Shown here: positions 1-59,451 of the stretch, piece by piece
Numbering within the stretch: the first letter of the stretch is position 1
Layout of the letters: each line of letters starts with the position of its first letter
DNA from: Oligoflexia bacterium
GTDB taxonomy: Bacteria > Bdellovibrionota > Bacteriovoracia > Bacteriovoracales > Bacteriovoracaceae
Assembly: GCA_015231955.1 (NCBI GenBank)
Contig: JADGAN010000033.1
Span: 1 to 59,451 of the forward strand
DNA: 59,451 nt
Direction of reading: 5' to 3'
The notes under the pieces: model-generated
What the model was told of the DNA's origin: nothing
Seen by the model: the letters and a program-made list of their open reading frames with translations, nothing else
Databases searched by the model: none
Position numbers and translations under genes: made by a program

Positions 1-318
1 AGGCATTTTCTCAATCTCATTTTTTTCCTCGCCACTATTTTGCTTCTCAAATATCTTCCAAAAAACAATAGGGGTGGCATGTTCATTTTTCTTAATCCTT
101 CCTCCTAATTCACTGACCTGCAGAAAAGTTAAGTAGTACCGAGAGCAAAAAGAATTTGCATTGAGTAAAAAAAGATTCAATCCAGAATAGGCCCTCTTAG
201 TAACAAAGTTAGAAGGCACACTCTCACCACTCCATGGTTTTTTCCATGGAACCACGCCTTGCTCTAGCGATTTAATAACTCTACTAGTAATAATTTCGTA
301 AACGCTTTTCTTTTGCAT
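1..318 (-). pseudogene. ardC: ArdC-like antirestriction protein, 5' part (gene continues across the circular join)
   Basis: This is the N-terminal 106 codons of an ArdC-family protein, which binds single-stranded DNA and protects incoming plasmid DNA from restriction. It starts at ATG 318, with GGAG six bases upstream. The N-terminal domain shows the family signs: EQGVVPWKKPW, a YSGLN segment, YYLTF followed by a LGG motif, and TPIVFWK. The frame is open to base 1 and continues at 59324. Further on, two single-base shifts (A-run at 59222-59230 and near 59065) break the gene before and inside the zinc-metallopeptidase domain. The start lies next to a 114-nt hairpin at 414-527. ArdC genes are usually found in plasmid leading regions, which fits the position here. 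Confidence 0.85.
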
Positions 319-413
319 AAAAATCTCCAAGTTAAATTGTGACTATGGTCTCTCAAAAAGTGAGAACGGCCACATCGCCCTCACCCCCTCATAGCGGAGC
401 AAGCAAGCAAAAA

Positions 414-527
414 TGGCCTCGGTTGCAAGAAAAAAAGCGGAGGGTTCCCGAAATAATTTTTCGTAGAAAAATTTTTTGGGATACCGTCTTTTTTTCTTGG
501 GCCTTTAGGCCTTCACAACCGAGGCCA
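414..527. other. 114-nt near-perfect hairpin upstream of ardC
   Basis: Two adjoining 12-bp perfect arm pairs (414-425 with 516-527, and 426-437 with 488-499) continue inward through shorter pairings to an ATTTTTC/GAAAAAT tip at 456-472. A 16-nt bulge on the right side (500-515) holds its own small hairpin, GGCCT-TT-AGGCC. It lies about 95 bases upstream of the ardC start, in the spacer between two divergent genes. The size and place resemble the single-stranded-DNA promoters (Frpo/ssi type) of leading regions. A terminator or replication structure is also possible. Confidence 0.75.
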
Positions 528-640
528 TCTTTTGCTATAATTTGATAACCAGGGGGGGACGATTATGAATTGGTAACGGATTCTAAGATTCCGCACCATT
601 GGCAAAGACCTCTAGAAATAATTCAAATCTGATAAGAAAA

Positions 641-653
641 GTTGTTAAACAAC
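641..653. promoter_or_regulatory. Small palindrome upstream of the hydrolase gene
   Basis: GTTGTT-A-AACAAC is a perfect 13-base palindrome about 60 bases before the start at 715, a usual place for an operator. No cognate regulator can be named. The rest of 528-714 shows nothing else I can support. Confidence 0.3.
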
Positions 654-714
654 TCCCTTTGCTATGGTAACTATTGCCCATGATAGATTAACCCTTAAAG
701 ATGCATGACTAGCA

Positions 715-1554
715 ATGATTACTAAATCAAATATAGAGAATTCAAAAGGAACAATCCTGCTCATTCACGGTACGGCCTCACAAAATATTGATGGTCAATT
801 ACCAGCAGAAGAGGTGCAGAAAAAAATAATAAAAACAGATCCTAACCACTACATCATCCATCCTACATATAAAGAACTTGCCTCTCGCCTAAATTCTCTT
901 GGTTGGGATACTTTTCGATATACAAGAGTTGGTGTATACCAAAACCACGTTGATTTAAATGAATATGCAACAACAGATCTTTCTACCATAACAGGCCAAC
1001 TAAACAACATTTGGTCTGCAATGCCTAAAGATCGACCAAGAATTATCTTTGCATGGAGTGGGGGATCTATTCACGCACTACAACTACCTCTATCAGAAGC
1101 GGATGCAGTTATCATACTTGGAGGAATTTCCACCAAAAGGATAGATGTCTACAGATTACAAGCAAAAACCGAAAAGGAACGCCAAGAAATCGAAAGGGAC
1201 ATTGATAACCTCTTGGCCCAAGAAGGTAACTCTAACGGTACAGAAATGCTTGGATACGATATGCCCAAGAAAAGATTTTGGGATGAAAATCGCTTGCAAG
1301 ATAATTGGACATATTTAAAACCCTATGCCAACCTTCCAGTTTTGATTTTACACGGTGATAGCGACAAAGAATGCAGTATTACTCAAGCAAAAGTTTGGAA
1401 AGAGAAACTACCTAATCACAATATTACACTTGAAATAAAACAATCGGGAAATCACGCTTTTGGAACCATTGGAAATCAACCCGACATGCTTGATCTTGCA
1501 ACAGCAATGGATCTTTTTTTGTCAAGAGTAGTTTCTCCAACGGCAAGCGCATGA
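715..1554 (+). CDS. Alpha/beta hydrolase
   Basis: A 279-residue alpha/beta-hydrolase-fold protein. It opens with the strand-and-oxyanion segment ILLIHGTAS (residues about 14-22). The nucleophile elbow is AWSGGS near residue 115, the acid is probably Asp in LHGDSDKE near 220, and the catalytic His is in GNHAFG near 246. No signal peptide is visible, so it should act in the cytoplasm. The substrate cannot be inferred. The ribosome site before ATG 715 is weak. Its stop overlaps the ATG of the next gene (ATGA at 1551), so the two are probably translationally coupled. Confidence 0.75.
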   Translation: MITKSNIENSKGTILLIHGTASQNIDGQLPAEEVQKKIIKTDPNHYIIHPTYKELASRLNSLGWDTFRYTRVGVYQNHVDLNEYATTDLSTITGQLNNIWSAMPKDRPRIIFAWSGGSIHALQLPLSEADAVIILGGISTKRIDVYRLQAKTEKERQEIERDIDNLLAQEGNSNGTEMLGYDMPKKRFWDENRLQDNWTYLKPYANLPVLILHGDSDKECSITQAKVWKEKLPNHNITLEIKQSGNHAFGTIGNQPDMLDLATAMDLFLSRVVSPTASA

Positions 1555-2393
1555 AAACTTCAGATCATCACTATGGTGTATGGGCCAACAAAAAAAATGA
1601 ATTAGTGCTTACACCACGCTTTATTCTTCACTTTCATTGTGGCGAAGGAGATGAGTCTGCTTATCTCTTTGAATACTTCAATTCCGATCTCTTACACTTG
1701 AATCTAATGGCCTCTGCACATTTTAAAAAAAGCTCTCGAACTGCTACTGCCAAGATCGCAAGTAATATTCACACAGGTATTATAAAAAATACCACGCACT
1801 CTTTTTCCACAGAAGAGGATAGATCTCTCGTGCTCTCCTATAAAAACAAACCCTTTGAACAGCTTAACAAGCTAGAGAGCATTCATTGCGGTCAAAATAA
1901 AACCCTTCAAGAGGCAAATGCAACTAATATTGGAAAATGCCTTGAAGAATGGGAACTTGGAACAACATTAAAATATAATCATCAAGAGACGGATGCAAAA
2001 TTATTACTACTATTCAATATCCTGACAAGAGAACACTCTTATGTATTGGCGATCGGTGATAAGAACAATGTGGAGTTTATTTATTGCCGGTCTGCCCAGA
2101 TCAAATCTTGCAACAAAGGGACTGCTTTTGCTCAAAATATTCGCCTTATGAAAAATCACAGTGAATATACTGTTAAAACACCAGAGGACAATTACTTCAC
2201 ATTGGCAAAACCTCTAGCAATAGATGAATCATTATTTGCTAACGATGCTTGCACTCTATCAGGAGATGTCATTTATTGGTCATTAAAATCTTTTGCCCCA
2301 ACCTCAATTACACTTCATGGTTGTGGGGGGAATGAATACATCACGAATAAACCAACCTTCGATCCTCCAGAGATGATAGAGTTTTTTCTCTAA
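1551..2393 (+). CDS. Hypothetical protein coupled to the hydrolase
   Basis: A 280-residue protein of no family I recognise. It has no signal peptide or membrane segment. It contains several Cys and His residues, including HFHCGEGDE near the start and HGCGGNE near the end, but no ordered metal motif can be claimed. The ATGA overlap with the upstream hydrolase suggests a shared task, perhaps modification or sensing of a small molecule. About 70 bases separate its end from the convergent KfrA-like gene. Confidence 0.6.
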   Translation: MKTSDHHYGVWANKKNELVLTPRFILHFHCGEGDESAYLFEYFNSDLLHLNLMASAHFKKSSRTATAKIASNIHTGIIKNTTHSFSTEEDRSLVLSYKNKPFEQLNKLESIHCGQNKTLQEANATNIGKCLEEWELGTTLKYNHQETDAKLLLLFNILTREHSYVLAIGDKNNVEFIYCRSAQIKSCNKGTAFAQNIRLMKNHSEYTVKTPEDNYFTLAKPLAIDESLFANDACTLSGDVIYWSLKSFAPTSITLHGCGGNEYITNKPTFDPPEMIEFFL

Positions 2394-2465
2394 CATACTG
2401 ATATCTTCTAGGAACCTTAGTAAAAAGGATATATCTAGCAAACACAGTGACCCATACACAAGGAA

Positions 2466-3158
2466 CTATCTTCCTTGAAAATATTTATAAAATTTTCGAT
2501 GAATATTTTGAATTGACTTTGGAGGGTTCGATATACCTTTCTGTCCTGCTAAGTAATCAAAATATTTTATTCTCATCGTTACCGATTCATAACTAACACC
2601 TAGCAAGTGTGCAATATCACCTATTAAGTTATCCCACTCACAGTCACCATCAAGATCACGCCTGATTTTCATCGCAAGAAATACAATCAGATCACTCTTT
2701 TCTTCCCAAGGCTTTCCTACGTTCTCACGATCACTAAAGGAATCAAAAACATCAATATCTTCCTCTACGAATGAATTATTTTTTATAGTTAGTTTTTGAC
2801 TACCCATCACTCCATTGCTGCTATTATTTTTTTCCTTCACTTCATTAAGCTCTTGCACCCGATTAAGCAATTCTTCATTAATTTTTTGAAGACGATCAAC
2901 TTGTTCTTTGAAGAGTTGTTGGGTTACTGGCTTTCTAAAATGATTATTTCCACTGCTCTCTTCCTTGTCCTGATTTTTGAGCAAACAAGGAATAAAGTTA
3001 TTTTTTTCTTTCCATTCTCGCAAATAAGACAAAATAGTACTCATGTTCCCATGGCCAATGATCTTTCGAACATTTCTCATTGATGGCCGTTGGCCATCCT
3101 TTACCAATGAGTCACAAGCCTTGGCCACTTGCTCGTAATCAACTAGTCGTTTCGACAT
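2466..3158 (-). CDS. KfrA-type DNA-binding protein
   Basis: A 230-residue protein whose first 55 residues match the KfrA N-terminal DNA-binding domain: YEQVAKACDSLVKDGQRPS, then a helix-turn-helix ending in TILSYLREWK. The middle (about 85-115) is predicted coiled coil (KEQVDRLQKINEELLNRVQ). The C-terminal 80 residues resemble a second small helical domain. Such proteins are autoregulated plasmid-maintenance factors. Three 12-base direct repeats lie directly upstream at 3181-3216 and are a likely operator. A second KfrA-type gene sits 700 bases away in the opposite direction. Confidence 0.75.
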   Translation of the reverse strand: MSKRLVDYEQVAKACDSLVKDGQRPSMRNVRKIIGHGNMSTILSYLREWKEKNNFIPCLLKNQDKEESSGNNHFRKPVTQQLFKEQVDRLQKINEELLNRVQELNEVKEKNNSSNGVMGSQKLTIKNNSFVEEDIDVFDSFSDRENVGKPWEEKSDLIVFLAMKIRRDLDGDCEWDNLIGDIAHLLGVSYESVTMRIKYFDYLAGQKGISNPPKSIQNIHRKFYKYFQGR

Positions 3159-3180
3159 AAATTAAACCTCTATCTTAAGC

Positions 3181-3216
3181 GTATCATTTGATGTATCGTT
3201 TAGTGTATCGATATTG
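3181..3216. repeat. Three 12-bp direct repeats beginning GTATC
   Basis: GTATCATTTGAT, GTATCGTTTAGT and GTATCGATATTG stand in tandem 22 bases upstream of the KfrA-like start at 3158. More GTATC/GATAC words occur at 3634 and 3653, beyond the MITE-like element. This looks like an operator array for autoregulation, perhaps split by the MITE. Confidence 0.55.
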
Positions 3217-3280
3217 TGTTACAGGAATAACTCCTCGGGGCAGGCAACAACAATCTCGTCTTTGACCACCATGCCTAATC

Positions 3281-3593
3281 GGGAGATGGTAAGGATTCGT
3301 GAAAAAAATCGTCATCTTGCTCTGAGCCACTACTCAATCGAGGTACAAAGTGGATTGGTACTCGATGCGATTGCTATTTTTATTATGCGGTAATTATTCT
3401 CGTCATTCAGTCATGATTTGTGACTTTGATATCCTGCCCGGGTTTGTTTACCATCGACTCCCCTTGTATTGCCCAAAAAAGTATTGATCTAACGGAAGAG
3501 GAAGAAAAACGTTCGTTTTCTTTCCCTGTCCCAGCCTGAAAAGCAAGCCATGGAGCAAAGATAGCGATTTTTTTCACGAATCCTTACCGCCCC
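3281..3593. mobile_element. MITE-like element with Tn3-type ends, no transposase
   Basis: A perfect 24-bp inverted repeat (3288-3311 and 3565-3588, containing GGTAAGGATTCG) has weaker pairing continuing inward and short G-rich outer ends (GGGAGAT on the left, complement of GCCCC on the right). The 7-bp direct repeat CCTAATC lies immediately outside both ends (3274-3280 and 3594-3600) and looks like a target duplication. The interior has no convincing gene. Ends starting GGGG and containing TAAG are typical of the Tn3 family, whose small non-autonomous forms are about this size, but Tn3 elements normally duplicate 5 bp. Confidence 0.65.
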
Positions 3594-3727
3594 CCTAATC
3601 CTGTAGTGACCCCATTAGCAGAATTATAGTACCGTATCAAGCATAAAGCAACGATACCGATATCATTTCAAACATTCAAACTCAATTTTTTCGAATCATC
3701 CCACAACCTCAGCACTCTGCTATGGAG

Positions 3728-3758
3728 TGTAATTACATAATGTATTTATGTAATTACA
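3728..3758. promoter_or_regulatory. Operator-like palindrome, 13-bp arms
   Basis: TGTAATTACATAA and its perfect complement are separated by TGTAT. This lies about 100 bases upstream of the second KfrA-type gene and is repeated in shorter form at 3814-3836. Autorepression at such palindromes is known for KfrA. Confidence 0.65.
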
Positions 3759-3813
3759 TTAAAATTACGCAAAACTCCCTCTACACCATTGACCAATTAA
3801 TGGGAATATAATA

Positions 3814-3836
3814 ATTACATATGTATATTATGTAAT
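3814..3836. promoter_or_regulatory. Second operator-like palindrome next to the kfrA-type start
   Basis: ATTACATA and TATGTAAT are separated by seven bases, ending 18 bases before the ATG at 3855. It shares the ATTACATA half-site with the palindrome at 3728-3758, so both are probably bound by the same protein. Confidence 0.55.
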
Positions 3837-3854
3837 GAAGTGAGGTTAGCAAAA

Positions 3855-4403
3855 ATGGGAGCACCAGGCATAACCAAAGAACAGGTTTTTGAAGCGGCAG
3901 ATAAGCTAATTTCAAGTGGATTATCTATCACTGTTGAGGCGATACGGTCTGAAATTGGTAGCGGCAGCTATACTACCATTATGAAACATCTAGAGGCCTG
4001 GCGAGAACAAGCATCTGTTCAATCAAAGATCCCCAATATTCCAACGGCCGTTAATAAACATTTTGAAAAGATCTGGATGATTTCTTATCAAGAAGCAGAA
4101 CGAGTTTTTTTACAAGATAGAGAGACCCTTCATATAGAAAAGGAAACGCTACTAGAAGAAAAGTCTGGTCTCATCACCGAAATAGAAAAAATTGAGACCG
4201 AACTCAATAGGGCCAAGTTGAGGATAAAAGATCTAGAAGAGAGCGAAAGGAAACTTAATAAAGAACTTAACAATGCTCGCACTCAACTCGAAGTTACTGA
4301 GGCCAGAAGAAAAGAGTCAGTGGTGATGGCCGAAAGATTTGAAAATCAAATCACTAATCTTCTTCAATCGGGTCTTTTCTCTGCAAAGAAAACAGAAGAG
4401 TAA
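3855..4403 (+). CDS. KfrA-type DNA-binding coiled-coil protein
   Basis: A 182-residue protein. Residues 1-55 form a KfrA N-terminal domain (ITKEQVFEAADKLISSG, then SYTTIMKHLEAWREQ). The rest is one long coiled coil (about 85-170, rich in Glu, Lys and Leu heptads), as in KfrA proteins that form filaments and aid plasmid stability. I chose ATG 3855 because GTGAGG lies nine bases before it; a GTG at 3840 lacks a ribosome site. Two related palindromes sit just upstream. The HU gene follows 52 bases later, and KfrA and HU-like proteins could both organise plasmid DNA. Confidence 0.8.
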   Translation: MGAPGITKEQVFEAADKLISSGLSITVEAIRSEIGSGSYTTIMKHLEAWREQASVQSKIPNIPTAVNKHFEKIWMISYQEAERVFLQDRETLHIEKETLLEEKSGLITEIEKIETELNRAKLRIKDLEESERKLNKELNNARTQLEVTEARRKESVVMAERFENQITNLLQSGLFSAKKTEE

Positions 4404-4455
4404 AAAGGATGTTATAGTCCTGGATAATAGAAAAATTTTTCACTAGGGGGATCTA

Positions 4456-4737
4456 ATGAACAGACAGGAACTTATCGAAACCATTTTAAAAGATAAAGAG
4501 CTATCTCAGTGGGGCCAACGCCAGGGGGATCGATTTTTGCGCTCATTAATCAATGTGATTCAAACCAGTGTGAAGAAAGGTGATGATGTTTCCATTGTAG
4601 GATTCGGCACATTTACAAAAGTCAAGCGTGCGGCCAGGACAGGTCGCAACCCCTCAACAGGCGAGAAGATCAAAATCAAAGCAAAAACAATTCCTAAATT
4701 TCGCCCAGGAAAGGCCTTTAAAACAACAGTAAAGTAA
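4456..4737 (+). CDS. HU/IHF-family DNA-bending protein
   Basis: A 93-residue protein with the full HU fold. The N-terminal helices begin MNRQELIETILKD, the GFGTF turn is at about residue 51, and the DNA-binding arm carries R-x-GRNPSTGEKI at about 62-71. HU-type proteins bend and coat DNA, and plasmid copies often assist replication, partition or recombination. The KfrA-type gene lies 52 bases upstream in the same direction. Nothing convincing is encoded in the 334 bases that follow (4738-5071). Confidence 0.92.
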   Translation: MNRQELIETILKDKELSQWGQRQGDRFLRSLINVIQTSVKKGDDVSIVGFGTFTKVKRAARTGRNPSTGEKIKIKAKTIPKFRPGKAFKTTVK

Positions 4738-5071
4738 AGCTGCATCCCAAAATTCACACAAAAACTAAATCACAGAAATAGGTCTTACTTATTCTGATAT
4801 ATGCTCTGTCAGCAGCCCTAAAAGTAGGAGTTACGATTGAATGTGCAATGGAGAATTCGTTCAATGTTTTACATGAAGATCAAGTGCATATTAATGAAGC
4901 TGGTGCTTTAGCATTTAGCAAGGTCAATTTTTTTTACTTAGATTATTCTTGAATACCCTCTTTGTCTTCTCCCCCCCAGTAATCCCCACTTTTCAGGCCA
5001 TCTCATTTTCTGAGACTGGCTTGGCGTATCCTTGATTTAAGTAAATATTTCAATCATCCCAAGGAGGCAAC

Positions 5072-5296
5072 ATGAAACTTCTCATTCGATTTCTGTCTAA
5101 ATCAGGGAGGACATACCATAATATCGAGGAGACAAAAGATGCCGAACCTACGACCTACTTCTTAAACATTATGGATAACCTCAAAAAGGTTGGATTCACC
5201 TGTGCATATGATGAATCAAAAGAACTGGTTGTTATCAATTCGGAAGTAATTGAAAACATCTCTTTTAATTTCATTGATGACATAAAAAAACAGTAA
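5072..5296 (+). CDS. Small hypothetical protein
   Basis: A 74-residue protein with a good ribosome site (AAGGAGG eight bases before ATG 5072). It starts with a short beta-like stretch (MKLLIRFLSKSG) and has no membrane segment. No family is recognised. It is convergent with the kinase gene ending at 5339. Confidence 0.55.
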   Translation: MKLLIRFLSKSGRTYHNIEETKDAEPTTYFLNIMDNLKKVGFTCAYDESKELVVINSEVIENISFNFIDDIKKQ

Positions 5297-5338
5297 CTGC
5301 GGCAAACAATTGACGAAGACTTAATCTAACTGATGATG

Positions 5339-7333
5339 TCACTTGAATATTTGCTTGAGATCAGGACGCCAATCCACCCCAGACTTCAAAAGACCATCCA
5401 CCCTCTGATAATAACAGACCCCATATTTTTCAATATCATCCGCGCTATTTGGGTCGTCTACCTCGACCAATATTTTTTTCTCATGGACTCCACCTATTCG
5501 CAACTGGGAATCAAAGGGTACAAAAACATGCTGGTAATTGTGATCCTTTTTTTTCATATGGGTGAAATGTTTCAACAAGGCAAAGGCATAGACGATATCA
5601 CCTAGTTTGCGACATTTTTCATTGCTGTCAAACAACACTGGATTTTGAAGATTAATTTTGATTCCTGTTTTTTGTTCCAAGTTTAAATAGGAAAAAGAAT
5701 CATGCGCGCCTATGCTAAAAAAAAGCTCGCTTGATTTCCCAAAAGTTTTTCTAAATTCATCCATCTGCCCATGGTTGGATAAATTGATCTGATCTACACT
5801 TTTTGCTTTTTTCCACTCCTCTCCAATGGTCTTATCATCATAGATAAGAGTAAAATCATTAACCGTATGGATTTTGCTATTTTTAACATGAGTGGATAAT
5901 AAGTTGGTGAAATGAAACAATCGTGAACAATATGTAACGTAACCACAATGGTTTTGGAGATCCAGCTTGGCTGGGTCGCTTAAGACTGCGGTCAGCAGAT
6001 TAATAGCATCCTCTGTCGGTGAAATATTATCCAGCACGGAGGACACACTCTTCTCTATCTCCACACAAAGCCAACCACAGGCCGCGAAGTGCAACCGCTC
6101 TGGATTCATCTCCGCCAAGTTACTATGGGGATCTATGGGCATTTCTTGAAGCTTAATGGTGTGTTTATGCTTGAAATACACCCCGAAAGAGGAGTGTGCA
6201 ACCTGCTTGCTTGAGCGTAAGTGCCATAACATACCAACCAACAAGGCTACGATCAAGGCCAACACTGCCACCACCATCATCATGCGAAGTCTGGTGGTCT
6301 TCTGCCCCGTAACTACTGGTCTTACATTATTCGTTACGGTTACCCCACTGGCACCAAGCGAACTGTTCCCTTTATCCACAATCCGCTGAATCTCTTTTGC
6401 CACCTCATCTTTACGATACCCCGTAAAAACTTTGAGGGATTTTATATCCCCAAGCAGATTATCACACTTTTGATAATAATGCTGGTTAGAGCTGTCCAAA
6501 GAAAGCCACCTGTCGACCAGGTTTGAAAGTTCACTGGGAACATTGGGGTTAATGATCTTGGGAGATTGGTAGTTCTCCTTCCAAAACTCCAATGGCTTAT
6601 GACTACCGGCCACCCCACCGCCAATGTTCTTTAAGGTCAGCATCTCATACAAAATTATTCCCAAGGAAAAGACATCATGCTGTTGCCCATACCTCTCCCC
6701 CCGATATCTACATTTGCCATCTTTCTGATCCCACTCAAAAAGATCGGGAGAGGAATAGTAAGGGTTAAAAAAAGAAGAAGTCCACACAGAAGTGGTGCTT
6801 TGATTCGACACCGCTTCCCCACGTGCGAAGTCTCTAGCGATTCCAAAATCTATTAACTTGATAGTTCCAGCATTGGTCACCATAATATTTGGACAGGAGA
6901 CATCTCCATGAAGAATAGTTTTATCCTTGGAAAAATTATGCACATGCTTTAACGTGGACAAAACTTCCACACACACAGACAAAGCAACATTGATATCAAT
7001 TATCAACTTATGCGTCCTAACGATATCTAGCAAGGATTTCAAGTCTATGCCGTTGATATACTCCATCACAATAAAAAGCTCCATGGTCTCCGGCACAATC
7101 TGAATATCAAAGATTTTACAAATATTTTCATGATGAAGTTTGGCAGTGAGTTTGGCCTCTCTCTCCACGACCTTTTTCTTAAACTCAAGGTCACTTGTGT
7201 CCGTGGCCTTAATCTTCTTCACGGCCACTATATCATCAAAAGTCAGACGTTCAGCACTCCATACATCACCGACACCCCCTTTACCTAAAAGGTCAATTAA
7301 CTGGTATTTATTATTGATAATTTTAGCGTACAT
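5339..7333 (-). CDS. Membrane-anchored Ser/Thr protein kinase
   Basis: A 664-residue Hanks-type kinase. Residues 10-280 hold the kinase domain: glycine loop GKGGVG (17-22), ATP-binding Lys39 in VAVKK, catalytic loop HGDVSCPN near 140 and DFG near 160, so it should be active. A membrane helix lies near 348-370. The last 290 residues follow it and are probably outside the inner membrane, where they could sense a signal; no family is recognised there. The start is taken at ATG 7333 with AGGGA six bases before it. It follows the FHA gene by nine bases, and its likely substrate or phospho-binding partner is that protein. Confidence 0.88.
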   Translation of the reverse strand: MYAKIINNKYQLIDLLGKGGVGDVWSAERLTFDDIVAVKKIKATDTSDLEFKKKVVEREAKLTAKLHHENICKIFDIQIVPETMELFIVMEYINGIDLKSLLDIVRTHKLIIDINVALSVCVEVLSTLKHVHNFSKDKTILHGDVSCPNIMVTNAGTIKLIDFGIARDFARGEAVSNQSTTSVWTSSFFNPYYSSPDLFEWDQKDGKCRYRGERYGQQHDVFSLGIILYEMLTLKNIGGGVAGSHKPLEFWKENYQSPKIINPNVPSELSNLVDRWLSLDSSNQHYYQKCDNLLGDIKSLKVFTGYRKDEVAKEIQRIVDKGNSSLGASGVTVTNNVRPVVTGQKTTRLRMMMVVAVLALIVALLVGMLWHLRSSKQVAHSSFGVYFKHKHTIKLQEMPIDPHSNLAEMNPERLHFAACGWLCVEIEKSVSSVLDNISPTEDAINLLTAVLSDPAKLDLQNHCGYVTYCSRLFHFTNLLSTHVKNSKIHTVNDFTLIYDDKTIGEEWKKAKSVDQINLSNHGQMDEFRKTFGKSSELFFSIGAHDSFSYLNLEQKTGIKINLQNPVLFDSNEKCRKLGDIVYAFALLKHFTHMKKKDHNYQHVFVPFDSQLRIGGVHEKKILVEVDDPNSADDIEKYGVCYYQRVDGLLKSGVDWRPDLKQIFK

Positions 7334-7342
7334 TTCCAATCC

Positions 7343-8173
7343 CTATGCTTCCGGCAGATATCTAATGAAAATTCTCATCTCATTTCCCAGCACAACGACC
7401 GAAGGAGCTTCAATAATGTGATCTATATTTGGTTGGATTTTTTTAAATTCCAGTGTCTTGCTAGGAAAAAATGTCACATTGGAAGTTTTTTTATCAGACA
7501 CGGCCATCACTTCTTCAAAGTTAATATGCTCCAACTGCCCTATCGCCGTCCCATTACGGGAACTCAGATCATGCACGGTCATCTTTTTCTGCTCATTAAC
7601 ACAGATAAGCGCATGACCTGGATGGTTTTCTCTAACGCCGGAGACACAAGAATAAGGGACTCTTAGCACTATCAATCGCTTGCCAAAAAGATCATGCAGC
7701 TTTTTTATTAAGCTCGCATCCAGCTGCCCCGAAGTCCTACTTAGAAGCAACTTAAATGGTGCTTCTCCGTCTGAAATTTGCATCGTTATGACTGTCGAGG
7801 GAAATACAAAGTAAAACAAGAACCCCTTTTGTCGCTTATTTGAGCTTGAAAGCAACGCAAACGAGACATCCTGGATAACTTTAGCGATATAGTGATCCCC
7901 GCCAACTTTGTTTATCAAGGTGGCACCGATGGTATTGTTGTTGATATTTTCTACAGACCATATCTTCCTACCACCCTCCTGCTGCTCAACTATTTCATTT
8001 CCATCAACCAACACTTTTAAATCGCGATAGAATGTTTTTATATTATACTCACTATCATCAATCCCTAGCTTGGTTTGAGCCTGCTCTTTTATCATCGTTG
8101 AGTCCATGTTGCCCCAGCGAGTGACAACCTCTTTGATCGTGTCCAATCTTTTTCTTTTGATTATTTTAGGCAT
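7343..8173 (-). CDS. FHA-domain protein with N-terminal HTH
   Basis: A 276-residue protein. The first 70 residues look like a DeoR/WYL-type helix-turn-helix (RLDTIKEVVTRWG to FYRDLKVLVDG). The C-terminal half holds a forkhead-associated domain with the phosphothreonine-binding signature LSSRNGT near residue 204 and a preceding HALICV strand. FHA domains bind phosphothreonine, so this protein can be recruited or switched by the kinase encoded nine bases downstream. A DNA-binding FHA protein beside a receptor kinase suggests direct signal-to-gene control. The ribosome site is GAGGTGAG. Confidence 0.8.
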   Translation of the reverse strand: MPKIIKRKRLDTIKEVVTRWGNMDSTMIKEQAQTKLGIDDSEYNIKTFYRDLKVLVDGNEIVEQQEGGRKIWSVENINNNTIGATLINKVGGDHYIAKVIQDVSFALLSSSNKRQKGFLFYFVFPSTVITMQISDGEAPFKLLLSRTSGQLDASLIKKLHDLFGKRLIVLRVPYSCVSGVRENHPGHALICVNEQKKMTVHDLSSRNGTAIGQLEHINFEEVMAVSDKKTSNVTFFPSKTLEFKKIQPNIDHIIEAPSVVVLGNEMRIFIRYLPEA

Positions 8174-8462
8174 AAAAACTCACCTCATCCCAATGATTGC
8201 TAACTCTAATGAAATTATCGGCAATTAGTGATTTATGATTAACCTATGAAAACATAGAAAATTGACCTCTCAATTAGAAAACTTGAATTTGTCTGTCACG
8301 ATGTTATTGATTAACTGGATTTTAGCAATTGTGGCGGCATAGATTGCGGAGCATCTAGCACTCATCAATATTATTTATTTACAGTTTAGCTGATGTCTCA
8401 TTCTTTGGGAACGATTTGGCATAGAATAACATAGCACCAAGTAATAGATGATTTTGTAATTG

Positions 8463-8490
8463 CAGACATGGAAATTCAGACATGGAAATT
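8463..8490. repeat. Tandem 14-bp direct repeat
   Basis: CAGACATGGAAATT occurs twice in a row, about 70 bases before the lipoprotein start. It may be an operator or a simple slippage duplication. The rest of 8174-8557 is AT-rich promoter-like DNA without a gene. Confidence 0.5.
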
Positions 8491-8557
8491 CTTATGAGGA
8501 AGCTTGGTTTTTCCGATAGGACAATAATCCCAAAAAGGCAACCCATGGGGAAATAGC

Positions 8558-9199
8558 ATGACAAGAGTACTATATCTTTTTTTCATTTTGATCTTTGGCA
8601 CTTCATGCACACACCAAGCGGTCAAGAACCCTATTCCTGAATGGGTGACACAACTTCGAGGCGGCGACTCTAGTTTGAGGCTGGACATATCTGATAAATA
8701 TTTATTCCGCACGAACTACCAGGACAAGAACTATGACAAAGAGGAGCTTTGCAGTAGAGCGTTTGAGATGAACAAAAGATATATCCAATCATCATTTCCC
8801 GACCTTGAGCTGACCAGGATTCCTATAACAGTTGAAGTTTTATTTCACGATGCCCAGGTTGGTGACTGCTCTACTACAGTTAGTGTCACCAAACAAAGCA
8901 TTGAAAATTTAAGAAAGCAGATAGCTGAGGAAAAAAAACAGGCCGAATTATCGAACCAAAAAGAGCAAAAAGAAAAAGCAGAGCTTGAGCGATTGAAAAT
9001 AAAGCAGGAAAAGCGGCAGGCCCAAAACGAAAGCAAACGAGTTCCTCAGAGTATTGTTGTGCCTAGAAAAACGATAAAGTATGTGCCTGTCATAAACTCT
9101 TGCTGTCGCTATTGCTCAAAAGGAAAAGCCTGTGGTGATGGTTGTATTTCCATAAACAAAATGTGTCGCAGACCACGAGGATGTGCGTGTGACTCATAG
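8558..9199 (+). CDS. Putative lipoprotein with Cys-rich tail
   Basis: A 213-residue protein. The N-terminus is a hydrophobic signal ending in FGTSC, a plausible though imperfect lipobox, so Cys17 may be lipidated. Residues about 105-155 are a charged coiled coil (QIAEEKKQAELSNQK). The last 35 residues contain ten cysteines in the pattern CCRYCSKGKACGDGC followed by C-x7-C and CAC, a tail seen in various small secreted proteins that probably forms disulfides or binds metal. It is monocistronic; function unknown. Confidence 0.65.
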   Translation: MTRVLYLFFILIFGTSCTHQAVKNPIPEWVTQLRGGDSSLRLDISDKYLFRTNYQDKNYDKEELCSRAFEMNKRYIQSSFPDLELTRIPITVEVLFHDAQVGDCSTTVSVTKQSIENLRKQIAEEKKQAELSNQKEQKEKAELERLKIKQEKRQAQNESKRVPQSIVVPRKTIKYVPVINSCCRYCSKGKACGDGCISINKMCRRPRGCACDS

Positions 9200-9393
9200 A
9201 TAAAACCAAGATCAAAACGGCATTGACTTATATTCACACATCTCACAACCCCAAACTACGCTTGAGTGGGTTTTTGCATGATGATTTTTCTTATTCCAAA
9301 GCAAGCCCGTATTAATATAAAAACTAACGTACCAATTTTATAAGGTGTTACAAAATTCTCTATTTCTTCTCGCATTGAGTGAGGAGAAAAAAA

Positions 9394-9471
9394 GTGGAAA
9401 TTGGTTCTATCGCTCCTGAATGTGGATCCTTAGATGCCATTGGCGTTAGTATTAACACTTCTCCTAAATAA
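9394..9471 (+). CDS. Possible 25-residue peptide
   Basis: A short frame with a GTG start, preceded by GAGGAG at suitable distance, encodes MEIGSIAPECGSLD and 11 more residues. It lies in a 390-base stretch with no other gene (9200-9589). It may be a leader or signalling peptide, or chance. Nothing else in that stretch is convincing. Confidence 0.25.
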   Translation: MEIGSIAPECGSLDAIGVSINTSPK

Positions 9472-9649
9472 AATCCATTTTATTTAATGCTCCTTTTGGA
9501 ATTTATTAAAAACAATTACGGTCCCTCTCCTGTCTCATTTTTAGAGAATCATTTTTGTTACACTGTATTTCAAGGACAGCACTTAGTAGGTGTACTTACC
9601 ACAGGGAGCATGTTGTAAAAAAATGGATCCATTACTTAAGGAGATCAAT

Positions 9650-9913
9650 ATGCCAATTGAGATCAAAAAAAAAATTTGGATAGCTATTTTTTGGATGGTC
9701 AGTGGTGTTCTTGTTCTTGACTGGAGTGGAGATGATAGCGGTCTGAATAGTTATCGTCACAATACTATGCAAGATGTACAAATAGCATGCTCTCAACAAC
9801 ACACAGAAGCATGTATCCAGCTATATCGTTTTGCCAGAGCAAAAGGTGATAATAAAATGGCATATCACTATCACCGTCGAACGATGAGATTGATTGCCAT
9901 GCAAACGCACTAA
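9650..9913 (+). CDS. Small membrane protein with Sel1/Hcp-like Cys pair
   Basis: An 87-residue protein starting at ATG 9650, chosen for the AAGGAG six bases upstream. A single membrane helix (residues about 8-24, IWIAIFWMVSGVLVL) is followed by a domain with C-x7-C and a GD-x3-A-x3-Y pattern. This resembles one cysteine-containing Sel1-like helical repeat. The next gene encodes a paralogue of the same plan. The domain is probably periplasmic, with the cysteines forming a disulfide. Function unknown. Confidence 0.6.
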   Translation: MPIEIKKKIWIAIFWMVSGVLVLDWSGDDSGLNSYRHNTMQDVQIACSQQHTEACIQLYRFARAKGDNKMAYHYHRRTMRLIAMQTH

Positions 9914-9999
9914 ATTTCTATATATAAAAAAATTGTTGGTAGTGATTAATATGAAGATAAAAAGAAGACTACTATTGTTCCAAATCACAGGAGAATTCC

Positions 10000-10287
10000 A
10001 TGGTGGACTTCATCTTAAATTTTATGCGTTTGATGATTCTGCTGGGTATCACTGGGTTGATCGGCGATAACGACAATCATCTCGATCATGAATATGATCA
10101 AAATATGGATCAATCACAAGAAACTTGCTTAAGACAAGAATCGGATGCTTGTGTGCAATTTTACAATTTTGCTCTTGGAATAGGTGATTATGAAACAGCA
10201 TCATTATATCAAAAAAGTGCCATGACAGTAATCATCCAAAACACTGACCCTGCAAATGAAGAAGTAGAATTCACAGAGGCAGAATAG
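10000..10287 (+). CDS. Paralogue of the preceding small Sel1/Hcp-like protein
   Basis: A 95-residue protein with AGGAG eight bases before ATG 10000. A short N-terminal membrane helix (FMRLMILLGITGLI) is followed by C-x7-C (CLRQESDAC), then FALGIGDYETASLYQ and an acidic tail. It aligns with the upstream gene over the helix-plus-Sel1-like region, so the two arose by tandem duplication and then diverged. They may form a small envelope complex; no partner is visible. Confidence 0.6.
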   Translation: MVDFILNFMRLMILLGITGLIGDNDNHLDHEYDQNMDQSQETCLRQESDACVQFYNFALGIGDYETASLYQKSAMTVIIQNTDPANEEVEFTEAE

Positions 10288-10434
10288 CCTCCTCCAGAGC
10301 ATGGCGAGAATAGAAAAGATCATAGAGGTATTAATGGCAATGATATCTAAAAAATAGCATTCTGAATTTTACTTGAGAGTCGGGACTTTTTCATTACCCA
10401 GCCTCTCAAGATTATTAAAAATCAGTTTTTTTTA

Positions 10435-10446
10435 TCGGTGATTATT
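10435..10446. repeat. Recurring 12-bp motif TCGGTGATTATT, copy 1
   Basis: The same 12 bases occur at 10990-11001 and 11413-11424. Copies 2 and 3 lie 20-35 bases upstream of the minus-strand starts at 10957 and 11394, so they are probably promoter or operator elements. Copy 1 is downstream of the first of these genes. Confidence 0.5.
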
Positions 10447-10498
10447 GTCTACAATCAAAAACCAAGCCGCTTTGTATATGGTTTCTTTCCCGATCAAA

Positions 10499-10519
10499 GA
10501 TCATCTAAAATAGATGATC
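10499..10519. terminator. Hairpin, possible terminator without a long T run
   Basis: GATCATCT and AGATGATC pair perfectly around AAAAT. It lies about 80 bases beyond the 3' end of the minus-strand gene at 10598. The flank has few consecutive T residues in either direction, so termination is only moderately supported. No gene is seen in 10288-10597. Confidence 0.35.
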
Positions 10520-10597
10520 AATAAACTTTGGCAAAAGCTGAATTGATAGTATTTGAATAAACACCATAAAAAAATGAATTGCTATAGGAAATTCATT

Positions 10598-10957
10598 TTA
10601 CTGACATGAAGATTCTATGTAAATCTGAGAATTTAAGTGCCTAAAAGAAAGATTGTTAACTGGATTATGCTCCTTGACTACACTTCGATCTGACTGAAAA
10701 AAAGTCTGTCCCATATCCTTGTTAAACTCACATGAAAGCATTGTCCCTGAATCTAAATCAAAAAAAGCAAGAGTGCAGGAGTAATCACTATTAGGAAGAG
10801 AAAAATTGTGTTTTGATGGACTCTTTTTCTTAGAGGTATCTATCTTGAATGATTTTTTCAATTTTTTATTTATATCTTCCATATCTATTTTGCATGCTGC
10901 TCCTAGTGCAAGCACACTGTGGGATAATAAGAAAAAAACGATTAAAGATTTAGGCAT
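10598..10957 (-). CDS. Small secreted hypothetical protein
   Basis: A 119-residue protein with a clear signal peptide (MPKSLIVFFLLSHSVLALGA, cut before or near ACK). The mature part has four cysteines, two near 60-77 and one at each end, suggesting disulfides in the periplasm or outside the cell. GGAG precedes ATG 10957. Family unknown. Upstream sits copy 2 of the TCGGTGATTATT motif. Confidence 0.6.
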   Translation of the reverse strand: MPKSLIVFFLLSHSVLALGAACKIDMEDINKKLKKSFKIDTSKKKSPSKHNFSLPNSDYSCTLAFFDLDSGTMLSCEFNKDMGQTFFQSDRSVVKEHNPVNNLSFRHLNSQIYIESSCQ

Positions 10958-10989
10958 ATAATTACTCCATGGGTTTGATTTATTGATTG

Positions 10990-11001
10990 TCGGTGATTAT
11001 T
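10990..11001. promoter_or_regulatory. Recurring motif TCGGTGATTATT, copy 2
   Basis: It lies about 33 bases upstream of the start at 10957. On the coding strand of that gene it reads AATAATCACCGA. The position shared with copy 3 suggests common regulation of the two genes. Confidence 0.4.
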
Positions 11002-11019
11002 TACTAATATTAATCTTGT

Positions 11020-11394
11020 CTAGTTTTGCATAATTTTAATCCCATCAAACTCACTGCCAAACGAAACTATTATTTTCTTTATAGTTTCCTTCGTTGCTAG
11101 CTTCTCTTCATTTCTTTCTGCAATTTTGCAAGGGTTAAGAGGATGATTCCTGCTCCAAATCAGATTGGAAAATTCGTTGTCAATCTTTTCTATATAAGCA
11201 CCTTCATAGAAAGCTCCACCAGAAGATTTGTCTGGCTTTGCCTGAACAGGAAAGAAACCTTCTTCTTGTAAAATAATCTCAATCGCTGAAGTTAATTCCT
11301 TAAATTCAATATAAGATGGGTTTAATAGTTTTCTTTCATTTACATTAAGATGGAATGTGCTTAATAATTTTTTAATCAATTCTTTGCGATCCAT
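11020..11394 (-). CDS. Hypothetical cytoplasmic protein
   Basis: A 124-residue protein. The start is taken at ATG 11394 because AAAGG lies seven bases upstream; an upstream extension lacks a ribosome site. It is charged, with no signal peptide or membrane helix, and no family is recognised. It begins MDRKELIKKLLSTF and contains a GGAFYEGAYIEK segment. It is the last gene of a minus-strand set (11020-12352) that includes a membrane protein resembling abortive-infection proteins. Confidence 0.55.
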   Translation of the reverse strand: MDRKELIKKLLSTFHLNVNERKLLNPSYIEFKELTSAIEIILQEEGFFPVQAKPDKSSGGAFYEGAYIEKIDNEFSNLIWSRNHPLNPCKIAERNEEKLATKETIKKIIVSFGSEFDGIKIMQN

Positions 11395-11412
11395 AAACAA
11401 CCTTTGGTTATG

Positions 11413-11424
11413 TCGGTGATTATT
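11413..11424. promoter_or_regulatory. Recurring motif TCGGTGATTATT, copy 3
   Basis: It lies about 20 bases upstream of the start at 11394. On the coding strand it is joined to TATTATA, which could serve as a -10 box. Confidence 0.4.
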
Positions 11425-11454
11425 ATATAATAGCAAAATTCTTGGTTGATTGGA

Positions 11455-11712
11455 TTAATCAGTTGCCCAGATATAGAGATAACCGCCGACAGGATCAATA
11501 TCTTTATGCTTGATATTTGGAAATTTTGCAATGACCTCTTCTGCGACTATATTTAAATCATGCCATTGCTGTCCAAGTTGATCCAAATAGAAATATGAGA
11601 TCATATCTCTAGGAAGATCTGCGTTTGTTGCAACTCTGCCAATGAAAAAAAATTTACCAGGATACTTTTTTGTAAAATTAAAAACTCTATCTAATGTTTC
11701 TTTATTTATCAT
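11455..11712 (-). CDS. Small hypothetical protein
   Basis: An 85-residue protein. ATG 11712 is chosen with AGGA eight bases upstream. It starts MINKETLDRVFNFTKKYPG and ends with an aromatic stretch GGYLYIWATD. There is no membrane helix. It sits between the membrane protein gene (ending 44 bases upstream) and the gene at 11394, probably in one transcript. Function unknown. Confidence 0.5.
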   Translation of the reverse strand: MINKETLDRVFNFTKKYPGKFFFIGRVATNADLPRDMISYFYLDQLGQQWHDLNIVAEEVIAKFPNIKHKDIDPVGGYLYIWATD

Positions 11713-11755
11713 ATTCAAGTCCTGCGAGAAGTTTGAGCCAGCATTTATATTTATA

Positions 11756-12352
11756 TTATTTGTCGATGAAAATTTTTATAGCATTTATGACATTGACATC
11801 AAGACCAATGTGATTGCTGTCACAATTTTCTACATCATAAATCAAACCAAAATATACCTTGAATTTATTCTTAACAAGTGATGCAAAAATGTTTTTAAGT
11901 TCTTCGTTATTAATTGATTCGATCATTTTTAATGTGGATAGAAATAAATTTAAAAATATTTCTATTGATGACTTGTTATCCTGTAAAGGCTTTAGATTAT
12001 TCAAGCTAGTACTTTTTAAATATGTGTCCGCCATAAATTTTAATGCATCTACTCCTTTCATGGTTGGTTGAGAGTCACTTGTTGTGGGATAAAGAATGCG
12101 ATCTGAACTTTCTAGTAAGGAAGAGTATAGATTGTTGAAAATATCAGTCTTGACTGTAGTTTCGTGTTCATTTTGCTGTGTAATAAGGCTATATATAATA
12201 AAAGGCAATGTACTTGCTGTTGCGATACCCCCTATAAATTGGCCTAAATTTGATAATAAGACCCAACTCCAGTCAAACCAAAATCCTAATAAGATAATCG
12301 CTGCCACAGATAGGACGGAAAACAATAAAATAATTCCACGAGAACGACCCAT
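11756..12352 (-). CDS. Membrane protein resembling putative phage-abortive-infection proteins
   Basis: A 198-residue protein with a strong ribosome site (AAGGAG). Two N-terminal membrane helices (about 7-25 and 30-54) include the turn LGQFIGGIATASTLPFII, followed by a soluble helical part. This order, with a G-Q-F-x-G-G turn and then a TQQNEHE stretch and conserved helical tail, resembles the putative abortive-infection (putAbiC-like) membrane family. Resemblance was judged by eye only. The two small genes downstream may be partners. If correct, the trio is a candidate anti-phage module. Confidence 0.45.
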   Translation of the reverse strand: MGRSRGIILLFSVLSVAAIILLGFWFDWSWVLLSNLGQFIGGIATASTLPFIIYSLITQQNEHETTVKTDIFNNLYSSLLESSDRILYPTTSDSQPTMKGVDALKFMADTYLKSTSLNNLKPLQDNKSSIEIFLNLFLSTLKMIESINNEELKNIFASLVKNKFKVYFGLIYDVENCDSNHIGLDVNVINAIKIFIDK

Positions 12353-12512
12353 GCCTTCTCCTTTTGAAGAGTTTGATTTACTAGGAAATCTAAAACATAT
12401 AACGGTATATAGCAGTAAAACTTTAATACAGTATCGTTTTAATCTTTTACAATAACTGGCATACTTGGATAGATCTATGTCGTTTCCTTAAAAATGCTAG
12501 AAGCTGATCCAT

Positions 12513-13133
12513 TTACCTCAACCATTGATAATCAAAACTAACCGCACTCTCTTCGATTAAAGAATCAAAATAACTAAATTCCAAATTTTCACTGTTGGGA
12601 TCGTTCCGCAATAGCATATCATCTTTATTATCTAAAGAAGGTAGCTTATTTGAATCCTCTATACCAAATAAACCAAAGAAGGAAGGAGTCACCATATATT
12701 TATTGCTTTTTCTCTTTACTAATCCGCGCTCTTGCAACGATATCACATGGTGGCCAGAGTCTGTACCCATGATTTCATTAATCCTTGAGAGATAAACTGG
12801 CCCTTCGTATGCAATAATAGCAAGAACAGTTTTCTCTCCCTCACTCCATTCATTAGAAATATTATCTTCTGCTTCGATTTTCAATTCATTAATCATTACA
12901 TGAGTTGTAACAATCTCTAGGGCCCATAAACCTCTTCTGCAAACAAGGATGATCCCCCTTCGAGCGTCCCATCTGGATTTTTCCATCTTCTCTAAAGAAG
13001 CCTCTAGTTCTTCTTCTGTGAAGGCACCTTTGAAAAGCTCCACAAAATCTTTCAAAGAAGCGGCCTGTTTCACTTCAAAAAGATAGGCCTCAATAATGGC
13101 CCAGATGGTTTCTTCACTGACACCGCCTCTCAC
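12513..13133 (-). CDS. scpB: ScpB-like chromosome-segregation protein
   Basis: A 206-residue protein with the two winged-helix domains of ScpB, the accessory subunit of the SMC-ScpAB condensin. The hallmark is LAIIAYEGPVYLSRINEIMG, where the family has LAIIAY-x2-P-V-x-R-x-E-I. The C-terminal half shows ERGLVKRK followed by a TPSFFGLFG segment. It starts with GTG, which overlaps the stop of the Xer gene (GTGA), so translation is coupled. No ScpA or SMC gene is present, so it must use host partners or have another role. The C-terminal tail after about 165 is acidic and unlike standard ScpB. Confidence 0.8.
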   Translation of the reverse strand: MRGGVSEETIWAIIEAYLFEVKQAASLKDFVELFKGAFTEEELEASLEKMEKSRWDARRGIILVCRRGLWALEIVTTHVMINELKIEAEDNISNEWSEGEKTVLAIIAYEGPVYLSRINEIMGTDSGHHVISLQERGLVKRKSNKYMVTPSFFGLFGIEDSNKLPSLDNKDDMLLRNDPNSENLEFSYFDSLIEESAVSFDYQWLR

Positions 13134-14074
13134 TTTTTTTCCTCTGATTGATAGAGGTCAGGCAACTTCTGAAAGGTTTTTAAAGTATCTCTTCTTTTGG
13201 AATAACGTAAAGTAAGGCCAATATCTTGGTGTCCAACAATGTGTGCAACTTTATCGATAGGGATTCCTGCATCTAAAGATGCTCCAATAAATGTTGCTCG
13301 TGTTGAATGAACACTAATTGCTCCTGCAATATTGGCCTTTTGGGCGTATTTTTTTACAATATAGGAATAAGTTCGAGGTGACAGAGGTTCTTCTCTTTGC
13401 AGGGAAGAGCAAAAGAGAGGAGAGTCAGCATTTAAGGCCATACCAAGTTCTCTTCTCCACTTTAAATACCTCCCAAGATCTTTTTGCAGCGGTGGCGACA
13501 TGGGAACTAATCTCTCTTTATCTCCCTTCCCTCTAAAAATAACGGCCAATTGCCCATTAATCACATGAATATTTTCTATCTTTAACTTTCTAACCTCTTC
13601 ACAACGTAGTCCCGTATAGAAAAGCAAACTAAGCACTGCTCGATGAAGAGGCCCACACTGCTTTGTTAAATCAACAGCACCGAGTATAAGCTGTACTTCT
13701 TGATTGGTCACATCAGGGGTTAGGATCTCTTTTGAGCATTTTGGCCTAGTGATCTCATCCATTGGAGAAGTAGCAATCACTTTTTTTCGTTTTAAAAAAC
13801 AATAGAAGCTTCCAAGCGAATCCAGCACTCTACGAACTGTTCGCGCCGAATAGGATTTAAAAAGATACTCTCGAAAAACGGCCAACTGAATGGTATTTGC
13901 CTCCTTCATTGAAATTTTTGGATAGTGTTTTTGAAGAAAAAAACAGAAGAGAGTTAAGTCCCTCTTATAGGCCTTGCGGGTATGGGGAGATAGGAAACTT
14001 ACTAAAAATTCCAAAACATCATTTCCCATCTCCCCTTTGGCATTGATCTCATGAAGCTTGATGATTTCCATCAC
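13130..14074 (-). CDS. Tyrosine recombinase, XerC/XerD type
   Basis: A 314-residue recombinase. The N-terminal core-binding domain contains HTRKAYKRDLTLFCFFL. The catalytic domain holds Arg in YTGLRCEE near 156, HSTR near 256, the GH of IVGHQDI near 275, and the nucleophile Tyr in LTLRYSKR near 291, so it appears active. Such enzymes resolve plasmid dimers or integrate elements. It overlaps its neighbours on both sides (ATGA with the RHH gene upstream, GTGA with scpB downstream), forming one operon. The cognate recombination site was not identified. Confidence 0.92.
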   Translation of the reverse strand: MMEIIKLHEINAKGEMGNDVLEFLVSFLSPHTRKAYKRDLTLFCFFLQKHYPKISMKEANTIQLAVFREYLFKSYSARTVRRVLDSLGSFYCFLKRKKVIATSPMDEITRPKCSKEILTPDVTNQEVQLILGAVDLTKQCGPLHRAVLSLLFYTGLRCEEVRKLKIENIHVINGQLAVIFRGKGDKERLVPMSPPLQKDLGRYLKWRRELGMALNADSPLFCSSLQREEPLSPRTYSYIVKKYAQKANIAGAISVHSTRATFIGASLDAGIPIDKVAHIVGHQDIGLTLRYSKRRDTLKTFQKLPDLYQSEEKK

Positions 14075-14562
14075 AACTCCTTTGCCTCAACGCGATTGAT
14101 CTTCTCCCAGAGAACTAACTCTTTACTATCCAATCGCTCTGCTAACTCTAAGGGAGAATACTCTAAAAATTGTTGGAGATACTTTAATTCTCGGATGGCC
14201 GATAAAAATTTTTGTGCCTGGGTAGGATCATTGCGTTCTTTCCAAAGTTCTCCACATTTTTTGAGAATTTTACAGAAGTATTGCCATTGCCGCTGATCTC
14301 TTTCATGCTCGCTCACATAGTAGTCGATAAGAAAACGAACTTTAGACCCTGCTCCCCTCCCCTCTGGGATAAGTTTTAATTTTGTTTGATACTTTTCCGG
14401 CAGACGGAGAGAAATCTTGCATTGCTCTTTTTTTTCCACCCGAGGACGACCTGGATGCTTAGAAGTTGTGATAACTCTCCCTTCCTCTGCCTGCTCTATT
14501 AGCCGCTCCAAGGCGGAAAGTTCTTTTGCTATTTTATTTTCGCTGTTCATATAATTTTTCAT
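14071..14562 (-). CDS. Putative ribbon-helix-helix regulator
   Basis: A 163-residue protein. Residues about 48-82 fit a ribbon-helix-helix DNA-binding motif (CKISLRLPEKYQTKLKLI, then KVRFLIDYYV), preceded by a basic GRPRVEKKE linker and a coiled N-terminus. The C-terminal helical half is not recognised. Its stop overlaps the Xer start (ATGA at 14071-14074). It probably controls the RHH-Xer-ScpB operon or helps place the recombinase on its site. Confidence 0.55.
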   Translation of the reverse strand: MKNYMNSENKIAKELSALERLIEQAEEGRVITTSKHPGRPRVEKKEQCKISLRLPEKYQTKLKLIPEGRGAGSKVRFLIDYYVSEHERDQRQWQYFCKILKKCGELWKERNDPTQAQKFLSAIRELKYLQQFLEYSPLELAERLDSKELVLWEKINRVEAKEL

Positions 14563-15258
14563 CTAGAATAGAATTATTTTTCTTATTATTTCTTCGACCC
14601 TTTCAATTCTCCCTCGACCTTCTCGTGATAGGACGGCCTCAATTGCCTCTTGAAAAATGGATTTAAGTGTGAAATTTGAAAATTCTTTTGCAAGATATTT
14701 TTTTATTCTTTCTTCACTCTTGGCAATTTCAGCAACGGGATCAATGTGACCATCAATAACCAATAGTATATCTTCAATATCGTGACTAAGACGAGGATCT
14801 CCTCCCCCTCTTCCATTATATGCTTCAAATTTTGCTGCGAAAAAATAAGGAAGCGTAAAAATAAAAATTTCTGTTCCCTTTGGTAATTTAACTTTTTGAG
14901 CATTCTGAAAACCGTCTTTATACCATTGATTAGAAAAGCCTAAGATAGAGCTATCAATAGGCATTATATCAATAGTGATCCCTAAATATTTCCAACGGCA
15001 TATTGGTGCGCCAGGAGAAATATCATTTGTGAATTTTAATTGCCGTAACTCTTCTTCCAAGTGATAATATTCATCGACCGTGGAAATTTCAATAATGCAA
15101 TCAACATCATCAGTCGGCCTGACCAAAGGAGATGCGATATCTTCCATATACAACGATGAGATTGCTCCACCGACGAACACAAATTCACGTTTTAATTTAG
15201 ACAATTCAATTGCTACATTCTCAGTCATTTCTATAAAGATATTTTTATTTTTCACCAA
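14563..15258 (-). CDS. Nucleotidyltransferase, AbiEii-like toxin candidate
   Basis: A 231-residue protein with the polymerase-beta-type nucleotidyltransferase signature: VGGAISSLY near 30 and RPTDDVDCIIE near 48-58, giving the G-G and D-x-D metal site. It resembles AbiEii/MenT-type toxins, which inactivate tRNA or other targets by nucleotide transfer. It starts at TTG 15258 or GTG 15255 with AAGGA just upstream and overlaps the regulator gene by about 14 bases, as toxin-antitoxin pairs often do. Whether it is toxic cannot be seen. The RHH gene begins directly after its stop. Confidence 0.65.
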   Translation of the reverse strand: MVKNKNIFIEMTENVAIELSKLKREFVFVGGAISSLYMEDIASPLVRPTDDVDCIIEISTVDEYYHLEEELRQLKFTNDISPGAPICRWKYLGITIDIMPIDSSILGFSNQWYKDGFQNAQKVKLPKGTEIFIFTLPYFFAAKFEAYNGRGGGDPRLSHDIEDILLVIDGHIDPVAEIAKSEERIKKYLAKEFSNFTLKSIFQEAIEAVLSREGRGRIERVEEIIRKIILF

Positions 15259-15775
15259 TGATCCTTTTTTCCAATAATTGTTTGGCCATCATAACTTCAC
15301 GTACCCGTCCTATCCTAATCACATCCAATAAAGCGAGAAGCTCATAAAGAGAATTATCTTTGGCCGCAGCAATTGGCACTGTTCTATATAAGGGCAGAAG
15401 TGATTGGCCCCTTGTTGTCCCTTTTTCATACTCCCAAACAAAAATATCATTTGGATCTTCATTAAATTCCATGTTAAGAACTTTTGCTGAATGTGCTGTC
15501 GGTATGCCTCTAACGATTGAACTTACAACCATCGGATAAACATATTTAAGTCCGTAAATTAGGAATTCAAAAAAGGAAGTATGAAGAATATGCTTTTTTT
15601 TGGAGTCGAGTAGCTTGGAGACTTGCAATCGTTTTAGACCTTGAGATATTTCTGATTGACTCATCTCCAGGGAATTAGCGATATCCATCACTTTCCATGC
15701 TCCCTCCTCTATTAATAAGATTTTAAGGGCAATTAAAACATCTTGGGGTCGAAGGCTAGTATAATTTTTATTCAT
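15245..15775 (-). CDS. Winged-helix regulator, likely antitoxin of the nucleotidyltransferase
   Basis: A 176-residue protein from ATG 15775. Residues about 8-65 form a winged helix (DVLIALKILLIEEGAW, MDIANSLEMSQSEISQGLKRL) of MarR-like type. The remainder is a helical domain with no family assigned. I prefer ATG 15775 over an upstream one at 15832 because a perfect-arm palindrome (15794-15826) lies between them and would be the operator. Gene order, overlap and operator all fit an autorepressing antitoxin upstream of its toxin. Confidence 0.65.
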   Translation of the reverse strand: MNKNYTSLRPQDVLIALKILLIEEGAWKVMDIANSLEMSQSEISQGLKRLQVSKLLDSKKKHILHTSFFEFLIYGLKYVYPMVVSSIVRGIPTAHSAKVLNMEFNEDPNDIFVWEYEKGTTRGQSLLPLYRTVPIAAAKDNSLYELLALLDVIRIGRVREVMMAKQLLEKRIIGEK

Positions 15776-15793
15776 AGCTAAGTATATCACATT

Positions 15794-15826
15794 AAATCGC
15801 ACATCGCAAATTGCGATAAGCGATTT
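15794..15826. promoter_or_regulatory. 33-bp palindromic operator upstream of the antitoxin-like gene
   Basis: Nested arms AAATCGC/GCGATTT and ATCGCAA/TTGCGAT are symmetric around base 15810. It ends 19 bases before the ATG at 15775, the place expected for autoregulation by the winged-helix protein. Confidence 0.7.
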
Positions 15827-15896
15827 AAACAAAAAAATACAGAAAGAGCTAGGAATAGTTAGAATTCCTTGTTTTCACGGAGATCTTTGCATACTG

Positions 15897-15919
15897 AAAA
15901 ACCCTATTTTGGGGTTTTT
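15897..15919. terminator. Intrinsic terminator-like hairpin
   Basis: AAAAACCC and GGGTTTTT pair around a seven-base loop, with an A run on one side and a T run on the other, so it could act in both directions. It stands between the toxin-antitoxin-like pair and the left end of the insertion sequence. Confidence 0.6.
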
Positions 15920-15977
15920 GGTAGTTTGCTACGAAACCCGACACTTGCTCTTCTAAGGCCCTGTGGGGGCGCTTTAA

Positions 15978-16643
15978 TCAAGCGGCCATTGAAAACTCAG
16001 TAAAGAGCTCAGTAACATGCGATATTTTTCTTATCATCTTAGTGTTAAAATTTTTATTTTGAGCAATTACTTTAGATCGAGATGGAGTTTCCCCTGCAAT
16101 TGCTTGATGAGGACGAATGTTATTATAATACCCTTGATAGGACCGGCAGAGGGAATTCACTTGCTCAAGATCTGAGATAATAATTCGATTAAAGACTTCT
16201 CTCTTAAGAGTAAGATGAGTGCGCTCAATATGGCCATTTTGCCAAGGTTTTCCATTCTCAATTCTTAGTGTGCTTAAACCAAAATAATCATCAAGTAATG
16301 GGTCCATCCATCGACCATAGATACCGTCGTTATCAATAATAATAAACTTAGGAAAAGCGACTTCTTCCATCTCAATATTTTTAAACTGTTGAACCAACCA
16401 CAATCTATTAGGTGAATGGGACGGCCTTAGCAATACAATTTTTCTGGAAATAATATCCATTATAACAAGAATGAAGATTTGATTAAGATAGGAGTCAAAG
16501 ACACTTGTAAAGTCCATCGCCCAAAGATGTTTTTGCGATTGAAAAAGTGATCTCCACGTAGGTGGGGTGAATTTTACTGGTGGAGGTACTAGGCCATTCT
16601 CTTTTAAAATCCTAGCAATAGTTTTTTTGTGAAGAACGATACC
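15978..16643 (-). pseudogene. Integrase-core transposase, 3' part
   Basis: The reading frame from GIVLHKKTIARILKENG through the catalytic core belongs to an rve-type DDE transposase. Visible catalytic positions are Asp in WAMDFTS, Asp in IIDNDGIYG and Glu in WQNGHIERTH. The C-terminus carries GYYNNIRPHQAI. Its N-terminal part is at 19722-20008, separated by the inner transposon. The target duplication ATACC (GGTAT on the coding strand) lies at its upstream edge. A shorter frame starting inside (ATG 16517) could still be translated but lacks the DNA-binding part. Confidence 0.85.
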
Positions 16644-16659
16644 TGTTCTTTGATACTTT

Positions 16660-16743
16660 ATTTTGACCCAAAAATAGCGTCATTTATGAAATTATTTTGA
16701 CCATTTCCTATTTTTTCTTAAATTCTTTTGACCAAAGACACAA
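16660..16743. repeat. Transposase-binding repeats, left transposon end
   Basis: ATTTTGACC at 16660-16668, ATTTTGACC at 16694-16702 and TCTTTTGACC at 16734-16743 are spaced 30-40 bases. Inverted relatives at the right end (GGTCAAAAGA at 19673 and the degenerate GGTTGAAAT near 19698) give a three-left, two-right asymmetry like Tn7-type ends. Confidence 0.75.
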
Positions 16744-16763
16744 CAGATTATAGCTCTCTCTAA

Positions 16764-17195
16764 ATGATCGTCCACATTAAAATATCCCTAGAAGAAGTAG
16801 AAAGCAAAGGCAGAGAGTATCGATGGGAACGTCCGAATCAATGCCCTAATAGTTGCAATGGCAAAATATGGGGGCATGGTTTTGTTTATCGATACTTTAG
16901 AGATTGTACCAATGCAATTCCTCTTAAGAGATGGAGGTGCTCTGTCTGCCATATCATACTTCAATATCGACCTCTTGGTTTTTGGAGAAGATTTCAAGAT
17001 TCATGCTCTAGAATTTATTCCGCTCTTCTAGAGAGAATATCAAACGGTAAATGGCCACCAGATATACCGAGACAAAGAGGAGGATACTGGCTGAGTAAAT
17101 TTACTGAATACGCTGTACTCCATGAAATGATAATAGAAGATGATCTTCGAAAAAGCGTCCTCTATTTCATCGAAAAAGAATTCTGCTTTATTTAG
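16764..17195 (+). CDS. Transposon-encoded zinc-ribbon protein
   Basis: A 143-residue protein, first gene of the inner transposon. Cysteine pairs CPNSC near 28 and CSVC near 59 suggest one zinc-binding ribbon. The rest is basic and aromatic (GFWRRFQDSC, KWPPDIPRQRGGYW). It has no catalytic motif. By position it may help target choice or end recognition, as accessory proteins do in Tn7-like elements, though its family could not be named with confidence. No clear ribosome site precedes the ATG. Confidence 0.6.
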   Translation: MIVHIKISLEEVESKGREYRWERPNQCPNSCNGKIWGHGFVYRYFRDCTNAIPLKRWRCSVCHIILQYRPLGFWRRFQDSCSRIYSALLERISNGKWPPDIPRQRGGYWLSKFTEYAVLHEMIIEDDLRKSVLYFIEKEFCFI

Positions 17196-17314
17196 TCAAA
17201 CCACCCGACCAGATCCCATCGAAAAAGTTTTTCAACTCTTCGTTGTCCTTATCATACACCAATTTTGTTTTGTATAGATCTTTTCTATAAAAATTTTAAT
17301 TTTAAGGACAAAAA

Positions 17315-18586
17315 ATGGATGAGAAGAACATGAAAATGGCGATTGCTACTTTTAGATTCGGTGTCATTGCTGAATTTGTTACAGGGGTGTCTCTGGATAG
17401 AGGAGAGCAAGCACTGTTACTAAGGCAAAAATGCTTCCGAAAATATAAGATCCCCTACTCCACAAGCACCACAATTACTCGATCGACAATCAAGAAGTGG
17501 ATCAGTGATTATAAAGCTGCTGGTGAAAAGATTGAAGGTCTTATGCCTAGGACAAGAAAAGATAAAGGCCACTTCAGAAGTCTAGATGAAGCACTTCAAA
17601 TGGCGATAAAAGAAATCTTAAAAGAAAAAATTGATCGACCTCTTACAGGGATAGCACTAATTCTAGAACTTCAGCACAGAAAATATCTCCGCCCAGATGA
17701 AGAAATAAACTTAAGTGTTCTTTATCGTTATCTTAAGAAACAACGCCTTCTTGATAATGGTAATACCAATGATCGGCGATCCTTTGAAGCCCCAGAATCG
17801 AATGTGCTTTGGCAATCTGATATTATGCATGGACCTCAAGTGATTGATCATGGAAAATTAAAAAAATCTTATCTGGTGGCCATTCTGGATGATTATTCAA
17901 GACTCATCCCTCATGCAGAATTTTACTTATCAGAGAATGTCTCAACTTTCAAAAGTTGCCTCAAAAAAGCCGTTGAATCAAGGGGTCTTCCTCATAAACT
18001 TTATATTGACAATGGGGCTTGCTATAAGTCACTCAACCTTGAACAAGTAGCATCTTGTCTCAAAATATCGATCATTCATACACCACCCTATGTTCCTCAA
18101 GGCAGAGGAAAAATTGAGAGATGGTTTCGATTTATTAGAGATAATTTCATTGCCGTTTGTCCACCTAAACTTACTCTTGGAGAATTAAATGAACGATTTA
18201 AGGATTGGTTGATCTCTTATCATCAAAGAGTGCATTCTGTTACAGGGGAGACACCTCTTGATCGCTATCGATCAAAAATGAGATGTGTTCGACCAGCGCC
18301 GAGAGATCTTATCGATTATTTTAGGATGATTGATTTCCGTAGAGTAAAGAAGGATCGTACTTTTCAACTGAATGGTATTGTTTTTGAAGCCCCTGTGCGA
18401 CTGATTGACAAGAGGATAGAGGTTCGATTCCATCAAGAAAGCATAGAAGATGTGGAGATATTTTACAATGACTTAAGTTATGGGAAGGCATCAATTTTAA
18501 ACAAGGTTGTCAATTATAGAATTAGCAGAACAAAAATAGTATCGGCAATAGAAGAATCAAAAATTAAACCTAGCGAGCTTTTTTAA
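17315..18586 (+). CDS. TnsB/MuA-like DDE transposase
   Basis: A 423-residue transposase. An N-terminal helix-turn-helix (STTITRSTIKKWISDYKAAG) precedes the rve catalytic core: Asp in WQSDIMHG near 170, Asp in YIDNGAC near 231 and Glu in GRGKIERW near 269. The C-terminal Mu-type domain contains LNGIVFEAP near 355. AAGGAC lies before ATG 17315. With the following ATPase it forms the usual transposase-regulator pair of replicative or cut-and-paste Tn7/Tn5053-like elements. All three acidic residues are present, so the element may be active. Confidence 0.92.
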   Translation: MDEKNMKMAIATFRFGVIAEFVTGVSLDRGEQALLLRQKCFRKYKIPYSTSTTITRSTIKKWISDYKAAGEKIEGLMPRTRKDKGHFRSLDEALQMAIKEILKEKIDRPLTGIALILELQHRKYLRPDEEINLSVLYRYLKKQRLLDNGNTNDRRSFEAPESNVLWQSDIMHGPQVIDHGKLKKSYLVAILDDYSRLIPHAEFYLSENVSTFKSCLKKAVESRGLPHKLYIDNGACYKSLNLEQVASCLKISIIHTPPYVPQGRGKIERWFRFIRDNFIAVCPPKLTLGELNERFKDWLISYHQRVHSVTGETPLDRYRSKMRCVRPAPRDLIDYFRMIDFRRVKKDRTFQLNGIVFEAPVRLIDKRIEVRFHQESIEDVEIFYNDLSYGKASILNKVVNYRISRTKIVSAIEESKIKPSELF

Positions 18587-18601
18587 GCAAGGATAGAAAA
18601 G

Positions 18602-19405
18602 ATGAAGTATGTTGAATATTTTGGCATGACAAAAGATCCCTTCTCCAATGACATAGCATTGAAAGATATCCTTCCTCTTCCTGGAGCACTATCAGTAAGA
18701 GAGAGAATTGAGTACATCGTAAAAACAGGGGGAGTGATGGTTGTGACAGGTGAAGTTGGCAGTGGAAAATCGACAGCATTGAGATGGAGTGTTGGTCAAT
18801 ATCATAGATCAGACATCACTTGTGCTTATGTTATTGCAGGAACTGGTGGATCAAATGATCTCTATAAGCAACTTTGCTGGTCCTTAAATATAAAGATCAC
18901 CTCTAGTAACAGAGTAAATCTGCTGAAAATATTTAAAAGCACAGTTGAAGAAATTGTGAAACACCAAAAAATAAAACTCTTAATTATTATTGACGAGGCA
19001 TTTCTTCTCCGGACAGATATATTGGCAGAGTTACACACCATCACTCAGTTTGATTATGATTCTGCTAATTTGTTTGGATTGATTTTAGCTGGACAAAATT
19101 CTTTAATTGATAAACTTAAATATAGCATCTCTGCCCCTCTCGCTTCACGAGTCATTACGAGGGCCCATCTTACCAATCTCTCCAATGAGCAAATGACCGA
19201 CTATCTTAATCATCACTTGAAAATTGTAGGGATGAAAAAAAATTTATTCAGCGCTAATGCTGTGACCGCAATTTATCAGGGCTCAGGTGGACTTCTTAGG
19301 AGCGCAAACTCACTGGCAAGAGGGGCGCTTATAGCATGCATGATCGACAAAGATAGTACAGTCAATGAAGAGCACGTAAGAAGGGCTTCAACTGAATTAA
19401 TATAG
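18602..19405 (+). CDS. TnsC/TniB/ExeA-like AAA ATPase
   Basis: A 267-residue AAA+ ATPase. It starts YFGMTKDPFSND as in ExeA-type proteins. Walker A is GEVGSGKST near 50, Walker B is LLIIIDEA near 130, and sensor and arginine-finger regions follow (LAGQNSL, LASRVITR). Such proteins recruit the transposase to target DNA and give target immunity. It follows the transposase by 15 bases and ends near a strong terminator at 19481. Confidence 0.9.
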   Translation: MKYVEYFGMTKDPFSNDIALKDILPLPGALSVRERIEYIVKTGGVMVVTGEVGSGKSTALRWSVGQYHRSDITCAYVIAGTGGSNDLYKQLCWSLNIKITSSNRVNLLKIFKSTVEEIVKHQKIKLLIIIDEAFLLRTDILAELHTITQFDYDSANLFGLILAGQNSLIDKLKYSISAPLASRVITRAHLTNLSNEQMTDYLNHHLKIVGMKKNLFSANAVTAIYQGSGGLLRSANSLARGALIACMIDKDSTVNEEHVRRASTELI

Positions 19406-19419
19406 GAGTAATTGATAAC

Positions 19420-19508
19420 AATTTGGCCCAGCAGGGATAGGACTTTGATCCGAGTACTGACTGGGTGTTTGGGAGCACATGCCTCACAAGGAAGTGAGGC
19501 TTTTTTTT
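19420..19508 (+). ncRNA. Possible structured RNA ending in a terminator
   Basis: After the ATPase gene, about 60 GC-richer bases with short self-complementary words (GGGAT with GATCC, and CCCAGCAG) lead into the terminator at 19481-19508. This is denser in structure than the neighbouring DNA. It may be an independent small RNA or only the mRNA tail. Confidence 0.25.
19481..19508 (+). terminator. Strong intrinsic terminator of the transposon operon
   Basis: GCCTCAC and GTGAGGC pair perfectly around AAGGAA, followed by eight T residues. It closes the three-gene transposon operon. Confidence 0.85.
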
Positions 19509-19513
19509 ATTTT

Positions 19514-19556
19514 AGCACGGACTGGCCCCACACGATGTGGGGCCTTCTTCAGTGCT
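19514..19556. other. Second stable hairpin in the transposon tail
   Basis: GGCCCCAC and GTGGGGCC pair around ACGAT (19524-19544), enclosed by AGCAC/GTGCT (19514-19518 with 19552-19556) and then four T residues. It is probably a back-up or reverse-strand terminator that shields the transposon from outside transcription. Confidence 0.6.
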
Positions 19557-19721
19557 TTTAAACGGGAATCGAATAGCTCTTACTTTTCTATTGAGAAAAA
19601 TCATTCAATATTATATCTTCTTTTTTTAATAGGCCGTTAGTCTAAACAAGCTTCAATAAGTTCAGTAAAATTGGTCAAAAGAATGTAAGAAAATTGGGTT
19701 GAAATAATTTATCAAATCACA

Positions 19722-20008
19722 ATACCTAGAAATCTTAACTCATCTCTTATCCTCTTTGCACCCCATAACCAATTGGATCTTTTCATATCGAGAATGAGGT
19801 CAATGATATTCTCAGGTACTGGTGGCCGTCCTCTTCCTCTTGGGACCCAGAGGCATTTAAGTCTTCTGCGAATTCTATTGTAGCCACCGATAATCAAAAG
19901 AATTGGGTAAGGAGAGGAATAGTAAAAATATAGCTCGATCATAATCTCGAGGATTATTTGCCGGATATAGCTCAGTGAATATTTCAGCTTCTCAATAAAA
20001 TCGATCAT
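19722..20008 (-). pseudogene. Integrase-core transposase, 5' part
   Basis: This is the N-terminal part of the insertion-sequence transposase. It ends RIRDELRFLGIV, preceded by GRGRPPVPENIIDLILDM and KRSNWLWGAKRIRDEL, which is the usual N-terminal DNA-binding segment of this integrase family. The protein should continue as GIVLHKKTIARIL, which lies at the start of the 3' part (16643 leftward). The shared GGTAT at both breaks is the target duplication of the inner transposon. The frame stops a few codons inside the transposon. Confidence 0.85.
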
Positions 20009-20064
20009 AGAAGATTTATAACATACCTCTGGGTAATGACCAAATAAAACCTAATTGCCAATAG

Positions 20065-20304
20065 TTAGATTAAAGCGCCCCCACAGGTGATGTGGTCGTG
20101 ATCCACTTCTAGGAGGGTAAGACCAGGAAAGCGTTCTTGGATAAACCTTCCAAACTGCTCCAGGTCATAATAAAATTTTTTGCGAGTGTTTTCTGCGTGA
20201 TAGTTCTCAAAAAACCCATACAGAACTTTTTCCTTGCTTCCTGAAAAAAACCGTCCTAAAGCGATTGGCCCCGAAGGGGTTAGCCCTGACAAATGTGCTT
20301 CCAC
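20065..20304 (-). pseudogene. Tyrosine recombinase, truncated by the insertion sequence
   Basis: About 72 codons of a core-binding domain remain (FENYHAENTRKKFYYDLEQF, then GRFIQERFPGLTLLEVDHDHIT) before the frame runs into the right inverted repeat at 20087. The start is GTG 20304 with GAGGAG upstream. The segment resembles the N-terminus of the intact recombinase at 13130-14074 in layout, but it is a different gene. The missing catalytic domain is not found on the other side of the element. Confidence 0.8.
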
Positions 20305-20359
20305 TTCTTCTCCTCGCTGTTATTTAAATCGACATGGCCTTCATTGCTAAACGGCATCT

Positions 20360-20785
20360 TTAAAGTGGAGTTTCTAACTCACTTCTAAGAACGACATCTA
20401 AAGCATTGAGGACTTTCTGAATTTTCTCAATCGAGGAACCATGATATTCATTATGCTCATCTTTGGAAATTTGAGTCTCAGTAACCTCCAACTTATCCGC
20501 TAAATCTTTCTGCTTCATCCCTTTAAAAATCCTTAGGGCAACAAGCATTCTTCCTATGCCGTTTAAATTTTCAATAACTTCAAATTGGCCACGTCGAAGT
20601 TTTTCATACTCTTCCACTTCTTCTTTTAATTGAAGTGCAAAAGAAGAAAGAGGATCAATGGCCAAGCGAAGATGATCTTCCGACACACCTGCTTTCTTCA
20701 TCTTGAGCTTGTGATTTTCTAAATCTTGAAACTCTTGCTCTAGTTTTTTTTTTGCTTCTAAATACTCTTCTTCTGTCTTAATCAT
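20360..20785 (-). CDS. Xre-family regulator (antitoxin-like)
   Basis: A 141-residue protein from ATG 20785, chosen because GGAG lies seven bases upstream. A helical N-terminal part (TEEEYLEAKKKLEQEFQ) is followed by an Xre helix-turn-helix near 85-125 (ALRIFKGMKQKDLADKL, then VTETQISKDEHNEYHG). The KDEHNEYHG ending of the recognition region is characteristic of one antitoxin-like subgroup. A longer frame to 20965 exists but has no ribosome site. No toxin partner was recognised between 20786 and 21024. Confidence 0.7.
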   Translation of the reverse strand: MIKTEEEYLEAKKKLEQEFQDLENHKLKMKKAGVSEDHLRLAIDPLSSFALQLKEEVEEYEKLRRGQFEVIENLNGIGRMLVALRIFKGMKQKDLADKLEVTETQISKDEHNEYHGSSIEKIQKVLNALDVVLRSELETPL

Positions 20786-21024
20786 AAAAAACTCCGCAAG
20801 GTAAAACCACCCCTTGATGCCTTTTGATTTAAATCCATTTCTCGATTGTCTAAAAGCCGATGGAAATTTTTGTTCATCAACGTCCACCTCTAAAAAATAT
20901 TTTCCCAAATGATCTGAGTTGATTGCAGTATCTATTCGGCTCAGTTGCAAATTGGATTGGATCACTCACCTCATTAAACATATCGCCATAAGTTCGCGAA
21001 ACGACCATTTTTTAAGGGAAACTA

Positions 21025-21639
21025 TCACAATCCCCTGTCCCCAATTTTTTCTCTCATAAATGTTACCAGTAGAGAATAGTCTCCTTGATCAGCACTTCTT
21101 AATGCCTTTATGTATCGACTGCGGCGCTCCTGAGGGTCTTCTTTTAAAGAGGCCATCCAGCTAGTGATCATTTGGCCATGCTTTTTTTGCAAATATTCAA
21201 CATAAATGCGAGAGATACGGCCATTTCCATTAGGATATGGGTGAATGCTAACCAACCGATGGTGAAGTTCGGCCCATATCTCATCCCAAGGCATACTCTG
21301 GAGCTGTATCCAAACCTTCAAATCCTCTAGCAAATTTTTCAATTCTGGCCCAATGTTGTACGGTCGAGTACGAGATAAGTTTACCTCACTCTTGCGGTAT
21401 TTTCCCGCCCATGTCCAAACATCTCCAAATAGTTGCTTGTGCAATTTATTTAAAAATTCCAGTGATAAAAAATTGTCACTGCGGGAATGGTTTAACCAAT
21501 CAAGACCACGCTGGATATTTTCATCCTCTAGCTCATCTAGTTCACCCATAGTAGTGACCGAAGGATATTTTAGTCCCTCCAATTGCTCAGGGTCTAGTGG
21601 AGTATTGCCATCATCATTTCTAAACCGAACACTACTCAT
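21025..21639 (-). CDS. Fic-family protein, mobile mystery protein B type
   Basis: A 204-residue Fic-domain protein from ATG 21639. The catalytic motif HPYPNGNGRISR near 140-151 keeps the His and the GNGR loop; the acidic residue usually seen before G-N is Asn. The N-terminus (NDDGNTPLDPEQLEGL, then TTMGELDELE) and LFGDVWTWAGKYR match the mobile mystery protein B family. Fic enzymes transfer AMP or other groups to proteins. Its start overlaps the stop of the Xre partner (21632), the standard arrangement of the A/B pair. Confidence 0.85.
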   Translation of the reverse strand: MSSVRFRNDDGNTPLDPEQLEGLKYPSVTTMGELDELEDENIQRGLDWLNHSRSDNFLSLEFLNKLHKQLFGDVWTWAGKYRKSEVNLSRTRPYNIGPELKNLLEDLKVWIQLQSMPWDEIWAELHHRLVSIHPYPNGNGRISRIYVEYLQKKHGQMITSWMASLKEDPQERRSRYIKALRSADQGDYSLLVTFMREKIGDRGL

Positions 21640-22093
21640 TCTTATCCCATAGGTATTTAGAGTATATTTTTTCTTCAATTAGCTCTGGTATTCTTTCAGA
21701 TACCGTTGCTTGCACCTTTTGATTTTCCAGCACCATCTGCGTTTCGGCCTGTTCCATTGTTTTTAACACTTTTAACTTGGCCTGCTTATAAATAAGGTCT
21801 TCTAATTTTTCTCTAGGGATGAAGGCATAGACCAAATCGCAATTCATGGCATCCGCTACTCTCCTCAGCTTATTTATAGTAAGAGTGCCATCCACTTCTT
21901 GTCGTTCTGACTCACTGACAGTTGATTGGGCTAAATCTAGTCTATCCGCTAGTTGCGTTACGCTCATTCCTAGCGCTACCCTAATATATTTGATCCATGA
22001 TCTAACCCCTCGGGTCTTTTCTCTCAATTCTCGAAGCTCTTCCAGCTTTCTGGAAGTTTGTGTCCTCGTTTTTTTAAGTATTTCCTTTTTCAT
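21632..22093 (-). CDS. Xre-family mobile mystery protein A
   Basis: A 153-residue protein from ATG 22093. The helix-turn-helix covers WIKYIRVALGMSVTQLADRL and SQSTVSESER-like residues (AQSTVSESERQEVDG), followed by DAMNCDLVYAFIP, the typical family continuation. It is the usual partner of the Fic protein and overlaps it by eight bases. It probably represses the pair and may neutralise the Fic protein. The C-terminal helix is longer than the DNA-binding part needs. Confidence 0.8.
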   Translation of the reverse strand: MKKEILKKTRTQTSRKLEELRELREKTRGVRSWIKYIRVALGMSVTQLADRLDLAQSTVSESERQEVDGTLTINKLRRVADAMNCDLVYAFIPREKLEDLIYKQAKLKVLKTMEQAETQMVLENQKVQATVSERIPELIEEKIYSKYLWDKNE

Positions 22094-22210
22094 TATTATA
22101 TAATCGCATATATGCAATAAAATACCAATCAATTATTGTATATATCCGATAAAAACACTAAGAAAAATAGCATAAATACGAAATTCGCGCAAGCAACTAG
22201 GGCTCAAAAA

Positions 22211-22290
22211 TCCTGTTCACCACCCCCCTCCATTTCCGATTTTTTGCCGGAAATTCTGTGCGGAATTTCCGGTAAGGCCTCCAAACAGGA
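22211..22290. other. Two-level hairpin in the spacer upstream of mobile mystery gene A
   Basis: Outer arms TCCTGTT/AACAGGA (22211-22217 and 22284-22290) enclose a perfect 10-bp hairpin CCGGAAATTC/GAATTTCCGG (22247-22256 and 22263-22272). It is not followed by a T run on the minus strand, so it is not a plain terminator for the genes ending at 22374. It could be an operator or replication structure. No gene is supported in 22094-22373. Confidence 0.6.
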
Positions 22291-22373
22291 CTTATCCGCA
22301 ATGAAATCAGGGGTTTTTATGTCCGTCAAAATGTCCGACATTTAATCAAGATCCCATCTCTCGGGGTTGATTG

Positions 22374-23357
22374 TCACGCTAAAAGCGGACTAATCGCCTG
22401 TTTTTGTAAGAGCAGATTATGCTCAATAGGTCTAGGCCGTAGGCCTCCAAAATGAAGATCGCGCAAGCGATGCGTAAGCAGAACATTCATGGCCAACAGG
22501 AGTATCCGAAACAGCACAAGAGAATAGAGGTTCCCCTCCCCCATTAGCGATGGCACGATCACTCTTTGCTGGTCTTGCAGTTTGGCCAATCTCGCCAAGA
22601 GTTCACTTTTCTCCCTCTCTAGCTTGCTGGCCGTGCTCACTCGATCCATTTCCAAATAGGTTTGGATCTTTTGTTCTTTTGTGGCCAACTCTTGTTTTAG
22701 AAGCTCCATCTCGCTCACTAGAGAGCGTTCTAGGGCCTTACTTTGGCCCGCACTAGCTATCAAGTTTCCCGACACCGTATAGGCCGAATATGCAATAAGA
22801 ATGGCCAGCATGACGACTTTAATCACCTTCTCTGCAAAAGAGGTGGCCATTGAGAATGAGAGATAGAGAACAGACACCTCAAGGATTATGGCCTTTATCA
22901 GCGCAAGAGACGCATTACTATCGCGTGCGTAGAATAATCTGGCCTCTGCAACCAACAATAGGGTGGATACCATTACCAGCAACATCGTGAAGATAGTTGC
23001 TGACCACCGTTGCAGTGTCGTTGCTCTAGTAGCAACGCTGTTTTTTGGTTCTGCAACGATTGCAGATATTGCACAACTCCTCTCCCTCTGAAACTTTACT
23101 CCTGCACTCTCTTTTATGGAACGATCTGCAATCCCGTTCCGCCATCGTGAGATAGTTGATTTGCTAAGTCCCAACTGTTCCGCAACTTGGCCACAACTCA
23201 TCTTGGTGGTTGCTTGCACTATTTGCAACTTCAATGCCTGAGGAATTCTATTCCTATTCGCCCTACTCTCCTCCAATCTTCTTTTGAGAGATGGCATTAC
23301 GAGTGAGGAAACATTTGCGGCACTATAGTTAAATTTGCCATCATTAAGGTCAAACAT
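22374..23357 (-). CDS. Membrane-anchored helix-turn-helix protein
   Basis: A 327-residue protein. Residues about 38-72 form a transposase-like helix-turn-helix (PQALKLQIVQATTKMSCG, then LGLSKSTISRWRNG). After a linker come several membrane helices (about 118-140, 150-172, 180-205) and a coiled coil (about 210-265, rich in Glu and Lys), with another hydrophobic helix near 275-292. A DNA-binding domain tied to the membrane suggests anchoring of the plasmid or its replication complex. It follows the putative rep gene by 41 bases and has AAGGAG before the ATG. No family is recognised. Confidence 0.65.
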   Translation of the reverse strand: MFDLNDGKFNYSAANVSSLVMPSLKRRLEESRANRNRIPQALKLQIVQATTKMSCGQVAEQLGLSKSTISRWRNGIADRSIKESAGVKFQRERSCAISAIVAEPKNSVATRATTLQRWSATIFTMLLVMVSTLLLVAEARLFYARDSNASLALIKAIILEVSVLYLSFSMATSFAEKVIKVVMLAILIAYSAYTVSGNLIASAGQSKALERSLVSEMELLKQELATKEQKIQTYLEMDRVSTASKLEREKSELLARLAKLQDQQRVIVPSLMGEGNLYSLVLFRILLLAMNVLLTHRLRDLHFGGLRPRPIEHNLLLQKQAISPLLA

Positions 23358-23398
23358 GGAACTACACTCCTTGTTTTATCCCGAAGGGGGATGCCAAT

Positions 23399-24811
23399 CT
23401 ATCCCCTTTGGGTTTGCTTTTGTCTGCTATATGCCAAGTTGATATTATCTAAATTAACTCTCTTCCCGGCCCGCAACAGCTCTACTCCTAAGCTCAAATA
23501 ACGCTCGATAAAATCCTCTGTCTTTAAAAATCGAACTGATTCCCGATCCTTCTTGTATTGGTCGATGGCCTGGATCTCTTCTTGGGTGTATTCCTTTTTT
23601 AAAAAGTCACAATCGGCCGTAAGGCCTCTTATGTGATTCTTTAATCTTTTGTTTAAATCTCTTTGATTGTTGGAAAAATCGGACGCTTCCGCAGGAAAAA
23701 AAGGACGGAAGTTGGAAATTTTGGACGTTTTGTTGGAAAAAAAAGTCGTTTCGACTTGATGAGTAGTAAAATTGCTATTATCCCTTAAATCTGTCCCCGC
23801 ATTAAACTGAACATTTGATCGATCAACCTGTGCTACCGCTGCAACTGGTTTAGTTATGGCCACTTCCACCACAGTGGTTGCTTCTTCTGTAAAATAGCGT
23901 TTGCTCTCCTCTTTTTCTTGCAGGTGTTTCCACTCCGCAAATCTAAAGTTGTAAATTTTAAGATCTGACTGCAAATCCTTCTCCCATAGGGCCGGAATGG
24001 ATTTAATTGGCTTCTTATCCAGTGCCACTGAAGTATCACCTAGGAACTTTATAATCAGAGGAGCATCGCTAATATCGCGCCCATGCCGCTTTAGCACGCG
24101 CTCAAGATCGCTTAGTGTATTTGTATTGCTTTGGGCCTTGTCCGTTGGCAGAACCGCTTCTTTGTGCTGCTTGGTGGCCACATGTCCTTGCTCTGCTCTC
24201 TTTTGATCTTGATCCAGCAATATGCATGGAGTGATCGTGCATGGATCTTGAGTCTGAAACTCTGCAAATTCACAAAGGACAAGGTTATGCTCCATCAACA
24301 AATGGAGTGAATTCTTGACCGTTCTTGTTGATGATTTTATAACTTTGGCTAAATAGTTAAGTTGCAGTGAAAGTGGCTTTCTCTTCTGTGGTGGCCAGCA
24401 GAACTTAAAGATCAAAAACATGTAGAGAGAAAATGCATTAGGGGTGAGGGCCGCACTCTGAACTACATGGATCAGGTGTAGTGGGAGTTTGGTGAAGTCT
24501 TGCTTGGGGCGCTCAATGTGTAATTCGATCTCTAATGGCCCTCTGGCATTGTGTTTATATGTGACGATACCATCGTTCTGTAAGCACTCCAATGATCTTA
24601 GTAGTGGGCGCTTGGAGAGTGTAAAATAGCTACAGGCAGTTGATAGGGTCGCAAATTCGCAATAGGTTTTTCCCTTGAAATTATGAATGCGGGCCATAAT
24701 TTGAAAAAGAACGCTCAGGGTTGTGGAGTCATATTTATAATAGAAATTTTTAAAGATGAAATTTGAGATAGGGATCCAGCTTTTTGAGATTGCTTTTTCA
24801 ATTTTAGACAT
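23399..24811 (-). CDS. Putative plasmid replication initiator with winged helices
   Basis: A 470-residue protein. The N-terminal 200 residues look like two consecutive winged-helix domains, each with a helix-turn-helix and hairpin (residues about 25-85, TYCEFATLSTACSYFTLSKR; about 115-180, LNYLAKVIKSSTRTVKNSLH). The rest is low-complexity and ends in a charged helical segment. Two tandem winged helices beside parA and a large palindrome at 25026-25069 fit a Rep-type initiator, but I cannot name a Rep family. It heads a short operon with the membrane-anchored protein. Confidence 0.45.
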   Translation of the reverse strand: MSKIEKAISKSWIPISNFIFKNFYYKYDSTTLSVLFQIMARIHNFKGKTYCEFATLSTACSYFTLSKRPLLRSLECLQNDGIVTYKHNARGPLEIELHIERPKQDFTKLPLHLIHVVQSAALTPNAFSLYMFLIFKFCWPPQKRKPLSLQLNYLAKVIKSSTRTVKNSLHLLMEHNLVLCEFAEFQTQDPCTITPCILLDQDQKRAEQGHVATKQHKEAVLPTDKAQSNTNTLSDLERVLKRHGRDISDAPLIIKFLGDTSVALDKKPIKSIPALWEKDLQSDLKIYNFRFAEWKHLQEKEESKRYFTEEATTVVEVAITKPVAAVAQVDRSNVQFNAGTDLRDNSNFTTHQVETTFFSNKTSKISNFRPFFPAEASDFSNNQRDLNKRLKNHIRGLTADCDFLKKEYTQEEIQAIDQYKKDRESVRFLKTEDFIERYLSLGVELLRAGKRVNLDNINLAYSRQKQTQRG

Positions 24812-25025
24812 AAAAAACCCCGGCCGATAAAAATCAGCATCCTTTTAGACCAGTAACAGCTTTGGTTAATTTATAGTTAGAAAGATGACCCTATCCACTC
24901 ATGCAGTTCATACATGCACCTCTGTTAGTTTGCCTTGAAGGAAAAAAACATTTATTTGTTTATCGTTTTTCATAGTGGGACTACTCCTCACTTTACTTCT
25001 CATTATTAACTGACAACTCTTCAAT

Positions 25026-25069
25026 TTACCCCCTAATATCTCAGGGGCCCCTAAGATATTAGGGGGTAA
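25026..25069. other. 44-bp near-perfect palindrome, candidate replication origin element
   Basis: The 16-bp arms (TTACCCCCTAATATCT and complement) are joined by AGGGG/CCCCT, with one mismatch in 22 pairs. It lies in the roughly 500-base gene-free stretch (24812-25311) between the putative rep gene and the partition genes. The words CCCCTAA recur in the repeat array at 25709-25941. Confidence 0.75.
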
Positions 25070-25093
25070 CCTATTGTTATTACCTAATATTTT

Positions 25094-25142
25094 ATGATCC
25101 CCTTGCTTTTAATGAGAGGATCATCTTTTATTAGGGGATCAT
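25094..25142. repeat. Inverted ATGATCCCCT repeats beside the palindrome
   Basis: ATGATCCCCT (25094-25103) and AGGGGATCAT (25133-25142) are perfect complements, with weaker GGATCAT and TGATCCC copies between and after them. Together with the 44-bp palindrome they make this spacer a likely origin or control region. Confidence 0.6.
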
Positions 25143-25311
25143 GAAAAGTGATCCCATAACTTTTTATGCTCACCGTAGATACAGCAAATTTTTTTCACTC
25201 AATCCAATTTCAGGCAAAACTCCTCCTGCACTAGCAACGGTTTCTAATGCTATTAGTAGAGTTGTTTTATGTTGTTTGTTATTGGGAAGAAGATTTCCTA
25301 TTTTAACTACT

Positions 25312-26097
25312 TTAATTTTTCAGAGAGCTATCTCTTTTAAGTAATGTGTAGACAACCTCTTGCCTGTTTTTGTTATTTTTTCTTGAGTAAAAATGTATAT
25401 AGTTTTTGTCAACTAACCCGCTTCGTGAAGTGTAGAAGTAGGTGTCGGAGATCAAAAAGTCGCTTCGTCTAATAATGGTCTCAACGTTCTCACGGTTTTT
25501 TGAGAATGTTTTTACAGTGTGTAGAAATTTAATCTCATTTTTATTCAACGCTAGGAGATCATCGATTTCTATTTTTGTGGCCATCTGCTTATGGTGATCC
25601 TCATTCCTGCCATTTTCTGTTTCGACCACTCCATTATCAGAGATGGCTACCTCTGGAAGTTTTTGATGTAACCTACTGCTATCTCCCACTTCTTTATGGT
25701 CAATCTCGCTTTCATTAGGGGATAATATTTTGTTATCCCCTAATGAAAGATCAGGGGATGATGTTTTGTTGGGGGATAATTGTTGGTTATCCCATGATGT
25801 TTCGTTAGGGGATAACAATTTATCGGGGGATAATGTAATGTTATCCTCTAACGTTTTGTCAGGGGATAATGTTTTATTATCCCCTGGTTTTTCATTAGGG
25901 GACAATAAATTATTATCCCCTAATGAAAGATTAGGGGATAGTAATGGTGAGGTGAGAGGTGAACTGTTCTTACTATCGGAGTTCCTCTCACCAGAGTCAT
26001 GAAAGATAACGATATCACTATAAGGGGTCACCTTGGGCCTATTGGGATCCTTCATCTTAAACTTTGGAGTGCTCAATCGATCTGATGTGGACGGCAT
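25312..26097 (-). CDS. Partition partner protein with LSPN/LGDN repeats
   Basis: A 261-residue protein starting at 26097, 25 bases after parA, with AAGGTGA as ribosome site. The N-terminal third is disordered. Residues about 48-130 consist of tetrapeptides LSPN/LSPD and LGDN alternating irregularly, a direct result of an inverted-repeat array in the DNA (25709-25941). The C-terminal 90 residues (LALNKNEIKFLHTVKTFSK to a KNNKNRQEVVYTLLK strand) look like a small winged-helix or MarR-like DNA-binding domain. Position after parA suggests the centromere-binding partner, but there is no ParB nuclease-type domain. Confidence 0.6.
   Translation of the reverse strand: MPSTSDRLSTPKFKMKDPNRPKVTPYSDIVIFHDSGERNSDSKNSSPLTSPLLSPNLSLGDNNLLSPNEKPGDNKTLSPDKTLEDNITLSPDKLLSPNETSWDNQQLSPNKTSSPDLSLGDNKILSPNESEIDHKEVGDSSRLHQKLPEVAISDNGVVETENGRNEDHHKQMATKIEIDDLLALNKNEIKFLHTVKTFSKNRENVETIIRRSDFLISDTYFYTSRSGLVDKNYIHFYSRKNNKNRQEVVYTLLKRDSSLKN
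25709..25941. repeat. Array of about 13 inverted/direct copies of a 12-bp motif inside a coding region
   Basis: About 13 copies of ATTAGGGGATAA or its complement occupy 233 bases. The first two form a 41-bp palindrome with 17-bp arms (25709-25725 and 25733-25749). Spacing keeps the reading frame: the complement gives LSPN and the direct copy gives LGDN. It is a candidate centromere (parS-like) or iteron array within the partition gene. Confidence 0.85.
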
Positions 26098-26122
26098 GGG
26101 TATTCACCTTGCTTTTTAGTTG

Positions 26123-27256
26123 TTATTGCGACTTTTCCATACTGCTGGGAGGATATTTGAGCCCCATAATCTCTCTTGCCAGCAAATCAAAATCTTCGCG
26201 TGCAGGAGAACTCTTATGTTCTGTAAAAATCGACTGAGAGTCGTTAATGCGTCTGGAGAGGTGCTCATTCTCCCGAATAAAACTATCGAGTATGAAGTTC
26301 TTAAAAAGTTCATGGGTATTCAACCTCTTCAAATACTCATCGGACGATTTTTTACTGGCGTTGTGGCGATTCAAGAAGATATTGATCTCAGTGCTGGTTC
26401 TACTTCGAAAGTGGGTCGTGATATCTTTTATCCATAGCAGCGTCTTGGCCGCACCATTTAATGAGAATTCATTGGGGTTAACGGGTAACACTACTCGAGT
26501 GCATGCCATCAAAATGGATGAGTTTAAGAGGCCAAGGGCCGGTGAGCAATCAAAGATAATATAGTCGTAGTTGGTCTTGATCTTCTTCACCATCTCCATA
26601 ATTAAAAGGTCAAGGCGACCGGGGTTGGAGTGGATATACTTCTCTAGTGCAGAGTTATCTATATTGCTAGGTATAAGATCGAGGTTAGGAGTTATATGCA
26701 CAATGGAGTCGTTAATATCGATATCACCCTTGATGATGTCGATTAAGCAGTAGAGCTGCCCCTCGTTGATTCCAAAGGCGGTAGTGGTATTGGCCTGCTG
26801 ATCGGTATCGATCACCAGTACGCGGGCCCCCAGCTGATTAAACCTAATGGCTAATGTATGAGAGCTGGTACTCTTGCCCACTCCACCTTTTGTGCAGATA
26901 AAACTGATAATTTCCTCGGCGTAGCGATGTCCATAGATCTGCAGCAGTCTCCTCACCTCGGCGGAGGGAATGAAGGTTCTACTCCCTATCTTAGTTGCCT
27001 TAATGCCGTTGCTCTTTAATATGTTGTGAACGTTGGCGAGAGTTGTCCCTAGGATGGAGCAGAGATCCGAAGGTGGAATCATCAGCTCCTCTTTTAAAAC
27101 ATTACCATCGTAGTTTTTCTTATTCTCTTTGTTGATATCAAAAAAGCCGTCCTCCAGATCGAGTAGAAAATCGATCTTCTTTCGATTTGTCGGCGAAACT
27201 ACAAAAGACTTCCCCTCTCTTTTTTCCAAGTTTGAATCTGTGTCGACCGGTTGCAT
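26123..27256 (-). CDS. parA: ParA-type partition ATPase with N-terminal HTH
   Basis: A 377-residue Walker-type ATPase. Residues about 55-110 form a DNA-binding helix-turn-helix (MIPPSDLCSILGTTLANVHN), as in type Ia ParA proteins that also repress their operon. The deviant Walker A is CTKGGVGKST near 130, Walker A' is VIDTDQQANTT near 157 and Walker B is YIIFDCSPALG near 243. It drives plasmid positioning together with a centromere-binding partner, likely encoded just downstream at 25312-26097. Inverted repeats upstream (27288-27383) are likely operators for its own repression. Confidence 0.9.
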   Translation of the reverse strand: MQPVDTDSNLEKREGKSFVVSPTNRKKIDFLLDLEDGFFDINKENKKNYDGNVLKEELMIPPSDLCSILGTTLANVHNILKSNGIKATKIGSRTFIPSAEVRRLLQIYGHRYAEEIISFICTKGGVGKSTSSHTLAIRFNQLGARVLVIDTDQQANTTTAFGINEGQLYCLIDIIKGDIDINDSIVHITPNLDLIPSNIDNSALEKYIHSNPGRLDLLIMEMVKKIKTNYDYIIFDCSPALGLLNSSILMACTRVVLPVNPNEFSLNGAAKTLLWIKDITTHFRSRTSTEINIFLNRHNASKKSSDEYLKRLNTHELFKNFILDSFIRENEHLSRRINDSQSIFTEHKSSPAREDFDLLAREIMGLKYPPSSMEKSQ

Positions 27257-27287
27257 ACAAATCCTTTTAAAAAAATAGTAAATTTAA

Positions 27288-27383
27288 AAAAACATACACT
27301 TTCATTTAAAATTTTAGTTTTAAGAAAAACTTAAGTCAATTAACTTTTCTTAATATTTAAATAAACTTAAATGGTATGTTTTT
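27288..27383. promoter_or_regulatory. Inverted repeats upstream of parA
   Basis: AAAAACATAC (27288-27297) and GTATGTTTTT (27374-27383) are perfect complements. Between them TTAAGAAAA (27320) and TTTTCTTAA (27345) form a second inverted pair, and TTTTTCTTAA recurs at 27378. This AT-rich block is the likely parA promoter and operator. Confidence 0.55.
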
Positions 27384-27463
27384 CTTAAACCAGCCACTCT
27401 TTCTAAAGGAGAGAGCAAGTAGTAAAATCACGTGCCACTCAAGGTGTGTAGAGCGAGAAAAAT

Positions 27464-28213
27464 CTAGATGCTTGAGTACCCTCCATCAATGATAATGTTT
27501 TGCCCTGTGATGAATTTCGATGCATTGCTGGATAAAAAAACGATTGTACCAGCAATATCATCTGGCTTGGCCATTCTCTTTAAAGGAGTTGTACTAATAT
27601 AATAATTTCTAATGTTGGGAGGCTGGTTGTTTTCGATCGCACCAGGGGAAATCGTATTAAATCGAATATCAAAAGGGGCATAATAGGTGCTTAGGGATTT
27701 AGTCATATTGGTTATGGCCCCTTTTAGGGTAGGGTAAGCCAGATTTAAAAATTTATTTGTATTTTCATAGATACTGAAATTAGGGGACAAGAGACCAAAG
27801 ACAGAGGAAAAGTTAATTATTGAACCTGCTATTTTTGATTCTTTCATCCTCTCAGCGGCCATCCGGCCGCAAGTGTAGTAGCTTAATACATGGTCATTAA
27901 AGGCAGCGAGAAAAGTTTCATTGGAAAAATTTTCAGGGCGACTATTCCAATCATGGTAGTTTTTAGGATAGTGACAATTAATCCACACATCGATGCTGAC
28001 ATATTGTTTGGTAATGGTCTCAATTAAGCTATTTATATCTTTTTCACTTGAAAGATCTGAGCAAAAAAAGTTATTTTTGGAGGTTCTTTTTATGTCTACT
28101 CTTATTAGATTATTACATTGATTCTCAAGATGATTTGAAATAGCTTTGCCTATTAAACCTTCTGCTCCAGTTAAGACAATATTCTTGTTTGTCAGATTAA
28201 ATAAATCATTCAT
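27464..28213 (-). CDS. SDR-family oxidoreductase
   Basis: A 249-residue short-chain dehydrogenase/reductase. The cofactor motif TGAEGLIG is at residues about 15-22. The expected catalytic Ser-Tyr-Lys is seen as INFSSVFG and YPTLKGA, and the C-terminus ends FITGQNIIIDGGYSS. The overall style resembles SDRs of surface-polysaccharide or flagellin-sugar pathways (PtmA-like), but the substrate is unknown. It lies 37 bases after the histidine kinase gene in the same direction, so it may be co-transcribed with the signalling genes. That is unusual company for such an enzyme. Confidence 0.8.
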   Translation of the reverse strand: MNDLFNLTNKNIVLTGAEGLIGKAISNHLENQCNNLIRVDIKRTSKNNFFCSDLSSEKDINSLIETITKQYVSIDVWINCHYPKNYHDWNSRPENFSNETFLAAFNDHVLSYYTCGRMAAERMKESKIAGSIINFSSVFGLLSPNFSIYENTNKFLNLAYPTLKGAITNMTKSLSTYYAPFDIRFNTISPGAIENNQPPNIRNYYISTTPLKRMAKPDDIAGTIVFLSSNASKFITGQNIIIDGGYSSI

Positions 28214-28250
28214 TGATAATTACCTCTTTAGTGGTTTTAAGTGTGCCATT

Positions 28251-30176
28251 CTAATGTGTTTCAAATTTAATTGTTGCAAAATTCCATTGTTCACTTCTCT
28301 CAAAAGAGAGTATTCCATTATATTTTTCCATCACTTCACATACTTGACTAAGACCGATTCCTGTTCCGCGCACTGAGGATAGCGATGGTTTCTTGGTATG
28401 TTTTTGATGAAGCAATTCTTTGGGGAGAGCTTCTCCATTATCTTTAATTTGAATCAAGGCGATGGTATCACTTACGATCTTGGTGGTTATGACGATAGAT
28501 CCCTTTTCTTTGTTGCCAACAGATTGAATGGAGTTACTTAATAAGGGTTTAATCATATTTTTAAAATCAATGTTGTTCATTTGAAGCTCCTGTTTAGAGG
28601 AGGAGCGATCAGAGATCAATTTATAAGAGATTTTTGCAGAGGTTAGTTTGATTCGAGCATTAAGAAATAACTCAACATCATCTAATGTCAGAGGATTGTG
28701 GCCATCGCGATAGTCGAGGAGTTCTGTTTTGGCCAAGAGATTGGCCCGAATAAGCATTTCGCTAAATTTATTAGTTACTGCTGAATCTTTAAAAACAAGT
28801 AAATTTTTATGAATGGAGTAATATTTCAAGAGATCATAGAGATGGTTTTTAAATTCATGGATAACGTACTTTATTATACTGTTGATCTCTTTCTGCTTGA
28901 TAAGATTAAAGTTGGCGCGGATATTTTCTAGGAATGCCATTTTTGTTACAAGATGTTTTACCTTGAAGTAAACACTAACAAGCGAGAGAAGAGAGAAAAA
29001 GAACAATCCATACCAGGGGGCATAGGCGACAAATTGTTTTAAAAAATCAAAAGGAATAAAATAAATGGCCACTCTCATAAGATACCCCCCTAATAACAAG
29101 AGGTAAGCTACCTTATCAATCCATAATGTTTTTGCGGATTTCATTAGGAGAAATGGGAGTGTTAATAGGTTGATGACAGCAAAGAAGTAGAGACCGTTTG
29201 TGGGGTTAAAATCTTGAGTGAGGAATAAGCCAATAAAGAGATAGATAGTGATAAAAGAGATGAGTGCTAGAGAGTATAAATTGCTTGCTTTGTTTTTATT
29301 TAGGTCAAAAAGGAGCCGGCAAAAAAAGATCTGAATGATTTGAGATGAAAATTGTGTCATTGATGACAAAGCCTCAAAATCAATAAAAGCTGGCGTAAAG
29401 ATCTTATAATCTAAATTGATACTCCATGATGACACAAGGATAAGAAATATTCCTGCTGGCCGCAAATAGCAAAGATCTTGGTTCTTGGAGAGGATGATAA
29501 AGAGGATGGATAAGGAGATGATAAATCCCCACATAAAAAAATGAAAGATGGATATTTGCAAGGTATCTTCAAGAAACTGCACTTCGTTGGCATAAAAATA
29601 GTGAGTAAGGTTAGGAATATAACGGGTTTTGACTTTGAAATAGAGAGATAAATGAGAGTCGTTGGGAAAGGTTATTTCTGTTCCTATCTTTGAATTTTTT
29701 CTCTTCTCTCTCAGTTGGTTTTTCCAGTTGATAGATCCAAGCAGTTGAGATGTTGGTGTGGATGCTTGCGGGTGAATTAGTTTAAAAGTTGAACTGGGCA
29801 TTGGCATAGGGGATGAAAAAATCTGAAGATCCATGAATGTTCGTTTGAAACCTAGGTAAAGCTTGTTTGATTGTTTGTTGTTCGTTAAGTAATACCTTAT
29901 CCAAAGTGTGCCACTTGTATTAGGAAGGACTGCTTCCGAAGATTGGAAAGGAGTGAATTGTTTTGATACAATATTAGAGAGGTTAAGCTTGTTGGATAGA
30001 TCAATGTAATACTCCATACACTGTGTAGGAACTTGTGTCTTGGTCGTGATATTCGTAATATCAAAGGTGCATTGGTCGTTGGCAAAGGAGGCATTTGTGG
30101 TCAATGACGAGACAATAACCAGGGCCAATAGGAGCATTAATGCTTTAATAATTTGATCATATCTGCAAAACTGCAT
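28251..30176 (-). CDS. 7TMR-DISM-type sensor histidine kinase
   Basis: A 641-residue sensor kinase. A signal peptide (ALMLLLALVIVSS, cut near ASFAND) precedes a periplasmic 7TMR-DISM-type domain (about 35-205), seven membrane helices (about 210-400) and a kinase module. The phosphoacceptor is His in VIHEFKNHL, the N box is LLSNSIQSV, and G boxes are IKDNGEALP and RGTGIGLS. All parts needed for activity are visible. The gene overlaps the small DHp-receiver gene by 40 bases. Its signal is outside the inner membrane, perhaps a carbohydrate or cell-contact cue. It likely feeds the two receiver proteins encoded upstream. Confidence 0.85.
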   Translation of the reverse strand: MQFCRYDQIIKALMLLLALVIVSSLTTNASFANDQCTFDITNITTKTQVPTQCMEYYIDLSNKLNLSNIVSKQFTPFQSSEAVLPNTSGTLWIRYYLTNNKQSNKLYLGFKRTFMDLQIFSSPMPMPSSTFKLIHPQASTPTSQLLGSINWKNQLREKRKNSKIGTEITFPNDSHLSLYFKVKTRYIPNLTHYFYANEVQFLEDTLQISIFHFFMWGFIISLSILFIILSKNQDLCYLRPAGIFLILVSSWSINLDYKIFTPAFIDFEALSSMTQFSSQIIQIFFCRLLFDLNKNKASNLYSLALISFITIYLFIGLFLTQDFNPTNGLYFFAVINLLTLPFLLMKSAKTLWIDKVAYLLLLGGYLMRVAIYFIPFDFLKQFVAYAPWYGLFFFSLLSLVSVYFKVKHLVTKMAFLENIRANFNLIKQKEINSIIKYVIHEFKNHLYDLLKYYSIHKNLLVFKDSAVTNKFSEMLIRANLLAKTELLDYRDGHNPLTLDDVELFLNARIKLTSAKISYKLISDRSSSKQELQMNNIDFKNMIKPLLSNSIQSVGNKEKGSIVITTKIVSDTIALIQIKDNGEALPKELLHQKHTKKPSLSSVRGTGIGLSQVCEVMEKYNGILSFERSEQWNFATIKFETH

Positions 30177-30772
30177 ATGTCTTTCTCCAATACATAATCG
30201 AATGTGGTTTTGTAGGCATCTTTTTCATCAGCATCTAATTCTTCATGAGTAACTAATAGTTTTAAAACATTGGCCATCTTTTTAAGATGGCCAAATAAAC
30301 GAGTGGATACGATTGAGTAGAGTCCAAAGTTTTTATCGCAAATAATACAATCAAATTTATCCCCTTGCTTGAGTTTTATAAGAAAATTGTCTGGGATTTG
30401 AAATGTTTCAATAGAGATTTGTGGATCCGTCATGCAATCTTTGTATAATTGTAGGGTCAATTCATTATTATCCACGATAGCAATCTTGATAGGATGTTTA
30501 GCTATTAATTTTTGGATAAGATTGTCTGTTTTGTTTTTGATAGACTTTTCTTGAGACTTTTTTTTAAATGTTGTTAGTAATTGAAAGAGCATAAATGATT
30601 CCATTGTCCTAGGTTTTTCGATTACATTTGTACATTGATCTAATAGATCAATATAGTATTTGGGCGTATGGGTAATTAGTTCTTGGTCTTTAAAGATTGC
30701 TTTGAGGTAGTTAAGTCTTGTGGTAACTTCTTTTATATCATGAGCAATGTAAAAATTCATCTTGTGGGCCAT
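30137..30772 (-). CDS. Receiver protein with DHp-like N-terminus, no kinase domain
   Basis: A 211-residue protein. The N-terminus reads FYIAHDIKEVTTRLNYL, close to a histidine-kinase H box. The C-terminal 110 residues form a receiver fold with KIAIVDNNE near 95, the putative phospho-Asp in CIICDKNFG near 140 and Lys in VLEKDI near 197. No ATP-binding domain exists. It could be a phosphotransfer relay between the sensor and the larger regulator. Its start overlaps the stop of that regulator (TAATG). Confidence 0.65.
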   Translation of the reverse strand: MAHKMNFYIAHDIKEVTTRLNYLKAIFKDQELITHTPKYYIDLLDQCTNVIEKPRTMESFMLFQLLTTFKKKSQEKSIKNKTDNLIQKLIAKHPIKIAIVDNNELTLQLYKDCMTDPQISIETFQIPDNFLIKLKQGDKFDCIICDKNFGLYSIVSTRLFGHLKKMANVLKLLVTHEELDADEKDAYKTTFDYVLEKDICSFADMIKLLKH

Positions 30773-31938
30773 TATTGTAAATCCTCGTTGTGCTTATCTA
30801 ATATTTTTTTGATGGCTGCTGGGGTTAACATGAGTAATTCTGCTGCTCGAGATAAATTTTGATGATTTTCATTGAAAACTTTATAGACAATTTGATACCT
30901 AAAAAAGGAGATGGCTTTTTTTAATCCATACTGCTTGCTAAAATCGAGATGAGATTTATGTAATGTGAGTTTGTTATTGTTGTCTTGATTGTATGGAGTA
31001 GCTAAGTGAGCAGGAAGGTCGTTGGCCGTAATGACAATATTTTTTTTATCTTTGAAAACAATTTCCGCAAGATATCTTAAATCCCCAATGGAATCCCATT
31101 TATTATTGAGAATAGAGATCATCGCTTCATCGGTGAAAGAGAGATAGCTTTTAGCAAAAAAATTAAGTAATGAGGGGATATCATCTTTCCTTTGGTTGAT
31201 CGCTGGTATTGCAAGGAAATGCGTAAAATTTTTAGATAAATTTTTTATATCTTTAGAGATGTAGGCAATCGTTGTTTTTTTGGTCTCTTTTAATATATTT
31301 TTCAGATCGACACTGGAATCGTTTAAATCTAAAATGGTGATGTTTTTCATAGTCTTAGTTTGAGTGGATTTCGCGGTAATTTCACCGTTGGCCAATAAAG
31401 AAGCTATTCCTTGGGCCATCATTTTACTGCCCTGACCTTCGATTAATAAATGATGAATCCTGTCGGGGTTATTGAGAACCATAGAGATGTACTTGTAGAC
31501 ATCTGTTTTGATCGGCGTATGATTGGTTGAAAAATAATATTTGAAAATTTTATTACAAGCAGATTGAATAATGTAAGGGCGAGCTTTTTCGAGAGTTGTA
31601 TGGATATAATCTGGCTTACTCTTGTCTCCAAACGCGACAGCTCCAATCTTTTCGACCTCCTTCTCTTTGTCAGTAAGGCCTGATAAAACTATAGGAATAA
31701 TCCCATTTGATTTGCAAAGTTTTACCAGTTGTATCCCTGATGTCTTTTTTCCAAGGCATAAATCGATTAAGGCGATATCAAAGTCGCTGTTACTTGCTTT
31801 TTCAAAAGCAGACTTGAAGTTCTTACAACAAATAATATTTTTGATTTCTATGTTTTTCATTTTTTTTAACTGCAATATAGTAAAATCTCTACAGTAAGTG
31901 TCGTCTTCAATAATTAGAAAGCTTAGTTTTAGTACCAT
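30772..31938 (-). CDS. NtrC-like response regulator with degenerate AAA domain
   Basis: A 388-residue protein if it starts at ATG 31938; ATG 32001 is an alternative, and neither has a good ribosome site. The receiver has FLIIEDD, the phospho-Asp in IALIDLCLG, Thr/Ser in VLSGLTD and Lys in FGDKSKPD. The middle resembles a sigma54-activator AAA domain, but Walker A is replaced by EGQGSKMM and the GAFTGA loop is missing. RKDDIPSLLNFF is retained. The C-terminus is a Fis-type helix-turn-helix (NLSRAAELLMLTPAAIKKIL). It probably binds DNA without ATPase-driven activation. Confidence 0.75.
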   Translation of the reverse strand: MVLKLSFLIIEDDTYCRDFTILQLKKMKNIEIKNIICCKNFKSAFEKASNSDFDIALIDLCLGKKTSGIQLVKLCKSNGIIPIVLSGLTDKEKEVEKIGAVAFGDKSKPDYIHTTLEKARPYIIQSACNKIFKYYFSTNHTPIKTDVYKYISMVLNNPDRIHHLLIEGQGSKMMAQGIASLLANGEITAKSTQTKTMKNITILDLNDSSVDLKNILKETKKTTIAYISKDIKNLSKNFTHFLAIPAINQRKDDIPSLLNFFAKSYLSFTDEAMISILNNKWDSIGDLRYLAEIVFKDKKNIVITANDLPAHLATPYNQDNNNKLTLHKSHLDFSKQYGLKKAISFFRYQIVYKVFNENHQNLSRAAELLMLTPAAIKKILDKHNEDLQ

Positions 31939-32004
31939 TTTTATTCTTTTGCTCGGATGTTTTGATGGAATTTTATAAAAATCAACTTGTTTTTTAATCA
32001 TAAA

Positions 32005-32043
32005 TTTTAACAAAAGTAAAAATTTTTTTTACTTTTGTTAAAA
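32005..32043. promoter_or_regulatory. Inverted repeat in the regulator/tra divergent region
   Basis: Two perfect 16-bp arms (TTTTAACAAAAGTAAA and complement) are separated by seven bases. A third core copy, ACTTTTGTTAAA, lies at 32194-32205, nearer the tra operon. These are good candidates for binding of the Fis-type regulator encoded next to them. Confidence 0.7.
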
Positions 32044-32065
32044 AAATGAGACTTTTGGTGCTTTG

Positions 32066-32095
32066 TTGCCAGTTCTCAGCCAGTGGGCTTAATAA
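32066..32095 (+). promoter_or_regulatory. Possible sigma70 promoter of the tra operon
   Basis: TTGCCA (32066-32071) and TAATAA (32090-32095) are 18 bases apart, pointing at the tra operon, between the palindrome and the third half-site. The leader of about 190 bases before 32285 contains the third motif. Fit to consensus is moderate. Confidence 0.35.
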
Positions 32096-32284
32096 ATTAG
32101 AATCTTAAGAGATTTTTTCCCTCCTTAACTATGTGAAAATATTATCTCGATATAGCGATATTTGTTGTTTGTTGCAAGTCGAAAGAATTATTAACTTTTG
32201 TTAAAGGCCGTTTGTCTTGATGAAAAAAGAGCGGTATGAGCATCGTTATTGAAAGAATGTACCTGGCGACAAAAAGGAACTCCA

Positions 32285-32671
32285 ATGATGAATGATTTAA
32301 TTGAAAAGGATGAAATCATGAATAAAGGTAATTGGTATTATAACTACGTTTATATTGAAGATGATGAATATGAACGTAGCGACTGGAAAAGGAATGCCAA
32401 AAAGAAAAATATTAACGCATTGATTTTAACGTCAACAAAAGAGTTCGAAATGTATGCTGATAACATTTCTAAAAATAAAACATTAATCTATCTTGATTGT
32501 GATTTAGGAGAAGGAGAGTTACGAGGTGATGAGTTCGCTGAAAAATTACATGCAGAAGGATATTTAAACTTATATATGTCCACAAGTTATGATGCGGAAG
32601 AATTTGCTCATTTGCCCTGGTTAAAATATGCAGGCAAAGGATGCCCTTTTGAAAAAGTAAATTCTGGATAA
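32285..32671 (+). CDS. Free-standing receiver-like protein, first gene of the tra operon
   Basis: A 128-residue protein from ATG 32285 (AAGGAA upstream; a TTG at 32249 is rejected). It has a receiver-like layout: acidic pair in YVYIEDDEYE near 18, possible phospho-Asp in IYLDCDLGEG near 71, Ser/Thr in LYMSTSYD near 100 and Lys in YAGKGCPF near 117. No output domain is attached. Its place at the head of the transfer operon, opposite the phosphorelay genes, suggests a phosphate sink or regulator of transfer. Confidence 0.65.
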   Translation: MMNDLIEKDEIMNKGNWYYNYVYIEDDEYERSDWKRNAKKKNINALILTSTKEFEMYADNISKNKTLIYLDCDLGEGELRGDEFAEKLHAEGYLNLYMSTSYDAEEFAHLPWLKYAGKGCPFEKVNSG

Positions 32672-32691
32672 TCTGTTTTGGGAGGATTTTT

Positions 32692-32865
32692 ATGTTGAAG
32701 ACGTGGTTACCGATGGTTCTGTTGATAAGTATTGTGATGTCTTTAGCAATGCTAGTCCGTGTTAAAAGCAAAGAGGGTAAAATGATGGTCGTTAGACCTG
32801 TCGAGCTTTGGGATGGCAGAGTTATATCAGTTTTAAGTTATGGAGTGAAATCAGTTGGTAAATAG
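32692..32865 (+). CDS. Small membrane protein
   Basis: A 57-residue protein with GGAGG six bases before ATG 32692. One membrane helix (residues about 5-22, WLPMVLLISIVMSLAML) is followed by a short basic tail. It is the second gene of the tra operon. Unknown family; perhaps a small accessory of the transfer channel. Confidence 0.55.
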   Translation: MLKTWLPMVLLISIVMSLAMLVRVKSKEGKMMVVRPVELWDGRVISVLSYGVKSVGK

Positions 32866-32905
32866 GAAAATAGAAATAATAACGTTTATAAAAAAGGATG
32901 TTTTA

Positions 32906-34072
32906 ATGAAAAGAGATAAGTTTAATTTTTTTGTATTATTGTTTTGCTCAATTGCTTCAGTCGCTTCGTTTTCCGCCGCTTTTGCTGCTTCTGCTGTATC
33001 TGCGGAAGTAGTGGAGGCGGGAAAGCTTGGTGCTGGAATCGATCTGATTAACGGAGAAGCAAAGAATGTGTGTATTGAGATTAATAAGCAGGAGTTGATT
33101 GGTAGAGGGATCAATGAGTCTTATTATTATCAGATGATGGATATTGTTGATTATGGACAGTTGGCCAGTATGTTAAATATTTCGGCCATAGATAATCTTA
33201 AGATAGGAATAGCACAAAATTATAGTGAAATCGATTTAAGTCAGAAGGAAAGAAGGTTCAATGAAGTAAAGATAGGAGGTGATTTTAAATATTTTATGAT
33301 TCATATGAGCGCTATGGCCCCATGGAATGCAGTTATGGATGCTCAAATTAAAGAAGAGTATCTTGGTCTGCTGACGAAGGGGCCGGATGGGGTGAAGGCG
33401 TTTCGGGAGAAGTGTGGGGATGAGTATGTTGTTCAAAATAGAACGGGAATGTCGTTGTCTTATCTAATAGAGGTCAGCATGACAAACAGTGAGGATAAGT
33501 CCTATTTTGAAAAAAATATTAGACCAAAGATGCAGCAGGGGAAAGATGTCTCCTCGATAAGAGCGATGTTAAAAGAGTTATCAATGGAGAAAAATGTAAG
33601 AGTATTGACCTTCCTTGATGGAGATTTTATCGATTCTCAAGATGCAAATAAGTATATCGATGAACTTGATCGTTTTCAAGGTTACATCCATAATTTGGCC
33701 ACGACAAAAAACGATGTTGGTGATTATGGTGTTTTGAATGATTCATTAACCCACAAATATCTCTTTTTGGATAATTTTCCTATGGGTGTTGATCTCGTGA
33801 AAACTCATGATGAGGTTTTTATGATGGGAATATTAAGTCGTGACCGCGATGAAATGCTAAAGGATGTGTCCCGTGCAGAGGCCTTGTTAAAGAAAAGTGT
33901 TACTCTTGAACAGAGAGCGGAGATCGAGAGTATTTATAACCAAGATAAGATAAATCTTAAGATTATTGCAAAGAGAGCGCAAGAGTGCTTTGCGGATCTT
34001 AAAAAGTGCCAATACCCAGAAGAAAGCGATGGGTATAAAAAGAAGAGACTTCCTTTATATCTAGGATTTTAG
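32906..34072 (+). CDS. Secreted protein of unknown family in the tra operon
   Basis: A 388-residue protein from ATG 32906 (AAGGA seven bases before). A signal peptide of about 30 residues ends near SAAFAASAVSA. The mature part is helical and polar, with cysteines at the stretch NVCIEI, in FREKCGDEYV and in ECFADLKKC. The FREKCGDEYV-x5-GMSLSYLIEV pattern loosely recalls the core of MACPF/perforin-like domains, but this is weak and not claimed as function. Position suggests a periplasmic or outer-surface role in mating. Confidence 0.5.
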   Translation: MKRDKFNFFVLLFCSIASVASFSAAFAASAVSAEVVEAGKLGAGIDLINGEAKNVCIEINKQELIGRGINESYYYQMMDIVDYGQLASMLNISAIDNLKIGIAQNYSEIDLSQKERRFNEVKIGGDFKYFMIHMSAMAPWNAVMDAQIKEEYLGLLTKGPDGVKAFREKCGDEYVVQNRTGMSLSYLIEVSMTNSEDKSYFEKNIRPKMQQGKDVSSIRAMLKELSMEKNVRVLTFLDGDFIDSQDANKYIDELDRFQGYIHNLATTKNDVGDYGVLNDSLTHKYLFLDNFPMGVDLVKTHDEVFMMGILSRDRDEMLKDVSRAEALLKKSVTLEQRAEIESIYNQDKINLKIIAKRAQECFADLKKCQYPEESDGYKKKRLPLYLGF

Positions 34073-34146
34073 TGCTTTTAGTTTAAGTAAGCGTCCATAA
34101 GTAAAAAATAATCGATAAAGAATGATTGATCTCGTAAGGAGGTCTT

Positions 34147-34650
34147 GTGAAAAAGATTCTAGTAGTAGGGTTGATGGCGTCCTTTACCTTTTTGGGAAGT
34201 GTGAGAGATACTTGCGCTGCTGATTTTAGAAAATGTTTTAAAGATGCAGGCGAGCGCTATGGGATCAATCCATTGTTGTTGGTAGCAATTGCAAAGCAGG
34301 AAAGTAATTTTAATCCGCAGGCCGTTAATAAGAAGAATAGAAATGGCACAAAGGATCTAGGGATAATGCAGGTCAACTCATCATGGTTAAGAGTTTTGAA
34401 AGAGTATGGGATCGACGAGAAAAATCTATTTGATCCTTGTACGAACATAAATGCTGCTGCTTGGATTTTTGCCAATGCAATTAAAGATCATGGGAGTAGT
34501 TGGAGAGCAGTGGGTGTCTATAATGTTGGGAGTGCAAATGGAGAGAGACGGGAAAAGAACAGGGCTCAATATGCTAAGAGTGTTTATCAGCATTATGTTG
34601 CTCTCAAGCTGCACCTCTCTTCCCAGCAGAAGTCAGCAACCGCTAATTGA
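34147..34650 (+). CDS. Lytic transglycosylase of the conjugation apparatus
   Basis: A 167-residue SLT-family lytic transglycosylase. It starts at GTG 34147 with AGGAGGT five bases upstream. A signal peptide (to about CAA) precedes the domain: catalytic Glu in IAKQESNFNP near 51, DLGIMQVN near 77 and VGVYNVGS near 125. Such VirB1/gene-169-type enzymes open the peptidoglycan for the secretion channel. The OmpA-like gene starts inside its 3' end. Confidence 0.88.
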   Translation: MKKILVVGLMASFTFLGSVRDTCAADFRKCFKDAGERYGINPLLLVAIAKQESNFNPQAVNKKNRNGTKDLGIMQVNSSWLRVLKEYGIDEKNLFDPCTNINAAAWIFANAIKDHGSSWRAVGVYNVGSANGERREKNRAQYAKSVYQHYVALKLHLSSQQKSATAN

Positions 34651-35167
34651 TATAACGATGAATGAAGCAAATAGTGCTTATCAATTTTGTAGAGATGATG
34701 AAGTGGGAGAATGGAAATGCCCAAAACCCACTCCGAAAACTTTATGGGCGAAGGAGGATAGGGGTGATTTAGATCATGTTATAAGTTTGGCCGTTGAGCA
34801 GGCACTTGGAGAAAAAAGTTCGAGCAAAAATAAAGTGGTGGTTGAGTTCTTTTTTGGAAGCGCGAAGATCTATCCTGAATCGGAACAGTATTTGAAAAAT
34901 AAAATGAGTGAGATTAAGGATAAAAAAGTCGTCATTAAGGGATTCACCGACAATATTGGAAGTCACGAGCGAAATAAAGAGATTGCTCATTTAAGGGCCA
35001 ACAAGATTAAGTCACTGTTAATCAGTGAAGGGATGAAAGCAGAGCACATCATGGTAGAAAGTTATCCTTTGTGTTGTTATCTCAATGATAATAGCACGGA
35101 GGAGAAGAGAAAAAGAAATCGAAGAGTTGAAATTGAAGAATTTCAAGAGAAAGGAGTTTTAAAATGA
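34571..35167 (+). CDS. OmpA-domain lipoprotein
   Basis: A 198-residue protein from ATG 34571, inside the end of the transglycosylase gene in another frame. The signal ends in a lipobox (IMLLSSC), so it is probably an outer-membrane lipoprotein. Residues about 85-190 form an OmpA-type peptidoglycan-binding domain with VVEFFFGSAKIYPES, VVIKGFTDNIGS and a RNRRVEIE end. It may anchor the pilus machine to the cell wall. Such a gene between a transglycosylase and pilin is not part of the standard F operon. Confidence 0.8.
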   Translation: MLRVFISIMLLSSCTSLPSRSQQPLIDITMNEANSAYQFCRDDEVGEWKCPKPTPKTLWAKEDRGDLDHVISLAVEQALGEKSSSKNKVVVEFFFGSAKIYPESEQYLKNKMSEIKDKKVVIKGFTDNIGSHERNKEIAHLRANKIKSLLISEGMKAEHIMVESYPLCCYLNDNSTEEKRKRNRRVEIEEFQEKGVLK

Positions 35168-35475
35168 AAAGTAGTTTAAAAAAACATGCACCTTTAATGT
35201 TATCAGTAATGGCCGTAGCACTCTTGGTAGTAGATCCAAGTCTTGTTCATGCGTCTACATCGGGAACTGAGTTCACCGCACTTCATGAGTTTGTGGCCAA
35301 TGCGGCTTCAGGATATCTAGGAAAATCAATCGCAATTATTGGCGGATTGGTTGGTTTAGGCCTGGGTGCTGCTACAGGGAAGGCCATGCCAGCAGTTTCA
35401 GGAGTAGTTTTAGCAGCGGCCGGAATGATTGGCCCTAAGGTCATTGATCAGGTGTTTGCTGGTGCAATTATTTAA
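35164..35475 (+). CDS. traA: F-type pilin precursor
   Basis: A 103-residue protein with a long leader (to about VHA) and a mature part of about 73 residues containing two hydrophobic helices (SIAIIGGLVGLGLGAA and VSGVVLAAAGMIG) split by a short KAMP loop. Length, leader and two-helix plan fit F-type pilin/VirB2. The start overlaps the OmpA-like stop (ATGA). No TraQ or TraX maturation gene was recognised. Confidence 0.75.
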   Translation: MKSSLKKHAPLMLSVMAVALLVVDPSLVHASTSGTEFTALHEFVANAASGYLGKSIAIIGGLVGLGLGAATGKAMPAVSGVVLAAAGMIGPKVIDQVFAGAII

Positions 35476-35494
35476 TTATTAATGGAAAGAAGAG

Positions 35495-35776
35495 ATGGAA
35501 GATTTTTGGATACCCCGAAATTTAGATGCGACACCGCTTTTGTTTATCTGGGAGGCGGATATAGCGTTTGTGTATGTCTCGTGGGTGGTTATTGGTGGGA
35601 TACTAGAGATGTTGACGGTAGGGTTGATCTTCTCAGTGATTGTTGGGCGAGCGTATGCAAGGTTAAAAGAGGAAGGTGGCCCTGGGTTGATTTTGAAATT
35701 TCTCTATTGGTACACACCATCTGAATTTTGGTTATCCAGAAATCTTCCTTCTAATGTTCGAGAGTATTGTGGATAG
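35495..35776 (+). CDS. traL: TraL, pilus assembly protein
   Basis: A 93-residue inner-membrane protein. IPRNLDATPLLFIWEAD at the start and KFLYWYTPSEFW near the end are the TraL signature, around one or two hydrophobic helices. TraL is a small membrane component of the F-type assembly and corresponds to VirB3. It overlaps traE by 23 bases. Confidence 0.85.
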   Translation: MEDFWIPRNLDATPLLFIWEADIAFVYVSWVVIGGILEMLTVGLIFSVIVGRAYARLKEEGGPGLILKFLYWYTPSEFWLSRNLPSNVREYCG

Positions 35777-36320
35777 AAAAATTTATAACTCATTAGTAGA
35801 AAATGCATCTTTTAATATCAAGCTCTGGCAGCGGATCGCCGGGGTTTTGCTGGTGAGTAACTTATTATTGGTGATCTATTTGGTGAGTTCTGATCATACC
35901 GAAAAAACTGTTTTGGTGCCGCTAGGGTTAAAGGAGGAGGTGTGGGTCAAAGGGAAAGAGGTTTCTCCATTGTATGTTGAACAAATGGCGCAATACTTTT
36001 TTCAATTGTTATTAACGTATAACAAGCAAAATGTTTTAAGTCAGTACAATGGGTTTTTGCATTATGTGCGACCGGAAAAGTATGGAGCATTAAAGGCGTT
36101 GTTAATGAGTGATGTGGATAGGATTGCCAGGAATGATTTGGGAAGTGCATTTTATTCTATGAAGCTAAAAGTAAATGGCATGAAGGCAGAAGTGGAAGGA
36201 GAGCAGGTTGGTATTGTTGGCGATAAGGTGGTTAGTAGAAAAATGAGTAAATATCAGATGGAATTTAGTTATAGAGATGGACACTTTAGTATTGAAGCGT
36301 ATGCCGAGGTGAAACCGTGA
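35754..36320 (+). CDS. traE: TraE, pilus assembly protein
   Basis: A 188-residue protein with one N-terminal membrane helix (about 27-46, IAGVLLVSNLLLVIYLV) and a periplasmic domain, the layout of TraE/VirB5- or VirB8-like components. Conserved-looking parts include VSPLYVEQMAQYF and SAFYSMKLKV. It sits between traL and traK as in F. Confidence 0.85.
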   Translation: MFESIVDRKIYNSLVENASFNIKLWQRIAGVLLVSNLLLVIYLVSSDHTEKTVLVPLGLKEEVWVKGKEVSPLYVEQMAQYFFQLLLTYNKQNVLSQYNGFLHYVRPEKYGALKALLMSDVDRIARNDLGSAFYSMKLKVNGMKAEVEGEQVGIVGDKVVSRKMSKYQMEFSYRDGHFSIEAYAEVKP

Positions 36321-37015
36321 AAGTCTTATTGATCATCGTTTTAATGGTGATGTGCTCTTCTGTTTTTGCTGTCCAAAAATTGATTGTGAATGATGGTGAT
36401 GTGCTTAAGGTCAAATTATCTTCGCGAGAATTAACAAGGTTAGCAGTTGAAGGGGGAAGAGTTGATCGGATGTGGGGTGCTTCAGGTCTTTTGGAGTCTC
36501 AGTCCGATAAAAAAGATGGGGAGTTGTTTTTAAGGCCAAGTTCAACTGCTGCTAAGGTGTTTAGCTTTTTTGTAAGAGATAATTTTGGATCTACCTATAC
36601 GATTATTGCTGAACAACAGGACATCCCCTCGCAGACAGTTATTTTAGCACCAGTTAAGCGCATAAGTAAGGAAGAGAAGGAGAGGTATAAAAATCGTAAT
36701 GTGGTCAGTAAAATTAAAGATTTAATCAAAGCGATGGCCAATGATGAGTTGGATTCTAAAAAGATGGAATCAGAAAAACATCATGAGGAGATAAATCTAT
36801 GGAAGGAATCAAGGATTACCTTGGTGAAGTCATACCGAATGGAGAAATTAAAAGGAGAGGTTTTTCGCTTTAAAAATATTTCAAAGGAAGCGATGAAACT
36901 TCTAGAGAGTGAATTTCTAAATTTCAGAAAAGACACTTTGGCCGTGGCCATCGACCAGTTAACATTAAAACCCGAGGAAGAGACCAATCTTTATGTTATT
37001 CGGCGGAGTGAATGA
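36317..37015 (+). CDS. traK: TraK, secretin-like core component
   Basis: A 232-residue secreted protein. The signal peptide (to about SVFA) precedes a beta-rich domain with VNDGDVLKVKLSSRELTRL, typical of TraK, which contributes to the outer-membrane core complex with TraB and TraV. The C-terminal half is charged. ATGA overlaps join it to traE and traB. Confidence 0.82.
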   Translation: MKVLLIIVLMVMCSSVFAVQKLIVNDGDVLKVKLSSRELTRLAVEGGRVDRMWGASGLLESQSDKKDGELFLRPSSTAAKVFSFFVRDNFGSTYTIIAEQQDIPSQTVILAPVKRISKEEKERYKNRNVVSKIKDLIKAMANDELDSKKMESEKHHEEINLWKESRITLVKSYRMEKLKGEVFRFKNISKEAMKLLESEFLNFRKDTLAVAIDQLTLKPEEETNLYVIRRSE

Positions 37016-38220
37016 TGGAATCGGCAAAGGCGATCAAAAGAAAACAGATCTTGCTGGTTGTTTTAGGAGTGGGTGGGTTTACTTTGACGTTGATTTTTGG
37101 AATGTGGCTTGCAGACCCTAATCGAGGAAAACCAAGTGCACTTGAGTTACAAAAGGATAAAACAAGCGAGGTGATTAAAGATTATCGGATTAACTCTAAT
37201 AATGTGGTTACACCGGAGGAGAATTGGATTGCACTTTCAGAAAAAGAGATGAGTGGGCTAAAGTTAGAAAATAATGATCTCAAGCGAAAGCTAGAGGAGT
37301 TAAGTGGCAAGCTTAATACTTTGGAGAAAAAAGAGAGTTTTGATCTCTCTAAACCTTTGCCTTCAGTAAATGACAAGGTGATTTTACCGCCATCGCCTTT
37401 ATTGGGAATGAAAAGTCATACCGTCACTATGGATACAATAGCCGCACCTAAGTTAGGGGCCATGAATGATCATGATGATAAAGAAGTGAAAGCTCCTAAT
37501 GCAATTGATGTCATTGATCTTTCGGAAGAGAAAGCAGTGGGAGAAGTGAAGCAAAAAAAGAATAACATCGCGTCCTTTATCCCTGCGGGCTCTTTTGCCA
37601 AAGTTGTTCTCATTTCTGGAGTAGATGCTCCTACTGGAGGACTTGCTCAGAAAAACCCTATGCCTGTTTTGATGAAACTTTTGGATCATGGACGATTACC
37701 TAATCACTTCAAGAGCAGGATTAAAGATTGCCATGCCACGGGAGCAGCATCGGGTGATATTTCGAGCGAGCGCGCTTGTATTAGACTAGAAAAATTGGCC
37801 TGCGTTTTGGAAAGTGGTGATGTGATTGAGACGGCCATACAGGGATTTGTAACGGGTGAAGATGGGAAGAATTGTTTTCGAGGAAATTTAGTAAGTAAGC
37901 AGGGTTCTTTAATTGCTCAATCTGCTTTGGCGGGACTTTTTTCGGGATTAGGGAATGCCATTTCCAATCAATACAAGCAAGTGGCCACCTCTCCACTGGG
38001 AAGCGTGCAAACTGTTGATCCGAATAAAATTGGAGAGGCCGGTTTAGCATCGGGAGCATCCACGGCACTTGAAAAGATTGCAGACTTTTATTTAGCGAGG
38101 GCCAATGAAACTTATCCTATTATTGAGGTTGACGCCAATAGGAGGGGAGAACTTGTGCTAACTAATGGAATCGATCTTGAGAACGAAATTTTAAAAACAG
38201 AAGAGAAGGAAAAAGAATGA
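37012..38220 (+). CDS. traB: TraB, VirB10-like scaffold
   Basis: A 402-residue protein with an N-terminal membrane helix (about 11-32, ILLVVLGVGGFTLTLIFGM), a coiled coil (about 75-110) and a C-terminal VirB10-type beta domain opening with FIPAGSFAKVVLISGVDAPT near 195. It spans from the inner membrane to the outer-membrane core. It begins with ATGATG and overlaps traK and traV. Confidence 0.88.
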   Translation: MMESAKAIKRKQILLVVLGVGGFTLTLIFGMWLADPNRGKPSALELQKDKTSEVIKDYRINSNNVVTPEENWIALSEKEMSGLKLENNDLKRKLEELSGKLNTLEKKESFDLSKPLPSVNDKVILPPSPLLGMKSHTVTMDTIAAPKLGAMNDHDDKEVKAPNAIDVIDLSEEKAVGEVKQKKNNIASFIPAGSFAKVVLISGVDAPTGGLAQKNPMPVLMKLLDHGRLPNHFKSRIKDCHATGAASGDISSERACIRLEKLACVLESGDVIETAIQGFVTGEDGKNCFRGNLVSKQGSLIAQSALAGLFSGLGNAISNQYKQVATSPLGSVQTVDPNKIGEAGLASGASTALEKIADFYLARANETYPIIEVDANRRGELVLTNGIDLENEILKTEEKEKE

Positions 38221-38558
38221 GGTCTTTTATTATATTAGTGATGATTATTGCTATGAGTGGTTGTGCAACTACCTATTCTTGTAAAACAAAATCAGCGGGG
38301 AAGTGCCAATCTATTTCTGAGGTTTACGACAATGTTAATAAAGATGATTCGGATCAAGAGGAAAAAGATGAAAAAGAGAAAAATAGAGAATGGATGAGAG
38401 AGAGAAGATTAAAAGGGCCGATTGAAGGGAATGCCATTTTAAGAGAACCAAAGGTGTTAAGAGTGCTTTTAAGTCACTTTGAAGATGAAGAAAAAGATCT
38501 TAATTTGGGTGGGTATGTCTTTGTAAAAATACGGGATTCTGAATGGGAAATACAGTAA
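38217..38558 (+). CDS. traV: TraV-like lipoprotein
   Basis: A 113-residue lipoprotein with lipobox AMSGC and a TraV-like second cysteine group (YSCKTKSAGKCQSISEVY). The middle is acidic. TraV (VirB7-like) pins the core complex to the outer membrane. It is shorter than F TraV (171 residues) but in the right place, between traB and traC, with overlaps on both sides. Confidence 0.78.
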   Translation: MRSFIILVMIIAMSGCATTYSCKTKSAGKCQSISEVYDNVNKDDSDQEEKDEKEKNREWMRERRLKGPIEGNAILREPKVLRVLLSHFEDEEKDLNLGGYVFVKIRDSEWEIQ

Positions 38559-41143
38559 TTGAGCATCTTGTTGAAATGAAATCAAGGGTAGAGAAGAAGA
38601 TTAAGCAATCTATCTTTAATGAAACTCCTCCTAGCAAAGAGGTGAAGAAAGAGGGATCGCCATCAATTAAGGAGCTGAGGGCACTTGTTGAACGAAAGAC
38701 GTTATCATCACTTTTACCTTATGAATCTTTTGATGATGGGATCTATTATAATAAAGATACGATTGGATTTATGGTGATCGCTTCTCCAGCAACGGGGATG
38801 GGACTCACTGAACTCAAGATTTTAAATGGCATCTTTTCACAAGTGCATCGTGCCGATGCTTGCATTCAAATATCGATCATTTCCGATACCAATATTGAGC
38901 ATTTGATTGATGGGTGGGCCTATCGCAAGCAAAATGCTGTAGATGAGCATAATCATGAAATGTTCCAACTGCTGACCAATAATCGCAAAGAGTATTTGAT
39001 TAAGGGCAAGTGGGCATCTTTGTTTTCCGATAGACCCTTTTTGTTAAGAAACTATTACTTGGTGATCTCTTACACTATTCCACGGCCAGAAGAGGTCATG
39101 AGCGATGAGCAAGAGGAGTTGAAAAGAATTAAGGCCTCATTTGTCGGGACATTAAAATCGTCCAAGATCGAGGCCGAAACTTTAAATCCAGATTTTTTTA
39201 TTAATATCATGAATGGAGTTTTAAATCCGCGACAAGGGATACAACCGCTTTTGAGCTATGATCCTCATGAATTACTGAGCAAACAAATGGTAGACAAAGA
39301 TACCCTTGCGCTTTTCGATTCTGGGGTGTCGAGCTTAATTCATCAAGGAGAAGCTTATTCTGTCATTCCTTATCATGTAAGGCACTTTCCTCAGCGGTGG
39401 GCCGGATATCAAAACAGTGATTTGATTGGATCTTATTTTAAAAATATCTTAAGGATACCTTGTCCTTTTATCATCACATTGACGGTGAATATCCCTGACC
39501 AATTATCGGCGAAGGGAATGGTAAAAAGAAAGTTCACACGTGCTACACAAATGGCCGATTCTCCTATGGCCAAATACGCTACTCAGTGGAGAGACCGGAA
39601 GATTGATTGGGAGTATACCGCTAATAAAGTGGATAGTGGGGACAAGCTCTTGCTTTCGTTTTATCAAATTTTGTTAATCGCTCCTGAAGGGAAAGAGCAA
39701 GAGTGCGAGCAAGCGATTTTATCACTTTACGGTTCTTTAGGATGGGTTTTATCACGAAGTCGTTATACGCCTATGCATGCTTTTTTAGGGGCCATGCCGA
39801 TGGGACTTTGTATGGAGGGACATAAAGCACTTAAAATTTTTGGACATTATCAGACACGGCTATCGTGGAATTGCACCAATGTTGCTCCATGGATTGGGGA
39901 GTGGAAAGGCACTAAAAATCCGCTAATGCTGTTTATGGGTAGACGAGGGCAAATTACTTATTTTAACCCTTTTGACAATAATAAAGGGAATTACAATATT
40001 GCTTGCTGTGCTACTTCAGGATCAGGAAAGAGCTTTGTGACACAAGAGTTAGTGGTTAATGCTTTGGGGGAGGGTGGAAGGGCATTTGTAATTGATTGTG
40101 GACATAGCTATCGCAACATCTGCCATTTGCTCCGAGGAACTTATATCGATTTTGGGGTAGGTAATCCTAACTTAAACCCCTTCTCTAAAATTTTTGATCC
40201 TCAAAATTTAACAAAGATAGAGGAGCTTTCAAAATACGATCCCGATTATGGATTAAAAGAGTATATTGCCGATTTCATGCCCATGCTCATTGATCTCTTG
40301 GCCGCTATGGCATCGCCCACCAATCCGTTAGATGATAAGAGTCAATCGCTGCTTGGTCAGGCGATTACTCATGCTATAGAGGAGTATCGTGAGGACACCA
40401 CCATCTCTCATGTGGCCGCTAAATGTTTAGAGCTTAAAGATAATGAGGTCGTCATTCCAGAGGCCAAAGATCTTGCGATCATGCTCTATCCCTATACTAA
40501 GGATGGGATGTTTGGGCGTTATTTTGAAGGTAAATGTAACCTTGATCTTAATAACTCCTTTGTGGTTTTAGAGTTAGATGGTCTCTCAGATAAAGGCAAT
40601 TTACGATCGGTGGCCCTCTTTATCTTAATGATCCAAATCAATCAGATTATGTATTTAACAGGGAATAAAAAACAGATTAAACAAGTCATCATCGATGAGG
40701 CCTGGCAGTTATTAGGAAAAGGACGGGCCGGAGAGTTTATTGAAAAAGGGTATAGAGTGGCCCGTAAATATGGGGGATCTTATATGACGATTACGCAAAA
40801 GATATCGGACTACTCCAATTCGGAAGTGGCCAAGGCCGCTTATGCCAATGCCGACTTTAAAATCTATTTAAGACAAGATGAGAGCGAATTTGCTGGTCTT
40901 GATAACAGTGATGGCAAGGTTGAGATTTTGAAATCCTTAGAAACGATTCAAGGGAAGTATAGTGAGCTGGCCATTAAATCCCCTGATGGGATGGCCATTG
41001 TGCGTTTTTTAGTTGATCCCGTAACCGAAAAGATATTTTCCACCAAGGCCGAAGAGTCAGAGTTTTTAAGAAAAGAGCAAGAGCGAGGAGTAAACCTCTT
41101 TGATGCAATTAATGAACTCTTAAAAAGAAGTGAGAAAAGATAA
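38543..41143 (+). CDS. traC: TraC, secretion ATPase
   Basis: An 866-residue VirB4-family ATPase. Walker A is ATSGSGKSF near 490, Walker B is VIIDEAWQLLG near 715, and YMTITQKISD follows as the sensor region. TraC powers pilus assembly and substrate transport from the cytoplasmic face. Length is close to F TraC (875). It overlaps traV by 16 bases and its stop touches the start of the next gene. Confidence 0.95.
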   Translation: MGNTVIEHLVEMKSRVEKKIKQSIFNETPPSKEVKKEGSPSIKELRALVERKTLSSLLPYESFDDGIYYNKDTIGFMVIASPATGMGLTELKILNGIFSQVHRADACIQISIISDTNIEHLIDGWAYRKQNAVDEHNHEMFQLLTNNRKEYLIKGKWASLFSDRPFLLRNYYLVISYTIPRPEEVMSDEQEELKRIKASFVGTLKSSKIEAETLNPDFFINIMNGVLNPRQGIQPLLSYDPHELLSKQMVDKDTLALFDSGVSSLIHQGEAYSVIPYHVRHFPQRWAGYQNSDLIGSYFKNILRIPCPFIITLTVNIPDQLSAKGMVKRKFTRATQMADSPMAKYATQWRDRKIDWEYTANKVDSGDKLLLSFYQILLIAPEGKEQECEQAILSLYGSLGWVLSRSRYTPMHAFLGAMPMGLCMEGHKALKIFGHYQTRLSWNCTNVAPWIGEWKGTKNPLMLFMGRRGQITYFNPFDNNKGNYNIACCATSGSGKSFVTQELVVNALGEGGRAFVIDCGHSYRNICHLLRGTYIDFGVGNPNLNPFSKIFDPQNLTKIEELSKYDPDYGLKEYIADFMPMLIDLLAAMASPTNPLDDKSQSLLGQAITHAIEEYREDTTISHVAAKCLELKDNEVVIPEAKDLAIMLYPYTKDGMFGRYFEGKCNLDLNNSFVVLELDGLSDKGNLRSVALFILMIQINQIMYLTGNKKQIKQVIIDEAWQLLGKGRAGEFIEKGYRVARKYGGSYMTITQKISDYSNSEVAKAAYANADFKIYLRQDESEFAGLDNSDGKVEILKSLETIQGKYSELAIKSPDGMAIVRFLVDPVTEKIFSTKAEESEFLRKEQERGVNLFDAINELLKRSEKR

Positions 41144-41547
41144 TGGATTTAAAACTTGGAATGCTAGAAGAAGATATTGATCAAAAACGCCATAGCGTGA
41201 TCCAATCAATCGATTTCAAGAATATTTTACTCTCGCTTTTGGGTGGAGTTCTCGGGAGCACCCTTTTTATGGCCATCTACAATCATACTTACGATCAATC
41301 TTTTGGAGTGATTCGCATGGATAAGATTATGGCCACTCACCTAAATGATTATGGCAAGAGAAATTTAAGTAGTGAGGAGAGAGAGATTATTGCTAAAAAG
41401 TTTTCCAAGGTTTTAGAGGTAACCATTAATCAAATTTCAAACGAAGAACGAGTTATCTTATTGGTAGCACCAGCAACAGTCTCTAAAATGCCCGATTACA
41501 CAGAGAGAGTAGAAGCTGCAATTCATAAGGTTTTTTATGAAAAATAA
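41143..41547 (+). CDS. trbI: TrbI-type F-transfer protein
   Basis: A 134-residue protein with one membrane helix (about 28-45, NILLSLLGGVLGSTLFMAI) and a periplasmic tail ending in VILLVAPATVSKMPDYTERVE. Size, topology and place after traC match F TrbI, which affects pilus retraction. Confidence 0.7.
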   Translation: MDLKLGMLEEDIDQKRHSVIQSIDFKNILLSLLGGVLGSTLFMAIYNHTYDQSFGVIRMDKIMATHLNDYGKRNLSSEEREIIAKKFSKVLEVTINQISNEERVILLVAPATVSKMPDYTERVEAAIHKVFYEK

Positions 41548-42031
41548 ATTAGCACTTCGTCTCTATGTAAGAAAATTATTGATTTTGACAGTGATCGTAG
41601 TGTGTCTTCGAGGAACGATCTCTTTTCTCTCGTTGTGGTATGACATTAGATACCAATTCACCGATAGCGTTCCTGGTGTCCTTTATCTCATTGTTAAAAA
41701 CAAGATGCCCAAAAAAGGTGATTTGGCCGCATTTTGGCCACCGCCTAATAAATACTATCACCACACTTGCTTTATAAAATATGTAAAAGGTATTGCTGGT
41801 GACTATGTCAAAAGAGACGGAGAACGTTTTTATTTAAATGGCGAATATATTGGGGAGGCAAAAAAATATTCTCGCAATGGAGATCATCTTGTTCCAAGTA
41901 ATGGTGGTTTAATTGCAAAAGGGCATTATTTTATGTGGACTTCACACAAGGATAGTTATGACGGCCGCTATAAAGAAATTGGTCAAATCCCTTCAGATAG
42001 GATTATTGGCACTGCTTATCGTTTGCTCTAG
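41537..42031 (+). CDS. S26 signal peptidase-like transfer protein (TraF of RP4 / TrhF type)
   Basis: A 164-residue serine peptidase of family S26 with one N-terminal membrane helix. The catalytic Ser is in TDSVPGVLY near 41 and the general-base Lys is in KYVKGIAGD near 80. HYFMWTSHKDSYDGR is the typical C-terminal box. Related enzymes process or cyclise pilin. This gene is absent from F but present in SXT/R27-type transfer operons at the same place, between trbI and traW. Confidence 0.85.
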   Translation: MKNKLALRLYVRKLLILTVIVVCLRGTISFLSLWYDIRYQFTDSVPGVLYLIVKNKMPKKGDLAAFWPPPNKYYHHTCFIKYVKGIAGDYVKRDGERFYLNGEYIGEAKKYSRNGDHLVPSNGGLIAKGHYFMWTSHKDSYDGRYKEIGQIPSDRIIGTAYRLL

Positions 42032-42599
42032 TGGTTGGAGCAGGGATTTTGGTGTCATTGGCAAAGTCTATCCCATTATTGAAGAGGATTTAATCGTGGT
42101 TTTGCAAAAAAAAATGATGGAAAAACAACGAAATGGTGAGTTTGCAAAAGAGATGAAAGCTTTAAAAGAGCGAAGTGAGCAGATGATGAATCGCCCTTAT
42201 GGCGTGAAACTTCCACGTGCAAAGGAGTATCAAGTAACATCCCTTTCTCTTGTCTATAGACTAAAAGAGGATGTTGTAGATGCCGACGGAAAGATTATTT
42301 ATAAAGCAGGAACGGAAGTTAATCCTTTGACCATTAAACAACTCAGTAAGGAGCTTTGTTTTTTTGACGGGGATGACTTAGAACAAGTGAAATGGGTGCT
42401 GAAGATATGTGGAGCAAATCCAATGAATAAACTTATCATGACTAATGGGGGCTTTATTGATCTTAGTCATCGCTACCAAAGGAGGTTCTATTTTGATCAA
42501 AGAGGGGAAATAGTGGAAAGATTGGGAATTAAATCACTACCTGCAAAAGTGAAACAACGAGGAGATCATCTTTATGTTGAAGAATTTCCAATTGATTGA
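41958..42599 (+). CDS. traW: TraW, periplasmic assembly protein
   Basis: A 213-residue protein from ATG 41958 (AAGGA upstream), starting within the peptidase gene in another frame. A signal peptide (LLALLIVCSSGWS) precedes DFGVIGKVYPIIEEDL, the TraW signature, and the C-terminal FYFDQRGEIVERLGIKSLPAKV. TraW works with TrbC in F-type pilus assembly. Confidence 0.88.
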   Translation: MTAAIKKLVKSLQIGLLALLIVCSSGWSRDFGVIGKVYPIIEEDLIVVLQKKMMEKQRNGEFAKEMKALKERSEQMMNRPYGVKLPRAKEYQVTSLSLVYRLKEDVVDADGKIIYKAGTEVNPLTIKQLSKELCFFDGDDLEQVKWVLKICGANPMNKLIMTNGGFIDLSHRYQRRFYFDQRGEIVERLGIKSLPAKVKQRGDHLYVEEFPID

Positions 42600-43611
42600 A
42601 AGATTCAAAAGATATTTTCGAGTGATCGCTATCATCACTCTTTTGTTGTTGGCATCTCATAAAGCTTACGCTGTTGCTTGTGGAGGACGCTTTCCTAACC
42701 CCATTACCGATATTTGCTGGAGCTGTATGTTTCCAATACAAATTGGAACCATTAAAATGAATCCCGTCAAAGAAAATGATAATTTTGATCCTCCTCCTCC
42801 AATGTTTTGCAGTTGTCCTGCTCCTCCTCCTATATTAAAGAGAGTGGGTGTGGGTATTAGTTTTTGGGAACCTGCTCGCATTGCTGAAGTGGTGAGAACG
42901 CCGATGTGTTCACCAACTTTAAATGGGGTTGTTTTGGGTAAATTACCCGTGTCCGCGGGAACTCATAGCAAAACTAAAAATACTGTGGGAGAGGCCTTTT
43001 ATCATGTCCATTGGATTCAATATCCCGTTTTAAATTGGTTAGGGATGATGATCTCGGGAGGGGCCTGTTTTGTGAGCGAGACATTTGATATTGCCTATTT
43101 TTCCGAGGTAGATCCTTTTTGGGATGATGATGAGGTATCGTTTATTTTAAATCCAGAAGCAGTTTTATTTGCAAATCCGATTGCTCAGGCCGCTTGTGCT
43201 GCTGACAGTATTAAGGCCGCGACCACTGGATTTGGATTGGATATTTTGTTTTGGTGTTCTGGTTCCCAGGGTTCACTTTATCCTTTAAGCGGAAGTCACG
43301 CCAATCATATTGGGGGCGTTGATAGCTCATTGGCATTGGTTCATAAGATGATTTTTAAATTGCACAGGCAAGTGCAGGCACATGATACTTCTACAGCACT
43401 TCCGACCACTATGTGTAATGGATGGACGCCGCAACCAATATTAAGAAAGAATCAATATAAGCAACAGATGCTCTATCCGGTTCCACAAAATATGAAGGGA
43501 TATGGATTTGGTGCGCCTTCTATGCTCTGGGGAGCAGGAAGAGAATTTCCCTATAAGGGTGAAGATTTTAGTTACCTTGTGTGGCGCAAGCGCCAATGTT
43601 GCGCCCTGTAG
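42574..43611 (+). CDS. traU: TraU, pilus assembly protein
   Basis: A 345-residue secreted protein. The signal (to about AYA) precedes GGRFPNPITDICWSCMFPI, the TraU opening, and many conserved cysteines (CSCPAPPP, MCNGW, RQCCAL). It is needed for DNA transfer more than pilus formation. It overlaps traW by 26 bases. Confidence 0.92.
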   Translation: MLKNFQLIERFKRYFRVIAIITLLLLASHKAYAVACGGRFPNPITDICWSCMFPIQIGTIKMNPVKENDNFDPPPPMFCSCPAPPPILKRVGVGISFWEPARIAEVVRTPMCSPTLNGVVLGKLPVSAGTHSKTKNTVGEAFYHVHWIQYPVLNWLGMMISGGACFVSETFDIAYFSEVDPFWDDDEVSFILNPEAVLFANPIAQAACAADSIKAATTGFGLDILFWCSGSQGSLYPLSGSHANHIGGVDSSLALVHKMIFKLHRQVQAHDTSTALPTTMCNGWTPQPILRKNQYKQQMLYPVPQNMKGYGFGAPSMLWGAGREFPYKGEDFSYLVWRKRQCCAL

Positions 43612-43628
43612 TTTGGAGATAGTGACTC

Positions 43629-44321
43629 ATGAGAAGTTTTCTTACTGTCGTGATAATGATTTTGTTTACAGAAGTATTGGCCGGATCTGCCTTCGATCGT
43701 GATCACGATCGCGATTACTACCAAGAACCAAGCAAAGAAGAGTTAATGCAAAAACAAGAAGAGATCGCAAACTTGTTTTCTAAAGCAAGTGGTTTAAGGG
43801 AGAACAATGCCTTCGATCAAAATTTACAAAAAGAAAGGAGAAATTTAAAAAAGATAACTATAAGCTCATCTCATGAGTATCAAATTCCCGATAAATTCCT
43901 CTCCCTAAAAAAAGAAGTTCCTATCGCAAAATTAGGAAATAGTGTTGAAACGACAAGAAAGGTCGATCGTCCTCCTCTAATCTTTGTTTCTCTATCAATG
44001 CCACAAGAGGAGTTAAAACTGCTTCTTTATGAGGCCAATAGAGTAGGGAGTGCAATTGTTCTTCGAGGATTTTATAAGGATTTAAAATCTACTCTGGCCA
44101 AGATTAAAGAATTAAAACTTGAAGAGGGTTTTATGATTGATCCTACTTTATTTAATCAATATGCAATCAAGCAAGTCCCTGCATTTATTATTCCGGTGGA
44201 TAATGACCACTACTTAAAAGCAAGTGGTTCTGTTTCATTGAAATATTTTTTAGATTTAGTGATAAGAGTAGGGACTAAAGATGAAGTATCGATTGCTAAA
44301 AGATGGTTGGCCAAAATATGA
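43629..44321 (+). CDS. trbC: TrbC, F-type assembly protein
   Basis: A 230-residue periplasmic protein with signal peptide. The conserved half is FVSLSMPQEELKLLL through LRGFYKDLKSTL and TLFNQYAIKQVPAFII, the TrbC/thioredoxin-like pattern of F-type systems. It partners with TraW. The stop overlaps the traN start (ATGA). Confidence 0.85.
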   Translation: MRSFLTVVIMILFTEVLAGSAFDRDHDRDYYQEPSKEELMQKQEEIANLFSKASGLRENNAFDQNLQKERRNLKKITISSSHEYQIPDKFLSLKKEVPIAKLGNSVETTRKVDRPPLIFVSLSMPQEELKLLLYEANRVGSAIVLRGFYKDLKSTLAKIKELKLEEGFMIDPTLFNQYAIKQVPAFIIPVDNDHYLKASGSVSLKYFLDLVIRVGTKDEVSIAKRWLAKI

Positions 44322-46192
44322 GAGCAAAAACGATTACTTTAACATTTTTATTTTGTATTGAAGTTGCGCTTGCTTATGACATCGATGAAAAGTGGAAGAA
44401 AGAGGGGGATGCTTTAAATTCAAAGTATGGATCAACTGGGGCAACCACTGATCTTAATACTGTTCCAGGATACAAAGGAACAGATGTACCAGAGACACAA
44501 TATTATGACAAAGGAGAGGGTTATGTTAACGCTGCTATAGAGGATGCAAAAAAAAATGAGACAGCTTCTTACATAAACACTGCCTCTGCACAAAGGCCTA
44601 AGATCAAGATCGATCCCAAAAAAGATCCTCTTTTTAAGAGAGTAGATGCTATAGAGGAAAAGGCCCACTCTTTATCGGAGAGTTATCAAGGGTGCCAAAA
44701 ATTACCGGTGGGTTCGGATGATATTACCAAATATGAAAAAAAATCGTGTTTTGAATATGGGAGAAGGGAGCAAATTGCCTTTAGTTGCGATAGACAACTA
44801 TTGGTTAGTTGTCGGAATAGCAATGCAGGCGAGACCCTCCCGTTCAATAGTAACGATTTCACCATCACAGGGCCTGCTTTTGCTATGAAAGAACGAGGAA
44901 CCAATATCTATTTTGGATCAGAGACCAATGATCGAAGAGGTGGTTGCAGTAACTATACCAACACCATCACCTTCGATGTAAAAAGTGTTGATGATATCGT
45001 TGAATTTAGAATTGAATCGTTTATGTATGATGACCGCATCACCTTGTCGCTTAATGGGAAAACAATCTTTGAGGAGCCGCCTGGGGGATGTGAGCGCGGG
45101 CAAATCTTTACTAAACCTGGTCTTGATTTAAAACCTTATTTAAAAGCAGGGATCAACTCTTTAACCGTGGTAAACCTTGTCGCTGGAACAGGAAGGGCCT
45201 GGATTAATTTAAGGGCATCTCGAAAAAGTCGTTGTGATGCCGTGGAAAGTTACCTCTATGCTTGTGAAAATGGAAAAAATTACCAAGAGGCCGTTCTGGC
45301 CAGTAGTAACTGTATCGAAGGAGCAGAAACAAGAAATATCAAGGGAACATTATTCACAAAGGAGTGTTGGCGTTTTAACGATAATTTTACTCAATGGGAA
45401 GCTCCTGTTTATACCAAAGATCCACTCTGCGATGAGCTAGTTCAAAAAGGGTGTGGCGTGCTCTCTAATCATTGTATAGAGAGTGACCCCTCCTACTGTA
45501 AAAAGAGAGAGATCACTTACTCTTGCCCTTATCAAGAGTCTGCTCGCTTTGTTGATCTTTGTGGAGATCAATTGGTCTGTCCTGATGGAAAGTGCACAAA
45601 AGAGTATCAGGAGTATCAACCGGCCACCGAAGATTTTAAAAAGGCCGCTACGGCATTAGAGGTTGCGAAGATGTTATCCAAAGAGTTAGAACCAGAAAAG
45701 TTGTCGGTCTTTAAGGGAGCTTATAAAGAGTGCAAGGAGAGTAACTTAGGATTTAAAAACTGCTGTAAAGATAAAGGCTGGGGATTAGCTCTTGGGATCA
45801 CAGAATGTAATAGCGATGAAAAAGAGCTGGGATTAGCTAAAGAGTCGGGACGGAATCACTATATTGGGAGTTACAAAACGGGAACTGCCATCGATCGTAG
45901 GACTTATCAATCTCATTGCGTCTATCCCTCTAAGCTTGCCAAAATTATCGTTGAGCAGGGAAAACAGCAGTTAAAAAAAGGTTTTGGAGAAACACGTTCT
46001 CCAGATTGCTCTGGTCTAACTTTAAGTGAGTTAGAAAACCTTAACTTTGATCAGATCAACTTCTCTGAATTTTATAGTGATATTCAAAGCAAAATAGACT
46101 CTTACCAAGAACCGGATAGTAATCAAGCGGTAGCAAAATTTAAAGAAACCATTGAGAAAAAACTAAAATCACTAAGTAAGGATAAATCGTGA
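44318..46192 (+). CDS. traN: TraN, mating-pair stabilisation protein
   Basis: A 624-residue secreted protein from ATG 44318. It is rich in cysteine (for example SCFEYGRREQIAFSC, RCDAVESYLYAC, NCCKDKGWG), as expected for the outer-membrane adhesin TraN that recognises the recipient. F TraN is 602 residues. The part after about 150 may form the exposed receptor-binding region (a jelly-roll-like stretch with VDDIVEFRIES). Confidence 0.88.
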   Translation: MRAKTITLTFLFCIEVALAYDIDEKWKKEGDALNSKYGSTGATTDLNTVPGYKGTDVPETQYYDKGEGYVNAAIEDAKKNETASYINTASAQRPKIKIDPKKDPLFKRVDAIEEKAHSLSESYQGCQKLPVGSDDITKYEKKSCFEYGRREQIAFSCDRQLLVSCRNSNAGETLPFNSNDFTITGPAFAMKERGTNIYFGSETNDRRGGCSNYTNTITFDVKSVDDIVEFRIESFMYDDRITLSLNGKTIFEEPPGGCERGQIFTKPGLDLKPYLKAGINSLTVVNLVAGTGRAWINLRASRKSRCDAVESYLYACENGKNYQEAVLASSNCIEGAETRNIKGTLFTKECWRFNDNFTQWEAPVYTKDPLCDELVQKGCGVLSNHCIESDPSYCKKREITYSCPYQESARFVDLCGDQLVCPDGKCTKEYQEYQPATEDFKKAATALEVAKMLSKELEPEKLSVFKGAYKECKESNLGFKNCCKDKGWGLALGITECNSDEKELGLAKESGRNHYIGSYKTGTAIDRRTYQSHCVYPSKLAKIIVEQGKQQLKKGFGETRSPDCSGLTLSELENLNFDQINFSEFYSDIQSKIDSYQEPDSNQAVAKFKETIEKKLKSLSKDKS

Positions 46193-46965
46193 AAAGATTG
46201 GTTGTTGTTATTTTGCTATTAGCTACGAATTCTAAAGCAGAGGATAAATCCTTCTTTGATGATCGTGAGAGGGGGTGGTGGTGGTATGAAAAGATCGCCA
46301 CTGCGCCTAAATTTGAACAAAAAAATGGTGACAAACAAGCGATCCCAGAAAACTTAAATCTTACGCCTAAACAACAATTGGAAGCACAAGGTAAGGCATG
46401 GGAAGATGCCTTTGCCAAGTCCGTAGTGTCCCCAACCGAACAAAACATAAAAGAGTATCTCTACCTAACGAAAAAAATCAATGAACAGGCCCAGAAATTT
46501 TCTTTTGCTTTTAAAGAGAGTATCTGGGTAAATCCAGAGTTTGATTATTCGCTAGAAAAACCTGTGGCCACGCAAGCAATCGTTACTCAAAATGAACGAG
46601 ATTTTACCAATGTAGAAAAAGAGCTAAAAAAGATTGCTAAGGATTATGGGCTCATCTTTTTCTTTAAAGGAAGTTGTCCTCATTGTCATAGTTTTTCTCC
46701 GCTTCTAAAGAAATTTGCTGAACACTATGAGTTCACGATACTACCAGTAACGTTAGATGGAGAATCATTAGCGGAATTTTCTAAACCTAAAAAAAATATC
46801 TTTCTTGGCGAAAAACTAAATGTTTCTGTCGTTCCAGCACTCTACTTAGTGCATCCTGACAGCAACACTATTTCTCCCATCAGTTTTGGGTATACCGATT
46901 GGAGTAATCTTATGCAAAAGATTATCACCGCGGTTAAAAGAGATACCCGCATGGAGAGAAGATGA
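46189..46965 (+). CDS. traF: TraF, thioredoxin-like assembly protein
   Basis: A 258-residue periplasmic protein. The signal peptide is followed by an N-terminal helical part with GWWWYEKI and a thioredoxin fold whose active site is CPHC near 163 in FFKGSCPHCHSFSPL. The intact CxxC suggests it can help disulfide formation in TraN, TraU and TraH; F TraF lacks this pair. It overlaps traN and traH. Confidence 0.9.
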   Translation: MKRLVVVILLLATNSKAEDKSFFDDRERGWWWYEKIATAPKFEQKNGDKQAIPENLNLTPKQQLEAQGKAWEDAFAKSVVSPTEQNIKEYLYLTKKINEQAQKFSFAFKESIWVNPEFDYSLEKPVATQAIVTQNERDFTNVEKELKKIAKDYGLIFFFKGSCPHCHSFSPLLKKFAEHYEFTILPVTLDGESLAEFSKPKKNIFLGEKLNVSVVPALYLVHPDSNTISPISFGYTDWSNLMQKIITAVKRDTRMERR

Positions 46966-48407
46966 TTTGCAAACGATACCTCTCTATTTTACTCTGTTTA
47001 AGCTTGTTGATCATGACTCCGCTTATGGTAAAGGCCAGCACGGCCGATAAGATCAATAAATGGTTTGAAAATCAAAACTATGTGAACACCACTAACCCAG
47101 GGGTTTATGAGGGGCAAACTGCTAGGTACGCCACTCTTGGTGGGGTATCCACAAGATCAGCAATCACCCAACCCTTTGAACTTTTTAATCTACAAACCCC
47201 TAAATTTTCCGCTGGCTGCGGAGGTATTGATTTTTATACGGGAGGATTTTCGGCCATCAACGCTGATCAATTCATTCAAGCGCTACGATCGATTGGACAA
47301 AACGCTCAATCATTGGCCTTTATGTTGGCCATACAAGTGGTTTCCCCTCAATTGGCTGGAGTTATGCAAAAGGTGCAAGAGTGGGCCGCTGAATTTAAAA
47401 AATTAAGTAAAGACTCCTGTGCAATTGCCACGCAAATGCTGGGGGGAACGATGAACTACTTTGGTGCGCGCGAAGGCAACTGCACCATTAAACGCATGTC
47501 TGATTATGGAGAGGATTGGTCAAACGCCAACTATGTTTGTACCAATGGCGGGCAAATCAAACCTACCGAGGCCAGTGGAGATCCCAATAAGGCCACTTTC
47601 ATCAAAGGAAATCTTGCTTGGTACGTCTTAATGCAAGACCCTTACTTTAGAAGTGATCTAGAGTTTGCAGAAATTATTATGAACCTTACGGGAACTCTAC
47701 TTATTAGCGATGCTGACTCTGGAAGTGATGCTAAAAGTAACATCATTCCAATTACTCCTGCTTTAAGTAAAAACATCAAAGATGAGCGCTTTTTAGATCT
47801 AAAAAATGCTTTGCTCAATGGGTATCAATCAAAGAGATCACTTTTACTTTATCGTTGTGAAACTTTATCGGATAAACAGGAGGGCTGTCCTAAGCTTAGT
47901 GACTTAAAAGAGTTTTCACCGGAATGGGAAGGTCTCTTCTTTAAAGTCAATAAACTTATCTCTAATATTGTTAAAAACATTTATAAAGATGGTGTCTTGT
48001 CCGATCAAGAAAAGGGACTGATTAATGCCACATCCCTACCACTTTATCGATTTTTAACTGTAGTGACCGCTTTTTATCCCAGCACAACCTTGAACAAATC
48101 GCTCTATGAAGAGTACACAAAACTTATCGCCACTGATATTCTCTTGCGTTCATTAAGTGCAACCGTATCCAGGGTTAATCAACAATCGTATCTCTTGAAA
48201 AATGGGATGTCATCATCACTCCAAGTGAAAGAATATCAAGAAAGACTTAAAGAGGTGCTTGATGGATTAGCAGAGCTTGTCAAAGAAAATAGCGTCAATG
48301 CAGAAAAATCGTTAGAGATGCTTCAACGAATTCAGATGTATGAAAAAACGTTAATGAGCAGGCTTAGTGGTGGTTTTATCTCCAGTGCCTTATGGGGGAG
48401 TAGATGA
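46962..48407 (+). CDS. traH: TraH, pilus assembly protein
   Basis: A 481-residue secreted protein. The family signature FSAGCGGIDFYTGGFS lies near 80, with SCAIATQMLGG near 145. The C-terminal half is coiled-coil (YQERLKEVLDGLAELV). TraH helps stabilise the pilus base in the outer envelope. F TraH is 458 residues. Confidence 0.92.
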   Translation: MICKRYLSILLCLSLLIMTPLMVKASTADKINKWFENQNYVNTTNPGVYEGQTARYATLGGVSTRSAITQPFELFNLQTPKFSAGCGGIDFYTGGFSAINADQFIQALRSIGQNAQSLAFMLAIQVVSPQLAGVMQKVQEWAAEFKKLSKDSCAIATQMLGGTMNYFGAREGNCTIKRMSDYGEDWSNANYVCTNGGQIKPTEASGDPNKATFIKGNLAWYVLMQDPYFRSDLEFAEIIMNLTGTLLISDADSGSDAKSNIIPITPALSKNIKDERFLDLKNALLNGYQSKRSLLLYRCETLSDKQEGCPKLSDLKEFSPEWEGLFFKVNKLISNIVKNIYKDGVLSDQEKGLINATSLPLYRFLTVVTAFYPSTTLNKSLYEEYTKLIATDILLRSLSATVSRVNQQSYLLKNGMSSSLQVKEYQERLKEVLDGLAELVKENSVNAEKSLEMLQRIQMYEKTLMSRLSGGFISSALWGSR

Positions 48408-51163
48408 ATTTTGAGATCTACACTTATGGCGGTGGCGATTTCTTAAGAATGATCTTTAATGGGATTGCGCAAGTCTTTGGCAACAACGATTATCTCGTGG
48501 CCATCAAAACGGCCGCGCTGTTAGGTTTTTTAGGAGTTTTGATTACCGCCGCTTTTCAAAAGGGCAAAATCGATGTGCAATGGATTCTGCTGGTGAGTTT
48601 AATCAATATGACTTTGATTGTTCCTAAAACATCCTTACTTATCACCGATCGAGTCGTTCCTGCTAACTCTGCCGTGGTGGGCAACGTTCCCATGGGAATA
48701 AGTGCAACGGCAGCTATTTTTAGTCGCGTTGGTGATTGGATCACTCGAAGTTTTGAGCAAGTTTTTTCTTTGCCAAATGAGATCAGTTATACCACTAGTG
48801 GTCTTCTGTTTGCTCAGACACTGGTAGAAGAGTCCACTAGATTTGAGATCACGACTGCACGCCTGGCATCGAACTTAAGTGATTTCTGGAAGAGTTGCGC
48901 CTACTACGACATTTTATTAGGACTTTACTCTTGGGATGAAGTTTTAAAAACAACCGATCTTTTGGATTTTTTCGGTAAAAAGACTTCACAAAGCAGGGCC
49001 TTCACCTACGAGGCCCTTGATCGCGAACGGCAGGTAATCCCTTGTCGAGAAGGATTTAACACCTACCTAGTCAAAGATCTTCAAGAAGAACTCAGTAATG
49101 CCATAAATGTCCATGGAGCTAAACTCATTGCCAAGACCGCAGAAAAAAATGCAAAGGATGATCGTTTAAAGGAGGCCGTTTATCGTTTTTCCTCATCTAT
49201 GCCTGTGGCCTATAAGTATTTAACCAACTTAACACTTAGTAATTCACAAATCATCTCTCAAAACATGTTGGCCAATAGTTTTAAGCGAGGGCTTATGAAC
49301 TTTGCAACCGATGCTGATGCCGCCGCTGCTGCTGAAGATTTTTCTTTGGCCAAAGCAGAAGCAGAGAGAAGAACCACTTTCTCAGTCATGGGGAAATTAG
49401 CAAAAAAGACACTTCCGATCCTTCATAATATCTTCGAGAGTATCATCTATGCCATTTTTCCCATCGTCATGCTTATGGCCATGCTTCCAAGTGCCACGAG
49501 AGTCCTCTCTCGATATGCGATGGCGCTCTTCTGGATTAATTTATGGTCTCCACTCTACGCTATCTTGCATTTTGCAGTCTCTTATCATAGTCAAAAAGCA
49601 GCAACGATGGCCACCATCGCTGATGGCAAAGGATTTTTTACTGGTCTTACCCTTTTAACCAACACTGAACTAGGAAATGTTCTCTCTGATTATGCAGCTA
49701 TTACGGGTTACTTATCTCTAAGTATTCCCATGATCTCATGGCTTGTAGTTAACGCCTCTGGATCGATGATGGCCTCACTTGCAGGTAGAATTATGGAGGG
49801 ATATGATCGCCCAGTCTCTAGTGCTGCCAGTGAGGCCACCAGCGGGAATGTGAGCTTAGGACAGTACAACTACCAAAATCAAAGCGCCTTTCAATCTAAC
49901 ATCGCCCCTCAATCAACAGAGGGCACGATGTCCTATCAAGGAGCAGATGGGGTGAGAACAAAAACGACAGATAAGGGGAGTTATTATGACATTCCAGCAT
50001 CATCATCACCACTCTCTATGAATTTTAGTAGCAATATTGGTAACTCCATCAGAGAAAGTTATAACGAGGCCAAATCGCAAGAAGAGTCATCCATGATGGA
50101 TAATTTGCAATCCACGGCATCCCTATCTTCTGCGAAAAACTCCTCCATTGATCATATTAATAATTCTAAATATTATTCTGAAGGGCTATCAGAAACTGAT
50201 CGTCACTTTTTATCTCATTCTAACGAAAAGAGCCAAAACCTTCTTAATCAATACGCTAAAAGTATTGGCCTTAATGACAGCATCGCCAAAACGCTTAGAG
50301 GGCACGTTGAGGGATCTGGAGGCGTTGGTGGCAATATCAAAATTGCAGAGCTAGGAGCAAAACTTAATGGCCAGTTTTCTTTAGGAAAAGAGCATGTTTC
50401 CAATGAACAAATTGGAAACATGCTTCAGTTCATGACTAGTAGGCAGTACAATGAAGCTCAAAGCGAGGAGGCAACAACTGCAAAGGATATTCTACATAAA
50501 CTCGACTCAAGCGAAGGTAAAAACAAAGAACACGCTTTAACAGATGCGCTTGATAAACATAATCAACTCTCGCTTAAACATGCAAAATCGGTTGGCCATC
50601 TCGAGCAAATTTCAAACCAAAAAGAAAAGTATGAACAAACAATGGCATCCATTAATCAATCGGCCATCGATGGATTAATGCATTGGATGACCACGGAAAA
50701 AGAGATCCCTAGCGATTACGCTACAGATCTTATCACTCAAGCAAATAGAGGAAATAACAATGCGCTAAAAGAACTTAATGCCCATGCAAGGGCATATGTT
50801 GAAGATAAACTAAAGGATAGCAATGTTGGATTTAGTTTTAAAAATGATACAAGTGAGGAATCGCTAAAAAGGGAATACAAAAACGCAAGCAATGACTATG
50901 ATGAAAAACATCCAATAAGGAACAACCTTAACTGGGCCGATCAAGACAAATATGATAGTGTCGAAAAGAGAGTCTATGAGACTTTTAAAAATCCAGCTTT
51001 ACTAAAGGAAAGGATTTCAAAGCATCCTTCACAGTCTCAGAAAGAGATTAATGAAGAAGGGATGAAACTTAAAGAAGAGTACAGTGAAGACTTAAAAAAT
51101 AACTCTTTTTTCAAATCATCTAAAACAAACAGAGTAGATGAATTCAAGGGGATGATCCAATGA
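48404..51163 (+). CDS. traG: TraG, mating-pair stabilisation and pilus protein
   Basis: A 919-residue protein with several N-terminal membrane helices (about 30-50, 55-75, then 345-375, 385-410 and 440-470) and a long polar C-terminal domain. TraG anchors the machine in the inner membrane, and its C-terminal part is linked to mating-pair stabilisation and exclusion. The typical stretch FPIVMLMAMLP is present. Confidence 0.9.
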   Translation: MNFEIYTYGGGDFLRMIFNGIAQVFGNNDYLVAIKTAALLGFLGVLITAAFQKGKIDVQWILLVSLINMTLIVPKTSLLITDRVVPANSAVVGNVPMGISATAAIFSRVGDWITRSFEQVFSLPNEISYTTSGLLFAQTLVEESTRFEITTARLASNLSDFWKSCAYYDILLGLYSWDEVLKTTDLLDFFGKKTSQSRAFTYEALDRERQVIPCREGFNTYLVKDLQEELSNAINVHGAKLIAKTAEKNAKDDRLKEAVYRFSSSMPVAYKYLTNLTLSNSQIISQNMLANSFKRGLMNFATDADAAAAAEDFSLAKAEAERRTTFSVMGKLAKKTLPILHNIFESIIYAIFPIVMLMAMLPSATRVLSRYAMALFWINLWSPLYAILHFAVSYHSQKAATMATIADGKGFFTGLTLLTNTELGNVLSDYAAITGYLSLSIPMISWLVVNASGSMMASLAGRIMEGYDRPVSSAASEATSGNVSLGQYNYQNQSAFQSNIAPQSTEGTMSYQGADGVRTKTTDKGSYYDIPASSSPLSMNFSSNIGNSIRESYNEAKSQEESSMMDNLQSTASLSSAKNSSIDHINNSKYYSEGLSETDRHFLSHSNEKSQNLLNQYAKSIGLNDSIAKTLRGHVEGSGGVGGNIKIAELGAKLNGQFSLGKEHVSNEQIGNMLQFMTSRQYNEAQSEEATTAKDILHKLDSSEGKNKEHALTDALDKHNQLSLKHAKSVGHLEQISNQKEKYEQTMASINQSAIDGLMHWMTTEKEIPSDYATDLITQANRGNNNALKELNAHARAYVEDKLKDSNVGFSFKNDTSEESLKREYKNASNDYDEKHPIRNNLNWADQDKYDSVEKRVYETFKNPALLKERISKHPSQSQKEINEEGMKLKEEYSEDLKNNSFFKSSKTNRVDEFKGMIQ

Positions 51164-51780
51164 AAAATTTTGTAATGATCATGTTTTTCGTTCTGATTAC
51201 TTTACCTCAACTAGCATCAAGCAATGAATCAAAAGGGCAAAAGGAAGATCAAGTAAGCAAGGAGCAAGAACCTGAATGGCTTGTCTTTATTAGGAAAAAG
51301 AGAATTGAAATGGAGGAACAAAGAAAGGCCGAAGGAAAGCCACCTCTCGATTGGAATGAGAGAGTTAAGCATTTTGATGCAAGAATCGAAAAAAGTGTTA
51401 AGGACGCTCAAAAAAAGTCAGATAAGATGATGGCCTATTTAAGCCAACCGACAGAATATGACATTAAATTCAAGAAAATAATGGAGGCAAAACAACGAGA
51501 AGTTGAACAAGAATTCATAGCAAATGTCCGCCATATCAATAAAGCATCGGCCGATTTCCAGGAGAGATTCGCGGCCAAGCAAGCACAGATGAGTAAGGAG
51601 CAAAGCGAGTTTGATAAACAATTTTTCAAAGAGATGATGACAGAAACAAAGGACTTTAAAAAGCGTCATGATGAATTTGAAAAGCAGTTTGATAATAGCG
51701 TAAAAAAAATTGTAGATTGTGGTTATGATTATAAAAACCCAGTTTTAAAAGCTTGGGTGGATCTTGTATGCTCTCATTAA
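51160..51780 (+). CDS. Secreted coiled-coil protein between traG and traI
   Basis: A 206-residue protein with a signal peptide (MIMFFVLITLPQLASS) and an almost wholly charged coiled coil. One Cys pair is near the end (VDCGYDYKN, LVCSH). In F, the surface- and entry-exclusion genes traS and traT lie in this place, so an exclusion role is possible but is inference from position alone. Its end overlaps the relaxase start. Confidence 0.55.
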   Translation: MKNFVMIMFFVLITLPQLASSNESKGQKEDQVSKEQEPEWLVFIRKKRIEMEEQRKAEGKPPLDWNERVKHFDARIEKSVKDAQKKSDKMMAYLSQPTEYDIKFKKIMEAKQREVEQEFIANVRHINKASADFQERFAAKQAQMSKEQSEFDKQFFKEMMTETKDFKKRHDEFEKQFDNSVKKIVDCGYDYKNPVLKAWVDLVCSH

Positions 51781-54572
51781 CAAAAATCTCCTGTGGCGGT
51801 GCCACTCAATACTACCAAACAGCGGGTGGTGAATATTATGAAAAAGGCGCTAAGGTTAATGAGTGGCATGGAGAAGTCGCAAAAGAGCTAGGACTAACCG
51901 AAAAAGAGTTCGATTTTAAAGATTTTGATAAGCTTATTAAAGGGTTTGATCTTGATGATAAGAAATTAGTTAAAAGCGCCGGAGGAAAGGATCATCGGGC
52001 CGGTCTTGATTTAACATTTGGTGTCGCTAAAAGCGTCTCTCTGATGGCCATGGTCGATCCAAGAATCAAGGAAGCGGCATTAGAGGCCGTTAAAGAGACT
52101 TTAGATTACCTAGAGAAGAATTACGTCAGCACACGAGTCATGGAAAATGGAGAGAAGCGAGTAGAAGAAACCGGAAAGATGCTAACGGCAATCTTTGAGC
52201 ACCATACAAATCGCTTAATAGACCCGCACCTTCATTTTCATGCTGTCCTTGTAAATCTCACTAAAGATCTTAATGGTAACTATAAAACTATCCACAATGA
52301 CAAAATCTTCATTGATCAAAAACATCTAGGATTAACCTTTCGAGCTAATCTTGCTCCAAAACTAATAGATCTGGGATATGACCTGGAAATTACCAATCGT
52401 AAAGAGGGATTTTTTGAAATTAAAGGTATCATTAATGAAATCATTCGTCATTACTCCAGAAGACAGCAAGAAGTAGAAGAAAGAAAAGGAGAGCTTCAAA
52501 AGCTTTATCCCAATGCGAGACCAGGAAAATTATCCGAGATGGCCGCACTAGACACCAGACTCCCAAAAGCTCAAGAGTTATCCAAAGAAGAATTACAAAA
52601 CACTGTGAATAATGGCCTTGAAAACTTCAGTAGCTCTCTTCATGAACTAGAAACAAATGCAATGATCAGTGGAAAAAGAGCAGTTCCAGTACCTACTAAT
52701 CTTGAACAAGTCATAAAAGAATCGATACAAGGTCTTGAAGAAAATAAAAGCGCATGGCGAATGGTAGAACTTGTAGATCAAACAATCAAAATGACGCTTG
52801 GTGATCACTCTCCTGACCAGATTTACAAAGAGGTTAATGAGTTTATAAAGAGTGACCAGATATCTTATGTTGGGACTAAAAAGAACATGGAGTATTTCGC
52901 CACAAAAGAAATGCAAAAAATTGAATCTAAAGTGATAGATCAAGTAAAAGAAGGCAAAAATAAATCCGATATTTTTATAAGTGATAAGAATGCTGCGAAA
53001 ATTATCGAATCTAACCCTACTCTCACTCTAGGGCAAAAGGATGCCCTTAATCTCATCTTAACTTCAAAGGATAGAATCATTGGAGTTCAAGGGGATGCTG
53101 GAACAGGGAAAACATATGTTATGGATGCTGTGAGAGAAACACTAGAAAAAAATGGATTTAATGTTCGAGGATTGGCACCAACAGGTAAGGCAGAGACAGA
53201 ACTTAAATCTGGTGCTCATCTGAAAAAGTCAGAAACTATAGATTCCTTCTTGTTAAAAGCAACTAACAAAAACTTTATCAATCAGATTACTCCAAAAAGG
53301 GAGGTATGGATAATAGATGAAGCAGGAATGGTCGGGTCTAAAAAAATGGAACGTCTACTTGCAACAGCTTTAGAAGTTAAAGCAAAAGTCGTTTTAACCG
53401 GAGATATCAAACAGTTCCTCAGCATTGATCAAGGTAAAATATTTGCAGATTTACAAAAAGAAGGATCATTGGTTTTTGCTATAATGAAAGATGGTGTCAG
53501 GCAGAAGACAGAAGAGACAAGAGCAATTGTTAAAGGATTTAATGAATTTATAACAAGTGGTAGAAACACTCTTCATTTAAAAGATGCGTTCGATGTTTTA
53601 AAAAGTAGCAACAAGATCACTGAGTTCTCCAAAGAAGATTTTAAAATTAATGCTATTAAAGAAGAATATCTGAATTCTGATAAATCTAAAAGTGTCTTGA
53701 TTATTACCAGTACCAATAAAGAGCGGGATACTCTTAACGGATCTATCAGGATGGCATTAAAAGATAAAGTCAGGATTGATCCTGATGGATTTATCTTCAA
53801 AACATTTAACTCAGTAGGATTTTCAGGAACATCAAAAATGCTGGCCGACAATTACAAAGAGAAACAAGTGGTTTTTTTTGAAAAAACATATGGCAATATA
53901 AAAAAGGGAACTCAAGGCATAATTACAAAAATTGATAAAAATAAAAATGAACTAATCATCGGACAATTTGACAAAAAGCATCCCGATCGTCAAGTGGCGG
54001 TCTCTCTGAAATCCCTTAAAGATCTTGCAAAAATACAAGTTTTCAATAGAGAAAAGAAAGAGTTTTCCATAGGGGATAAAGTTATCTTTAATAAAAACGA
54101 TGACCTATTGGGCGTTAAAAATGGACAAATGGGTGTTATTGAAAAGATTAATGAAAGTGGTAAATGCACGGTAGAGATGGATAAGAAAAAGATAACCTTC
54201 AACTTATCAGGAACAGGTCTCAAACCATACCAGTACATTGATCATGCTTACGCTTTGACCGAATATAAATCACAAGGAGCAACAGTTGATAAGCTTATTT
54301 GGCTAGCTGACTCAAAAACTGCTTCTTATAACTCTGCCTATGTGGCCGTGACTCGCGCAAAAGAGGACATTAAGATCTTTACGGACAATATTGCTCTTCT
54401 TGAAAAAAATGTTGCTAGAGAAAGCTCTAAGATATCCTCACTAGAATTAAAACGAGGAGGCAATCAAATTAATAGAACAACAGAGAGAGAACTTTTTAAC
54501 ATTCCACCATCTAGTAAGGATATTGAAGAAATTGACTTTTCAAAAAACATAAACAGAGGTATAGAGCGATGA
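51768..54572 (+). CDS. traI: MobF relaxase-helicase (TraI/TrwC type)
   Basis: A 934-residue relaxase, close to R388 TrwC (966) and much shorter than F TraI. Catalytic tyrosines are in YYQTAGGEYY near 15-24; the metal His triad is in RLIDPHLHFHAV near 150. The RecD-like helicase part has Walker A GDAGTGKT near 441 and IIDEAGMVG near 514, ending with VAVTRAKEDIKIF. It nicks oriT and unwinds the plasmid for transfer. ATG 51768 starts within the previous gene. Confidence 0.94.
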   Translation: MLSLTKISCGGATQYYQTAGGEYYEKGAKVNEWHGEVAKELGLTEKEFDFKDFDKLIKGFDLDDKKLVKSAGGKDHRAGLDLTFGVAKSVSLMAMVDPRIKEAALEAVKETLDYLEKNYVSTRVMENGEKRVEETGKMLTAIFEHHTNRLIDPHLHFHAVLVNLTKDLNGNYKTIHNDKIFIDQKHLGLTFRANLAPKLIDLGYDLEITNRKEGFFEIKGIINEIIRHYSRRQQEVEERKGELQKLYPNARPGKLSEMAALDTRLPKAQELSKEELQNTVNNGLENFSSSLHELETNAMISGKRAVPVPTNLEQVIKESIQGLEENKSAWRMVELVDQTIKMTLGDHSPDQIYKEVNEFIKSDQISYVGTKKNMEYFATKEMQKIESKVIDQVKEGKNKSDIFISDKNAAKIIESNPTLTLGQKDALNLILTSKDRIIGVQGDAGTGKTYVMDAVRETLEKNGFNVRGLAPTGKAETELKSGAHLKKSETIDSFLLKATNKNFINQITPKREVWIIDEAGMVGSKKMERLLATALEVKAKVVLTGDIKQFLSIDQGKIFADLQKEGSLVFAIMKDGVRQKTEETRAIVKGFNEFITSGRNTLHLKDAFDVLKSSNKITEFSKEDFKINAIKEEYLNSDKSKSVLIITSTNKERDTLNGSIRMALKDKVRIDPDGFIFKTFNSVGFSGTSKMLADNYKEKQVVFFEKTYGNIKKGTQGIITKIDKNKNELIIGQFDKKHPDRQVAVSLKSLKDLAKIQVFNREKKEFSIGDKVIFNKNDDLLGVKNGQMGVIEKINESGKCTVEMDKKKITFNLSGTGLKPYQYIDHAYALTEYKSQGATVDKLIWLADSKTASYNSAYVAVTRAKEDIKIFTDNIALLEKNVARESSKISSLELKRGGNQINRTTERELFNIPPSSKDIEEIDFSKNINRGIER

Positions 54573-54991
54573 AATCCGAAAATTTTACTTTACGACTATC
54601 AGTTGAAGAAAGAAAAGAACTAGAAAAAATGGCCAAGAGATCTGATAAAACGGTTTCGGAATACATTAGATTTTTGATCTTTTCAAAAAAAGAAAGTGAA
54701 ATTAAATTAATTTTAGAGAAACTTAATTCAATCCAGCAAAACCAGCAACAGCAATTTGATGGCCTAAGCGATATCAACCTTCGCACTAAAAAAATCTTAC
54801 GCCATGGCATCCTTCTCTCATCCTCAATCTTCCAAATAAGATACGTCATGACCAAGATAGTCAGCATGCTTTCTCACGCCTACGGAAACACACTTCCTAA
54901 AGATTTTGAACTCCCTAATAACAAGGGCAAGGAGGAATTTATTAAAACCGAATCGGACAAAGTTGCTCTAGAACTTGAGGTGATTAACTAA
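54569..54991 (+). CDS. RHH relaxosome accessory protein
   Basis: A 140-residue protein whose first 50 residues are a ribbon-helix-helix (NFTLRLSVEERKELEKMAKR, SDKTVSEYIRFLIF). A helical tail follows. Small RHH proteins of this kind (TrwA, MobC, TraM roles) bind oriT and stimulate the relaxase. The gene is coupled by overlap to traI upstream and traD downstream. Confidence 0.75.
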   Translation: MKSENFTLRLSVEERKELEKMAKRSDKTVSEYIRFLIFSKKESEIKLILEKLNSIQQNQQQQFDGLSDINLRTKKILRHGILLSSSIFQIRYVMTKIVSMLSHAYGNTLPKDFELPNNKGKEEFIKTESDKVALELEVIN

Positions 54992-56760
54992 TGGTGCAAA
55001 GAAATGAGACAGAAATCTTTAAGGGTTTTATTCGATTTTTGACTGACCTCAAGATGAGAATAAGAATGTTTGTTCACTTGACTCTTATTATTTTAATACT
55101 TCAGTTGTTTTTTAACATATTTAACTTTATTCTTTTAAAGAGTGTTTACGAAAACTCTAAGATTCTATACTTTGAATCGCTATTTGCTATAGTTTTATCA
55201 AAAGTCCCTTTTATAAATGGAATAAAATTTTTCACCGTCAAACAACATGAATTAAGTGCTATTCAATTTTCATACGTTTATAGCAAACTTGTTACTTACT
55301 ATAATCAACTACTTTATACAGGGTTTAAGAATTCATTTTATCTTTGGCCGCTACTTCCATTTTCCTATATCTTCTTTTGGTTTAAATCTAGAAATGTTTT
55401 AAAGGAAAAGCATATAAGAGGCGCTATCCTTTTGAATGACAAGGCCTACTCAAAAAAAATTAAAAATAGCAAAAATGACATAGAACTTAATAATCAAATA
55501 TCGATCCCATTTAACTGCGAGAACCGCCACGTTTTCACCATAGGTCGTCCTGGAGCGGGGAAGACTCAACTACTTTGCAAAGCAATCGAAAAGGTCGTAA
55601 GCAGAAATGAAAAGGCAATTATCTATGATTTCAAAGGTGACTTTGTCACCCGCTTTTATAATCCTAACACTGATATTATTTTCAATCCCCTTGATGAAAG
55701 ATCTGTCGGTTGGTGCATCTTTAATGAGATTAAATCAGCGACCAATATAGAGGCAATCTGCTCATCTCTAATCCCGGCGGCCACGAAGAGTGAGCCATTC
55801 TGGGACAATGCCGCAAGAGACGTTCTCTATTCAGTTTTGCTCTACTGCTGGAAAAATAACATTATTAGTAATAGCGGCTTGTTTGATGTTTCCATCAGCA
55901 ACAGAGAGATCTTGTTAGAGAAATTCTCCAAAACACCTGGGTGCGAAAGAGGAGTTCGACCACTAGAAGAGGCCAAAGTTGGTGCATCTGTACTCTCTAC
56001 CTTTTCAACCTATGTTAAGTTTTTGGAGTACACCAAGGACATGGCCGGTGAGTTCTCAATTAAAAACTGGGTAATTGATAATGGCCAAAAGGGGAGGATC
56101 TTTATTACTAACTACTCCGAGATTGGCACAGTGATGCAACCACTGATTGCTCTATTTATTGACGTCTTTGCCAATAAAGTTTTAATGCTTCCTGAAAATA
56201 TTGAGAGAAGAATTTTCTTCTTCCTGGATGAATTTGGAACTCTCCAAAGGCTCAGTAATATTTTGAATATGCTTAAACTATCTAGATCTTATGGTGGTTC
56301 CATCTGGATAGGAATTCAAGACATCGGGCAAATTGAAAACGTCTATGGCAGAGAGTCTACTAAAACTATCATGAACTCATGCGGGAACGCCATCATCTTT
56401 GGAGTTGATGAACCTCTAACTGCCGATTATCTTTCTAAAAAAGTTGGGGAACGAGAGCGATCAAACATTGATAAGAACTTCTCTTTTGGCCTCAGTGAGT
56501 TCCGAGATGGCCATTCAATGTCAGAGAGAACTATGGTGGAAAAAACAATTCTCCCCTCAGACATCATGGGGCTAGATGATCTTAGCTTCTATTTTAAATT
56601 GGCCACATTAAGAGAATTTACAAAATCAAAATTGGAGTACAAAAAATATCCAATAAAGGCCGTCTCGTTTATAGATAAGAAGCCACCACCGTTTGATATT
56701 AAAAATTCTGACAGCATGAACATTCATAACAACACTGAGCATTCAAGGATAGACCCTTGA
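54991..56760 (+). CDS. traD: TraD/TrwB coupling protein
   Basis: A 589-residue type IV coupling protein. Two N-terminal membrane helices (about 25-50 and 110-130) precede the ATPase: Walker A GRPGAGKT near 184, Walker B FFFLDEFG near 408 and IGIQDIGQIENVYG near 445. It links the relaxosome to the TraC-driven channel. It ends the tra operon proper. Confidence 0.93.
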   Translation: MVQRNETEIFKGFIRFLTDLKMRIRMFVHLTLIILILQLFFNIFNFILLKSVYENSKILYFESLFAIVLSKVPFINGIKFFTVKQHELSAIQFSYVYSKLVTYYNQLLYTGFKNSFYLWPLLPFSYIFFWFKSRNVLKEKHIRGAILLNDKAYSKKIKNSKNDIELNNQISIPFNCENRHVFTIGRPGAGKTQLLCKAIEKVVSRNEKAIIYDFKGDFVTRFYNPNTDIIFNPLDERSVGWCIFNEIKSATNIEAICSSLIPAATKSEPFWDNAARDVLYSVLLYCWKNNIISNSGLFDVSISNREILLEKFSKTPGCERGVRPLEEAKVGASVLSTFSTYVKFLEYTKDMAGEFSIKNWVIDNGQKGRIFITNYSEIGTVMQPLIALFIDVFANKVLMLPENIERRIFFFLDEFGTLQRLSNILNMLKLSRSYGGSIWIGIQDIGQIENVYGRESTKTIMNSCGNAIIFGVDEPLTADYLSKKVGERERSNIDKNFSFGLSEFRDGHSMSERTMVEKTILPSDIMGLDDLSFYFKLATLREFTKSKLEYKKYPIKAVSFIDKKPPPFDIKNSDSMNIHNNTEHSRIDP

Positions 56761-56809
56761 AAGTTCCTTCTGTAGTTGACGGGAAGGGTGCTAACCTTAT
56801 TATCTTTGG

Positions 56810-56869
56810 CGACATGAGGAGCTTAGGCTTTACAAGGGTTACTCTGATTTAAATGAAATCATGGATTAA
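56810..56869 (+). pseudogene. 3' remnant of a paralogue of the next gene
   Basis: Twenty codons (RHEELRLYKGYSDLNEIMD and stop) closely match the end of the following gene (RHEDLRLHKNYFDLNELMD). Nothing upstream continues the similarity. This points to a tandem duplication of which only the tail survives, or to unequal recombination between copies. Confidence 0.7.
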
Positions 56870-57359
56870 AAAATACATGGATGATATTAAAAACAGCATA
56901 TCAGCGATTTTAAAAACAAGAGATGGTGATGCTTTTGATGCATTCATTAAATTAAATCATGGTCTTGTTGACCCAGATCTATTAGCATTTATTCTCAATG
57001 AAAATTTTTCAGAAAATTTATACAGAAAACTATCCATTCTCTCCTGGATCATATTCTCAGAATTTTCCGGAAGGAATTTTGGAGAGCAACAGCATTTTGA
57101 AATTTCAAAATTTTATATTTCTTTCCAAAAATATTTTTACTCCTGGAATCGATTGGCATGTAAAAACATCCCTTTTTATGAATGGAATGATCTTGCGCAA
57201 GAAGGAATTTCTCTCTTGATAAATCTGATCACCGAAAACAAACTCAAAGAATTTAAAGATGATAATCGTTATAAAGAATTTATAAAAAGATTTGTACAAA
57301 GACATGAAGATCTTAGACTTCATAAAAATTATTTTGATTTAAATGAACTCATGGATTAA
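56853..57359 (+). CDS. Hypothetical protein downstream of traD
   Basis: A 168-residue helical protein, no family recognised. It ends RHEDLRLHKNYFDLNELMD, matched by a gene remnant overlapping its own start. ATG 56853 has no clear ribosome site; ATG 56877 (MDDIKNSIS) is an alternative. It has no signal peptide. It follows traD by 92 bases and precedes the GCAAGRCA repeat array. Confidence 0.5.
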   Translation: MKSWIKKYMDDIKNSISAILKTRDGDAFDAFIKLNHGLVDPDLLAFILNENFSENLYRKLSILSWIIFSEFSGRNFGEQQHFEISKFYISFQKYFYSWNRLACKNIPFYEWNDLAQEGISLLINLITENKLKEFKDDNRYKEFIKRFVQRHEDLRLHKNYFDLNELMD

Positions 57360-57375
57360 AAAAATGCACTACAAT

Positions 57376-57585
57376 TTGTCTTGCAAGATTATAGTAAAAA
57401 CTCAAGAAATATCAAGCATCTACTCTCGTTGTCTTCGTGAATGCAAGACAACGTGCCTTACGGGCGCAAGGCAGATTGCAAGGCATATAATCGCAAGGCA
57501 ATTTCTTCTTAAGTCGTTATTAATATTGAGTATAGTTGCAAGACATAGATGCCGCGACCACTTCTTGCAAGGCAATTTGTCTTAC
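57376..57585. repeat. Array of GCAAG[A/G]CA repeats, candidate oriT
   Basis: Direct copies at 57443, 57466, 57478, 57493, 57538 and 57567, with inverted relatives at 57376 (TGTCTTGC), 57430, 57454 and 57578. The roughly 320 bases 57360-57684 hold no convincing gene. The place beside relaxase, accessory and coupling genes and before likely leading-region genes fits an oriT with accessory-protein sites. TTTGTCT-T words resemble TrwC-type nic sequences. Confidence 0.6.
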
Positions 57586-57684
57586 AAAATGAAAATCTAT
57601 GATTTGCGTGGGGTGTGTTGCCGACAGAACCAGAGCGGTGGTTTGTAATGGTTATTAATTTTGTTTCGAAAAAGGTAGGAGTTT

Positions 57685-58071
57685 ATGAGACCAGAAAAAG
57701 AAGAGATTAAAAAAGTTACGATTGCTTTTGATTTAACCAAAGAGAGTGATAAAAAAATCATTGATGAGATTAACAACTACTCTGATAATTACAACCAAAA
57801 GATCCAAGAGATTTTTAAAGATAAAAAGAAAAATCATCTCAAAATGACTGAGGCCCAAGCACTGAAAAAATTCATCGAGACTAGGGGCGACTTGAAATTG
57901 ATCGATGATGTTATAAACTCATTTGACGAAGAAATTTTTTATTCTTACGCGCACAAGGCCCATTGCAAAAAAACTGGGATTGAGATCGGAAAGTATGAAT
58001 TTTTTAGAAATGAGCTTCCGAAATATAAAGATAACGAACTAAGAAAAATGGTTCAATCCATATTGTCATAA
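57685..58071 (+). CDS. Hypothetical leading-region protein
   Basis: A 128-residue protein with a strong ribosome site (TAGGAG before ATG 57685). It opens KKVTIAFDLTKESDKKIIDEI, which could be a ribbon-helix-helix-like start, and continues with charged helices. Function unknown. The zinc-ribbon gene begins 13 bases downstream. Confidence 0.55.
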   Translation: MRPEKEEIKKVTIAFDLTKESDKKIIDEINNYSDNYNQKIQEIFKDKKKNHLKMTEAQALKKFIETRGDLKLIDDVINSFDEEIFYSYAHKAHCKKTGIEIGKYEFFRNELPKYKDNELRKMVQSILS

Positions 58072-58083
58072 CAAGAATAACAC

Positions 58084-58245
58084 ATGCAAACAAAGACCAA
58101 TTCAACACAGCGAAAAGAGACAAAAAATGGTCTCCTCGTAGCAAAAAAAGAAGAAAAGTGCTTAAGATGCGAAAGGGTTTTCGTTTCTCGAAACGGCCAG
58201 AAACTTTGCATTAGGTGTAAAAGCATTAACAAAAAAATTTCATAA
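58084..58245 (+). CDS. Small zinc-ribbon protein
   Basis: A 53-residue basic protein. Two CxxC pairs (KCLRCERVF and LCIRCKS) 13 residues apart form a zinc ribbon of the kind that binds nucleic acid. It lies between two genes in the same direction with short spacers. Confidence 0.6.
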   Translation: MQTKTNSTQRKETKNGLLVAKKEEKCLRCERVFVSRNGQKLCIRCKSINKKIS

Positions 58246-58259
58246 CATCAAAGGCAAAC

Positions 58260-58556
58260 ATGAAAGATCAAAAATTTTTAGAGTCATGGAAAAAGAAACG
58301 AAGGATGGGATTTTTTAAGTTTTGCCTTAAGGAAGGAATGTTTTCATGGGGCCTCTTTAGCGGAATCACTTACTATTTTTTCTCTAGTTTTTTTAATGGA
58401 GATGCCATTTCTTTGAAAGATTTTGTTTTAACTATCTCGATCTTTTTAGCAATAGGAGGGGTGTTCTGTGGGCCACTGCTGTGGTGTTATTACCAAAAAC
58501 ACTTCGCCGATCTTAATGGTAAAGACTTCCGAATTGATCACCTAGTAAAAAGTTAA
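58260..58556 (+). CDS. Small two-helix membrane protein
   Basis: A 98-residue protein with a basic N-terminus and two membrane helices (about 30-46 and 57-80, including FVLTISIFLAIGGVFCGPLL). Likely co-transcribed with the two genes before it. Function unknown; an exclusion or leading-region role cannot be judged. Confidence 0.55.
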   Translation: MKDQKFLESWKKKRRMGFFKFCLKEGMFSWGLFSGITYYFFSSFFNGDAISLKDFVLTISIFLAIGGVFCGPLLWCYYQKHFADLNGKDFRIDHLVKS

Positions 58557-58671
58557 CTGCCTTTTGTCTTTGCGCAACGGCCCTCAACGATCAGCTTTGG
58601 GGTGAACAATTAGCTATCGTTTGTTTCTGAAAAAAGCTAGTTTTGTCATCATCAAAAAAGGAGATTGAGCA

Positions 58672-58800
58672 ATGGTTCAATATTATGGAATTGAAACAGG
58701 TGGCGGCGGAAATACTAAAAGAAATATAGAAGGTGGCGGTAGCACTGGCGGGGGTGGCGGTAAAGGGGGCGGATTAGGAGGAGGTGACCTACTGCCCTAG
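58672..58800 (+). CDS. Gly-rich 42-residue protein
   Basis: AAAGGAG stands before ATG 58672. The product is about half glycine (ETGGGGNTKRN, then GGGSTGGGGGKGGG). Its stop codon overlaps the end of convergent ardC (58789). The coding potential is plausible because of the ribosome site, but a low-complexity chance frame is possible. Confidence 0.45.
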   Translation: MVQYYGIETGGGGNTKRNIEGGGSTGGGGGKGGGLGGGDLLP

Positions 58801-59324
58801 TAAATAGTTAACAGCTTTTTGTGCCTGTGATGATGCTTCTATAATTAACTTAGGATTTGATTTTAATTTACTGATCCAGCCACTTATATACGATGCAGAA
58901 TTTTCAAAAGTCTCTTCTAGTATATCACAATGAGAGCAAAGAAAAGTGGCCCCCATCTCAGCCACCAACTCTTCTTTACTATAATTGTTATCTCCAAATT
59001 GCAGAGCATCCACCAAAGTTTTTCGATCAAGTCGTGATCTGTGACCTGTGGCATGACTAAGTTCAATGGAAGAGAACATTGTAAAACTCTTCGTTTTTCT
59101 TAAAAAGATTAGCACATGGCAAATGAATAAAGTCATCCCCTTTGTGATAGTATGCTTTTCTTTCTTCGCTATATTTAATTTCAGGGCCACGATTTCTGAT
59201 ACTGGCCAAGAACACCTCTGCTTTTTTTTTCAATCGGAGTAAACAATTTCTTATCTGATACCTCTTCAGGAAAATCAATTCCCTCTATCTGATCAGCGTT
59301 AAACACACTGTAGTATCTTAATAG
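58789..59324 (-). pseudogene. ardC: ArdC-like antirestriction protein, middle and 3' part, with two frameshifts
   Basis: Continues the gene beginning at 318. The first frame ends soon after VSDKKLFTPIEKK at an A9 run (59222-59230 on the plus strand). The next frame runs KAEVFLASIRNRGPEIKY to EFYNVLFH. A second shift near 59065 restores ELSHATGHRSRL to the end LLGQ. The second break falls within the HELSH (HExxH) zinc motif. With both bases removed the gene would encode a full ArdC protein with metallopeptidase domain. Real decay and sequencing error are both possible. Confidence 0.85.
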
Positions 59325-59451
59325 AGGCATTTTCTCAATCTCATTTTTTTCCTCGCCACTATTTTGCTTCTCAAATATCTTCCAAAAAACAATAGGGGTG
59401 GCATGTTCATTTTTCTTAATCCTTCCTCCTAATTCACTGACCTGCAGAAAA
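59325..59451. repeat. Terminal redundancy: exact copy of bases 1-127
   Basis: The last 127 bases are identical to the first 127. A gene (ardC) reads across the join in one frame without a gap, so this is an assembly overlap on a circular molecule of 59,324 bp and not a biological repeat. An overlap of exactly 127 is typical of a k-mer-based assembly. Confidence 0.95.

Follow-up and report, generated by a model that had tools for sequence, protein, structure and literature searches.

An intragenic array of DNA motifs in the gene of a ParA partner: a candidate plasmid centromere near a probable replication origin in Bdellovibrionota

Known plasmid centromeres usually lie outside genes, as a first-pass annotation of the DNA described here had remarked, but intragenic cis-acting sites are well established for replication origins, which are found inside the gene of the binding protein in phage lambda O (PMC4488673), in pSK41 and pT181 (PMC5703833), and in repC (PMC3155836). 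In pSK41 and related RepA_N plasmids, the sites for the encoded protein occupy the central part of the gene that encodes it and are themselves translated as a linker (PMC5703833). Likewise, ori-lambda consists of four 19-bp iterons inside the gene of its binding protein (PMC4488673). In repABC plasmids, the genes for a ParA-like protein, its partner, and Rep are grouped, and repC contains oriV (PMC3155836). In the parCAB system of the Myxococcus plasmid pMF1, ParA has an unusual partner whose DNA-binding sites are short iterons (PMC3235114). In type I ParABS systems, such as those of F and P1, and in type Ib systems, a Walker-type ParA is followed by a site-binding partner, for which the present locus has a candidate. 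Centromere searches normally target noncoding DNA; a parS site is located inside spo0J in Bacillus subtilis. Here, we describe an array of DNA motifs inside the gene of a ParA partner on a plasmid from a relative of predatory bacteria in the phylum Bdellovibrionota, together with related arrays in other plasmids.

The window, which is the whole stretch of 59,451 bp that was analyzed, has identical ends (127 bp, positions 1–127 and 59325–59451) and is therefore a complete circular plasmid of ~59,324 bp. A TrwC-type relaxase and an apparent transfer gene cluster suggest that the plasmid is conjugative. It also encodes two KfrA-like DNA-binding proteins (2466–3158 and 3840–4403) and a Fic/DOC-domain gene beside an HTH_3 gene (21025–22132), possibly a toxin–antitoxin-like pair. 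The locus of interest has the order parA, partner, a 500-bp noncoding stretch, and a rep-like gene. The product of parA (26123–27256, minus strand) is a Walker-type ParA ATPase, with matches over the cut-off to AAA_31 (144 bits) and CbiA (58 bits); an N-terminal match to HTH_17, a type Ia feature, is weak at 21.1 bits and falls under the cut-off of 27.

The partner gene (25312–26097, minus strand, 261 amino acids) follows parA after a gap of 25 bp and encodes a conserved N-terminal segment, an array-encoded linker, and a C-terminal segment that is probably a winged helix–turn–helix (wHTH). The N-terminal segment (MPSTSD...NRPKVTPYSDIV, 25996–26097, minus strand) is shared with a relative, L047, and is the candidate segment for contact with ParA. 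The C-terminal DNA-binding candidate (25333–25575, minus strand) is 28.8% identical to the C-terminus of the L046 partner (E=6e-8), and this likeness, together with a weak DnaD_N match of the L046 C-terminus, suggests a winged HTH in the window partner. A search of solved structures returned wHTH regulators only, with weak matches; an AlphaFold model of the domain from one sequence had a pLDDT of 51.6, too poor for use. The partner matches no family in Pfam at E 0.1 or better and none in NCBIfam, and its one PHROG match (E 0.09) is of unknown function. No ParB/Spo0J, ParG, omega, ParR, or TubR domain is recognized in it by Pfam or NCBIfam, which counts against a centromere reading. As the partner of ParA, the protein is a reasonable candidate to bind the array.

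The array itself (25709–25941, 233 bp) is a candidate binding array, for a centromere and possibly part of an origin. Thirteen near-identical 12-bp motifs in both orientations had been reported in the gene after parA, and our search confirms them: ATTAGGGGATAA occurs 13 times with 0–2 mismatches at 25714–25941. The motifs start at 25714+, 25733-, 25750+, 25768+, 25787-, 25804+, 25822+, 25841-, 25858+, 25877-, 25894+, 25913-, and 25930+, eight in plus and five in minus orientation on an exact 18-bp lattice. Across the whole window, 25 matches are found against 8.3 expected, a number that none of 100 shuffles reached. The core is nearly invariant, with GGA at positions 7–9 in 13 of 13 copies. 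The first motif pair forms, as annotated, a palindrome (25709–25749) with perfect 17-bp arms and a 7-bp gap. The claim that orientation sets the peptide also holds: the gene lies on the minus strand, and plus sites encode LSPN, LSPD, or SSPD while minus sites encode LGDN, PGDN, LEDN, or SWDN. In a pattern search of the rest of the genome, the exact motif occurs only as scattered single copies, and a mobile palindromic element was rejected because of this isolation.

Synonymous-codon shuffles (n=300) that preserve the protein and the codon counts of the gene separate constraint on the DNA from that on the peptide. Counted as repeated 9-mer pairs, the partner gene contains 46 direct pairs (7.3 expected, maximum 21) and 60 reverse-complement pairs (4.6 expected, maximum 19), and neither value is reached in any of the 300 shuffles. 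Under the same shuffling, parA has no excess of 9-mer pairs, and the rep-like gene has no excess of direct pairs and a borderline excess of reverse-complement pairs (15/300 shuffles). The serines of the motif are encoded by TCC in 8 of 8 cases, a codon that makes up 14% of plasmid serine codons (product 1.9e-7). The reverse-complement excess in the array is beyond what peptide-level selection explains, and the window array is constrained at the DNA level. The proposal that selection acts on the DNA, with the peptide repeat as a by-product, thus gains support from the orientation test, from noncoding copies of the motif, and from homologues that carry one motif in three frames. Evolution appears to have kept a DNA signal rather than a protein at this place, since other plasmids have different signals at the same position.

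Among 129 genomes of the order, only L047 (G059:C181) has a clear relative of the partner, and no close homologues were found in plasmids or in viral contigs. The N-terminus of the L047 partner is conserved with that of the window (MPSTSDSLNT..KF..KDPNRPKVTPYSDIV), and the visible end of its ParA, PAREDFDLLAREIMGLKYPPSS, is the same as in the window. Between the two loci, the partner N-terminus, the C-terminal end of ParA, and the rep-like gene are conserved, whereas the array and the C-terminal domain of the partner differ; such joint change would follow if specificity resided in the array and the DNA-binding domain as one unit. The L047 array motif, AACCCNTTC, recurs in three frames with mostly a 20-bp period: AACCCCTTC is matched 17 times, for the most part at 20-bp intervals, which places successive copies in frames 1, 0, and 2, where they encode EPVQ, NPF, and TPS. 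In L047, the repeated unit is plainly DNA and not peptide. L046 (ParA identity 41%) carries CACCCCTTG in both orientations, and its motif shares a C-rich CCCCT-like core with those of L047 and the window. Relatedness extends to the rep-like proteins, with Rep N-termini that are 82% identical between L046 and L047; given related cores and related rep-like proteins, binding of the array by Rep is possible. In L046 (6900–7090) and in L074, upstream of a rep fragment, the noncoding stretch before rep resembles a decayed partner array end and the linker that follows it (ATYDFKLKMFSL and then a stop, against TYDSNFKMFSF), with the in-frame stop at the same place in the two genomes.

The same shuffle test for direct or reverse-complement repeats was applied to the partners that follow related ParA proteins. 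Bdellovibrionota, Piscirickettsia, and one Rickettsiales plasmid together have at least 17 ParA-partner genes with plasmid-specific repeats, which typically precede a winged-HTH domain. Significant DNA repeats were found in the window, L046, L047, L052, L053/L020, L063/L029, L077, L079 (Bandiella, Rickettsiales), L081 and L085 (Piscirickettsia), L082 (Bdellovibrio pBdHAGR4), L023, L024, L089, and L091–L094. Arrays thus recur with different motifs in homologous genes. Units of 11 bp, about one turn of DNA, run clearly through all three frames in L053, L063, L082, and L085; one motif is read in two frames in L052, and L023, L024, L091, and L092 show a mixture of spacing classes modulo 3. Many of the arrays consist of 11-bp or 20-bp units that cycle through three frames, and their peptide repeats are by-products. 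L079 is the exception, with 20 of 21 copies in one frame, for which simple tandem duplication is possible. Several long partners carry an array on both sides of the wHTH coding region. No array was found in L078, L080, and L083, and that of L084 is marginal; short Bdellovibrio-type partners have none. In two surveys of ParA loci, every array belonged to a wHTH-type partner, and no ParB-fold partner had one. The N-termini of array partners are enriched for R[PAVT][WYHD] (10 of 18, 1.2 expected), in favor of the centromere reading, whereas the R-P-W/Y motif is absent from L052, L053, L063, L023, and L024, which counts against it. Elsewhere in the phylum, a related ParA is accompanied by a short partner, often with an MPxIK start and KRRP, and by no array (L095, L097–L099, L103–L115).

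The long partners belong to a single family that has a wHTH and a conserved C-terminal region, and some have weak matches to phage replication-initiation PHROGs (L082 E=1.6e-4). Compared with the rep-like gene, this family reaches an hhalign probability of only 7%, in the wHTH region alone, and a search of viral contigs with a single long-partner protein found no relatives. No other recognized initiator is present on pBdHAGR4 and on several Piscirickettsia plasmids that carry the array. The authors of a study of Piscirickettsia plasmids found neither an origin nor iterons in those they examined and, for pPSLF89-3, no initiator (PMC6963756). The partner gene of pPSLF89-3, L121, contains an array. 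Five Piscirickettsia alleles of one partner carry 11, 17, 20, 21, and 23 motifs. The first array of L121 differs from that of L081 by 3 replacement changes and 0 synonymous ones over 74 aligned codons, against 27 synonymous differences in 370 codons of the other regions. This is the opposite of a peptide kept with scrambled codons, the pattern that would speak against selection on the DNA, although homogenization between repeats could contribute. One Piscirickettsia locus (L117, on a 31,951-bp plasmid) has its array-bearing ParA operon among many phage head and tail genes and may be a phage-plasmid, and pBdHAGR4 carries an RT-like ORF, a small helper-like gene, and a variable-domain-like target gene (L087, 8115–10850), possibly a diversity-generating retroelement.

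In the window, the motif extends beyond the partner gene. Four more core matches lie in the noncoding stretch (25026–25034, 25061–25069, 25095–25103, and 25133–25141), the first two of them in a near-perfect palindrome of 44 bp with two motif cores (ATTAGGGGGTAA, 25026–25069). The noncoding copies at 25095–25160 read TGATCCCCT (25095), ATTAGGGGATCA (25130), and GTTATGGGATCA (25149). Three noncoding sites score 14.6–14.8 bits against 15.7–20.1 for the array sites. The par system had been suggested to be self-contained; array and partner do share one gene, but the system is not strictly so, as further copies lie in the noncoding DNA that precedes the rep-like gene. This rep-like gene (23399–24811, minus strand, 470 amino acids) is 47.5% identical to the one that follows the partner with the array in L047 and is a probable replication initiator, judged by synteny and HTH-like segments. 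It matches no Pfam family over the cut-off, and the RepA_N domain matches neither this gene nor the partner. Since the array is beside the rep-like gene and sits at the minimum of the GC skew, its position is near the replication origin, with which it may overlap.

From these sequence comparisons, we infer which protein binds the array, that it contacts ParA, and that the array serves segregation. The 233-bp stretch would be a set of binding sites inside a gene, maintained by DNA-level selection, which the partner protein probably binds within its own gene through its C-terminal winged HTH. The N-terminal segment of the partner would then present the nucleoprotein complex to ParA, and the array would be the centromere of the plasmid. 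A single gene would thereby provide the site, the domain that binds it, and the segment that contacts ParA, and the peptide encoded by the array would be a disordered linker. That the array is bound by the partner's own wHTH and acts as a centromere for ParA, at or near the origin, is on balance our preferred reading, held with limited confidence. The separate rep-like gene of the window plasmid favors such a segregation role for the partner array. Thirteen sites (11 to 23 in the Piscirickettsia alleles) in mixed orientation are also more like centromere arrays than replication iterons.

A centromere and an origin are compatible and not mutually exclusive, and there is a sizeable, if lesser, possibility that the array consists of replication iterons, as an intragenic origin bound by the rep-like protein in the window or by the partner as initiator in the long relatives. 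This origin reading is kept in play by the skew minimum and by the noncoding copies that immediately precede the rep-like gene. The detrended cumulative GC skew is lowest at 25,717, at the array, but with the raw skew flat from 24.1 to 25.75 kb its resolution is ~1–2 kb, too coarse to separate the array, the noncoding stretch, and rep; in pBdHAGR4, the minimum is ~2 kb off the array. The skew of the window is negative at 20–24 kb and positive at 28–32 kb, and because the main genes are on the minus strand in both intervals, the sign change across 24–28 kb is more than a coding-strand effect; a centromere is likewise expected near an origin. The surroundings offer one DnaA-box-like site, at 24700, and an AT content of 58–66% around the array with 74% at 25301–25400; neither a clear DnaA box nor a peak of AT content adjoins the array, which counts against iterons. 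Thirteen copies in mixed orientation are unusual for iterons, and the window array stands in the partner gene despite a separate rep-like gene. For the long-partner relatives, whose plasmids have no other recognized initiator, including Piscirickettsia plasmids without a reported origin or iterons (PMC6963756), the array could be origin iterons, or both; their weak initiation PHROG matches and the intragenic origins with a dispensable linker already established (PMC5703833, PMC4488673) agree with this. It is improbable that the array acts mainly as an operator or silencer by which the partner regulates the par–rep operon, being neither centromere nor origin. The array does lie inside the operon with copies before the rep-like gene, and ParB of pMF1 binds iterons and represses its own operon (PMC3235114), but thirteen to twenty sites in a coding region exceed the needs of repression, for which promoters are the usual place. 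More improbable still is a protein feature, a disordered low-complexity linker grown by tandem duplication, with the DNA similarity as a residue of recent duplication. Long in-frame direct repeats in the Piscirickettsia and Bandiella arrays (45 and 33 bp), copy numbers that vary between alleles, and homogenization, which could also freeze synonymous sites, would fit it; the window sites, however, encode different peptides in their two orientations, other arrays cycle through three frames, copies occur in noncoding DNA, and the L081 and L121 arrays lack synonymous differences.

If such arrays are centromeres or origins, the missing cis-sites of many plasmids, for example Piscirickettsia pPSLF89-3, would be located, a plasmid-specific incompatibility marker would be at hand, and strong selection on DNA would override the reading frame within a gene. 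With these arrays, it could also be tested cleanly whether replication and segregation can share a site. More tentatively, and in our view less likely than not, a widespread class of plasmids may use one ParA-partner coding sequence as both a binding array and its binder, serving as centromere and origin, with a single protein as initiator and ParA partner in the long-partner plasmids. Such a protein would explain plasmids reported without a rep gene, origin, or iterons.

The locus thus differs from each of the systems introduced above. In contrast to type I ParABS and type Ib systems, the present partner has no ParB domain and its candidate centromere is coding. In pMF1, the two main iteron sets flank the par genes, upstream and downstream, and further sets are spread over the plasmid. 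In repABC plasmids, the partner RepB is ParB-like and no iterons are found in repC, whereas the array here is in the partner gene. The lambda O initiator stands outside any ParA operon and has four sites, compared with 13 mixed-orientation sites here; the window partner has no O-like PHROG match, and weak matches to O-like or initiator PHROGs are confined to the long relatives. The open-access papers searched did not describe an intragenic array or centromere in a ParA partner. The closest analogue in design is pSK41, in which the array-encoded peptide is a dispensable linker (PMC5703833), but the gene of the RepA_N plasmids is rep and not a ParA partner, the DNA-binding domain is N-terminal there, and the RepA_N domain has no counterpart here.
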